Part shown: positions 1 through 43,626 of the stretch, one piece after another
How the letters are laid out: each line of letters opens with the position of its first letter
Numbering within the stretch: the first letter of the stretch is position 1
NCBI GenBank assembly: GCA_024711405.1
Contig: JANJSZ010000080.1
Span: 1 to 43,626 of the forward strand
Origin: Acidovorax sp.
GTDB lineage: Bacteria; Pseudomonadota; Gammaproteobacteria; Burkholderiales; Burkholderiaceae_C
DNA: 43,626 nt
Reading direction: 5' to 3'
The notes under the pieces: model-generated
The model's database searches: none
What the model was told of the DNA's origin: nothing
What the model saw: the letters and a program-made list of their open reading frames with translations, nothing else
Translations under genes and position numbers: made by a program

Positions 1-1134
1 GATCTGAAAGACAAGTTCAAGGCCAAATATGGCTATGACCTGGGTGTCCCCCTGAACTGGAGCGCCTATGAAGACATTGCCGAGTTTTTCACCAATGACG
101 TGAAGAACATCGACGGCAAGCCCATCTATGGCCACATGGACTACGGCAAGAAGGACCCGTCGCTCGGCTGGCGCTTCACCGATGCGTGGCTGTCCATGGC
201 CGGCACGGCCGACATCGGTGCGCCCAACGGATTGCCCATCGACGAGTGGGGCATCCGCGTGGCCGACGACAAGTGCACCCCGGTGGGGGCCTCGGTGGCG
301 CGCGGTGGCGCGACCAACTCACCGGCCGCCGTGTACGCGCTGACCAAGTATGTGGACTGGATGAAGAAGTACGCGCCCAAGGAGGCCACCGGCATGACCT
401 TTGGCGAATCCGGCCCGGTGCCCGCGCAGGGCCAGATCGCGCAGCAGATCTTCTGGTACACCGCCTTCACGGCCGACATGGTCAAACCCGGCCTGCCGGT
501 GGTGAACGCCGACGGTACGCCCAAGTGGCGCATGGCCCCCGGTCCGAACGGCCCCTACTGGAAGCAGGGCATGCAGAACGGCTACCAGGACGTGGGCTCG
601 TGGTCGTTCTTCAAGGGCCATGACGCCAACAAGACCGCCGCTGCCTGGCTGTATGCCCAGTTCGTGACGGCCAAGACCACGTCGCTCAAGAAGACGCTGG
701 TGGGCCTGACCCCGATCCGCGAGAGCGACATCCAGTCCAAGGCCATGACCGACGCTGCGCCCAAGCTGGGCGGCCTGGTCGAGTTCTACCGCAGCCCCGC
801 CCGCGTGGCATGGTCGCCCACGGGCACCAACGTGCCCGACTACCCCAAGCTGGCGCAGCTGTGGTGGAAGAACGTGGCCCAGGCCGTCACGGGCGAGAAA
901 ACGCCGCAAGGTGCGATGGACACGCTCGCCGACGAGATGGACCAGGTCATGGCCCGCCTGGAGCGCGCCGGCATGAGCCACTGCGCGCCCAAGCTCAACA
1001 AGAAGGGCGACCCCAACAAGTGGCTGAGCGACAAGCAGGCACCCTGGAAGAAGCTGGCCAATGAAAAGCCCAAGGGCGAAACCATTGCCTACGACAAGCT
1101 GCTGCAAGCCTGGAAGGACGGCAAGGCGCGCTGA
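1..1134 (+). CDS. Carbohydrate (probably glycerol) ABC transporter substrate-binding protein, 3' part
   Basis: The reading frame is open from the first base and ends with TGA at 1132-1134, so the N-terminus and signal peptide lie outside the window (about 377 residues visible). It resembles the large periplasmic binding proteins of CUT1-type sugar transporters: an aromatic-rich ligand region (segments such as WRFTDAWLSMAG and GQIAQQIFWYTAF) and a helical tail ending KLLQAWKDGKAR. glpD follows about 160 bp downstream on the same strand. In many alpha- and betaproteobacteria a GlpSTPQV glycerol ABC transporter sits beside glpD, so a GlpV-like role delivering glycerol to the inner-membrane permease is the best inference. 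A binding protein for another polyol or sugar cannot be excluded, because the permease genes are outside the window. Confidence 0.8.
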   Translation, partial: DLKDKFKAKYGYDLGVPLNWSAYEDIAEFFTNDVKNIDGKPIYGHMDYGKKDPSLGWRFTDAWLSMAGTADIGAPNGLPIDEWGIRVADDKCTPVGASVARGGATNSPAAVYALTKYVDWMKKYAPKEATGMTFGESGPVPAQGQIAQQIFWYTAFTADMVKPGLPVVNADGTPKWRMAPGPNGPYWKQGMQNGYQDVGSWSFFKGHDANKTAAAWLYAQFVTAKTTSLKKTLVGLTPIRESDIQSKAMTDAAPKLGGLVEFYRSPARVAWSPTGTNVPDYPKLAQLWWKNVAQAVTGEKTPQGAMDTLADEMDQVMARLERAGMSHCAPKLNKKGDPNKWLSDKQAPWKKLANEKPKGETIAYDKLLQAWKDGKAR

Positions 1135-1174
1135 TCCGCAGATCCGGGTGTCGCTCAGTAGCCACCATGGATCG

Positions 1175-1210
1175 GCAGTCAGGGCTCGCAAGGTCTCTGG
1201 CTGCTGTTTT
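1175..1210 (+). terminator. Possible intrinsic terminator after the binding-protein gene
   Basis: GCAGTCAG (1175-1182) can pair with CTGGCTGC (1197-1204), with one G-U pair, and TGTTTT follows directly. The loop is 14 nt and the T-run is short, so this may be a weak terminator or attenuator between the transporter operon and glpD. Confidence 0.35.
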
Positions 1211-1296
1211 GCGCCATCCCGCCGCTGGTGCCCATGGAGCCGCAGGGTCGGCCCTGTCATGAGAATAAGGGTAAACCCTTGGTTTTTACTCCGCCC

Positions 1297-2904
1297 ATGG
1301 ACAATCACCCCATGACCATTGCCACCGCTCCCCTTCCCACACGGCGCGCCGATCTGCTGGTCCGCCTCGCCCAGCCGCACCACTATGACCTCGCGGTGAT
1401 CGGCGGGGGGGCGACGGGCCTGGGGGTGGCGCTGGACGCAGCGGCACGCGGCTTCAGCGTGGTCCTGGTGGATTCACATGATTTCGCCAAGGGAACCTCT
1501 TCCCGGGCCACCAAGCTGGTGCATGGCGGTGTCCGCTACCTGGCGCAGGGCAACATCGCGCTGGTGCGCGAGGCGCTGCATGAGCGCACCACGCTGTTGC
1601 ACAACGCCCCCCATCTGGCCCAACCCCTGCCTTTCGTGATGCCGTCGTACCGGTTCTGGGAGACGCCTTTCTATGGCATCGGGCTCATGGTGTATGACGC
1701 GCTGGCAGGCAAGGCCGGACTGGGCGCCACCGAATTTCTGGGGCGTGCACGCACCCTGCAGTGCCTGCCGACGGCCCGCACCGAACACCTCAAGGGTGGC
1801 GTCAAATACTGGGACGGGCAATTTGACGACGCCCGTCTGGCCCTGGCGCTGGCGCGTACCGCCGCCAGCCTGGGCGCCCTGGTCGTCAATTACTGCCCGG
1901 CGCGGTCGCTGGTGCACGAGGCCGGCAAAGTGGTCGGCTTTGTCTGCGAAGACGCCGGCAGCGGGCAGCAGTTCACCGTGCGGGCCCGCTCGGTCGTCAA
2001 TGCCACGGGCGTGTGGGTGGACACCCTGCGCCAGATGGATGGCGAGGCCATCGGGCGGCCCGTCAAGTCCATGGTGGCGCCCAGCCAGGGCGTGCACATC
2101 GTGGTGGACCGCGAGTTTCTGCCCTCCGACCACGCACTGATGGTGCCCAAGACGGCCGATGGCCGCGTGCTGTTTGCCGTGCCATGGCTGGGCAAACTCA
2201 TTCTGGGGACCACCGACAGCCCGCGCCAGGACGTGGTGCGCGAGCCCGAACCCTTCCGGGACGAGGTCCGTTTCATTTTGGAGGAATCTGTGCGCTACCT
2301 GACCCGCGCGCCCCGGGTGGAGGACATCCGCAGCATCTGGGTGGGCCTGCGCCCGCTGGTCAAGCCGCAGGACGACGATGGCGACAACACCAAGAAAATC
2401 AGCCGGGAGCACACGGTGCTGGCCAGCCGCAGTGGTCTGATCACGGTGACCGGTGGCAAATGGACCACTTACCGCGCCATGGCCGAAGATGTGTTGCAAA
2501 AATGCTTCACTATGGGCCAGTTGCCTGAAAAACCAGCGGGCGTGACCAACGATCTGCTCCTGGTGGGAGCACCGCGAGAGCCTGTGCAGCACCGCATCAG
2601 TGATGCCCAGGGACTGCACTCTTATGGCAGCGAAGCGGCTGCCGTGCAGCAAATCCCGGGGGCACAGACCGACCTGGGCGGCGGCCTGACGGAGGCCATG
2701 GTGCGCTTTGCCGCCCGCTACGAATACGCTTGCACCGTGGAAGATGTGCTGGCCCGCCGCTCGCGCCTGCTGTTCCTGGACGCTCGCAAGGCCATGGGAC
2801 TGGCGCCCGGGGTTGCAGGCATCCTGCGTGAAGAGCTGGGTACGGACCCACAGTTGGAGGCCTTCCTGGCCCTGGCGCGCCAGTATCTGCACGTTCCTGT
2901 GTGA
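1297..2904 (+). CDS. glpD: Glycerol-3-phosphate dehydrogenase (FAD-dependent, aerobic type)
   Basis: Membrane-associated flavoprotein that oxidises sn-glycerol-3-phosphate to dihydroxyacetone phosphate and passes electrons to quinone. The N-terminal dinucleotide-binding motif VIGGGATGLGVALDAAARG is followed by the GlpD signature SSRATKLVHGGVRYL. Further family motifs are ATGVW, LGTTDSP, VGLRPLV and GGKWTTYRAMAEDV, then a C-terminal helical domain with RRSRLLFLDARKA. Length is about 535 aa, slightly above the ~500 aa of E. coli GlpD because of an extra N-terminal stretch. ATG 1297 and ATG 1312 are both plausible starts; an in-frame GTG at 1228 is also open, but no convincing ribosome-binding site separates them. 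Its place behind a GlpV-like binding protein supports glycerol use. Confidence 0.95.
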   Translation: MDNHPMTIATAPLPTRRADLLVRLAQPHHYDLAVIGGGATGLGVALDAAARGFSVVLVDSHDFAKGTSSRATKLVHGGVRYLAQGNIALVREALHERTTLLHNAPHLAQPLPFVMPSYRFWETPFYGIGLMVYDALAGKAGLGATEFLGRARTLQCLPTARTEHLKGGVKYWDGQFDDARLALALARTAASLGALVVNYCPARSLVHEAGKVVGFVCEDAGSGQQFTVRARSVVNATGVWVDTLRQMDGEAIGRPVKSMVAPSQGVHIVVDREFLPSDHALMVPKTADGRVLFAVPWLGKLILGTTDSPRQDVVREPEPFRDEVRFILEESVRYLTRAPRVEDIRSIWVGLRPLVKPQDDDGDNTKKISREHTVLASRSGLITVTGGKWTTYRAMAEDVLQKCFTMGQLPEKPAGVTNDLLLVGAPREPVQHRISDAQGLHSYGSEAAAVQQIPGAQTDLGGGLTEAMVRFAARYEYACTVEDVLARRSRLLFLDARKAMGLAPGVAGILREELGTDPQLEAFLALARQYLHVPV

Positions 2905-2912
2905 TACGGTGC

Positions 2913-2941
2913 TTGACTTCCCAAAAGACCTTTGCAATAAT
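2913..2941 (+). promoter_or_regulatory. Strong sigma70-type promoter of the ribosomal protein operon
   Basis: TTGACT (2913-2918) and AATAAT (2936-2941) are separated by 17 bp, close to consensus. It starts just after the glpD stop codon and would give an rplN leader of about 150 nt. It explains how the spc-alpha genes are transcribed although no S10 genes lie upstream. Confidence 0.75.
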
Positions 2942-2990
2942 AGAGGGCTTCGCGTTTAAAGCGTGAAGTTTCTGCCCAGCGGGAAGTGCT

Positions 2991-3068
2991 GCAAATGGTT
3001 TGCGGTGCGGACGACGGGCCCAAGACTGACTGGCTGATCTGCAGCCCTTGAGAGGTTCTCTGGGGCTG
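2991..3068 (+). promoter_or_regulatory. Structured 5' leader of rplN with two hairpins
   Basis: Two hairpins can be read in the untranslated leader. The first is GCAAA-TGG-TTTGC (2991-3003), followed by GGT. The second is CAGCCC (3042-3047) paired with GGGCTG (3063-3068), enclosing GAGA-GGT-TCTC. The sequence AATGGTTTGCGGT (2994-3006) recurs exactly in the rpsD leader at 9659-9671. Ribosomal protein operons are commonly autoregulated through such leaders, so a regulatory role is likely, but the binding protein is unknown. Confidence 0.45.
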
Positions 3069-3099
3069 TTGTCTTCTGGTGCAAGTTGGGAATATTGAA

Positions 3100-3468
3100 A
3101 TGATCCAGACAGAATCTCGGTTAGAGGTTGCCGACAATACCGGCGCTAAATCCGTCCTTTGCATCAAGGTGCTGGGCGGTTCGAAGCGTCGCTATGCAAG
3201 CGTTGGCGACATCATCAAGGTGAGCATCAAGGAAGCTGCTCCACGCGGCCGCGTCAAAAAAGGCGAGGTCTATAGCGCGGTGGTGGTTCGTACGGCGAAG
3301 GGTATTCGTCGTGGCGATGGCTCGCTCGTTAAATTCGATGGCAACGCTGCAGTGTTGCTGAATGCAAAGTTGGAGCCCATCGGCACCCGCATCTTTGGAC
3401 CCGTGACGCGTGAACTGCGTACCGAGAAGTTCATGAAGATCGTGTCCCTGGCTCCTGAAGTTCTCTAA
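3100..3468 (+). CDS. rplN: 50S ribosomal protein L14
   Basis: A 122-aa protein of the usual L14 length, beginning [18 protein letters not shown], with the conserved segment [15 protein letters not shown] and the tail [12 protein letters not shown]. It binds 23S rRNA on the 30S interface side, next to L19. ATG 3100 gives the family-standard N-terminus; upstream in-frame codons would add residues that L14 does not have. It is the first gene of the operon here, rather than following rpsQ. Confidence 0.98.
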
Positions 3469-3477
3469 GGACGCGCC

Positions 3478-3798
3478 ATGAACAAGATTCGCAAGGGCGA
3501 CGAAGTCATCGTGCTGACCGGCCGTGACAAGGGCAAGCGCGGCACAGTGTCGTTGCGCAAGGATGACTCCTATCTCGTCATCGACGGCATCAACCTGGTC
3601 AAGAAGCACGCCAAGCCAAACCCCATGAAGGGTACGACGGGCGGCATCGTTGAGAAGGCTATGCCCATCCATCAGTCCAACGTGGCCATCTTCAATGCGG
3701 CTACCGGCAAGGCTGATCGCGTAGGCATCAAGGTGCAGGCTGACGGCGCACGCGTTCGCGTGTTCAAGTCGAGCGGCGCTGAAATCAAGGCGGCCTAA
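3478..3798 (+). CDS. rplX: 50S ribosomal protein L24
   Basis: 106 aa, with a KOW motif near the N-terminus ([19 protein letters not shown]) and the typical segment [12 protein letters not shown]. It is an assembly-initiator protein that binds the 5' domain of 23S rRNA. It starts 9 bp after rplN, within the canonical spc order. Confidence 0.98.
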
Positions 3799-3807
3799 GG
3801 GGTAAAC

Positions 3808-4347
3808 ATGGCACGACTGCAAGAAATTTACCGCGACAAAGTCGCTCCCGAGCTGATCAAGCAGTTCGGTTACACCTCGCCGATGCAAGTCCCGCGTCTG
3901 ACCAAGATCACGCTCAACATGGGTGTGAGCGAAGCAGTTTCGGACAAGAAGGTGATGGACAACGCCGTGGCCGACCTGACCAAGATCGCTGGTCAGAAGC
4001 CTGTGGTGACCAAGGCCAAGAAAGCTATCGCCGGTTTCAAGATCCGCGAAGGCCAGGCCATTGGTTGCATGGTCACGCTGCGCGGCGTGCAGATGTATGA
4101 GTTCCTGGACCGTTTCGTGACCGTGGCCCTGCCGCGCGTCCGTGACTTCCGTGGTATCTCCGGTCGTGCTTTTGACGGCCGTGGCAACTACAACATCGGC
4201 GTCAAGGAACAGATCATTTTCCCTGAAATTGAATACGACAAGGTCGATGCCTTGCGCGGTCTCAATATCAGCATCACCACGACGGCCAAGTCCGACGAAG
4301 AAGCCAAGGCTCTCCTCGCTGGTTTCCGTTTCCCGTTCAAGAACTGA
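3808..4347 (+). CDS. rplE: 50S ribosomal protein L5
   Basis: 179 aa, exactly the usual bacterial length. Family segments include [27 protein letters not shown] and [17 protein letters not shown]. It binds 5S rRNA and contacts the P-site tRNA. In E. coli the start of this cistron is the S8 translational-repression site of the spc operon; I did not model that site here. Confidence 0.98.
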
Positions 4348-4355
4348 GGCGAAGC

Positions 4356-4661
4356 ATGGCTAAAGTAGCTTTGATCCAGCGCGAACTGAAGCGCGAAAAA
4401 TTGGCAGCCAAGTACGCAACCAAGTATGCGGAACTGAAGGCGATTGCTGGCGATGCCAAGCGCAGCGATGAAGAGCGTGATGCAGCCCGCCTGGGCCTGC
4501 AAAAGCTCCCCCGCAATGCAAATCCTACGCGTCAGCGTAACCGTTGTGAAATCACCGGTCGCCCACGTGGAACATTCCGTCAATTCGGTCTGGCCCGCGC
4601 CAAGATCCGCGAACTGGCTTTTGCAGGCGACATCCCTGGTGTCACCAAGGCCAGCTGGTAA
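4356..4661 (+). CDS. rpsN: 30S ribosomal protein S14 (zinc-independent form)
   Basis: 101 aa, the long proteobacterial S14 without the CxxC...CxxC zinc ribbon; only one cysteine is present, in [12 protein letters not shown]. The C-terminal segment [15 protein letters not shown] is diagnostic. It belongs to the 30S head and starts 8 bp after rplE. Confidence 0.98.
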
Positions 4662-4681
4662 GCAGGCAGGAGAGATACAAC

Positions 4682-5077
4682 ATGAGCATGAGTGATCCTA
4701 TCGCTGACTTGCTGACCCGCATTCGCAACGCACAAATGGTCGCCAAGGCCACGGTGCTGGTGCCTTCTTCCAAAGTGAAGATTGCCATCGCCCAAGTGCT
4801 GAAGGACGAGGGTTATATCGACGGCTTCCAGGTGAAAACCGAAGCTGGCAAGTCTGAACTTGAAATCGCCCTGAAGTACTACGCAGGCCGTCCCGTGATT
4901 GAGCGCATTGAGCGTGTCAGCCGCCCTGGACTGCGTGTCTACAAAGGCCGTGATTCCATTCCACAAGTCATGAACGGTCTGGGTGTGGCAATCGTCACAA
5001 CCCCCAAGGGCGTGATGACTGATCGCAAGGCGCGCGCTACCGGTGTCGGTGGTGAAGTGCTCTGCTACGTGGCCTAA
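4682..5077 (+). CDS. rpsH: 30S ribosomal protein S8
   Basis: 131 aa, beginning [18 protein letters not shown], with the conserved C-terminus [21 protein letters not shown]. It is a central-domain 16S rRNA binder and, in E. coli, the translational repressor of the spc operon. AGGAGAGAT, 8 bp before the ATG, gives a good ribosome-binding site. Confidence 0.98.
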
Positions 5078-5102
5078 CCCGCGGCATTGAGGAGAAACTG
5101 AA

Positions 5103-5636
5103 ATGTCCCGAGTAGGAAAAATGCCTGTGACCATCCCCGCTGGCGTGGATGTGTCCGTGAAAGACGACCAGATCTCTGTCAAGGGTTCTGGTGGTGTGCT
5201 GACGCTTGCGCAGAATGTGCTGGTGAAGGTGTCAAGCAATGATGGCAAGCTCAGTTTTGAGCCTGCGAACGAGTCCCGCGAAGCGAATGCCATGAGCGGC
5301 ACGATTCGCCAGTTGGTCAACAACATGGTGATCGGCGTCAGCAAGGGCTTCGAAAAGAAGCTGAGCCTGGTTGGCGTGGGCTACAAGGCTGCGGCCACTG
5401 GCGCTCGTTTGAACCTGGCGGTCGGTTATTCGCACCCCGTCAATTTCGATATGCCCGCTGGTATCACGGTTGCAACCCCAACGCCCACGGAAGTGGTCGT
5501 AAAGGGTGCTGATCGTCAGCGCGTGGGTCAGATCGCTGCTGAGATTCGTGCCGTTCGTCCGCCCGAGCCCTATAAGGGCAAGGGTATCCGCTATGCGGAC
5601 GAAAAGATCACGATCAAAGAGACCAAGAAGAAATAA
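5103..5636 (+). CDS. rplF: 50S ribosomal protein L6
   Basis: 177 aa, [17 protein letters not shown] at the start and the L6 signature [14 protein letters not shown] near the C-terminus. It has two duplicated alpha/beta domains and sits near the factor-binding region and sarcin-ricin loop. A GAGGAG ribosome-binding site precedes the ATG. Confidence 0.98.
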
Positions 5637-5647
5637 GGAGCTGCAAC

Positions 5648-6013
5648 ATGTTGACAAAGAAAGAGCAGCGTCTTCGTCGTTCGCGTCAGACGCGTATCCG
5701 CATTGCACAGCAAGGCGTGGCACGTTTGACCGTGAACCGTACGAACCTCCATATCTACGCCAGTGTGATTTCCGGCGACGGCAGCAAGGTGCTGGCCAGC
5801 GCGTCCACGGCCGAGGCCGATGTGCGCAAGTCGCTGGGCGGTTCGGGCAAGGGTGGCAATGCCGCTGCAGCCCAGGCAATCGGCAAGCGCATTGCTGAAA
5901 AAGCAAAGGCTGCTGGTGTCGAGAAGGTTGCATTTGATCGTGCAGGTTTTGCTTACCACGGTCGCGTCAAGGCTTTGGCCGATGCAGCCCGTGAAGCAGG
6001 TCTGCAGTTCTAA
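5648..6013 (+). CDS. rplR: 50S ribosomal protein L18
   Basis: 121 aa, beginning [16 protein letters not shown], with the typical C-terminal [20 protein letters not shown]. It binds 5S rRNA together with L5 and L25. AAGGAG lies 8 bp upstream, and the gene is 11 bp from rplF. Confidence 0.98.
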
Positions 6014-6030
6014 GCGGAACGGAATTAAAA

Positions 6031-6549
6031 ATGGCTAAATTTCAACCCAAGGTGCAGAGCGAAGGCCAGGACGACGGTCTGCGCGAAAAAATGATCGCGG
6101 TGAACCGCGTGACCAAAGTCGTGAAGGGTGGCCGTATTCTCGGTTTCGCTGCACTGACGGTGGTTGGCGACGGTGATGGCCGCGTGGGCATGGGCAAGGG
6201 CAAGTCCAAAGAAGTGCCTGCGGCTGTGCAAAAAGCGATGGAAGAATGCCGTCGCAACCTGGTGAAGGTTTCGCTCAAGAGCGGCACCATTCATCATTCG
6301 GTGAAGGGTCATCACGGTGCAGCATCGGTTGAACTTCATCCAGCACCTAAGGGTACCGGCATCATCGCTGGCGGCCCGATGCGTGCTGTTTTCGAAGTTG
6401 TGGGTATCACCGACATCGTGGCCAAGAGCCATGGTTCGTCAAACCCTTACAACATGGTCCGTGCAACGTTTGACGCGCTCGTCAATTCGACCACTCCGTC
6501 GAATGTGGCAGCCAAGCGCGGCAAGACAGTCGAAGACATCTTCGCCTGA
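6031..6549 (+). CDS. rpsE: 30S ribosomal protein S5
   Basis: 172 aa. The N-terminal double-stranded-RNA-binding-like domain contains [15 protein letters not shown], and the C-terminal part carries the [16 protein letters not shown] segment. It acts in decoding accuracy and in the mRNA entry helicase site with S3 and S4. It follows rplR by 17 bp. Confidence 0.98.
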
Positions 6550-6563
6550 ACCGGAGCTTGAAT

Positions 6564-6746
6564 ATGACAACGCAACAAACCGTCAAGATTCAACTGGTGC
6601 GCAGCCCGATTGGCACCAAGGAATCGCACCGCGCCACCGTTCGTGGCCTGGGTCTGCGCAAGCTGAACAGTGTCAGCGAACTGCAGGACTCGCCTGAAGT
6701 GCGCGGCATGATTAACAAGATCAGCTATCTGGTCAAAGTCCTCTGA
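6564..6746 (+). CDS. rpmD: 50S ribosomal protein L30
   Basis: A 60-aa protein, [19 protein letters not shown], with the ferredoxin-like L30 pattern [18 protein letters not shown] 6564 is chosen over an in-frame TTG at 6558 because CCGGAGC (6551-6557) is well placed for it and L30 normally starts there. It lies between rpsE and rplO as in other spc operons. Confidence 0.97.
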
Positions 6747-6756
6747 GAGATAGATC

Positions 6757-7188
6757 ATGGAACTCAATAGCATCAAGCCCGCAGACGGCGCCAAGCATGC
6801 CAAGCGCCGCGTAGGCCGTGGTATCGGCTCCGGTCTGGGCAAGACCGCTGGCCGTGGTCACAAGGGTCAGAAGTCGCGTTCGGGTGGCTACCACAAGGTA
6901 GGTTTCGAAGGCGGTCAAATGCCTTTGCAACGCCGTCTGCCAAAGCGCGGTTTCAAGTCGCATCTGCTCAAGTTCAATGCAGAAGTGACGTTGACCGCTT
7001 TGGACCAACTCGGTCTGGCCGAAGTGGATGTCCTGGCGCTCAAGCAAGCTGGCCTGGTGGGCGAGCTGGCGAAGGTGGTCAAGGTCATCAAGAGTGGTTC
7101 CATCACCAAGGCTGTCAAGCTGAACGGTGTGGGTGCTACGGCCGGTGCCAAGGCAGCCATCGAAGCTGCTGGCGGCAGCGCCGCCTGA
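6757..7188 (+). CDS. rplO: 50S ribosomal protein L15
   Basis: 143 aa. The glycine/basic-rich N-terminal extension ([21 protein letters not shown]) penetrates the 50S core and is followed by the globular L15 domain. It is a late-assembly protein. It starts 10 bp after rpmD and directly precedes secY, the standard arrangement. Confidence 0.98.
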
Positions 7189-7212
7189 CTGTGGCTCTGA
7201 AGGAAGACATCT

Positions 7213-8532
7213 GTGGCTACTAGCGCGGCTCAAATTGCAAAGACCGGTAAATTCGGCGACCTGCGTCGTCGTCTGGTTTTTCTGTTGCTTGCGCTGGTCG
7301 TGTATCGCATCGGGGCTCATATCCCTGTGCCAGGCATCGATCCAGCCCAACTTCAGCAGCTGTTCAGTGGCCAGCAGGGCGGTATCCTGAACCTGTTCAA
7401 CATGTTCTCGGGTGGTGCGCTCTCGCGCTTCACGGTTTTTGCTCTGGGGATCATGCCGTACATCTCGGCGTCGATCATCATGCAGCTGATGACCTACGTG
7501 GTCCCCACGTTCGAGCAGTTGAAGAAGGAGGGCGAAGCTGGTCGCCGCAAGATCACGCAGTACACCCGCTACGGCACTTTGGGCTTGGCCCTGTTTCAGT
7601 CGCTGGGTATTGCTGTTGCGCTGGAAAGCTCGGCAGGTCTGGTGCTCAGTCCTGGCTTCGGATTCCGCATGACCGCAGTGGTCAGCCTCACGGCTGGCAC
7701 GATGTTCCTGATGTGGTTGGGTGAGCAAATCACCGAGCGTGGTCTGGGCAACGGGATTTCGATCCTGATCTTCGCTGGTATCGCTGCTGGATTGCCGAGT
7801 TCCATCGGCGGTCTTCTGGAACTGGTTCGAACGGGTGCCATGAGCATTCTGGCTGCCATCTTCATCGTCATTGTGGTGGGTCTCGTGACTTACTTCGTGG
7901 TGTTTGTGGAGCGTGGTCAGCGCAAGATTCTGGTGAATTACGCTCGTCGGCAGGTGGGTAACAAGGTGTACGGCGGTCAGTCGTCGCACTTGCCCCTGAA
8001 GCTGAACATGGCGGGCGTGATTCCTCCGATCTTTGCTTCGTCGATCATTCTGCTGCCGGCGACGGTGGTGAACTGGTTCAGTGCGGGTGAGTCGATGCGC
8101 TGGCTGAAGGACATCTCGGGTGCGCTGACTCCTGGTCAGCCCATCTACGTGATGTTCTACGCTACGGCAATCATCTTTTTCTGCTTCTTTTACACGGCAC
8201 TGGTGTTCAACAGCCGTGAAACTGCAGACAACCTGAAAAAGAGCGGTGCGTTCATTCCAGGCATTCGCCCAGGTGAGCAAACGGCCCGTTATATCGACAA
8301 GATCCTGGTTCGGTTGACCTTGGCAGGCGCTGTGTACATCACTTTCGTGTGTTTGCTGCCAGAGTTCCTGATCTTGAAGTACAACGTTCCGTTTTACTTC
8401 GGTGGTACGTCGCTGCTGATCATTGTGGTGGTGACCATGGACTTCATGGCCCAGGTTCAGAACTACATGATGTCGCAACAGTATGAATCGCTGCTCAAGA
8501 AGGCCAATTTTAAAGGCAACGCGGGCGGTTGA
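7213..8532 (+). CDS. secY: Preprotein translocase subunit SecY
   Basis: 439 aa, the central pore of the SecYEG inner-membrane translocon, with ten hydrophobic segments. Diagnostic stretches are [38 protein letters not shown] and [11 protein letters not shown]. The start is GTG at 7213, preceded by AAGGAAG (7200-7206). A 145-bp gap follows; infA, which often comes next, does not fit there. Confidence 0.98.
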
Positions 8533-8677
8533 TGGATTGGAAGGTGGAGGTCGCATCGCGGCGCTGCCTGTAAAGAGCTGAATATCGGTTGAGTTGGCGC
8601 CCCACGGTTTTTCGCGGGCACAAATTGTGTTCCAGGCAAAGCAGCCGGGACGGATGGAAAAGTTTTAGGAGAATGCA
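8533..8677. other. secY-rpmJ intergenic region lacking infA
   Basis: 145 bp without a recognisable gene. Translation initiation factor IF-1 (about 72 codons, 219 bp) often sits here in proteobacteria but cannot fit, and no IF-1-like fragment is obvious. A ribosome-binding site for rpmJ (TTTTAGGAGAA) closes the region. Confidence 0.6.
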
Positions 8678-8791
8678 ATGAGAGTTTCGGCTTCGGTCAA
8701 AAAAATCTGCCGCAACTGCAAGATCATCCGCCGCAAGGGTGTGGTGCGCGTGATCTGCACGGATCTGCGTCACAAGCAGCGCCAAGGTTGA
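8678..8791 (+). CDS. rpmJ: 50S ribosomal protein L36 (zinc-ribbon form)
   Basis: A 37-codon gene, [20 protein letters not shown] and then [17 protein letters not shown]. Cys11, Cys14, Cys27 and His32 form the zinc site of the C+ type L36. AGGAGAA lies 5 bp before the ATG. It is the smallest ribosomal protein and begins the alpha-operon part (rpsM-rpsK-rpsD-rpoA-rplQ). Confidence 0.97.
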
Positions 8792-8814
8792 TTGGAAAGT
8801 ATTAGAGGACGCAT

Positions 8815-9180
8815 ATGGCACGTATCGCTGGCATTAACATTCCGCCGCACAAGCACGCGGAAATCGGTCTGACCGCCATTTTTGGCATTGGTCGTACCCG
8901 CGCTCGCAAGATTTGCGAAGCAACTGGCATCGCTTACAGCAAGAAGATCAAAGATCTTTCTGATAGCGACCTGGAAAAAATTCGCGAACAAATCGAGCAG
9001 TTCACCATCGAAGGTGATCTGCGCCGCGAAACCACGATGAACATCAAGCGCTTGATGGACATCGGCTGCTATCGTGGCTTCCGCCATCGCCGCGGTCTGC
9101 CAATGCGTGGTCAGCGCACCCGTACCAATGCACGCACCCGCAAGGGTCCGCGCAAGGGCGCAGCTGCACTGAAGAAATAA
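8815..9180 (+). CDS. rpsM: 30S ribosomal protein S13
   Basis: 121 aa, [20 protein letters not shown], a helix-two-turn-helix core ([17 protein letters not shown]) and the basic C-terminal tail [18 protein letters not shown] that reaches the P-site tRNA. It contacts the large subunit in intersubunit bridge B1. It starts 23 bp after rpmJ. Confidence 0.98.
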
Positions 9181-9198
9181 AGAGATTGAAAGATCATC

Positions 9199-9603
9199 AT
9201 GGCTAAGTCTCCTGCCAATAACGCAGCCCAGCGCGTTCGCAAGAAGGTCCGGAAGAACGTTTCGGACGGTATTGCACACGTGCACGCCTCGTTCAACAAC
9301 ACCATCATCACGATCACCGATCGCCAGGGCAACGCCTTGTCGTGGGCTTCGTCCGGTGGCCAAGGTTTCAAGGGCTCGCGCAAGTCCACCCCATTCGCAG
9401 CCCAGGTGGCTTCGGAAGTGGCCGGTCGCGCCGCCATCGATCAGGGTATCAAGAACCTTGACGTTGAAATCAAGGGTCCCGGTCCTGGCCGTGAATCCTC
9501 GGTGCGCGCACTGGGCGCACTGGGTATCCGGATCACGTCGATCTCCGACGTGACGCCGGTGCCACACAACGGCTGCCGCCCTCAAAAGCGTCGTCGTATC
9601 TAA
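9199..9603 (+). CDS. rpsK: 30S ribosomal protein S11
   Basis: 134 aa. Signature segments are [40 protein letters not shown] and the C-terminal [18 protein letters not shown]. It is a platform protein lining the Shine-Dalgarno cleft. It is followed by 90 bp with two hairpins before rpsD. Confidence 0.98.
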
Positions 9604-9619
9604 TCTCTCTAAGCCCACC

Positions 9620-9671
9620 GCCGCCTGTGAACGCGCAAGCGCCTCAGGCGGCTCCCGCAATGGTTTGCGGT
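9620..9671 (+). promoter_or_regulatory. Two tandem hairpins in front of rpsD
   Basis: Hairpin 1: GCCGCCTG (9620-9627) pairs with CAGGCGGC (9645-9652), with an inner CGC-GCAA-GCG that has a GNRA loop (9632-9641). Hairpin 2: CCGCAA (9655-9660), loop TGGT, TTGCGG (9665-9670). No T-run follows, so these are not simple terminators. Hairpin 2 shares AATGGTTTGCGGT with the rplN leader. S4 autoregulates the alpha operon in E. coli, so a repressor or processing site is plausible. Confidence 0.5.
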
Positions 9672-9693
9672 AGATGACACAAAGGAAGCTCAA

Positions 9694-10317
9694 GTGGCAC
9701 GTTACCTCGGCCCCAAGGCCAAACTCTCCCGCCGTGAAGGCACGGACCTGTTCCTGAAGAGCGCTCGCCGCTCGATCGCTGACAAGTCCAAGTTCGACTC
9801 CAAGCCTGGTCAGCACGGCCGCACCTCCGGTGCCCGTACCTCCGACTACGGTCTGCAACTGCGTGAAAAGCAGAAGGTCAAGCGCATGTACGGCGTGCTG
9901 GAAAAGCAGTTCCGCCGCTACTTCGAAGCCGCTGAAGGCAAGAGGGGCAACACCGGCGCCAACTTGCTGTTCCTGCTGGAATCCCGTCTCGACAACGTCG
10001 TGTACCGCATGGGTTTCGGTTCGACCCGCGCTGAAGCGCGCCAGCTGGTGTCCCACAAGGCAATCACCGTGAACGGCAAGTCCGTGAACATAGCGTCGTA
10101 CCTCGTGAAGACGGGCGACGTGGTGGCTGTGCGCGAAAAGTCCAAGAAGCAGAACCGTATCGTTGAAGCCCTGCAGCTGGCTGCCCAAGTTGGCATGCCT
10201 GCCTGGGTGGACGTCAATGCGGAAAAGGCCGAAGGTATCTTCAAGAAGGTGCCAGACCGTGATGAGTTTGGCGCCGACATCAACGAATCCCTGATCGTTG
10301 AGTTGTACTCGCGCTAA
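9694..10317 (+). CDS. rpsD: 30S ribosomal protein S4
   Basis: 207 aa. It starts with GTG at 9694 after AAAGGAAG, giving the standard [20 protein letters not shown]. The S4 RNA-binding domain is visible as [30 protein letters not shown]. It is a primary 16S binder that nucleates assembly of the 30S body, and in many bacteria it represses its own operon. Confidence 0.98.
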
Positions 10318-10349
10318 TCGCTCGTACGTATTTTGAGAAACCGTCCCTG

Positions 10350-10369
10350 AACCGCGAGGCATCGCGGTT
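10350..10369 (+). promoter_or_regulatory. Perfect 8-bp hairpin between rpsD and rpoA
   Basis: AACCGCGA (10350-10357) and TCGCGGTT (10362-10369) form a perfect stem with loop GGCA. It is followed by only TTAGG, so it is not a classical intrinsic terminator. It may set transcript processing or partial attenuation between rpsD and rpoA. Confidence 0.45.
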
Positions 10370-10426
10370 TAGGCGCTTCACCAGCCTTACCGGTGTAACG
10401 AGCTGGGGGTATTGAGAGGAAGTTGC

Positions 10427-11422
10427 ATGCAAACCAATTTGCTGAAACCCAAGGCGATTAATGTCGAACAGCTTGGTCACAATCGTGCCAAGGTAGCGCT
10501 TGAGCCGTTCGAACGTGGCTACGGCCACACGTTGGGCAATGCCATCCGGCGTGTCCTGCTCTCGTCCATGGTGGGTTACGCAGCGACGGAAGTCACCATT
10601 GCAGGCGTGCTGCATGAGTATTCGTCTATCGATGGTGTTCAAGAAGATGTGGTCAACATTCTTCTGAATCTCAAGGGTGTGGTGTTCAAGCTGCACAATC
10701 GGGATGAGGTGACGCTGAGCTTGCGCAAGGATGGCGAAGGCGTCGTCACTGCGCGTGACATCCAGACTCCACATGACGTGGAAATCGTCAATCCTGATCA
10801 TGTGATCGCCAACTTGTCTGCCGGTGCCAAGCTGGACATGCAAATCAAGGTCGAGAAGGGGCGTGGCTATGTCCCTGGCAACCTGCGCCGCTATGCTGAC
10901 GAATCGACCAAGTCGATTGGCCGGATCGTCCTGGATGCATCGTTCTCTCCGGTGAAGCGTGTGAGCTACACCGTCGAAAGCGCCCGTGTCGAACAGCGCA
11001 CTGACCTGGACAAGCTGATCGTCGAGATCGAAACCAATGGTGCCATCACTGCCGAAGACGCAGTGCGTGCATCGGCCAAGATCCTGGTGGAGCAGCTGGC
11101 TGTATTTGCACAGCTGGAAGGGGGAGAAATTCCTACGTTCGAGTCCGCCTCGGGTGGCCGCGCGACCAACGCCACGTTCGATCCGATTCTGCTGCGTCCG
11201 GTGGACGAGCTGGAGTTGACCGTGCGTTCCGCCAACTGTTTGAAGGCGGAGAACATCTACTACATCGGTGACCTGATCCAGCGAACCGAAAACGAGTTGC
11301 TCAAGACCCCCAACCTGGGTCGCAAGTCGCTCAACGAAATCAAGGAAGTGCTCGCATCGCGTGGTCTTACGCTGGGCATGAAATTGGAAAACTGGCCGCC
11401 AGCCGGTTTGGACAAGCGTTAA
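10427..11422 (+). CDS. rpoA: DNA-directed RNA polymerase subunit alpha
   Basis: 331 aa. The N-terminal assembly domain includes [29 protein letters not shown] flexible linker leads to the C-terminal domain ([20 protein letters not shown] and [20 protein letters not shown]), which contacts UP elements and activators. ATG 10427, after GAGAGGA, gives the normal N-terminus; an in-frame TTG at 10412 would extend it unnecessarily. Confidence 0.98.
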
Positions 11423-11510
11423 GTTATAATTTTGGGCTCCCCACAAGGGGCCAGTGCGTTGGGCAGTACCTGATACGGCTGCCTGATTTAATTAATAGAA
11501 GGAAAGCACC

Positions 11511-11903
11511 ATGCGCCACGGACACGGACTCCGCAAACTCAACCGCACCAGCTCGCACCGTCTTGCGATGCTGCAAAACATGATGAATTCGCTCATCGAG
11601 CATGAAGCCATCAAGACTACCGTTCCCAAGGCCAAGGAGTTGCGCCGAGTGATCGAACCCATGATCACCCTGGCCAAGGAAGATTCCGTGGCAAACCGCC
11701 GCCTGGCGTTCAATCGTCTGCGTGATCGCGACAGCGTGACCAAGTTGTTCAACGACCTGGGCCCCCGATTCAAGGTGCGCCCTGGCGGCTACACCCGTAT
11801 CCTGAAGATGGGCTTCCGCGTGGGTGACAATGCACCTATGGCGCTCGTCGAATTGGTGGATCGTGCTGCAGAAACCGAAACGAACGCGACAACTGCTGAA
11901 TAA
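11511..11903 (+). CDS. rplQ: 50S ribosomal protein L17
   Basis: 130 aa, [20 protein letters not shown], with [17 protein letters not shown] and the C-terminal [20 protein letters not shown]. It lies near the polypeptide exit. AGAAGGAAAG precedes the ATG. It is the last protein gene of the operon and ends 22 bp before the initiator tRNA gene. Confidence 0.98.
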
Positions 11904-11908
11904 TAGGG

Positions 11909-11914
11909 TATAAT
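11909..11914 (+). promoter_or_regulatory. Possible -10 box of the tRNA-fMet gene
   Basis: A perfect TATAAT lies 11 bp before the tRNA. GCGACA at 11886-11891, 17 bp upstream, is a weak -35 match (four of six to TTGACA). It would start a transcript almost at the mature tRNA 5' end. Confidence 0.5.
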
Positions 11915-11925
11915 TTATTTCTTAC

Positions 11926-12002
<77 letters not shown>

Positions 12003-12029
12003 ATAAAATCAAGCACTTAGCTTGTCGTC

Positions 12030-12059
12030 AAGGCTCACTTCGGTGGGCCTTTTTGTTTT
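12030..12059 (+). terminator. Intrinsic terminator after tRNA-fMet
   Basis: AAGGCTCAC (12030-12038), loop TTCG, GTGGGCCTT (12043-12051) form a 9-bp stem with one G-T pair. TTTTGTTTTG follows. It closes the tRNA transcript and probably the ribosomal operon. Confidence 0.88.
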
Positions 12060-12145
12060 GTGTCGAGGTTTGTGACGAGGTCTGTGTCGTCACAATTGCG
12101 GGCCTCAGTGCTAGTGACCATTGGGTATGCGTCGAGTATCCGGAG

Positions 12146-12176
12146 TCAAGAGCTCAAGAGCTCAAGACGTCAAGAG
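12146..12176 (+). repeat. Short tandem repeat, 8-bp unit TCAAGAGC
   Basis: Units TCAAGAGC, TCAAGAGC, TCAAGACG and TCAAGAG run head to tail. It is non-coding, and such a tract could vary in copy number by slippage. Confidence 0.7.
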
Positions 12177-12192
12177 TGGCGGAGCTTCGCAT

Positions 12193-12214
12193 GCTACTAA
12201 ACATAGCTCCAGCG
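12193..12214 (+). repeat. Degenerate copy of the interspersed palindromic repeat
   Basis: GCTACTAAACATAGCTCCAGCG matches the core of the repeat inside hsdR (41021-41045, GCTACTAAAAGCATAGCTGCCAGCG) apart from small deletions. The outer palindromic arms are not preserved here. Confidence 0.5.
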
Positions 12215-12534
12215 CCGTTGGCCTCAAAGTAGGACCGGCGCATCTACTTCGGCATTGCAGCGGTTGCGGACGGTGGCAACCGGTGGCCGGACTCACGCTA
12301 CTCGCCACGAAGCAGTCATTGAACGGACTCCAAACGAGTTCCTAAATCCCGGGGCGGTTCATAGCGGCCGTTTACGAGCAGCCTCCTGGCGACTGCGATG
12401 AACGCCGATGCATGCTAAGCATGATGTACGCCCAGTGAGCGTGAGATGAGCATACACAAGAAGCCTCAGCATTCATGCGGATTGCAGGGTGACTTCAGAG
12501 CAGACGCCATAGCTATCGCCCCATCGAGACGGGG

Positions 12535-13635
12535 TCAGTCAAAGTTGGCACGTGGAGAACGTTTGACCTCGGCGACAGCGCCTTCAAGCTTTTTTGAGTG
12601 CCACGCGACCCCGTTTTCGTCCATCATGAACTCTACGGTGCCCTGTGCAATGAGAAAGTTCATGCAAGCAACGGCCTCACCTGTTGCCAGGCTCAGTTGC
12701 TGCGGATCCTGCTCTCCGATGGCGCGCTTAAAGAGGGCAGCGAACGCATCGACGATCCGTTGAGGTCCGGTAGACAGTGACTGACGCAGCCGCTCCAGAG
12801 CACTATTTTGACCCAACCTGAGCGATTCAAGGCGTTCATGCAGTCCATAAAAGGGCTCGTTGTGAGAGGGGAGGACCAACACATCGTTGGGAACATCCCT
12901 CATCAGCTTGTCGAGCGCCCCATACCACTCCTTCAGCGGATTGGCCTGTGGCTCGCTGGCGAACACCGACACATTCGACGAAATCTTCGGCAGTACCTGA
13001 TCGCCGGCGATCAGTAGCTTCAAATCGGGGCAGTACAGAGAAGCATGTTCTGGTGAGTGGCCGCCGGTGGTGATGATCCGCCAGTCATGCTTACCCAACT
13101 GGACGTGATCGCCGTCCTGCAAGCGTCGGTAGCTCTCGGGCAGAGCGTGGATATGTTTGCCAAAGCTGCCGAATCGGCTGCGGTAGCTTTCAATGGCTGC
13201 CTCCGACCAGCCGGCGCGCCTATTGAAGAGCACGCCGTCGGGCGGGGCCTCGCGGTTAGTGTCGGCATGCATCACGCGGCAGGTCAGGTATTCCAGGCGG
13301 CTCATGTGCAGCGGCACACCAACGCGACGCGTGAACCAACCAGCTAGGCCGATGTGGTCGGGGTGCATGTGTGTGGCGTACACGCCTTGGAGCGGCCGTG
13401 CCAGCGGCCCCTGCGCCATGAGGGCCAGCCAGTCGGCAACGGTGTCGGGGGTGTTCAGGCCGGTATCTACCAGTACCCAGCCATCATGGGTGTCTATGGC
13501 CCATACATTGATGTGGTCGAGCCGGAATGGCATGGACAGCCGGATCCAGCGCACACCAGGGGCGACCTCGACCCAGTGGCGTGGTGTTGGTGGCTCGAAT
13601 GGGTAGGTCAGTGCATTGGCTGCGGGATCAATCAT
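12535..13635 (-). CDS. Metallo-beta-lactamase-fold hydrolase
   Basis: 366 aa. The zinc motif HMHPDH is at residues 89-94, after VDTG (57-59). Further metal ligands are His193 in GGHSPEH, Asp212 in IAGDQVLP, and a late His in LPSHNEPF. The C-terminal ~100 residues form a helical extension seen in MBL-fold proteins of acyl-CoA gene clusters. Being beside a CoA ligase and a hydratase, a thioesterase or lactone/ester hydrolase role is conceivable; the substrate is unknown. It lies 69 bp downstream of the ligase gene and is probably the last gene of the leftward operon. Confidence 0.85.
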   Translation of the reverse strand: MIDPAANALTYPFEPPTPRHWVEVAPGVRWIRLSMPFRLDHINVWAIDTHDGWVLVDTGLNTPDTVADWLALMAQGPLARPLQGVYATHMHPDHIGLAGWFTRRVGVPLHMSRLEYLTCRVMHADTNREAPPDGVLFNRRAGWSEAAIESYRSRFGSFGKHIHALPESYRRLQDGDHVQLGKHDWRIITTGGHSPEHASLYCPDLKLLIAGDQVLPKISSNVSVFASEPQANPLKEWYGALDKLMRDVPNDVLVLPSHNEPFYGLHERLESLRLGQNSALERLRQSLSTGPQRIVDAFAALFKRAIGEQDPQQLSLATGEAVACMNFLIAQGTVEFMMDENGVAWHSKKLEGAVAEVKRSPRANFD

Positions 13636-13704
13636 TACTATCGTTTCATGGGGTGAGCGACGGTGTAGCCACCTGGTGCATCAGACCAAACGCTTTTTAG
13701 GATT

Positions 13705-14928
13705 TCAATGCTTGTTGTCAACCAACAAGGGGGCGTCAGTGGGCATATCTTCCTGGACTAGCCACTCGACTGAGTCGAGCTTCAGGCGGGTCAGTTGCCT
13801 GAATACTTCCATCAAGTCACTTTGTGTGGCGTCCTGAGAGGCCCCTGGCGTCAGTACTGCGCGCAAGGTCGCGGTTTCCCGATGCTGTTGTTTTCCAACG
13901 ATGACCTGGGCACGTTCGATAGCAGGGAGCCGGATGAGCAGTTCTTCCACGTTGCGTGGATAGATGAAAATTTCGCGCACTTTGACACCTTGGCCCACTC
14001 GGCCTTGCAACATGCTGATGCGTTCGACGAGACCATCCGGTGAATGGGTCAGCGCTTGCGCCACATCGCCTGTGCCAAAGCGGACCAGGGGCCAGCCGCT
14101 GTCCAGCGTGGTGACCACTATTTGACCTGGTTCGCCCAGGGGAAGGGGAGCGCCGGTGCGGGGGTCGCAGATCTGGACAAGCCGGTCAGGCTGAACCGTG
14201 TAGCCCACTTGTCCTGGTTCCTCGTAGGCAATCAGCCCGAAGTCGCCGGTGGCGTAGGCTGAGAACGTGCGGATGGCGTACTTCTCCTCCAGCCTGCGGC
14301 GCTTGCCCATCCAGTCACCCAGTTCGCCCCCCAGCATTGCGGAGCGGACCTTCCATTGAGAAGGCAGGTCGTAGCCCATGCGCTCAAGCGTTTCGACCAA
14401 GGTCACGAAGAAGGATGTGGAGGCGCAAATGCAGGTGATGCCCAGTTCCATGATGAGCTGCGCCTGTTGTTCGGCGCCGCCGGGTCCGCAGGGGATGAGC
14501 GTTGCTCCGGTAGCGGCAATGCCCGCATCCAGCAAAAGGCCGGCTGGCACAAGATGGTAGGACCATGTGTTGAGAACGCGGTCACCCGGGCCGATGCCTG
14601 CCTGACGGAATGCATGCGAAAAACCGTGGCCAGTGTCGTCGTCGAACAACTGGGGTTCGTAGACGGGGCCCGGTGAGACAAAGACCCGACGGATGGATGC
14701 GTCGTCGGCCGCCAGAAACCCACCGAATGGCGGTGACTGGCGCTGCTTCTCAAGCAGTGCATCCTTGCTTGTGACGGCGAGTCGCGCGAGGTCGGCCGGG
14801 CCTTGGAGATCTTGCGGTGTCATTGTCGCAAGCTCATAGACCGCGCGGATGGAGGGGGCGCGGTCGTAGGCGAATTGCTGCGAAGCGCGCAGCGCTTCGA
14901 ATCGGTTGGTGGTCGGGGACGTACGCAT
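13705..14928 (-). CDS. PaaK-like acyl-CoA ligase family protein (phenylacetate-CoA ligase-like)
   Basis: 407 aa with the adenylate-forming fold of the phenylacetate-CoA ligase branch. Recognisable parts are YATGDFGLIAYE, the VRFGTGD nucleotide-binding stretch and the C-terminal subdomain beginning around VKVREIFIYPRNVEELL. The usual phosphate-binding loop (SSGTTGxP) is replaced by VFVSPGPVYEP at residues 82-92, and the C-terminus lacks an obvious catalytic lysine motif. It may activate an aromatic or branched acid to its CoA ester, or it may be an atypical or inactive member. It begins 12 bp after the hydratase gene in the same operon. Confidence 0.75.
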   Translation of the reverse strand: MRTSPTTNRFEALRASQQFAYDRAPSIRAVYELATMTPQDLQGPADLARLAVTSKDALLEKQRQSPPFGGFLAADDASIRRVFVSPGPVYEPQLFDDDTGHGFSHAFRQAGIGPGDRVLNTWSYHLVPAGLLLDAGIAATGATLIPCGPGGAEQQAQLIMELGITCICASTSFFVTLVETLERMGYDLPSQWKVRSAMLGGELGDWMGKRRRLEEKYAIRTFSAYATGDFGLIAYEEPGQVGYTVQPDRLVQICDPRTGAPLPLGEPGQIVVTTLDSGWPLVRFGTGDVAQALTHSPDGLVERISMLQGRVGQGVKVREIFIYPRNVEELLIRLPAIERAQVIVGKQQHRETATLRAVLTPGASQDATQSDLMEVFRQLTRLKLDSVEWLVQEDMPTDAPLLVDNKH

Positions 14929-14940
14929 GGCGTTGCCGGC

Positions 14941-15753
14941 TCAGTGGCCCGTGAAGCGCGGGGCGCGCTTCTCGTTGAAGGCGGCCAGGCCTTCGTGGAG
15001 ATCGGCGCTATGTGCATGCACTTCGGATGCCAGCAACTCCAGCCGTAAGGCAGTGTCCAGGGGCTGTTGCAAGCCATCGTCGATCAGCGCTTTCATGCGG
15101 CGCAGGCCCAGAGGGCTCTTGCTGGCGATCTTGTCAGCCACAGCCTGCGTCGCGCTTTCGAGTTGGTCGTCGTCCACCACCTGGTTGACGAGGCCCGCCT
15201 CCACCAGTTCTGCTGCGTCCACGAAGTCACCCGTGAATAGAAGGTACTTGGCGCGCGTGGGGCCAATAACTCGTGGCAGGCGCACCGAGCCTCCACCGCC
15301 TGGGAGTAGACCGTAGTTGGCGTGCGCGTCGCCAATCTTGGCACTGCGTGCCGCCAGCACGAGGTCACAGCAGAGCACCAGTTCTAGTCCGCCCGCCAGG
15401 GTGATGCCGTTCAGGGCTGCGATCACGGGTTTTGGAAAGCGATCGATGCGGTTCATGGTGACCAGAACGCTGTCCAGAAAGCCGATGGTGCCAGTTTCGC
15501 CCGTTTGTGTCTTGACGTACTTTAGGTCGGCGCCTGCGCAGAAGGCCCGGCCAGTGCCCGTCAAGACGACGGACCTCACGTCCGCCCGGTTCTGTGCTTC
15601 GTTGAGTGCCTGGTCTATCCCTCGAAGTACCTCTGGGGTCAGTGAGTTCATTGCCTCAGGCCGGTTCAGGCGGATCCACATGCTGCCTTTTCGGACCTCT
15701 GAAATAACAACCGGCGTCGACATCTGTCTTTCATTGGTGACTTGTGTGTTCAT
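14941..15753 (-). CDS. Enoyl-CoA hydratase/isomerase family protein (crotonase fold)
   Basis: 270 aa. Crotonase motifs are GRAFCAGADL (oxyanion-hole loop), AGGLELVLCCDLV and the segment GDAHANYGLLPGGGGSVRLPR. The glutamate equivalent to rat hydratase Glu144 is present (Glu124). The second catalytic glutamate (Glu164 in rat) aligns with His144, so true hydration chemistry is uncertain. ATG 15753 has no clear ribosome-binding site; ATG 15723 (MSTPVVISEV) is a plausible alternative. It is the first gene of the leftward operon, divergent from the racemase gene. Confidence 0.88.
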   Translation of the reverse strand: MNTQVTNERQMSTPVVISEVRKGSMWIRLNRPEAMNSLTPEVLRGIDQALNEAQNRADVRSVVLTGTGRAFCAGADLKYVKTQTGETGTIGFLDSVLVTMNRIDRFPKPVIAALNGITLAGGLELVLCCDLVLAARSAKIGDAHANYGLLPGGGGSVRLPRVIGPTRAKYLLFTGDFVDAAELVEAGLVNQVVDDDQLESATQAVADKIASKSPLGLRRMKALIDDGLQQPLDTALRLELLASEVHAHSADLHEGLAAFNEKRAPRFTGH

Positions 15754-15819
15754 GGGTCGATTCTGCTTTTGCCTCGGTTTTCGTGGGTATGGGGTTTTCC
15801 ATTACTATCAAGTCAATTA

Positions 15820-15837
15820 TTTTAATTTAGAGTAAAA
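15820..15837. promoter_or_regulatory. Candidate TetR operator in the divergent promoter region
   Basis: TTTTAATTTAGAGTAAAA matches 16 of 18 bases of the perfect palindrome in front of the thiolase gene (16958-16975). It lies in the AT-rich gap between the divergent hydratase and racemase genes, where one bound regulator could control both arms. Confidence 0.6.
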
Positions 15838-15860
15838 AATTAAATTTGTGGAATTTTTTG

Positions 15861-16910
15861 ATGAAAACTCAGACGCGATCGCCAATGCCTCCGCTTCTTG
15901 GAATCAAGATCGTTGAGTTCGAGGGAATTGGCCCAGGGCCCTTGGCGGGGTTCATGCTGATGCAAATGGGTGCGGACGTGACCGTGGTTGGGCGGCCCGG
16001 TGCGGGCTCACTGCCTGACGAGCTAACGCCGAAAGACGGGGCGCTCTTGTCTCGTGGTAAACGGCGCGTCACGTTAAATCTCAAGCGGGCGGAGGACAAG
16101 GCGCAGGCGCTGGAGTTGGTCGCGCAAAGCGACGGAGTGATTGAAGGCAACCGCCCGGGTGTGATGGAGCGCTTGGGTCTGGGCCCCGATGTATGCGGTG
16201 AACGCAACCCGCGGCTTGTGTATGGACGCATGACAGGCTGGGGGCAGGATGGGCCGCTGGCCCAGGCAGCCGGGCACGACATGAACTATGTCGCTCTTAC
16301 GGGGCTGATGTCGCTCACCGAGCAGCCGGGACACCCCCCCATGCTTCCGCCTACGGTGGTCGGGGATGCTGCCGGTGCGCTTGGGCTCGGGTTTGGAATG
16401 GTGTCGGCGTTGCTTGGCGCCCGGAATACTGGGCAGGGTTGCGTAGTCGACGGCGCCATCGTGGATGTGTTGGCCATGCTGTCGCCGCTTGTGCAGCTGA
16501 TTCGCCAAGGCGGTGGCGTGGACGGCAGTGAACCCAGTGTCTTCCATGACTCGCCCTTCTACGACCGTTACTTGTGCAGCGACGGCCGATACATCACGGT
16601 CGGTGCGATCGAGCCCCCGTTCTATGCCTTGCTGTTGAAGCAGTTGGAGCTGACGGATGTGGATCCCGCGCAGCAGATGGACAAGTCTTCGTGGCCGTCT
16701 CTCAAGGCGCGGATCGCGCAGCGCTTTGCTTCGCAACCCAGTGTGCACTGGAATGCACTGATGGAGGGCACTGACAGTTGCTTCGCGCCGGTGCTCAACA
16801 TGGCCGAAGCCGCCTCTCATCCCCACAACGTGGCCCGTGGCCTGTACGGCGTGACTGCGCAGGGCGATATTGAGACCATGCGGGGCATGCGATTCCTGCC
16901 GCTGCGCTGA
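15861..16910 (+). CDS. Alpha-methylacyl-CoA racemase (CaiB/BaiF family III)
   Basis: 349 aa. The N-terminal LGIKIVEFEGIGPGPLAGF, LLSRGKRRVTLNLK, EGNRPGVMERLGLGP and RLVYGRMTGWGQDGP are typical of the racemase branch. The two catalytic residues are recognisable as His139 (AGHDMNY) and Asp169 (VGDAAGA), 30 residues apart as in mycobacterial MCR (His126/Asp156). The enzyme epimerises (2R)- and (2S)-methylacyl-CoA so that beta-oxidation can proceed. ATG 15861 is preferred over TTG 15846 because it gives the usual short N-terminus. It points to a 2-methyl-branched substrate for the cluster. Confidence 0.88.
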   Translation: MKTQTRSPMPPLLGIKIVEFEGIGPGPLAGFMLMQMGADVTVVGRPGAGSLPDELTPKDGALLSRGKRRVTLNLKRAEDKAQALELVAQSDGVIEGNRPGVMERLGLGPDVCGERNPRLVYGRMTGWGQDGPLAQAAGHDMNYVALTGLMSLTEQPGHPPMLPPTVVGDAAGALGLGFGMVSALLGARNTGQGCVVDGAIVDVLAMLSPLVQLIRQGGGVDGSEPSVFHDSPFYDRYLCSDGRYITVGAIEPPFYALLLKQLELTDVDPAQQMDKSSWPSLKARIAQRFASQPSVHWNALMEGTDSCFAPVLNMAEAASHPHNVARGLYGVTAQGDIETMRGMRFLPLR

Positions 16911-16957
16911 GCAGCGAATGTGATTGCCAAGGGATTTCCCTAGCAAATTTTTTTTAA

Positions 16958-16995
16958 TTTTACTTTAAAGTAAAACAACTTTATATAGAGTAATT
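16958..16995 (+). promoter_or_regulatory. Operator palindrome and promoter of the thiolase operon
   Basis: TTTTACTTTAAAGTAAAA (16958-16975) is a perfect 18-bp palindrome. A weaker copy (12 of 18 against the divergent-region site) follows at 16978-16995. TTTACT (16959-16964) and TATATA (16982-16987), 17 bp apart, form a likely sigma70 promoter that the palindromes cover, as expected for a repressor. The TetR protein at 27359-28039 is the natural candidate. Confidence 0.65.
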
Positions 16996-17039
16996 TTTTG
17001 GTTGCATGGATTGCATGAAACCTGCCAAGGAGAAGAAAG

Positions 17040-18278
17040 ATGGAAGATATCTATGTGGTCGGTGTCGGTATGACGCCCTTTGGTCGGCATCTGGACAAGG
17101 ACATTAAGGCGCTCACGCGTGAGGCCACTGCAGCTGCTTTGGCGGATGCGGGTTTGCAAGAGGAAGACCTGGAAGCCGCCTTTTTTGGCAACACTTCCCA
17201 AGGGCATATGGATGGCCAGCACATGATTCGTGGGCAAATTGCGCTACGGGCAATGGGCATCGGGCGCATTCCGGTGGTGAACGTCGAAAACGCTTGTGCA
17301 AGCGGCTCGTCGGCGTTCGTTCTAGCCTGCAATCACCTCAAGTCGGGTGCTGGCGATGTCGCTTTGGCCGTTGGTGCAGAGAAGATGTTCTCAACCGACA
17401 AGCTCAAGATGTTCTCGGTGTTTGACAGTGCCTGGGATCTCTCGCGTGCAGAAGAGATCCGTGCGGAGCTGATGAAGATGGGACGCGACGTGGCTGTGCC
17501 TGAGGGGAGTACCTCACCCAGGCCGTACAGCGTTTTCATGGACGTGTATGCCGCGTTTGCACGATCGCACATGCGCACCTTCGGGACGACGCAGCGCCAG
17601 TTGGCTGCCGTGTCGTCCAAGAACCATGCGCATTCCATGCACAACCCGCTGTCGCAGTACCAGATGGCCTACAGCATCGAGGAAGTGCTTGCTGCGCCGC
17701 CGATCACCTATCCCTTGACCCTGCCCATGTGCTCTCCTGTGTCTGACGGCGCAGCAGCGGCCGTCCTGTGCACACGCTCGGCGCTCAAACGCCTCAACAT
17801 CGATGAAAAACGTGCCATCAAGGTGTTGGCGGCCGTGGTGCAAAGCGGTTCTGACCGGAGCGAGGACGACTACACCAACCACTGCACGGCTTTGGCTTCG
17901 CGCAAGGCGTATGAGCTGGCGGGTGTTGGCCCAGCAGATATCTCGGTGGCCGAGGTGCACGATGCCACGGCCATGGGTGAAATCATTCAGACAGAAAACC
18001 TCGGTTTCTGTGAGTTCGGCATGGGCGGTGTGATTGCCGAGCGGGGTGATACCCGGATTGGTGGCCGCATTCCCGTTAATCCGTCCGGCGGCCTGGAGTC
18101 TAAGGGGCACCCTGTTGGGGCCACCGGTATTGCCCAAGTCCATGAGTTGGTAACTCAGCTTCGCGGGGAAGCCGGACTGCGGCAGGTGACTGACGCAAGG
18201 ATTGCGCTGGCAGAAAACGGTGGCGGTCTTGAGGGCATTGAAGAAGCTGTTGCCTGTATCACCATCTTGGCGCGCTGA
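17040..18278 (+). CDS. SCPx/lipid-transfer-type thiolase-like protein
   Basis: 412 aa. The nucleophilic cysteine is Cys86 in VENACASGSSA, and the C-terminal GGLESKGHPVGATG supplies the conserved histidine. Two usual thiolase features differ: the HDCF-type motif reads HDATAMGE, and the C-terminal cysteine loop reads ALAENGGG. The protein could be a non-classical thiolase, a thiolase-fold lyase like those of steroid side-chain catabolism, or a synthase. The start is ATG 17040 with AAGGAGAAG. It is probably responsible for the final C-C cleavage in the pathway. Confidence 0.85.
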   Translation: MEDIYVVGVGMTPFGRHLDKDIKALTREATAAALADAGLQEEDLEAAFFGNTSQGHMDGQHMIRGQIALRAMGIGRIPVVNVENACASGSSAFVLACNHLKSGAGDVALAVGAEKMFSTDKLKMFSVFDSAWDLSRAEEIRAELMKMGRDVAVPEGSTSPRPYSVFMDVYAAFARSHMRTFGTTQRQLAAVSSKNHAHSMHNPLSQYQMAYSIEEVLAAPPITYPLTLPMCSPVSDGAAAAVLCTRSALKRLNIDEKRAIKVLAAVVQSGSDRSEDDYTNHCTALASRKAYELAGVGPADISVAEVHDATAMGEIIQTENLGFCEFGMGGVIAERGDTRIGGRIPVNPSGGLESKGHPVGATGIAQVHELVTQLRGEAGLRQVTDARIALAENGGGLEGIEEAVACITILAR

Positions 18279-18311
18279 GCGCTGCACTCAATAAGAGACA
18301 AGAGAAATAGT

Positions 18312-19073
18312 ATGGATGTCAAAAATACCATTGCCTTCGTCACAGGAGCTGCTTCAGGCCTGGGGCTCGCCACTTGCAAGGCATTGCTTGCGGCCGGAGC
18401 GAGCGTCATGGCGGTTGATCTGGACGAAGAGCGCCTTGCGAGCGAGGTGCTGCCGATGGGCGAGCGCGTGCGAATCCAGAAGGTTGATGTTTCGGACGAG
18501 GCCAGTGTGAAGGCTGGCGTAGACGCGGCAGTGGCGGAATTTGGTGCGCTGCATGTGGCGGTAAATTGCGCGGGAATTCTGGGTCCCTGCAAGACGCTTT
18601 CAAAGGGCGAGTTATTCCCGATGGATCTTTGGAACCGGGTGATCGCCATCAACCTGACCGGGACCTTCAACGTGGTGCGCTATGCGTCGTTGGCCATGTC
18701 GCAGAACGAGCCCAATGTCGACGGTGAACGGGGGGTCATCGTGAACACGTCATCTGGTGCTGCGTGGCAGGGTCAAGTGGGCCAGGCCGCATATAGCGCC
18801 AGCAAAGCGGCGGTCATTGGAATGACGCTTCCGGTGGCGCGGGATCTTGCGCAACACGGAATCCGAGTGGTGGCCGTGGCGCCTGGTCTGTTTGAGACCG
18901 CCATGTCTGCAGGCATGCCAACGAAGGTGTCGCAAAACATTATTGACAACGTCATCCTCTTTCCTCATCGCATGGGGCAGGCACAAGAGTTCGGTGGACT
19001 GGTTCGGCACGTTGTGGAAAACGCCTATTTGAATGCCACCACGATCAGCCTGGATGCGGGTGTCCGTTGTTAG
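18312..19073 (+). CDS. 3-hydroxyacyl-CoA dehydrogenase type II-like SDR (HSD10-like)
   Basis: 253-aa classical short-chain dehydrogenase: TGAASGLG (11-18) for NAD binding, NCAG (85-88), and active-site Tyr161/Lys165 in YSASK with Ser147/148. Stretches such as QAAYSASKAAVIGMTLPVAR and RVVAVAPGLFETAM closely resemble mammalian HSD17B10, which oxidises 2-methyl-3-hydroxyacyl-CoA. It is the expected third step of beta-oxidation, between the hydratase and the thiolase. It follows the thiolase by 33 bp. Confidence 0.9.
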   Translation: MDVKNTIAFVTGAASGLGLATCKALLAAGASVMAVDLDEERLASEVLPMGERVRIQKVDVSDEASVKAGVDAAVAEFGALHVAVNCAGILGPCKTLSKGELFPMDLWNRVIAINLTGTFNVVRYASLAMSQNEPNVDGERGVIVNTSSGAAWQGQVGQAAYSASKAAVIGMTLPVARDLAQHGIRVVAVAPGLFETAMSAGMPTKVSQNIIDNVILFPHRMGQAQEFGGLVRHVVENAYLNATTISLDAGVRC

Positions 19074-19150
19074 TCGTGGTCCATTGATCGCTGCGAGCAT
19101 TCCCGCAAATGGATGCGTAGACCCTGCAAAGGTCTTATGAAGGAAATTCG

Positions 19151-19189
19151 ATGGACAAAGCCAAGAATTCAGAGTGGAGGTGCCAATGA
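19151..19189 (+). CDS. 12-codon mini-ORF overlapping the livG start
   Basis: ATG GAC AAA GCC ... CAA TGA encodes MDKAKNSEWRCQ. AAGGAA stands 6 bp before its ATG, and its stop overlaps the livG start as ATGA (19186-19189). The arrangement suits translational coupling; a functional peptide is not implied. It is too short for any homology statement. Confidence 0.35.
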   Translation: MDKAKNSEWRCQ

Positions 19190-19983
19190 ATGCAGCCATT
19201 CAAAGCCAGCGGGAAGGCGTGGTGCTGACAGCCCAGAATCTGCTGCTGCAGTTCGGTGGAGTTGTGGCGCTGAATGATGTTTCGATTGATGTGCGCAAGG
19301 ACGAGCTGCTGGCAATCATCGGGCCGAACGGAGCGGGAAAGTCTTCTCTGATGAACTGCCTGAGCGGGTTCTACCGCCCCAAGAAAGGCGAGATATCCCT
19401 GGCCGGGCGCAACGTGCGCGACATGGCGGTTCACGACGTGGCGGCACAGGGCCTGGCGCGCACTTTTCAAGGTACGCACATTTTTTCGGGCATGACCGTT
19501 ATCGAGAACCTGATGGTGGGGCGCCACATGCACATGCGGGCCAATCTCGTGCAGTCGTTTTTCCATTTCGGCCCGGCAAAGCGCGAAGAAGTTTTGCATC
19601 GGGAGGTAGTGGAAGAAATCATTGAGTTTCTTGAAATTGAATCCATCCGGCATGTGCCGGTGGGCAGCCTCGGTTATGGGCTTCGCAAGCGCGTGGACTT
19701 GGGGCGCGCACTGGCCCAAGACCCGAAGATTCTGCTGATGGATGAGCCTATGGCCGGTATGAATACGGAAGAGAAGGAAGACCTGGCACGTTTCATTCTG
19801 GATGTGCGCGAGGCAAAGCGCATTCCTATTGTTTTGGTGGAGCACGACATGGGTGTGGTGATGGACCTAGCTGACCGCATCGCTGTGCTGGACTTTGGAC
19901 GCAAGATCGCCGATGGAACGCCCAAGGAAATCCAGGCTAATCCCGCTGTGCTTAAAGCCTACCTTGGAGAGGGCGTCCAATGA
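19186..19983 (+). CDS. livG: Branched-chain-type ABC transporter ATP-binding protein (LivG)
   Basis: 265 aa. Walker A GPNGAGKS (46-53), Q-loop in ARTFQGTHIF, the signature region GYGLRKRVDLGRAL, Walker B ILLMDEP and the H-loop VEHD are all present. The long insert after the Q-loop is characteristic of LivG rather than LivF. ATG 19186 follows GTGGAGG; an in-frame GTG at 19174 is less likely. It energises uptake through LivH/LivM. Its last four bases overlap the next gene (ATGA). Confidence 0.9.
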   Translation: MNAAIQSQREGVVLTAQNLLLQFGGVVALNDVSIDVRKDELLAIIGPNGAGKSSLMNCLSGFYRPKKGEISLAGRNVRDMAVHDVAAQGLARTFQGTHIFSGMTVIENLMVGRHMHMRANLVQSFFHFGPAKREEVLHREVVEEIIEFLEIESIRHVPVGSLGYGLRKRVDLGRALAQDPKILLMDEPMAGMNTEEKEDLARFILDVREAKRIPIVLVEHDMGVVMDLADRIAVLDFGRKIADGTPKEIQANPAVLKAYLGEGVQ

Positions 19984-21947
19984 AACTCGAAATCGCGACT
20001 CTTCCCCAGTTGCTGCGCAAGCATGCGCATGCCAATCCCAGCCGTCTTTCCCAGCGCCATAAGCAGCGCGGAATTTGGCGGGAGTACAGCTTTGCGGATG
20101 TGCAGCGCAACGTTCGAGAGATTGCGCTGGGCATGCACCAAGCGGGCGTCAAAGCGGGCGAGACCATTGCCATCATTGGTGAGAATGAGCCACAGCATTA
20201 CTGGGCCGAGTATGCCGCGCATGCACTGGGATGCAAAGTTGTATCCATGTACCCGGACCTCACTTCGGAGGAGGTGGCTTATCTTCTGGACGACAGCGAA
20301 GCAGTCATCTTGTTCGCGCAGGACCAAGAACAGGTTGACAAGGGCCTGGATGTCCGGAACAAGACTTTGAAGATGCGCCACATTGTGTATTGGGACGAAA
20401 CGGGGATGTGGTCGTATAACGACCCCATCCTGCATACCTTCGATGGCATGCAGCGGCAAGGGCGTGAAATCCATCAACGTAACGGAAAGATGTACGACGC
20501 GCTAGTGGATGCGGGAGCCCCCGATGACATAGCGGTTCTTTCTTACACTTCCGGCACGACGGGGCAGCCTAAGGGCGTCATCCTCACGCATCGCTTCTTA
20601 ATCGACAACGCGCAGCGCTTGATCGATTCCATGGATGTGAGGCCGGGTATGGAATACCTGAGTTACATCGCGCCATCCTGGGCCACTGAACAAATATATG
20701 GCATCACCATGGGATTGGGATTGCCCATGGTAGTGAACTTCCCTGAGGGCCCGGAGCAGGTGTTGTCCAACATTCGGGAATTGGCAGTGGAAGGTATGAC
20801 ATTTGCTCCGCGCCAGTGGGAAAGCATGGCGTCCTCTGTGCAGGCGCACATGCTCGACGCAGGACCCATTCGACGAGGTGTCTACGAGTGGGGCATGAAG
20901 ATCGGTCACACCGTCAATGTGGGGCGCTTGGATGGAAAACCCGTTGGCCTGCTGGACCGGTTGCTGTTTCCTATCGCCAATGCACTGGTTCTGCGCCCGT
21001 TGCGAGATCTGCTCGGCCTGACCCGGCTGCGCTGTGCCAGCTGCGGTGGTGCCACCATGGCACCAGATGTGTTTCGCATGTTCCATGCCATGGGTATACC
21101 GCTGCGCAACATCTATGGCTCCACCGAAACCGGGTTGCTGACATGCCACCAGGGTGACCGATTTGATCTGGAGACCGTAGGACACTGGATGAAGGCGCAT
21201 CCAGAGGCGGGCCCACCATTGGAATGGCGCTTGAGTGCGGACGGCGAACTGCAGATCCGTGGCGGAAGCCCGTTTCTGGGCTACTACCGCAGAGAGAGCT
21301 CCGTAGAGTCTAAGGTGAAAGATGGCTGGTTCTACACGGGCGATGCCGTAACGAAAACGGAGCTAGGCGAGCTCGTGTTCCTGGAGCGGTTGTCGGACTT
21401 GAAGCGCTTGCGCAGCGGCGAAACCTTCCCGCCGCAGTTCGTCGAGACACGCCTTCGGTTCAGTCCCTTCATCAAGGACATCATGACGGTGGGAGACGAG
21501 ACAAGGGACTTCGTGGCCGCTCTCATCAATATCGACATGTCTGTTCTGTCGCGGTGGGCAGAAGACAAGCGGATCGGATTCTCAACCTTCACCGATCTGT
21601 CACAGCGGCCAGAGATCGCCGAGTTGATCGGCCAGGAAATTGCCCGCGTGAACCAGTTTTTGCCGGCGCATGCGCGAGTCAAGCGATTCGCCAATTTTCC
21701 GAAAGAGCTTGATCCGGACGAGGGCGAGCTAACACGTTCGAGAAAGCTGCGGCGCGAATTCCTGGAGGTGCGATACGCCACGCTGATCAACGGTTTATAT
21801 GACGGCTCGCACGCCGTGCGTATCGATATTCCTGTGACCTACCAGGACGGTCGGCGCGGCAATTTCGAGGCTCTGGTGTCCATCCATGACACGGACGCCG
21901 CAGGGTCAGACCACCTGGGCGCAGCCCGAAGCAGAGGACGGAAATGA
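19980..21947 (+). CDS. Long-chain-type acyl-CoA ligase (AMP-forming)
   Basis: 655 aa. The ATP/AMP signature YTSGTTGQPKG is at residues 189-199, with NIYGSTETG, WFYTGDAVT and a FadD15-like C-terminus (GELTRSRKLRREFLEVRY). It converts an imported carboxylic acid to its CoA thioester. The gene sits between livG and livH with 4-bp overlaps on both sides. This suggests that transport and activation are coupled, trapping the substrate as it enters. Confidence 0.92.
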   Translation: MKLEIATLPQLLRKHAHANPSRLSQRHKQRGIWREYSFADVQRNVREIALGMHQAGVKAGETIAIIGENEPQHYWAEYAAHALGCKVVSMYPDLTSEEVAYLLDDSEAVILFAQDQEQVDKGLDVRNKTLKMRHIVYWDETGMWSYNDPILHTFDGMQRQGREIHQRNGKMYDALVDAGAPDDIAVLSYTSGTTGQPKGVILTHRFLIDNAQRLIDSMDVRPGMEYLSYIAPSWATEQIYGITMGLGLPMVVNFPEGPEQVLSNIRELAVEGMTFAPRQWESMASSVQAHMLDAGPIRRGVYEWGMKIGHTVNVGRLDGKPVGLLDRLLFPIANALVLRPLRDLLGLTRLRCASCGGATMAPDVFRMFHAMGIPLRNIYGSTETGLLTCHQGDRFDLETVGHWMKAHPEAGPPLEWRLSADGELQIRGGSPFLGYYRRESSVESKVKDGWFYTGDAVTKTELGELVFLERLSDLKRLRSGETFPPQFVETRLRFSPFIKDIMTVGDETRDFVAALINIDMSVLSRWAEDKRIGFSTFTDLSQRPEIAELIGQEIARVNQFLPAHARVKRFANFPKELDPDEGELTRSRKLRREFLEVRYATLINGLYDGSHAVRIDIPVTYQDGRRGNFEALVSIHDTDAAGSDHLGAARSRGRK

Positions 21948-22828
21948 TCGATTTTATTAATTACCTGATAAACGGTGCGCTGTCAGGGCTTCTGTATGCG
22001 TTGATCGCCATGGGGTTCGTCGTGATCTATCGCGCGTCAAAGGTGTTCAACTTTGCACAAGGTGAGTTGGTGGTCTTTGGCGGCTACATGGTGTGGTGGA
22101 CGATTATTCAGATGGGTCTACCGCTGTGGGTCGGATTGCCCGTGGCATTCGTTAGTGCTGCAATTTTTGGTTTCATGATTGAGCGGATATTTTTTGCCCG
22201 TCTGGTTGGAGAGTCTGTCTTCTCGATGGTCATGGTGACGATCGGTCTCTTGATTCTGATCCGAGGCGTTGTGTTGGTGCTTTTTGGCCCACAGGTGCGT
22301 GCTTTTCCGATCATCTTTCCTCTGGATCCGATCATCGTTGGCGATCTCATCGTCTCCCGTTCGATGCTCTACGGTGGAATTATGACCATCTTCATCGGCG
22401 TTGGTCTCTCCTGGTTTTTCAACCGGACAAGGGCTGGTTTGACCATGACGGCCGTGGCGGAAGACCACCAGGTGGCCATGTCCATGGGCATCTCGGTGCA
22501 GCGTTCCATTGCCTTTGCGTGGGTGCTGGGATCCGTGCTTTCCACACTGGGGGCGATAGTGCATTTGAGTGGCCGCTCCATCAACATGATGAGCTCCGAC
22601 ATCGGCCTGGCTGCTTTGCCGGTGGCCTTGCTGGCTGGGTTGGAGTCCCTCGCAGGGTTGCTGATCGCCGGTGTTTTGGTGGGTGTGATTCAGGGTTTGG
22701 CTTCGGCCTATCTCGATCCCCTGGTGGGGGGAGCGCTGGGCTCCGTCTTTCCTTTCATCATCATGCTGGTGGTGTTGTTAATTCGTCCCACCGGCATGTT
22801 CGGGTGGAAAACCATTGAGAGGGTATGA
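21944..22828 (+). CDS. livH: Branched-chain-type ABC transporter permease (LivH)
   Basis: 294 aa, highly hydrophobic. The N-terminal FINYLINGALSGLLYALIAMGFVVIYRASKVFNFAQGE is the LivH hallmark, and the C-terminal GLLIAGVLVGVIQGLASAYL closes the channel domain. It is an inner-membrane subunit paired with LivM. The start overlaps the ligase stop by 4 bp and the end overlaps livM by 4 bp, so translation is probably coupled. Confidence 0.92.
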   Translation: MIDFINYLINGALSGLLYALIAMGFVVIYRASKVFNFAQGELVVFGGYMVWWTIIQMGLPLWVGLPVAFVSAAIFGFMIERIFFARLVGESVFSMVMVTIGLLILIRGVVLVLFGPQVRAFPIIFPLDPIIVGDLIVSRSMLYGGIMTIFIGVGLSWFFNRTRAGLTMTAVAEDHQVAMSMGISVQRSIAFAWVLGSVLSTLGAIVHLSGRSINMMSSDIGLAALPVALLAGLESLAGLLIAGVLVGVIQGLASAYLDPLVGGALGSVFPFIIMLVVLLIRPTGMFGWKTIERV

Positions 22829-23883
22829 GCATGGATCCCGCAGGTGTATTCGCGACTTCTTTCGCCAAAGACCAAGCACTAATTCGCACGCGCAGCCAGG
22901 CGGTGGCATTGGGCCTGTTTGTTATCGCGCTGTTTGCGCTGCCCCTGATCAGCGAGGTCCGCTGGGTGGCGATCATGACCTCTATGCTGATTACTGCAGT
23001 GGTGGTCATGGGGCTGCAGATCAATACTGGTCTAGCGGGTCAGATCAATTTGGGCCAAGCTGCGTTCATGGGGGTTGGTGCGTATGCAACAGCGCTCCTA
23101 GCGACGAAAGGCCACCTGCCTTTCTGGCTGGCTTTGCCCATCGGCGGGCTGTGCGCGGCGCTTTTTGGGCTGGTGTTTGGATTAACCGCAATGCGCATAA
23201 AGGGTTTTTACCTTGCCTTGACCACGATTGCTGCGCAGATCTTGTTCCACTTTTTTGTGCTCAACCTGCCTGCCAAATGGCTGGGGGGATCTAACGGCAT
23301 CACTCTGGAACCAGCACAGTTCCTTGGGTTCGTTTTCAACACCGATACCCGCATTTACTACCTGTGTCTGGTAGTGGCCTTCATCATGATTGCGGGCGCC
23401 TACGGCGTCGCACGCAGCCGCCATGGTCGAATTTTTGCGGCAGTGCGTGATGACGACGTGGCCTCAGGAATGATGGGCATCAATGTCGTGCGCACCAAGG
23501 TACTTGCCTTCTTGCTGGGTGCGTTTTACGCGGGCATCGGTGGAGGGCTCTGGGCTTACTACGTCAGGTTCGTGGCGATTGACCAGTTCACCCTGATCCA
23601 CTCGATATGGTTCATCGCGATGATCATTGTGGGTGGCATGGGGTCGGTGACGGGCGCGCTGATCGGCGTTTTTGTTATCCGTACTGCCCAGGAGACGATC
23701 ACCATCGTGGGCCCTTCACTGGTCGAGAACTTTTCCTTCCTGAGCGGAGACGTTGTTTTCGCAGTGATGAATATTTTCCTGGGTGGAGTCATCGCGGCCT
23801 TTCTGATCTTTGAGCCACGCGGTCTGATGCACCGGTGGAACATCGTCAAGCGGTCTTATCGCATGTGGCCCTACCCATATTGA
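22825..23883 (+). CDS. livM: Branched-chain-type ABC transporter permease (LivM)
   Basis: 352 aa with about nine hydrophobic segments. LivM features are GLQINTGLAGQINLGQAAFMGVGAYATA, KGFYLALTTIAAQI and SRHGRIFAAVRDDDVASGMMGI. It forms the translocation path with LivH. ATG 22825 overlaps the livH stop; ATG 22831 is a near alternative. Confidence 0.92.
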   Translation: MSMDPAGVFATSFAKDQALIRTRSQAVALGLFVIALFALPLISEVRWVAIMTSMLITAVVVMGLQINTGLAGQINLGQAAFMGVGAYATALLATKGHLPFWLALPIGGLCAALFGLVFGLTAMRIKGFYLALTTIAAQILFHFFVLNLPAKWLGGSNGITLEPAQFLGFVFNTDTRIYYLCLVVAFIMIAGAYGVARSRHGRIFAAVRDDDVASGMMGINVVRTKVLAFLLGAFYAGIGGGLWAYYVRFVAIDQFTLIHSIWFIAMIIVGGMGSVTGALIGVFVIRTAQETITIVGPSLVENFSFLSGDVVFAVMNIFLGGVIAAFLIFEPRGLMHRWNIVKRSYRMWPYPY

Positions 23884-23967
23884 CCGCAATCCTGTTTTCT
23901 GCAGCCACCTTAGGCGCTGGGAAGGGCTGATCCAATGCAAAGCGCTACTACAAAAGGAGACATTTTT

Positions 23968-25218
23968 ATGAAAACGAATCGAGCAAAGTTGTCGGCAATG
24001 GTCAAGCTGGGGCAACGCGGCGCTTTGCTGGCGTCAACCTTGTGCCTTGGCGGCATGGCACAAGCTCAGACTACTTACAACGTGGCTGGCCTGGCTGACT
24101 TCACCGGACCTTTCGCAGACATCATGAAAGATATGACGGGATGCCGCCGTGCGGTACTCGACTGGTGGAGCGAAGAGGTCGGTAAGGCGCAGGGCGTGGC
24201 ATTGCGAATCAAGGATTTCGACACCCGCTATGACGTCGCCCAAGTGGCCAGCCTCTGGCCAGGCATCAAGTCCGAGCTCAACCCGGTGGCTGTTCTGGGT
24301 GTGGGCGGTGCAGATACCAATGCACTGCAGCAGCGCTTGCCTAGTGACAAGGTGCCTCTTGTCCAGTCGACAGCAGGATATGGATTCGCTTGGAAGGGTG
24401 ATAACTGGGTGTTCAATGCCCGTGCCACTTACCCGCACGAAGCGGCTGCGTTTTATGTGTGGATGCAGAAGAAGTCGGGTTCGCCTGTTCCTCTCAAGGT
24501 GGGGGTGATTTCATCGGAAGTATCGCCGGCCTACGTGGACATCCACAAAGGTGTCGAGAAGTTCGCTAAGGACAATCCGAAGATCATTGAAGTCGTTGAA
24601 ACGATTTATACCGAAGCACAGCCGACCGACCTTACCCAGCAGGTCAGCCGCCTGGTCCGCAAGGGGGCCACGGTACTGCAGGTGTTCAACAATACAGCAT
24701 CGGTAGTGGCGACACGGCGCGCCCTGCAAAGCCTTGGAAAAACCAATATTCCGATAGTGGTTAGCGCTCATAACGGGTTGCTTTCGTCGGGGAAAGCGCT
24801 GGGTGACCTGAGCCAAATGGATGGAAACTTTGAGGTCTATGGCATGGCCATGGCCGCCGAAGGCGCAACACCGGCACGGGACTTCTTCGAGAAACTGCGC
24901 AGCCAATACAAGTTGCAAGCCGCCTACAACTCCGCCTGCATTATGGGCATGAGCCAAGCGATGTTGACGGTTCGTGCCGTTGAAAATGTTGTCAAGGTCA
25001 AAGGTGCTGGCGGTGTGACGGGCGAAGAGGTTCGCGCTGCACTGCTGTCCACCCCCATGCCTACCGAGCGCAGCTTTGGCTTGTTGCCCAATATCAAGTT
25101 CAACAATGATGCGCCGTTCCCGACCTCGGGCACAGCCGTCAACATCGGCACCGTCGAAAAGGGAAAGTACAAACTTCTCGAGCAGAACGTTCCGGTTCCT
25201 GTGTTGAACAAGTGGTAA
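23968..25218 (+). CDS. ABC transporter substrate-binding protein (LivK/LivJ-like)
   Basis: 416 aa, type I periplasmic binding protein. The signal peptide MKTNRAKLSAMVKLGQRGAL continues through a hydrophobic core to AQA (about residue 33). The mature part starts TTYNVAGLADFTGPFADI, and VRKGATVLQVFNNTASVVATR lies in the second lobe. ATG 23968 is chosen for AAAAGGAG 11 bp upstream; the in-frame ATG at 23935 would spoil the signal peptide. Its ligand fixes the cluster's substrate and is unlikely to be a plain amino acid, given the acyl-CoA neighbours. Confidence 0.9.
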   Translation: MKTNRAKLSAMVKLGQRGALLASTLCLGGMAQAQTTYNVAGLADFTGPFADIMKDMTGCRRAVLDWWSEEVGKAQGVALRIKDFDTRYDVAQVASLWPGIKSELNPVAVLGVGGADTNALQQRLPSDKVPLVQSTAGYGFAWKGDNWVFNARATYPHEAAAFYVWMQKKSGSPVPLKVGVISSEVSPAYVDIHKGVEKFAKDNPKIIEVVETIYTEAQPTDLTQQVSRLVRKGATVLQVFNNTASVVATRRALQSLGKTNIPIVVSAHNGLLSSGKALGDLSQMDGNFEVYGMAMAAEGATPARDFFEKLRSQYKLQAAYNSACIMGMSQAMLTVRAVENVVKVKGAGGVTGEEVRAALLSTPMPTERSFGLLPNIKFNNDAPFPTSGTAVNIGTVEKGKYKLLEQNVPVPVLNKW

Positions 25219-25227
25219 TTGCAAATC

Positions 25228-25259
25228 GGCCTGGGTCTCGGGCCACCGAGACCCAGGCC
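25228..25259 (+). promoter_or_regulatory. Perfect 14-bp hairpin between the binding-protein gene and livF
   Basis: GGCCTGGGTCTCGG (25228-25241), loop GCCA, CCGAGACCCAGGCC (25246-25259). No T-run follows. A stem this strong after a binding-protein gene usually protects the 3' end of the upstream mRNA or lowers expression of the downstream gene. Confidence 0.75.
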
Positions 25260-25278
25260 ACATCATCTGGAGCTACCC

Positions 25279-26067
25279 GTGCTTGAACTGAACAACGTTG
25301 AAGTCCTCTACAGCGACGTCATTCTTGCTGTCAAAGGCATTACCGCCAAAGTCCCCGCTGGACAGTGCGTGACCTTGCTGGGCGCCAATGGCGCTGGCAA
25401 GAGCACCACGCTCAAGGCCATCTCCAACCTGGTTAGGACAGAGGATGGTCGTGTGACGGCGGGGAGTATCAAATTTGATGATGCGGACATCACAGGTGCG
25501 AACCCAGTCGATGTCGTTCGCAAAGGGTTGGTGCACGTCATGGAAGGGCGCAAGGTTTTGCGTCACATGACGGTGGAGCAGAACCTGGTAGTGGGCGGCC
25601 ACATGGGCAGCGCCAGCGAGGCCAAGGAAATGCTGGACGAGGTGTACGACCGCATCAAGCGCCTGGCAGCCTTGCGCAGTCGCACGGCGGGTTATTTGTC
25701 CGGCGGGGAGCAGCAATTGCTAGTGATTGGCCGAGCCCTGATGGCCAGGCCCAAACTGGTAATGATTGACGAGCCCTCACTCGGCCTGGCCCCGTTGATG
25801 GTCGATGAGGTCTATGGTTTGTTAAATGACCTCAAAACGAGCGGCCTGACGCTGCTAATCGTTGAGCAAAACACGCGCGTTGCCCTCGACTTGGCCGACT
25901 ATGGCTATGTGATGGAGAGTGGGCGGATCGTTCTGGAAGGACCATCCAGCAGCCTAAAGACCAACGAGGACGTACGGGAGTTTTACCTCGGCCTGACGGT
26001 CGATGGGGAGCGCAAGAGTTTCCGCGACATGAAACATTACCGCCGCCGCAAGCGCTGGCTGGGTTGA
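25279..26067 (+). CDS. livF: Branched-chain-type ABC transporter ATP-binding protein (LivF)
   Basis: 262 aa from GTG 25279, with CTGGAG upstream. Walker A GANGAGKST (35-43), signature YLSGGEQQLLVIGRAL, Walker B KLVMIDEPSLGL and VEQNTRVAL are typical of LivF. An in-frame upstream extension to 25219 would run through the hairpin and is rejected. A basic C-terminal tail (MKHYRRRKRWLG) extends beyond the usual end. Confidence 0.9.
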   Translation: MLELNNVEVLYSDVILAVKGITAKVPAGQCVTLLGANGAGKSTTLKAISNLVRTEDGRVTAGSIKFDDADITGANPVDVVRKGLVHVMEGRKVLRHMTVEQNLVVGGHMGSASEAKEMLDEVYDRIKRLAALRSRTAGYLSGGEQQLLVIGRALMARPKLVMIDEPSLGLAPLMVDEVYGLLNDLKTSGLTLLIVEQNTRVALDLADYGYVMESGRIVLEGPSSSLKTNEDVREFYLGLTVDGERKSFRDMKHYRRRKRWLG

Positions 26068-26110
26068 CCGCATTGGGTCAGCCGTTTTCCAAGTTTTCAA
26101 GGATGGGTTT

Positions 26111-27262
26111 ATGAGCATCGTTTCCAATGCATTGCTGAGCGAACAAGAAGTCATTATTCGGGAGTCTGCCCGGCGTGTCGCGACTGAAGTGGTGGGTAGC
26201 ACGGCCGCCGAACGTGATCGCACGGGGGCTTGGCCACACGACGAAATCAAGGCAGTTGCCGACGTAGGCTTCATGGGCATGCTCGCCCCGCCAGCACACG
26301 GCGGTTCCGGGCTTTCATTTGTGGAGTATTGCCTGGCTATTGAAGAATTCGCAGCGGCCGATGGTGGCTTCGCCACCATGATGCACGTCCACAACTCAGC
26401 TGCGCACGTGTTACGTAGTTTTGGAACCGAACAACAGATGGCCCGCCATCTGCCGGATCTGGCCAGTGGCAAGCGCATTGGTGCCTTTTTATTGTCAGAG
26501 CCCCATGCAGGCTCGGATACCGCAGCCATCCGGACCACGGCTAAGCGGGACGGCGACGTTTATGTGATCAATGGCAGCAAACAATGGATTTCCAACGGCA
26601 GTGAAGCGGGCTTTGCGCTCGTCGTGGCAGCAACTGCGGAACCAGGTGCCCGTCACCGCTTCAGCCTGTTCATCGCGGACCCTGAAGATCCAGGCTACCA
26701 ATGCTTGCGTATCGAAAGGAAGCTGGGCCAGCACACGGCCCACACGGCTCAGATTCAGCTGGACAACATGCGTGTTCCAGTTCAGAACATGATCGGCGAG
26801 GAAGGGCGCGGGTATGGCAAAGCACTATCGCTGTTGTCCGATGGGCGCATCGCAATCGCCGCCCTGGCCATCGGCATTGCCCGTGCAGCGTTGGAGGCGG
26901 CCATCCGCTACGCCAAAGAGCGCGAGGCCTATGGCAAGCCACTCACCGAACTGCAGGCCATTAGCTTTGATTTGGCGGAAATGGCCATGCAGGTTGAGGT
27001 GGCGCATCAGTACATGCTGTATGCAGCTCGTCTTACGGATGCGGGCCTGCCAACCAGTAAGGAGGCCTCCGTTGCTAAACTCTATGCCAGTGAAATGGCT
27101 GAAAAGGTTTGCTCTGCGGCGCTGCAAGTGCATGGTGGCTACGGGTATGTCAACGACTTCCCGGTCGAGCGCTATTATCGCGATGTGCGCGTTACAAAGA
27201 TCTACGAAGGCACTAGTCACATTCAAAAGTTGATCATTGCGCGCAGCATCCTGGCTGGCTGA
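26111..27262 (+). CDS. Acyl-CoA dehydrogenase (short/branched-chain type)
   Basis: 383 aa. The FAD/substrate motif FLLSEPHAGSD and INGSKQWISNG lie in the middle domain. The C-terminal QVHGGYGYVNDFPVERYYRDVRVTKIYEGTSHIQ carries the catalytic glutamate in IYEGTS. It introduces the alpha-beta double bond as the first beta-oxidation step and passes electrons to ETF. It follows livF by 43 bp in the same direction. Confidence 0.93.
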   Translation: MSIVSNALLSEQEVIIRESARRVATEVVGSTAAERDRTGAWPHDEIKAVADVGFMGMLAPPAHGGSGLSFVEYCLAIEEFAAADGGFATMMHVHNSAAHVLRSFGTEQQMARHLPDLASGKRIGAFLLSEPHAGSDTAAIRTTAKRDGDVYVINGSKQWISNGSEAGFALVVAATAEPGARHRFSLFIADPEDPGYQCLRIERKLGQHTAHTAQIQLDNMRVPVQNMIGEEGRGYGKALSLLSDGRIAIAALAIGIARAALEAAIRYAKEREAYGKPLTELQAISFDLAEMAMQVEVAHQYMLYAARLTDAGLPTSKEASVAKLYASEMAEKVCSAALQVHGGYGYVNDFPVERYYRDVRVTKIYEGTSHIQKLIIARSILAG

Positions 27263-27358
27263 TGAGCACGGCCTTTCTCCGCAGCCCTACCGGCGAAAGC
27301 AGTTCGAAACCATTTGCCTCAGTTAGCGATACGAATGCCCGCAAGGAATACAACATCA

Positions 27359-28039
27359 ATGAGTACGCAAATTGAGGCAAAACCCAAGTCACGCCCACGC
27401 GATCCTGCAAAGAGATCGGGCAAGGGCGCGAAATGGAACAATGCGGTCAGCGGCGCGGATGAGCAGTACCAGCTCAAAAAGCAAGCTGTCATTGCGGAAG
27501 CTTCGCGCGCATTTGGCCGCCATGGGTACAAGAATGTCTCCTTGGACGAGATTGCAAAAACGCTCAACGTCACCAAGCCTGCCCTTTACTACTACTTCAA
27601 GAACAAGCAGGAACTTGTCTACGAATGCCACGAGCTTGCCATGCATTTGGGAGATCGCGTCTTGCAAGACGCGATCGCTTCGGAAAATACTGGTTTCGGT
27701 CGGATCTCGGTCTTCATTAAGAACTACATCTCGTTGCTAACGGATGAAATGGGCGCACCGGCGATCCTCCAGGATTTCTCCGGTATGACTGTGGCGGATC
27801 AGAAAAAAATCACTTTGCGTCGGCGAAAGTTTGATCAAGAGCTGCGCAAAGTGCTCGAGGGGGGTGTTCAGGATGGTTCCATTGCCCCGTGCAACGTGAA
27901 ATTGGCGGTGTTCTGGTTCATGGGCGCTGTTAGCTCGATTACCCAATGGATGCATATCGATGGCAGCCTTGGAAGCGACGAAGTGGCCGATATTTTTATC
28001 GGTTTTCTTGCGCATGGTATTCGTCCCAATCAAGGGTGA
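27359..28039 (+). CDS. TetR-family transcriptional regulator
   Basis: 226 aa. A basic N-terminal stretch leads to the helix-turn-helix VSLDEIAKTLNVTKPALYYYF, then a ligand-binding domain with ITLRRRKFDQELRKVLEGGV. ATG 27359, with AAGGAA 11 bp upstream, is preferred over TTG 27314. In comparable clusters such regulators repress beta-oxidation genes and are released by an acyl-CoA. The TTTTACTTTAAAGTAAAA-type palindromes at 15820 and 16958 are its likely targets. Confidence 0.9.
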   Translation: MSTQIEAKPKSRPRDPAKRSGKGAKWNNAVSGADEQYQLKKQAVIAEASRAFGRHGYKNVSLDEIAKTLNVTKPALYYYFKNKQELVYECHELAMHLGDRVLQDAIASENTGFGRISVFIKNYISLLTDEMGAPAILQDFSGMTVADQKKITLRRRKFDQELRKVLEGGVQDGSIAPCNVKLAVFWFMGAVSSITQWMHIDGSLGSDEVADIFIGFLAHGIRPNQG

Positions 28040-28351
28040 ATCTGCTTACTTGTCGCATTCCGGGCGACTATATGGTCGCGTCTGGACCAGGTGCGTATAA
28101 GACCCCCGAGCCACTCTTTTATTGTCGGCATAGGCATCTTGCTGCCCAGCGCTAGCTGGGGTCTCAGCGGTTGATCCCTGATGATTGCGATAAAGGTCAG
28201 GTTGCGGCGGAAGTCGACATTGACCAAGAAAACTTGGACGACCGCACGCAGCCTGAAGCTGACCAAGCAAACTAGAGTACCTGTGTGATCGACAACCGCC
28301 TGAAGCGGAGATCCTGTGGGGATCGCTACAGGGCCGATGCCCAGATGCAAT
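28040..28351. other. 312-bp junction between the catabolic cluster and the island
   Basis: No recognised gene. The + strand shows only short frames broken by stops, and the antisense frame (28030-28392) lacks a motif and a ribosome-binding site. Small inverted repeats occur (GCGAC/GTCGC at 28064-28079). It may contain the island's left boundary or an old insertion remnant, but no clear duplicated attachment site is visible. Confidence 0.4.
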
Positions 28352-28600
28352 TCAGTCGGAGACAGAAGCGGGAGGTTCGTCGGACCTAACATGCTCCATC
28401 AGGTCTTCGACGCGGCAAGCGAAGTACTCACAAAGCTTGTCGATCGTCTCGGTTCCAGTTCCATAACCCTTCTGGTTGAGGATCTTGGACAGCGTCATCC
28501 TGTTCAAACCGGTTGCTGCAGCTATCTCGCTGACGGTGATACGACGCGCATCAGCGAACTGTTTTTTCTCAATCATCTCGCCTAGCTTGAACCTGATCAT
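28352..28600 (-). CDS. XRE-family (Cro/CI-like) small regulator
   Basis: 82 aa. The helix-turn-helix is ITVSEIAAATGLNRMTLSKILNQKG, followed by TIDKLCEYFACRVEDLMEH, the typical end of compact one-domain XRE repressors. It is divergent from the AlpA-like gene, and a strong inverted repeat lies between them. It probably represses the excisionase/integrase promoter, acting as the island's maintenance switch. Confidence 0.85.
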   Translation of the reverse strand: MIRFKLGEMIEKKQFADARRITVSEIAAATGLNRMTLSKILNQKGYGTGTETIDKLCEYFACRVEDLMEHVRSDEPPASVSD

Positions 28601-28643
28601 GGGAGTAAAAAATGGCGAATGATAAAAAAAAGCATCAAATGAC

Positions 28644-28705
28644 TTGAAAATTGTGTTTGCTTGTGTATCATCGGGATCAAGTGATAAATATTTTTATCGC
28701 TTGAT
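28644..28705 (+). promoter_or_regulatory. Promoter and inverted-repeat operator of the island's recombination genes
   Basis: TTGAAA (28644-28649), 16 bp, TATCAT (28666-28671) form a promoter toward 28729. Just downstream, ATCAAGTGATAA (28676-28687) and TTATCGCTTGAT (28694-28705) are 12-bp arms with one mismatch and a 6-bp spacer. A repressor bound there would block the start of transcription; the divergent XRE protein is the candidate. Confidence 0.65.
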
Positions 28706-28728
28706 GTAAAGATTCTACAGGAGCAACC

Positions 28729-28977
28729 ATGAATGAGCAGACCTACCTCACTACAGATGAATTGTCGTCAAGGATCAAGTATGACGTTCGGACAATCCGA
28801 GAACGTCTCAAAGACAGCGTGCTGATGGAGGGGGTGCACTATGTGCGACCGTTCGGTGGCAGAAAGATCTTGTTTGTGTGGGAGACCATTGAACGTGACA
28901 TGAAGGTCGCCTCGACCCTGTTGCCAGTTGGCATGAATGCAATCCCGATGGCCAATGGAGCAGTTCTCCATGGCTAA
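28729..28977 (+). CDS. AlpA/excisionase-like DNA-binding protein
   Basis: 82 aa. The N-terminal YLTTDELSSRIKYDVRTIRERLKD resembles the winged helix of AlpA/MerR-like excisionases, followed by EGVHYVRPFGGRKILFVWE. CAGGAGCAACC precedes the ATG. The end overlaps the integrase start by 8 bp. It probably directs integrase toward excision or activates it. Confidence 0.7.
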   Translation: MNEQTYLTTDELSSRIKYDVRTIRERLKDSVLMEGVHYVRPFGGRKILFVWETIERDMKVASTLLPVGMNAIPMANGAVLHG

Positions 28978-30427
28978 GGTCACAGTCAGAAATGAAACCG
29001 GCAAGTTGGTGATGGACTTCACCTATCGCAATGTTCGTTGCCGTGAGCAGACAGCATTGCCTGACACGCTGCAAAACCGAAAGCGGGTGGAGGTCGTTCT
29101 GGAAAAGATCAAGAAGGCGCTGAGGAATGGCACCTTCAAGTACCGCGATTACTTTCCTGAGAGCGCACTAGCATCGCGCTTCGATCCAGCGGCTGCAGTC
29201 GACGTGGGCAAGTCGATGCAGTCACCTGTCAATAGCTCTTCCCCACATTTTCAAGACTTCGCAAGACAGTGGTTTAAAGAGCACGAGATCGAATGGCGAC
29301 GCAGCCATATCCGATCCCTGCGCTCCACCTTGGACGGTCGCCTGATCCCTCACTTCGGACAAAAGGTGGTCAGCAGCATCACCAAATCCGACATCCTTGC
29401 CTACCGCGCCACACTCGCCAAAGTAAAAGGTCGCGGAGACAAGGAAGGACTCTCACCCAAACGGATCAACGAGATCATTGGCACGCTTTGCCAGATCATT
29501 GACGAAGCCGCCGACCGATTCGAGTTTACGACGCCCACGACCAACATCAAACGACTGCGTGTGCGCAAGGTCGATGTAGATCCGTTCAGCCTGCAGGATG
29601 TACAGAGCATCCTGGCGACCGTCCGTGCGGACTATCGCAACTATTTCACCGTGCGCTTTTTCACCGGCATGCGCACTGGAGAAGTCCATGGCCTCAAATG
29701 GCGCTACGTCGATTTCGAGCGTCGCCTGATTCGCGTCCGGGAAACCGTCGTCCTTGGAGAGGATGAATACACCAAGACCGACGGCAGCCAACGCGACATC
29801 CAGATGAGCCAGCCGGTAGTCGAGGCCCTCGCCAAGCAGTACGAGGTGACGGGAAAACTGTCCGACTACGTGTTCTGCAACCTGATGGGCGCGCCATTGG
29901 ATAACAAGAACTTCACAGACCGCGTCTGGTATCCATTGTTGCGCCATCTGGGCATGACTGAACGCAGGCCTTACCAGATGCGCCACACCGCTGCGACCCT
30001 GTGGCTGGCTTCCGGTGAAGCGCCCGAATGGATCGCACGCCAGCTCGGCCACACCTCTACCGAAATGCTGTTCAGGGTCTACAGCCGATACGTGCCCAAC
30101 CTCACGCGCCAGGACGGTTCGGCCATGGAGCGTCTACTGGCCAGTCGGCTTGCCACCGGCAAGGTCTTGCGCATGGACGGCGCTCACCTGCAGCAAGTGG
30201 GCGATAGCAACCTATTCGCCGAAGCAGGGGGCAGGGAGCGGGCGACCATGCCCGTGCCTAAACCCCGAGGCGTGGCGGTTGGAGCCTTAGAACGGGCCCG
30301 AACAAACTGGTCACGCACATCGCAGGACATCACCCTGCCCGAACGCCATGCGGGCGAAGACCCGCAACCCCCGCCCCCGGGCGCGATGCGTACTCACGTC
30401 AGACGGCTGAACCCGCTGCACGCCTGA
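28970..30427 (+). CDS. Tyrosine recombinase/integrase with DUF3596-like arm domain
   Basis: 485 aa. The N-terminus (MAKVTVRNETGKLVMDFTYR ... FKYRDYFPES) looks like the DUF3596 arm-binding domain, followed by a SAM-like core-binding domain (FARQWFKEHEIEWRRSHIRS). The catalytic domain shows Arg in FFTGMRTGEVHGL, RPYQMRHTAAT, GHTS and a late Tyr in FRVYSRYVPN. The first His of HxxR is Tyr here (YQMR), as I recall for this subfamily. ATG 28970 follows GGAG. It marks the region as a mobile genomic island. Confidence 0.92.
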   Translation: MAKVTVRNETGKLVMDFTYRNVRCREQTALPDTLQNRKRVEVVLEKIKKALRNGTFKYRDYFPESALASRFDPAAAVDVGKSMQSPVNSSSPHFQDFARQWFKEHEIEWRRSHIRSLRSTLDGRLIPHFGQKVVSSITKSDILAYRATLAKVKGRGDKEGLSPKRINEIIGTLCQIIDEAADRFEFTTPTTNIKRLRVRKVDVDPFSLQDVQSILATVRADYRNYFTVRFFTGMRTGEVHGLKWRYVDFERRLIRVRETVVLGEDEYTKTDGSQRDIQMSQPVVEALAKQYEVTGKLSDYVFCNLMGAPLDNKNFTDRVWYPLLRHLGMTERRPYQMRHTAATLWLASGEAPEWIARQLGHTSTEMLFRVYSRYVPNLTRQDGSAMERLLASRLATGKVLRMDGAHLQQVGDSNLFAEAGGRERATMPVPKPRGVAVGALERARTNWSRTSQDITLPERHAGEDPQPPPPGAMRTHVRRLNPLHA

Positions 30428-30566
30428 GGCCGCACTAAGCCACCGTCGACACCTCCGAACCCCGCTGGCACCAAGCAGCGGTCTGGGCGGAGCTTTGTCC
30501 GACGCAGGCCCCTCGCTGTGTCATCGCCCACCTCATTCACCTTCAGTCTTTCATCGCCAGGAAACC

Positions 30567-31196
30567 ATGAATCCCATCACTGTGCGCCGATATCCCCGAG
30601 CCCCATGTTTCGAGAGCTGTTACGTGCCACCGGCACCAGCGGCTCCACAGAATAGGTCGTTGACCTCCAGAGTTGAGCAAATTCATGGAGTCGTAAACCT
30701 GCTCGATCACCTGCCAGCCTGCGCCAACAAGAGTCTGCGCCGCTTTATCGCCGATGTGTTCGACAAGGCACTTCTTGCGGCGTACTCCATACCGGCGAGG
30801 GGCGCCTGGGCGCCCGAGTGTTGCCAATCTGCAGAACATTCCCTGCTCGACTGGAGCCTTCAGATGTCCAAACGCGCCCGACGGTATCCGGCCCTGCACG
30901 CATGGGAGCGGGATGTGGCAGTCGCAGCCGCTTTGGTCGCTCCGTGTGGACTGGCGGGCTACCTGCATGACCATCCCGACCGAGACCCTGTGCTCAGCCT
31001 GAACAGCGAGGAACGCGAAGAGATTGTCGCGCGGCGCCTTGTGATCCTCGACGACCCCTTGCGCCGCTTGCGATCACGTGATGCCGAATGCGGCAGCACG
31101 TTGGGCGCAGTGCTCGACGTCAGTGGAGACGAAGAGCTCGACCGCCAGCAAGTCGCGCGCATCACCGCCGCCATCGGCTTCATGGCAATCCTCTGA
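30567..31196 (+). CDS. Unrecognised island protein A (paralogue of protein C)
   Basis: 209 aa from ATG 30567, after CAGGAAACC. There is no confident family. The central part (NLLDHLPACANKSLRRFI ... LLAAYSIPAR, then VAVAAALVAPCGLAGYLHDH) aligns by eye with the protein at 31616-32212, so the two share a fold. The EHSLLDWSLQMSKRARRYP segment vaguely recalls the HD-like TraI_2/MobH domain of integrative elements, but the metal-binding HD pair is not clear. It is the first gene after the integrase. Confidence 0.75.
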   Translation: MNPITVRRYPRAPCFESCYVPPAPAAPQNRSLTSRVEQIHGVVNLLDHLPACANKSLRRFIADVFDKALLAAYSIPARGAWAPECCQSAEHSLLDWSLQMSKRARRYPALHAWERDVAVAAALVAPCGLAGYLHDHPDRDPVLSLNSEEREEIVARRLVILDDPLRRLRSRDAECGSTLGAVLDVSGDEELDRQQVARITAAIGFMAIL

Positions 31197-31236
31197 CTAT
31201 GCGGCCCACACGCTGAACAACTAGACCCCGACATCC

Positions 31237-31623
31237 ATGAAACCCACATCCAATCCAATATCCAAGAACGCCTCTTCCGCTGGCTCCACCCCTACCCACT
31301 TTGTGCAGGAGCACAAGGGCCTGTGCATTCTGGCGTTGCCAGCAAGCTTTCGCAAAGCGGTCCCCGCAAAGCGCTGGAATGAAATCCATCGTGAACTGCA
31401 TGCCCAAGTGCTGGAACTCATTGAGCGACTGCCCGGAGCGGTTCACTTTGTCGCGATGCCCCTGTGCTTAGCCCAGATCACCGGCGACATAGACCCGGCA
31501 GAGATCGGTCAGCGGTTGACTCAAGAGGACTTCATCCTCGAGCCCCGCGGGCGGACAGGAGAAACCAGCAGCCGTGCGACCACCCGCAGGGCAGCCTCCA
31601 AGAAAGGAGCCTCCCGTGCGTAA
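31237..31623 (+). CDS. Unrecognised island protein B
   Basis: 128 aa with no family I recognise. The N-terminus is Ser/Thr-rich and probably disordered. The middle (HKGLCILALPASFRKAVPAK, then HAQVLELIERLPGAVHFVAM) is predicted alpha/beta, and the C-terminus is Arg/Lys/Ser-rich. It lies between the two paralogous genes and overlaps the start of the second by 8 bp, so the two are probably translationally coupled. Confidence 0.7.
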   Translation: MKPTSNPISKNASSAGSTPTHFVQEHKGLCILALPASFRKAVPAKRWNEIHRELHAQVLELIERLPGAVHFVAMPLCLAQITGDIDPAEIGQRLTQEDFILEPRGRTGETSSRATTRRAASKKGASRA

Positions 31624-32212
31624 TCACCGAGCCCGACAAGGAACTCAGGACATGTTCGGAGCCCCCCAGAGTCAGCGTGCTGTGCAGGTCCAGGCTGAGC
31701 AACGTGCCCAGTTGCTCGGGCAACTACCGCTGCTTTCTAACCAGGCGCTGGTGCCATTCGTCACAACGGTTTTTGCATTGGATGAACTGGTCTCCGCATA
31801 TCTCCTGCCTTTGCGTTCTGCGCCCCGAGAACTGGATGAAGGAGATCCGACTGCACTGTCGCAGTGTTTAGCGGCCATGGGGCGTGCCCGCCGTTGCAGA
31901 ACCTTGGTCCTCAAATCCAGCTGGGAGCCCGTTGCCGTGGCGCTGTTGGTCAACCCCTGTGGCTACTACCTCTGCCTGCGCGAACTCATGTTTGGACGTC
32001 ACTACGTATCGACGCCTGACATGTACCAGCGGATCAGCCATGTCAGGGCAGAGGTGCTGAGCAAGCCCCTGCAGGCACTGTGTGAAGCCGACCCCCAGGT
32101 CGGACGATATCTCGCCTGGATCTTGGGGTTTGGTTCCTACAAGGGGCTGGATGTCCGGCGAGCGGTCGATATGCAGAGGGCGGTGTATCGCGAGACGCTA
32201 TGGATGAGTTGA
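31616..32212 (+). CDS. Unrecognised island protein C (paralogue of protein A)
   Basis: 198 aa from GTG 31616, with AAAGGAG seven bases upstream; it overlaps gene B by 8 bp. QLLGQLPLLSNQALVPFVTTVF, ELVSAYLLPLR and EPVAVALLVNPCGYYLCLREL match the order of segments in protein A (LLDHLPACANKSLRRFIADVF, LLAAYSIPAR, DVAVAAALVAPCGLAGYLHD). No catalytic motif is obvious. ATG 31652 is an alternative start. Confidence 0.75.
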   Translation: MRNHRARQGTQDMFGAPQSQRAVQVQAEQRAQLLGQLPLLSNQALVPFVTTVFALDELVSAYLLPLRSAPRELDEGDPTALSQCLAAMGRARRCRTLVLKSSWEPVAVALLVNPCGYYLCLRELMFGRHYVSTPDMYQRISHVRAEVLSKPLQALCEADPQVGRYLAWILGFGSYKGLDVRRAVDMQRAVYRETLWMS

Positions 32213-32243
32213 GTCATCGACATGACCACGAAAGGAATCAACG

Positions 32244-32498
32244 ATGCACCGGATCATTCACCTGACGCTCCTGGCGTTGAGCGCCATCAACGCGTATCTC
32301 ATCTTTCGCAGGGATTGGGATCCCATGTACGCCTGGCTCTTTGTGGCGGGTGCTGCGATGGCGCTACTCCTCACGTTACTCCTGCATCTGCTCTTGAAGG
32401 TCAGGCCCGAGGAGCGCATCGCGTCCCTGCGCGAAGTGGCCAAGACGGTTAAAGCCGATCTGGCCGCCTTCCTGAAACTGCTTCGCTTCTGGCGTTGA
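32244..32498 (+). CDS. Small two-helix membrane protein
   Basis: 84 aa. Two hydrophobic segments (IIHLTLLALSAINAYLIF and AWLFVAGAAMALLLTLLLHLL) are followed by a charged cytoplasmic-looking tail with EERIASLREVAKTVKADLAAFLKLL. GAAAGGAATC lies before the ATG. FtsH proteins normally carry their own two-helix anchor, whereas the protease encoded 72 bp downstream has none. This protein could supply a membrane tether; that is an inference. Confidence 0.7.
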   Translation: MHRIIHLTLLALSAINAYLIFRRDWDPMYAWLFVAGAAMALLLTLLLHLLLKVRPEERIASLREVAKTVKADLAAFLKLLRFWR

Positions 32499-32570
32499 TA
32501 GCGATCTCCATTCCATGGCGGTCGCGCGAGATGTGACCGCTGCAGAACCCAAACAGAAATTTCCACCACC

Positions 32571-34526
32571 ATGAGAACAACGAACATTCAATTGCGCGCG
32601 CATATCAGCGAACGCAGCGCTCAGTTACGACACATCGCCGCAGAGCTCAAGACCGAGCTCTTTGGGATTGATGACATCATTGATCGCGTGATCGACACGA
32701 TACGGGCGTGGTACGTCCTGCCCGAGATCATCAACCGGCCGGTCATCGTGAACCTATGGGGGCTCACCGGTACGGGCAAGACCCAACTCATTCGCAGCCT
32801 GTCCAAGAAGCTTGGGTTCTATGACCGCCTGATCGAAGTCCAGATGGACGGCTACTCCAACGGAGGAGGGGTGTCGATCGGCTCCATGTTGTCGGACTCC
32901 GCGATCGCCGAGGGCACTCCCGGAATCCTCGTTCTCGATGAGTTCCAGCGGTTCAGGACCATTGACCGCGATGGGCGCGAGCGCAAGGTCGAGCACTACA
33001 TGGACGTGTGGGGCTTGCTTTCCGACGGGAAATTGCCTCCCAACATTAGCTTCCTTGGGGATATGGAGCGCAGGTTGGCCGAGGCTGCATATCGTGACGA
33101 ACACAAGCGGGTGGGCGTGAAGTCGGATGCTGACGAGGAGGATGTGGTCGTTGGTCTGTTCGCGCGAACGCCCCGCAATGATCGTTCGAAGTTCACTCTG
33201 CCGCCGTATCAGGCCCAGGAATTTAAAGCGACGTTGAAGCTCAAGGAGTCCATCATGGAGATCATGACCTGGTCTCCGCAGGATCTCCACAGTCGCTTGG
33301 TTGCCTTCATGCAAAACCCCCATGCGTGGGAGACGGATTACTCGAAACTGCTGATTTTTGTCTGTGGCAATCTCGATGAGATGTATGCAGATGCCGCCAG
33401 TCGTGTGGAAGACTGCGACACAGATGCTGATGTGTTCCATGCCATGACCCGCAAGCTTTCGCTCATTGATGTGAAGCGGGCGTTGAGTGAGCGCTTCAAG
33501 CCCGAGCAAATTGCCCGGCTTGGCAACAACCACGTCGTCTATCCCAGTCTGAACCGCTCGACCTACCAAAAGCTCATCGAGGTCGCCGTGCGCGGCTACC
33601 TTGAGGAAATCGAAGCATCCAGTGGACTGCGCTTTGAAGTGACCGATGCGGTCAGGGAGCAGATCTACGCCAATTCCGTGTTTCCCACCCAGGGCACCCG
33701 TCCAGTGTTTTCTTCGGTGCATGGTCTGATGAGTGCACCTCTGGTGGACTTCACGCTCTGGGCACTGGAGCAAGGGGCCAGGCCAGGCCAGGTGCTGACC
33801 ATTGATGTGGACCCGGATGCCGGGCTTCTGGTCTTGCGATGGGGAGAGCGGATGCACACCGTGCCCGTAGCGTTTGAGATCAGCAGACTTCGCCAGCGAT
33901 CCGACCCAGACATGCGGGCAGTTCTGGCTGTGCACGAAGCGGGGCATGGATTGATCTACGCCTTGCTGTTCAAGCAGGCACCGCTGGAGATTCGCATCAA
34001 CATGGCGACCTTCTCTGGGGGCTACAACAGCTTCAATGAACTCAAGGTCAAAACCCGCGGCAATCTGCTCGACGCGGTGTGTGTTGCGCTCTCAGGTCGC
34101 GCTGCCGAAGAGATGGTGTTTGGCAAGGAGTCCCTGAGCTCGGGCAGCGAGAGCGATCTCAAGCTGGCCACACAGCAAATGGCAGCCTTCATTCGGCACG
34201 CCGCGTTCGGCGAGCGCATCAGTCATGTGGATGTCAGCACGGAGGCAGGGGAGAACATCAACACGGATGTGGCCAGTACCAATGCGGAAATTGAAACAGG
34301 GCTGCAGAAGCAGTACAAACGTGCGCAGGGATTGCTCGCAGAAAACCAAGTTATCTATCTTCGGATGGTCAATGAGCTCGTCAACAAGGGTCAGCTGGCG
34401 CCACAGAAGATCCGGGATTGGCTGGGCCTGTCGGAGTCGAAGGTGCCCAAGGATGCGCTGGAGCCATTTGATGCAAAGTTGAGAGAGTTCGAACGACGCC
34501 ATTCCCAACGGCTCACGAGTGTCTAG
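32571..34526 (+). CDS. Clp-type AAA+ ATPase fused to FtsH-like (M41) zinc metalloprotease
   Basis: 651 aa. Residues ~25-400 are a Clp/ClpX-like AAA+ module: LFGIDDIIDRVIDTI, Walker A GLTGTGKT (64-71), Walker B GILVLDEF (118-125), a sensor-1-like FVCGNLDEM (263-271), and sensor-2-like GTRP (375-378) after a small domain resembling the ClpB/ClpA C-terminal D2 region. Residues ~440-645 are M41-like: HEAGH at 455-459, GRAAEEMVFG at 509-518, and Asp529 in GSESDLKLAT, the expected third zinc ligand. There is no N-terminal membrane anchor and no FtsH-type AAA domain (SRH). It is probably an ATP-driven protease with a Clp-style unfoldase. Confidence 0.85.
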   Translation: MRTTNIQLRAHISERSAQLRHIAAELKTELFGIDDIIDRVIDTIRAWYVLPEIINRPVIVNLWGLTGTGKTQLIRSLSKKLGFYDRLIEVQMDGYSNGGGVSIGSMLSDSAIAEGTPGILVLDEFQRFRTIDRDGRERKVEHYMDVWGLLSDGKLPPNISFLGDMERRLAEAAYRDEHKRVGVKSDADEEDVVVGLFARTPRNDRSKFTLPPYQAQEFKATLKLKESIMEIMTWSPQDLHSRLVAFMQNPHAWETDYSKLLIFVCGNLDEMYADAASRVEDCDTDADVFHAMTRKLSLIDVKRALSERFKPEQIARLGNNHVVYPSLNRSTYQKLIEVAVRGYLEEIEASSGLRFEVTDAVREQIYANSVFPTQGTRPVFSSVHGLMSAPLVDFTLWALEQGARPGQVLTIDVDPDAGLLVLRWGERMHTVPVAFEISRLRQRSDPDMRAVLAVHEAGHGLIYALLFKQAPLEIRINMATFSGGYNSFNELKVKTRGNLLDAVCVALSGRAAEEMVFGKESLSSGSESDLKLATQQMAAFIRHAAFGERISHVDVSTEAGENINTDVASTNAEIETGLQKQYKRAQGLLAENQVIYLRMVNELVNKGQLAPQKIRDWLGLSESKVPKDALEPFDAKLREFERRHSQRLTSV

Positions 34527-34696
34527 GGAATCCGGGGCGATTCATCCAATTTGAAGCACTGCGCCCTCAAGACAGTTGACCGAGCGCAGGGACCTGTATC
34601 CATCTGTGATCGTGACGGTAAGATGGGACGAGTGATTTCTATGCGTCCAACCCGCTCTTTTGAGCCGGGTTGTGCGGCCAAATTCTCTCAGTCTCC

Positions 34697-36247
34697 ATGC
34701 TCGACGACATCAAAAAAACCCTCTGGGCCACCGCCGACAAGCTGCGCGCCAACATAGACGCAGCCGAATACAAGCACCTGGTGCTCGGCCTCATCTTCGT
34801 CAAGTACATCTCTGACACCTTCGCGGCCCGCCGCGCCGAGCTGACGGCCCGCCTCACCAACCCCGACGACGAATACTTCTACGGCGATGCCGACCCGGCC
34901 GACATCGAAGCCGAGCTGGAAGACCGCGACTACTACAAAGAGGTCAACGTCTTCTGGGTGCCCGAAGGTGCACGCTGGGAGCAGCTCCGCAATGCCGCCA
35001 AACAGCCCGACATTGGCAAGCGCATCGACGACGCCCTGACGCACATCGAAGTCGAGAACCCCAAGCTCAAAGGCATTCTCGACAAGCGCTACGCCCGCGC
35101 GCAGTTGCCTGATGGCAAGCTGGGCGAACTGGTTGATCTGGTATCCACCATCGGCTTTGGTGAAGACCCCGCCATTGCCCGCGACGTGCTGGGCCAGGTG
35201 TACGAATACTTTCTGGGCATGTTCGCCAGTGCCGAGGGCAAGCGCGGCGGGCAGTTCTACACCCCCGCCAGCATCGTCAAAACCCTGGTGGCCATCCTCA
35301 GCCCCCATGAAGGCAAGGTGTACGACCCGTGCTGCGGCTCGGGCGGCATGTTTGTGCAGTCTGAGAAATTCATCGAAGCCCACGGCGGCAAGCTGGGCGA
35401 TGTGAGCATCTACGGCCAAGAGGCCAACCCCACCACCTGGCGCCTGGCCGCCATGAACCTGGCCATCCGGGGCATTGACTACAACCTGGGCCGCGAGCCT
35501 GCCGACACCTTCACCCGCAACCAGCACCCCGACCTGCGGGCCGACTACATCCTGGCCAACCCGCCGTTCAACATATCCGACTGGTGGCACGGCAGCCTGG
35601 AAGGCGACCCCCGCTGGGAATATGGCGACCCACCCCACGGCAACGCCAACTACGCCTGGTTGCAGCACATGCTGCACCACCTGAGGCCCACGGGCCGCGC
35701 AGGCATCGTGCTGGCCAACGGCAGCATGAGCAGCAGCCAGAACAACGAAGGCGTGATCCGCGCCGCCATGGTGGATGCCGACGTGGTCGAAGTCATGGTG
35801 GCCTTGCCCGGCCAGTTGTTCTTCAACACCCAAATCCCCGCCTGCCTGTGGTTTTTGGCCAAGCAGAAAACGCGCAAGGGCGAAGTGCTGTTCATCGATG
35901 CCCGCAAGCTGGGCTGCATGATCAGCCGCGTGCAGGCCGAGTTGACCGATGACACCATCGCCCGCATCGAAGCCGTGGTGGCCGCCTGGCGCGGCGAGTC
36001 GGGCGCATGCAGTTATGAGGATGTGAAAGGCTTTTGCCGCAGCGTGCCGCTGGCCGAAATCGCCCAGCACGGCCATGTGCTCACCCCCGGGCGCTATGTG
36101 GGCGCGGAAGAGGTGGAAGACGACGACGAGGCCTTTGCCGACAAGATGCAGAAGCTCACCGAAAAGCTGGGTGAGCAAATGGCCAAGGGCGCGGAGCTGG
36201 ACGCGGTGATTCGGGCGAAGCTGGGGGGGCTGGGGTATGAGTTCTGA
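34697..36247 (+). CDS. hsdM: Type I restriction-modification methyltransferase subunit
   Basis: 516 aa from ATG 34697. The N-terminal helical HsdM domain ([20 protein letters not shown], then [12 protein letters not shown]) is followed by [20 protein letters not shown]. Next come the AdoMet motif [14 protein letters not shown] and the catalytic NPPF of adenine-N6 methyltransferases. It forms M2S with HsdS to methylate the recognition site. A weak ribosome-binding site precedes it. Its end overlaps hsdS by 11 bp. It is much richer in GC than the TRD parts of hsdS. Confidence 0.95.
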
Positions 36248-37604
36248 TGTGGCGCAGTTCTCTTCGGTACCAGAGGGGTGGGATGTCGAGGAGCTTAGAG
36301 GCTTCCTTGAACTCATTACCTATGGATTTACCAATCCAATGCCCGATGCAGACGTTGGGCCGTGGAAACTCACCGCTAAGGACATCGTTGGGGGGCGGAT
36401 CAACTACTCAACTGCTCGAAAAACCACCCACGAAGCTTTTGAGCATTCGTTGACAGACAAGAGCCGACCACGCGTTGGAGATGTATTACTAACAAAGGAT
36501 GGCTCCATTGGGCGTGTCGCTGTCGTAGACAGGCCTGGCGTATGTATCAATCAATCCGTTGCTCTGCTTCGTCCGAATGACCGCATTTCTTCGGAGTACT
36601 TGAAATACCTGCTTCTGTCTCCGTACTATCAGTCAGTGATGGAGGGCGACTCTGACGGGTCGACAATCAAGCACATCTACATTACGCGTGTAGACAAGAT
36701 GCGAGTGGCGGTGCCACCTCCCGCAGAACAGCTATCGATTGTTGGACTTGTTGGAAAGATCGACGACCGCATCACCCTGCTCCGCGAAACCAACGCCACC
36801 CTCGAATCCATCGCCCAGGCCTTGTTCAAGTCCTGGTTCGTCGATTTCGACCCCGTGCGCGCCAAGATGGAAGGCCGCACGCCCGAAGGCATGGACGAAG
36901 CCACCGCAGCGCTCTTTCCCGATGGGTTTGAAACGTCGGAGTTAGGGGAGGTGCCGAGGGGGTGGGCACTCAAACCATTTGGCGCGCTTTTGGCGCACAG
37001 CATTGGTGGCGATTGGGGATCTGAGCAGCCGGAAGAGAAGAACACAGTGCGCGTTGCCATCATCAGGGGCACCGACATTCCCGACTTGCAAAGCGGGCGG
37101 GATAACCGAGTGCCGATCCGGTACACCAGCGAGAAAAAGCTATCAACTCGCCAGCTTCAAGATGGCGACATCGTGATTGAGGTATCGGGCGGCAGTAAGG
37201 ATCAGCCGACGGGTAGAGCGCTCTATGTGACGTACGACCTACTCAAGCGATTCGATTGCCCTGTGGAGCCAGCAAGCTTTTGCCGTCTTTTCCGGCCCGT
37301 TGATAGAGCAACCGGGGTGCTGCTTGGCCAGCATCTTCGATTCGTCTACGACCAAGGCAAGACGTGGGAGTACCAAAATCAAAGCACCGGTATCGCCAAT
37401 TTCCAGACGACGCACTTTCTTGAGAAAGAGCTTGTAGCTGTTCCCTCCGATTCCGTGCTCAACGTCTTCTCTGAGACAGTCCGGGCGTTGGTGGATCGCG
37501 CGATCACGAGCCAGCTCGACGAGCTGAGCCAAATCCGCGACACCCTGCTCCCGCGCCTCATTTCTGGGCAGTTGCAATTACCGGAGGTCGCCGATGCACA
37601 TTGA
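36237..37604 (+). CDS. hsdS: Type I restriction-modification specificity subunit
   Basis: 455 aa with two target-recognition domains. The first ends at [21 protein letters not shown] and the second at a C-terminal repeat ([19 protein letters not shown]). Each TRD is followed by a coiled-coil spacer; the central one includes [31 protein letters not shown]. The central spacer is GC-rich, while the TRDs have a more relaxed codon use, as expected for exchangeable TRDs. It determines the bipartite DNA target, which cannot be predicted from sequence here. Confidence 0.95.
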
Positions 37605-38373
37605 CGCATCTGTTCTAAGCGGCTTGCCGCACGAACAACATGACCGCTTTGTTCGGAATGCCAATGAAATCGTCATTGAGTCGTTCATCTTCACAGGCGA
37701 CAGGGACTACCTAACGGCACGCTTTGCCTTTTTTCAAAAGCAATCGCATTTGTTTCTCTGGTCTGCTGCACAGGCACTGGAAAAGTACATCAAAGCGAAC
37801 ATCTTGCTTTTGGGCTCTGGTGCAATCAAACGAATCCACAAGCACACCGAACTCGCGAAAACGCTGAGGGAAACTCACGCTGAGCGATTGCAAATTGACA
37901 CGGCCATGCCAGATGGCTGGGCAGATCAAGGAGTGGCACTGTGGCCCACCGTAGACGCTGATGGATTTTTACAGCGCGTAGAAGCGCAGGGCTCCCCCGA
38001 TGTGCGTTACGACCAAGTGCAGCTTGAAGTGCATTTGCAAGACCTTGTGCTGCTCGATCGCATGGCTTTTCGTTTACGCCACCTGTTGGTTGCTGAACCT
38101 GTGGAGAGTTGCCGCTTGGTCGGAGAACAGTTGACGCAGTGCTTTTTTGATCTGAACTATTCGTTTGCGCCAGAAGGGTTTGAACACCCGCCATTGACGG
38201 GACTCCGGTTGTGTCACGCCTCGGTGAGCAAGTTGGAAGCTGCTGTCAGAGGCTGCTACGGACATGCGAACTTGTACCAACAGTGGGCCTGTAAAAGCAT
38301 GGATATGAAGTCGAAGGACATGGAGAGGCTGAAGAAACCTGCCAAGGAATGGGAGGGGCTGCCCAATGACTGA
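37594..38373 (+). CDS. Accessory protein with HEPN-like N-terminal helices
   Basis: 259 aa. ARFAFFQKQSHLFLWSAAQALEKYIKANILLLG followed by HKHTELAKTL resembles HEPN domains (small helical domains, often RNases or their relatives). The usual RxxxxH catalytic motif is not clearly present, so it may be a non-catalytic or divergent HEPN. GGAGG precedes the ATG, and it overlaps hsdS by 11 bp. It is not a standard RM subunit; the position suggests a partner or alternative effector of the system. Function unknown. Confidence 0.6.
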   Translation: MHIDASVLSGLPHEQHDRFVRNANEIVIESFIFTGDRDYLTARFAFFQKQSHLFLWSAAQALEKYIKANILLLGSGAIKRIHKHTELAKTLRETHAERLQIDTAMPDGWADQGVALWPTVDADGFLQRVEAQGSPDVRYDQVQLEVHLQDLVLLDRMAFRLRHLLVAEPVESCRLVGEQLTQCFFDLNYSFAPEGFEHPPLTGLRLCHASVSKLEAAVRGCYGHANLYQQWACKSMDMKSKDMERLKKPAKEWEGLPND

Positions 38374-39097
38374 AAGCCCAACGAAATTGGTCAACGTCCA
38401 AGAGCGCATTCACATCTACTGCGACGAATCGTGCCATCTGGAAAACGATCACATGCATGCGATGGTGCTGGGCGCGGTGTGGTGCCCGGCTTCGCACAGA
38501 CAGTCGCTGGCAGACAAGATCAAACGCTTGAAAGCAGACTACGGCTTGCCTGTTCAGTTTGAAATCAAATGGGTAAAGGTCTCGCCCGGCAAACTGCCTT
38601 TCTACCAAGCATTGCTGGATTTGTTTTTCGACGAGCCCTTGCTGCACTTCCGAGGGTTGGTGGTGCCAGACAAGGCGGCCTTGGACCATGGCCGTTTTGC
38701 CCAAAACCACGACGATTTCTATTACAAGCAGTGGTACACGCTGCTCAACCGGCTGATCAACCCCAGCAACCAGTACCGCATTTTTCTGGACATTAAGGAC
38801 ACACGCGGTCAGGCGAAGGTGCGCAAGCTGCACGATGTGCTGTGCAATGCCAACTATGACTTCGACCGCAGCGTGATCGAGTCCATCGAACTGGTGCATT
38901 CGCATGATGTACTGCTGCTGCAACTGGCAGACTTGCTGATTGGCGCGCTGGCCTATGTGTACCGGGGCTTGCACGGCAGCCCAGCCAAGCTGGCGCTGGT
39001 GGCGCATTTGCGGCATCGGTCGGGTTTACGGCTGGAACAAAGCTCGTTGCTGCGGGCAGACAAGTTCAATTTGTTCGTTTGGAGGCCGCAGTCTTGA
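38366..39097 (+). CDS. DUF3800 domain protein (RNase H-like fold)
   Basis: 243 aa. The DUF3800 pattern is visible: acidic DES at residues 20-22 in HIYCDESCH, an internal FLDIKDTRGQAK, and the late LLLQLADLLIGALAYVYRG. These carboxylates could form a metal-dependent nuclease site; DUF3800 is often placed in the RNase H-like superfamily, but its biochemistry is poorly known. It overlaps the preceding gene by 8 bp and recurs in defence loci. Confidence 0.8.
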   Translation: MTESPTKLVNVQERIHIYCDESCHLENDHMHAMVLGAVWCPASHRQSLADKIKRLKADYGLPVQFEIKWVKVSPGKLPFYQALLDLFFDEPLLHFRGLVVPDKAALDHGRFAQNHDDFYYKQWYTLLNRLINPSNQYRIFLDIKDTRGQAKVRKLHDVLCNANYDFDRSVIESIELVHSHDVLLLQLADLLIGALAYVYRGLHGSPAKLALVAHLRHRSGLRLEQSSLLRADKFNLFVWRPQS

Positions 39098-39099
39098 CC

Positions 39100-39600
39100 A
39101 TGCCGCCACCTTTGATGCTGTTCAGCGGATACAGCGACTGGGCCGACTATGAGGATGCCATTTATGCGGTTTATCTACAAACCGTCGCTCACGCCGGGCT
39201 CACGTTCTTGGGCTCCTCTGTCAAGGTGCGCTTCATCCCCACCACCAAGCACAAGGGTTATGGGTTTTGGCACCTGATTTCTGAGGCACCTGAACAAGAC
39301 AACCGGAATGAAGACGACCGCATACCCGACCTGCGCCGGTGCGAGCGAGTGCGCTGGGTGGCCTGGTGCATCCAGAACGCCGGAACCCCAGGTTTCTCTT
39401 GGTGGGAAAACGACCGTAAAGGCCAGACCCATGTGGTCATTTGGGCCGAGGAGCATGACTATGCGGTGATGCTGGGCAAGCGGAACACGGCTGAAGGCGT
39501 CCGCTTCTACTTGCTCAAAACGGCTTACTGCTTGCGGTCACACAACGTGCGCCGCTTTGCCAAGGAACGTGATGCGTATTGGGCAAGCCAAAAAGACTGA
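39100..39600 (+). CDS. Accessory protein, possible RNase-toxin (barnase/ColicinE5-like) fold
   Basis: 166 aa. The C-terminal strand pattern THVVIWAEEHDYAVMLGKR ... VRFYLLKTAYCL followed by basic RRFAKERDAYW is reminiscent of phage-type barnase/EndoU/ColicinE5-D nucleases, including the KTAY element. The conserved-looking KHKGYGFWHLISE and RCERVRWVAWCIQNA precede it. GGAGG (39081-39085) fits a TTG start at 39094 as well as ATG 39100. The family assignment is tentative; no catalytic set is proven. Confidence 0.55.
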   Translation: MPPPLMLFSGYSDWADYEDAIYAVYLQTVAHAGLTFLGSSVKVRFIPTTKHKGYGFWHLISEAPEQDNRNEDDRIPDLRRCERVRWVAWCIQNAGTPGFSWWENDRKGQTHVVIWAEEHDYAVMLGKRNTAEGVRFYLLKTAYCLRSHNVRRFAKERDAYWASQKD

Positions 39601-39709
39601 AGCCCCGGCACACGAATGTGCAAGGGCTTCGGATACTCCTTCTGCGCGTGGCAGATGAGCTGCGAGCATTGTAGCGTAGTCCAAGACTTTGGGAAGAAGC
39701 GGGAGAAAG

Positions 39710-42700
39710 ATGACAGAAGACCAACTCGAACGCGACACCCTGGCCTGGCTGCAGGACGTGGGTTACACCCACCGCCGCGGGCCGGACATTGCCTTTGATG
39801 GCGCCACGCCCGAGCGCACCGACTACCGCCAGGTGCTGCTGGTGCAGCGCCTGCGCGAGGCCATGGCCCGGCTGAACCCCGGCGTTCCGGCCGCTGCCCG
39901 CGAGGATGCGCTCAAGCAGGTGCTGGATTTGGGCACTCCCTCGCTGCTGCAAGCCAACCGCGCTTTTCACAAGCTGCTGGTGGGCGGGGTGCCAGTGCAG
40001 TACCAGCGGGACGGCGAAACCATCGGCGACTTTGTGCGGCTGGTGGACTGGGCGCAGCCCGGGCACAACGAGTGGTGGGCGGTCAACCAGTTCACCATCA
40101 AGGGGCCGCACAAGACGCGGCGGCCCGACATCATCCTGTTCGTCAATGGCCTGCCGCTGGTGCTGCTGGAGCTGAAAAACCCGGCCGACGAAAACGCCAG
40201 CATCTGGAAGGCGCTGGACCAGATCGAGACGTACAAGGAGCAGATTGCCGAGGTGTTCCAGTACAACGAGGTGCTGGTGATTTCGGACGGCACCGAGGCG
40301 CTGATGGGTTCGCTCTCGGCCGATGCCGAGCGCTTTATGGCCTGGCGCACGATTGACGGTGTGGCGGTGGACCCGCTGGGGCCGTTTCAGGAGCTGCAGA
40401 CGCTGGTGCGCGGCGTGCTGGCGCCTGCCTACCTGTTGGACTACCTGCGCTACTTTGTGCTGTTCGAGGACGACGGCCAGCTCGTCAAGAAGATTGCGGG
40501 CTACCACCAGTTCCATGCGGTGCGCGCAGCCATTGGCGAGGTGGTGGCAGCGTCGCGCCCCGGCGGCACGCGCAAGGGTGGCGTGGTGTGGCACACACAG
40601 GGCAGCGGCAAGAGCATCACCATGACCTGCTTTGCCGCCCGCGTGATGCAGGAACCCGCCATGGAGAACCCGACCATCGTGGTCATTACCGACCGCAACG
40701 ACCTGGACGGGCAATTGTTTGGCGTGTTCAGCCTGGCGCAAGACCTGTTGCGCGAGCAGCCGGTGCAGGCGCTGACGCGGCCCGACCTGCGCGCCAAGCT
40801 GGCCCACCGGCCCTCGGGCGGCATCATTTTTGCCACCATCCAGAAGTTCATGCCGGGGGAGGACGAAGACAGCTTTCCGGTGCTGTCCGACCGCAGCAAC
40901 ATCGTGGTGATCGCCGACGAGGCGCATCGCACGCAATACGGCTTCAAGGCCACGCTCAAGACGCGCAAGCGGAATTTTGAGCAAAATATGCCTGCGTCGC
41001 TTGATGGGCAAGCGCAAGAAGCTACTAAAAGCATAGCTGCCAGCGATGCAGGCAGCAGTGCCCTGCCGGCCCATTTTGAGCCGCCGCCGTACCACCTGGG
41101 GGTGGATGCCAACCTGCAAGCCACCTGGCAGGCGGGCTATGCCCAGCACCTGCGCGATGCGCTGCCCAACGCCACCTTTGTGGGCTTTACCGGCACGCCG
41201 GTGAGCAGCGCGGACCACAACACCCGCGCGGTGTTTGGCGACTACATCCATGTGTACGACATGCAGCAGGCCAAGGAAGATGGGGCCACGGTGGCGATCT
41301 ACTACGAGTCGCGCCTGGCCAAGCTGCGCCTGAAGCAAGAGGATTTGCCCGCCATCGACGACGAGGTGGACGAGCTGGCCGAGGACGAGGAAGAAAGCAC
41401 CCAGGCCCGGTTGAAAAGCCGCTGGGCCGCCCTGGAAAAGATCGTGGGCGCCGAGCCCCGTGTGGCCAGCGTGGCCGCCGACCTGGTGGAGCACTTTGAA
41501 GAACGCAGCACTACCCAGACCGGCAAGGCCATGGTGGTGGCCATGAGCCGCGAGATTTGCGTGCACCTGTACAACGAGATCACCAAGCTGCGCCCCGACT
41601 GGCACGACCCCGACCCCGAGAAAGGCGCCATCAAGATCGTGATGACTGGCTCGGCCAGCGACAAGGCCCTGCTGCGCCCGCACATCTACGACGGCAAGGT
41701 CAAAAAGCGCCTGGAAAAGCGCTTCAAAGACCCGGCCGACCCGCTGCGCCTGGTCATCGTGCGCGACATGTGGCTGACGGGTTTTGATGCCCCCTGCGTA
41801 CACACCCTGTACGTGGACAAGCCCATGAAGGGCCACAACCTCATGCAGGCCATTGCCCGCGTGAACCGCGTTTTCAAGGGCAAGCAAGGCGGCCTGGTGG
41901 TGGACTACATCGGCATCGGTAACGAGCTGAAGGCCGCCATGAAGGAGTACACCGCCAGCAAGGGCAGGGGCACGCCCACCGTGGATGCGCGCGAGGCGTA
42001 CAGCGTCCTCATGGAAAAGCTCGATGTCCTGCAATCCATGCTGCACGGTTGCGACACCAGCGACTTCCTCACCGGGGGCCACCAAACCCTGGCAAGGGCC
42101 GCCAACCACATCCTGGGCCTGCGTGAAGAAGGCGGCAAGGATGGCAAACGCCGCTTTGCAGACACCACCCTGGCACTGACCCAAGCCTTCTCGCTGTGCT
42201 GCACGCTGGACGAGGCCAAGGCTGTGCGTGAAGAAGTTGCCTTCATGCAGGCTGTGAAGGTCATCCTGACCAAACGGGACATCACCGCCAAGAAGCGCAC
42301 CGACGAACAGCGCGACGAAGCCATCCGGCAGATCATCAGCAACGCCGTGGTGTCCGATCAGGTGGTGGACATCTTCGACGCCGTGGGTTTGGACAAACCC
42401 AACATCGGTCTCCTGGACGACGAATTCCTGGCGCAAGTCAAGAACCTGCCCGAGAAGAACCTGGCGGTGGAACTGCTCGAACGGCTGCTCGAAGGCGAAA
42501 TCAAAAGCCGCTTTGGCAGCAACGTGGTGCAAGAGAAAAAGTTCTCCGACCTGCTGGGCAACGTGATCAAGCGCTACCAGAACCGCTCTATTGAAACCGC
42601 GCAGGTGATGGAAGAGCTGGTGGACATGGCCAAGAAGTTCCGCGAGGCCGCCAGCAGGGGCGAGCAACTGGGCCTGACCGAAGACGAAGTGCGCTTTTAC

Positions 42701-42961
42701 GACGCCCTGGCCACCAACGAATCAGCCGTTCGAGAGCTCACCGACGAAACCCTCAAGAAGATTGCCCATGAGCTGACCGAGAACCTGCGCCAGAACCTGA
42801 CGGTGGATTGGTCAGAACGTGAGAGCGTCAGGGCCAAGCTGCGACTGATGGTCAAGCGGGTCTTGCGCAAGTACAAGTACCCGCCAGACTTGCAGGAAGA
42901 GGCGGTGGACTTGGTGCTGCGGCAAGCGCAGGTGTTTGGAGACAACTGGGGCAGCACCTAG
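39710..42961 (+). CDS. hsdR: Type I restriction endonuclease subunit R
   Basis: 1083 aa from ATG 39710 (GGGAGAAAG upstream). The N-terminal nuclease domain carries [18 protein letters not shown] (PD-(D/E)xK type). The motor has Walker [10 protein letters not shown]-like [16 protein letters not shown] in [11 protein letters not shown], motif III GFTGTPV and motif [22 protein letters not shown]. The C-terminus is helical and assembles with M2S. Between [10 protein letters not shown] and [10 protein letters not shown] about 60 residues occur where I recall roughly 15-20; this extra stretch contains a palindromic repeat translated in frame (40990-41053). Confidence 0.95.
40990..41053 (+). repeat. 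Palindromic interspersed repeat embedded in hsdR
   Basis: The outer arms are GCCTGCGTCGC (40990-41000) and GCGATGCAGGC (41043-41053), with one mismatch. An inner CGCTTG-ATGGG-CAAGCG stem and AGCTA/TAGCT arms are nested inside. It resembles a short mobile repeat common between genes of Comamonadaceae, recalled from memory. Here it is read through as protein. Confidence 0.7.
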
Positions 42962-43027
42962 CCGGACTCCGGGGCGAACCGACGCGCCAATATTGATGAG
43001 CACTTCGCTCAGGGATTCTTGGTACGG

Positions 43028-43061
43028 GCGTGTCCGAATTTTTGTGTAAACGGTTCGGACT
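43028..43061. repeat. Probable terminal region of the IS256-family element
   Basis: GCGTGTCCGAATTTTTGTGTAA lies just outside the transposase stop, as IS256-family terminal repeats do. GTCCGAA (43032-43038) and TTCGGAC (43054-43060) also form a 7-bp inverted repeat. The other IS end is outside the window, so the terminus cannot be confirmed. Confidence 0.5.
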
Positions 43062-43626
43062 TCAGTTGACGGAGATGCGGTCTCCGAACTGAATGGTAAA
43101 GCGGGTCAGCGCAGCCTTCCAATCCCGGATGGGCATGGTCCACTTCTGGCTGATGTTGCGCAGGGCCAAGTAGAACAGCTTGGTTAGCGCCTCATCGCTG
43201 GGGAATGAGCCCCGGTTCTTGGTCAGCTTCCTCAGGCCCATGTTCACCGACTCGATGGCGTTCGTCGTGTAGATGACCTTTCGGATTTCCGCCGGGTAGT
43301 CAAAGAACGGCGTCAGCCGGCTCCAGTTCCTGCGCCAGGACTGGCCAATGGGCAGGTAGTCCGAGTCCCACTTGGCTTCGAACTCGCCCAGGCGCAGCTC
43401 GGCCTCTTCGGCGGTGGCAGCCTGGTAGATGTGGCGCAGGTCCGCCGCAACATCTTTTCTGCGCTTCCACGAGACGTAGTTCAGGCTGTGGCGCACCATG
43501 TGCACGATGCACAGCTGCACCACCGCCTTGGGGAACACCGCCTCGATGGCTTGCGGGAAACCTTTGAGCCCATCCACACAGGCAATGAAGATGTCCTGCA
43601 CGCCCCGGTTGCGCAATTCGGTGACG
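43062..43626 (-). CDS. IS256-family (Mutator-type) transposase, C-terminal part
   Basis: About 188 residues are visible; the frame stays open to the window edge, reading VTELRNRGVQDIFIACVDGL at the border, so the N-terminus is missing. The catalytic Asp in CVDGLKGFPQAI and Glu in TTNAIESVNMGLRK fit the DDE set of IS256 transposases. QLCIVHMVRHSLNYVSWKRR lies in between. It adjoins the type I RM locus, consistent with a mobile island. Confidence 0.95.
   Translation of the reverse strand, partial: VTELRNRGVQDIFIACVDGLKGFPQAIEAVFPKAVVQLCIVHMVRHSLNYVSWKRRKDVAADLRHIYQAATAEEAELRLGEFEAKWDSDYLPIGQSWRRNWSRLTPFFDYPAEIRKVIYTTNAIESVNMGLRKLTKNRGSFPSDEALTKLFYLALRNISQKWTMPIRDWKAALTRFTIQFGDRISVN

Follow-up and report, generated by a model that had tools for sequence, protein, structure and literature searches.

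A 651-amino-acid open reading frame with an ATG start (positions 32571-34526, + strand) on a 43,626-nucleotide contig of Acidovorax sp., hereafter the window, meaning the whole stretch of DNA analyzed, joins a Clp/Hsp100-type AAA+ module to a zinc peptidase of family M41. Judged from its sequence, the protein is likely to be a soluble, self-contained AAA+ protease, a hexamer that would use ATP to unfold proteins and pass them to a chamber made up of its M41 domains. In the accessible text of PMC7226402, FtsH and Lon are the AAA+ proteases with motor and protease in one subunit, and FtsH is placed in the classic AAA clade and domain 2 of ClpA/B/C in the HCLR clade. The fusion family crosses this clade line, with an HCLR-clade motor wired to an FtsH peptidase. 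The family could thus be used to ask whether the type of motor or the type of peptidase sets the choice of substrate, and a soluble M41 enzyme should be easier to study than membrane-bound FtsH. No model in Pfam, NCBIfam, PHROGs, or PADLOC represents the whole architecture, and no description of a Clp-motor/M41 fusion was found in open-licence literature, in keeping with the unusual AAA+ protease envisaged by the first-pass annotation.

Domain architecture and origin of the motor

The two halves of the protein point to different families because their Pfam, NCBIfam, and PDB matches divide between FtsH for the peptidase and Clp for the motor. Peptidase_M41 (PF01434) was the sole Pfam match above cut-off (60.5 bits compared to 29.9) and spans residues 447-614 (33909-34412). 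The NCBIfam model FtsH_fam covers only residues 446-612 (55.2 bits against an equivalog cut-off of 600); the best stretch for ClpA is residues 6-97 (40.6 bits against 993) and that for ClpB residues 300-414 (38.6 bits against 1232). A single-sequence PDB search agreed with this division, and profile comparisons split the halves in the same way (253 columns to domain 2 of ClpB, 169 columns to the M41 domain of FtsH), bearing out the initial proposal of a Clp-type unfoldase joined to an FtsH-like peptidase. The fusion carries one AAA+ module, of the ClpA/B/C domain 2 type by profile and PDB matches (residues 12-400; 32604-33770), compared to two in class I Hsp100/Clp proteins.

The motor was examined with an alignment of 25 AAA modules of the family, searched against PDB sequences at E ≤ 0.01. 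This returned 50 matches, led by ClpE, ClpB, and ClpC and followed by Hsp104, ClpA, Msp1, Lon, and AFG2, with no chain named FtsH among them. With hhalign, using comparison profiles built from 16/19 ClpB loci, 22 FtsH, and 20 ClpX loci, the motor aligned to domain 2 of ClpB over 253 columns (probability 97.6, E = 3.2e-12), to domain 1 of ClpB over 93 columns (E = 7.9e-5), to the AAA domain of FtsH over 64 columns around Walker A-B (E = 1.1e-6), and to ClpX over 48 columns (E = 4e-7). By these alignments the motor is closest to domain 2 of ClpA/B/C, and ClpX was rejected as its closest kin on 48 columns compared to 253; of the Clp/ClpX-like motor originally proposed, the Clp part held and the ClpX part did not.

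The alignment to ClpB domain 2 pairs the Walker A motif GLTGTGKT (residues 64-71; 32760-32783) with GPTGVGKT, LLSDGKL with VLDDGRL, RFKPEQIARLG, the motif of the probable arginine finger Arg316 (33516-33518), with HFRPEFINRID, and the sensor 2 motif GTRP (residues 375-378; 33693-33704) with GARP. GLTGTGKT and GTRP had been read as Clp-type motifs at the outset, and these pairings agree. The fusion thus shares with domain 2 of ClpB, ClpA, and ClpC (Hsp100; HCLR clade) a long AAA alignment, the box VII arginine, a GxRP sensor 2, and an LLxxLxDGxL-like motif; it differs from them in carrying its zinc protease in cis, whereas ClpA/B/C, with their two AAA modules, work with ClpP as a separate protein or have no protease.

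An alternative hypothesis is that the protein is an ordinary FtsH with a diverged AAA domain. Its order of motor and then peptidase in one chain is that of FtsH, as is the C-terminal M41 domain with HExxH and a distal Asp, and the FtsH AAA domain does align around Walker A-B, as AAA domains do. However, hhalign contradicts this hypothesis by placing most of the length of the motor with ClpB domain 2, and the FtsH alignment stops short of the part expected to hold the second region of homology (SRH). Likewise, FtsH was absent from all 50 PDB matches of the motor, the FtsH_fam score comes from the M41 part, and there is no membrane anchor, making a diverged FtsH extremely improbable. The separate profile check of the two halves that had been suggested therefore places the motor outside the FtsH AAA family.

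One long gap opens in ClpB domain 2 opposite fusion residues ~158-252, just before sensor 1 (Asn267; 33369-33371). It corresponds to an insertion of ~95 residues (33042-33326) between LLSDGKLPP and the sensor-1 strand, which spans 78-174 aa across the 42 aligned proteins measured. Pore-facing loops of Clp proteins lie near this position, and the insertion could probably aid substrate selection or gating. Tyr95 was considered as the pore-loop aromatic and rejected: the position is aromatic (Tyr or Phe) in rows of the window's family, whereas two rows of a second bacterial family (f115) have Ile or Val there, and viral rows do not keep it. No counterpart of the pore-loop aromatic of known unfoldases was assigned.

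Conserved active sites and a predicted soluble protease

The peptidase half is FtsH-like. An M41 alignment gave 21 PDB matches, all FtsH-type chains (bacterial FtsH, YME1, AFG3L2, and plastid relatives; best E = 1e-24), and hhalign against FtsH M41 extended over 169 columns (E = 1.4e-24). The zinc motif HEAGH spans residues 455-459 (33933-33947), and the candidate third zinc ligand, Asp529 (34155-34157), aligns with the Asp that follows TTGAEN in Thermus FtsH. Retention of HEAGH and of Asp529 had been claimed from the window copy; both were found across the family. Walker A (G64, G69, K70, T71), Walker B (GILVLDE, residues 118-124, 32922-32942; D123, E124), sensor 1, the arginine finger, sensor 2, HExxH, and Asp529 are invariant in 57/57 bacterial copies, these rows being full-length copies with fragments excluded and some of them close kin. 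His455, Glu456, His459, and Asp529 are constant in the full-length copies examined, and the middle of HExxH varies (HEAGH, HESGH, and, in viral proteins, also HEASH or HEAAH).

The fusion gene is under purifying selection. Whole-gene dN/dS was 0.035-0.16 in nine pairs, with saturation of synonymous sites in the pair that gave the lowest value. By part, where defined in the nine pairs, values were 0.05-0.12 for the motor and 0.03-0.14 for M41, and the insertion was less constrained in some pairs (up to 0.41). These values bear on a second alternative, in which the fusion would be a chaperone or assembly factor with a working motor and an M41 domain left as a structural relic, like that of the FtsHi pseudo-proteases. 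There is a precedent in plastid complexes: their FTSHI chains, M41 relatives described by name as probably inactive, were, with Ctap/Fhl chains, among the weaker PDB matches. However, HExxH and Asp529 persist in every one of the bacterial copies and of 41 viral proteins, and dN/dS in M41 is much like that in the motor, so that a relic peptidase is very unlikely.

No membrane-like segment was found in the fusion, whose best 19-residue Kyte-Doolittle mean is 1.17 compared to 2.33 (at two places) in one real FtsH; the absence of a membrane anchor noted at first pass is thus upheld. The anchorless fusion, with its Clp domain 2-like motor and long insertion, contrasts with FtsH, which is held by membrane helices and whose AAA domain is of the classic clade with an SRH. 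Lon, like the fusion, has an HCLR-clade motor and a protease in the same chain. The Lon protease is an S16 domain, and S16 is absent among the 13 Pfam matches listed for the fusion up to E = 10.

From what is established about AAA+ proteases, a domain 2-type motor that retains its Walker, sensor, and arginine-finger residues beside an intact M41 site should act as an ATP-driven unfolding protease. We propose that six fusion subunits form a ring in which the Clp domain 2-type motor would grip a substrate protein and unfold it with ATP. The unfolded substrate would then be threaded through the ring into the M41 chamber of the fusion itself, to be cut into peptides at the HEAGH/Asp529 zinc site. 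Its choice of substrates would most likely depend on two features, the soluble nature of the protein and the insertion before sensor 1.

An integrase cassette carries the window copy

In the window, the fusion gene is the last of a cassette whose members all lie on the + strand. It begins with an 82-aa protein that is possibly excisionase-like by position and has no PHROGs or Pfam match (28729-28977), followed by a tyrosine integrase (28937-30427; Pfam Arm-DNA-bind_2 and Phage_integrase), proteins of 233 aa (30495-31196), 128 aa (31237-31623), and 212 aa (31574-32212), the first and last of which are paralogues, and, immediately preceding the protease, a predicted membrane protein of 84 aa (32244-32498; hydropathy 2.42). 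The 233-, 128-, and 212-aa proteins are kept in cassette copies and have no Pfam, NCBIfam, PHROGs, or PADLOC match at the thresholds used. Five distinct copies of the cassette (window, L001, L002, L003, L005) are complete, integrase included, and a remnant occurs in L046. The DNA that follows it varies: a type I restriction-modification system lies there in the window, L005, and L047, identified in the window by Pfam and PADLOC as hsdM, hsdS, a HEPN-like gene, and hsdR (34670-42961, +). The HEPN-like gene (37594-38373), between hsdS and hsdR, is under the Pfam cut-off. The last residues of the window copy's C terminus are given by an IS-end-like segment (34484-34544, +), an inverted copy of which is found in L001; 57-bp matches to it lie under transposase annotations of IS3 (two records) and IS30 (one record). 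This form of the C terminus is common to the window copy and L005 and is not found in L001-L003.

A tree built by a quick method groups the five cassette copies in a single clade (SH-aLRT 99), apart from the core clade of Acidovorax and with the long branch L105 joining near. From this separate position, the window cassette copy appears to be a xenologue. Both a core-type and a cassette-type copy are present in two genomes (G024, G591).

Membership of a conserved integrase cassette raises the possibility that the fusion is a dedicated regulatory protease of a mobile element, for example, one removing a repressor or the integrase, and not an enzyme of general quality control. We consider this rather unlikely, though less so than the other alternatives, given that many copies are chromosomal at fixed places: core-type copies lie between hrpA and argA at 17/17 loci examined (16 of the same genus and one of another, out of 29 found), and 6/13 f115 loci have the gene flanked by hisF and hisE. 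The cassette also invites the suggestion that the fusion acts as a membrane protease, tethered in trans by the 84-aa protein, which has one strong hydrophobic stretch and whose gene precedes the protease in all five distinct complete cassette copies. The 84-aa protein has sub-cut-off matches to SLATT (E = 0.0045, far under) and Anthrone_oxy (E = 3.6e-5). However, no scanned locus apart from the cassette copies and the L046 remnant has this gene; elsewhere in bacteria the fusion is preceded by a small basic protein or by neither of the two, and viral loci have no widely shared neighbor. Tethering is therefore an improbable explanation, and a soluble protease remains the preferred reading.

Distribution in bacteria and a small neighboring protein

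The fusion gene was found in 34/99 relatives (E ≤ 1e-10), 33 of them among 47 same-genus genomes, counts that include the window's own copy and two fragments. Named loci at 71-94% identity belong to Acidovorax species and to other beta-proteobacterial or Burkholderiales metagenome-assembled genomes. Among genomes spread over the window's family, which we take to be Burkholderiaceae in GTDB, 42/399 have the fusion, in 25/141 genera; two of the 42 carry it in two frames and one as a fragment. The split genes (G596 and G748; loci L118 and L119) represent either decay or sequence error. Homologues of the same architecture at this frequency, together with whole-gene dN/dS well below 1, exclude a chance or assembly join. 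In wider samples the fusion is rare, at 3/369 genomes spread over the class, window included, and 2/398 over the phylum, namely, the window's own and one of its family. The two further class matches belong to the single second family, f115, in which 13/63 genomes and 4/8 genera have a fusion at 32-33% identity to the window copy. Two queries against plasmid records found no place covering 80% of the query.

The window genome also encodes separate FtsH, ClpX, and ClpB; the fusion would therefore be an additional protease. Whether homologues keep the same neighbors had been raised as a check, and the answer is divided: neighbors are common to cassette copies and are not shared across the whole fusion family. 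Outside the genus, the hrpA-argA setting is often lost, with both markers at 6/35 loci (L085-L120 without L087).

Upstream of the fusion in 44/65 loci scanned, duplicates included, is a small basic protein of ~81 aa (e.g., L036:10378-10620, -), which matches no Pfam, NCBIfam, or PADLOC model and precedes the fusion at all 17 of the core-type hrpA-argA loci. Across the 399 family genomes, the protease occurs in 42, the small protein in 41, and both in 35, counts that ignore shared ancestry; in two of these 35 the small protein is on a different contig from the protease. Seven of the 42 protease genomes lack it, as does the window cassette. Conversely, six of the 399 genomes have the small protein without the protease. 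In four of these it lies between hrpA and argA (L127, L129-L131), in L128 it adjoins argA and a 47-residue protease stub, and in L126 neither hrpA nor argA is beside it. These separate occurrences rule out an obligate partner, and the small protein is therefore a neighbor and not a proven partner. The split and fragment copies, with the six genomes that have the small gene alone, indicate that the fusion is dispensable in some hosts.

Relatives on virus-classed contigs and in phages

When the window protein was the only query, IMG/VR gave no matches. A second scan, with an alignment that included f115 copies and two patterns around Walker A, gave 53 loci with relatives, representing 44 distinct proteins. 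Of these, 41 had sufficient length for alignment, and all keep Asp123, Glu124, Asn267, Arg316, Arg377, His455, Glu456, His459, and Asp529. Walker A was present in 37-38 of the aligned rows and, once full frames were read, in the remaining four too (41/41). The other three proteins, being truncated or not fusions, lack the intact architecture: L258 has HEAAH in a frame without Walker A, and HExxH is missing both from L266, which has the motor, and from the Clp-like protein L270.

A T4-type portal matched in 13/41 virus-classed records tested and in 0/14 control genomes, whereas a terminase matched in 12/41 by a search that also matches 6/14 controls. All 12 terminase records also have the portal, and neither was found in 28/41. 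The 12 include the record of the non-fusion L270, and two of them (L247, L249) encode one and the same protein. Six records with both hallmarks are 297-385 kb long and are therefore huge-phage genomes and not bacterial DNA. For records without hallmark genes, viral nature follows the IMG/VR classing alone. One short contig (L237; 0.56 G+C) encodes a copy with 69% identity to that of the window and may be bacterial.

The viral fusions have varied surroundings. In 43 viral loci, after 10/53 duplicates were dropped, no other protein cluster was common to more than three loci within ~5 kb. Six of ten viral neighbor proteins matched PHROGs (RNA ligase/tail-fiber attachment, radical SAM, MazG-like, exonuclease, transposase, and RtcB), and four matched nothing. 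On one virus-classed contig, a second Clp-type frame with GPTGVGKT and GARP begins ~3 kb downstream of the fusion (L268:9914 onward).

In a joint bacterial and viral tree, built by a quick method with long branches and a midpoint root, rows of the window's family and L237 fall inside a set of virus rows (support 99), and f115 forms its own clade (100). This topology would suit at least two exchanges between phages and bacteria, in either direction. We tentatively suggest that this class of AAA+ protease perhaps diversified mainly in huge phages and entered bacteria at least twice, once into the window's family and once into another family of that class, to become a chromosomal gene; in phages it could serve to remodel proteins of the host or the virion independently of host proteases. 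In uncultured huge phages, the fusion is a candidate enzyme for host takeover or virion processing.

In PHROGs, the viral fusions match phrog_4871, called ATP-dependent protease, by the motor and phrog_30773 by the peptidase, and the latter matches the FtsH of phage MIJ3 over its length. Like the fusion-bearing phage contigs, the Pseudomonas jumbo phages MIJ3, PA5oct, and Paride carry an M41 protease. However, the MIJ3 protein (described in the accessible text of PMC6892783) is FtsH over its full length (TIGR01241 at residues 15-570, E = 4.9e-165), unlike the fusion, and jumbo-phage FtsH of this type was rejected as the same protein; PA5oct, Paride, and other related phages gave matches of the same kind, known here as matches alone. 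Among 50,697 records of isolated phages, no place covered 80% of the window, L220, or L267 queries; matches were in 5, 12, and 0 records, respectively, and were placed in the M41 part.

In the literature, the accessible text of a jumbo-phage overview mentions ClpP, ClpS, ClpA, and ClpX and neither FtsH nor M41 (PMC7824862). Term searches of the accessible text found no occurrence of FtsH or Clp in PMC13282480 and PMC7162821 and none of ClpB or fusion in a review of FtsH evolution (PMC9020784). A moraphage core gene is named "ClpA" (VOG02072), known here by that name only from the accessible text of PMC12619734.

A soluble AAA-M41 protein from Rhizobium (UIK01562.1, L032) is, like the fusion, an M41 protein without a membrane-like stretch by hydropathy, but its AAA domain looks FtsH/CDC48-like by eye, unlike that of the fusion. 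This plasmid-borne gene (L032:4690-6675) has an N-terminal part that does not look like FtsH, and it lies near metallohydrolase and serine protease genes.
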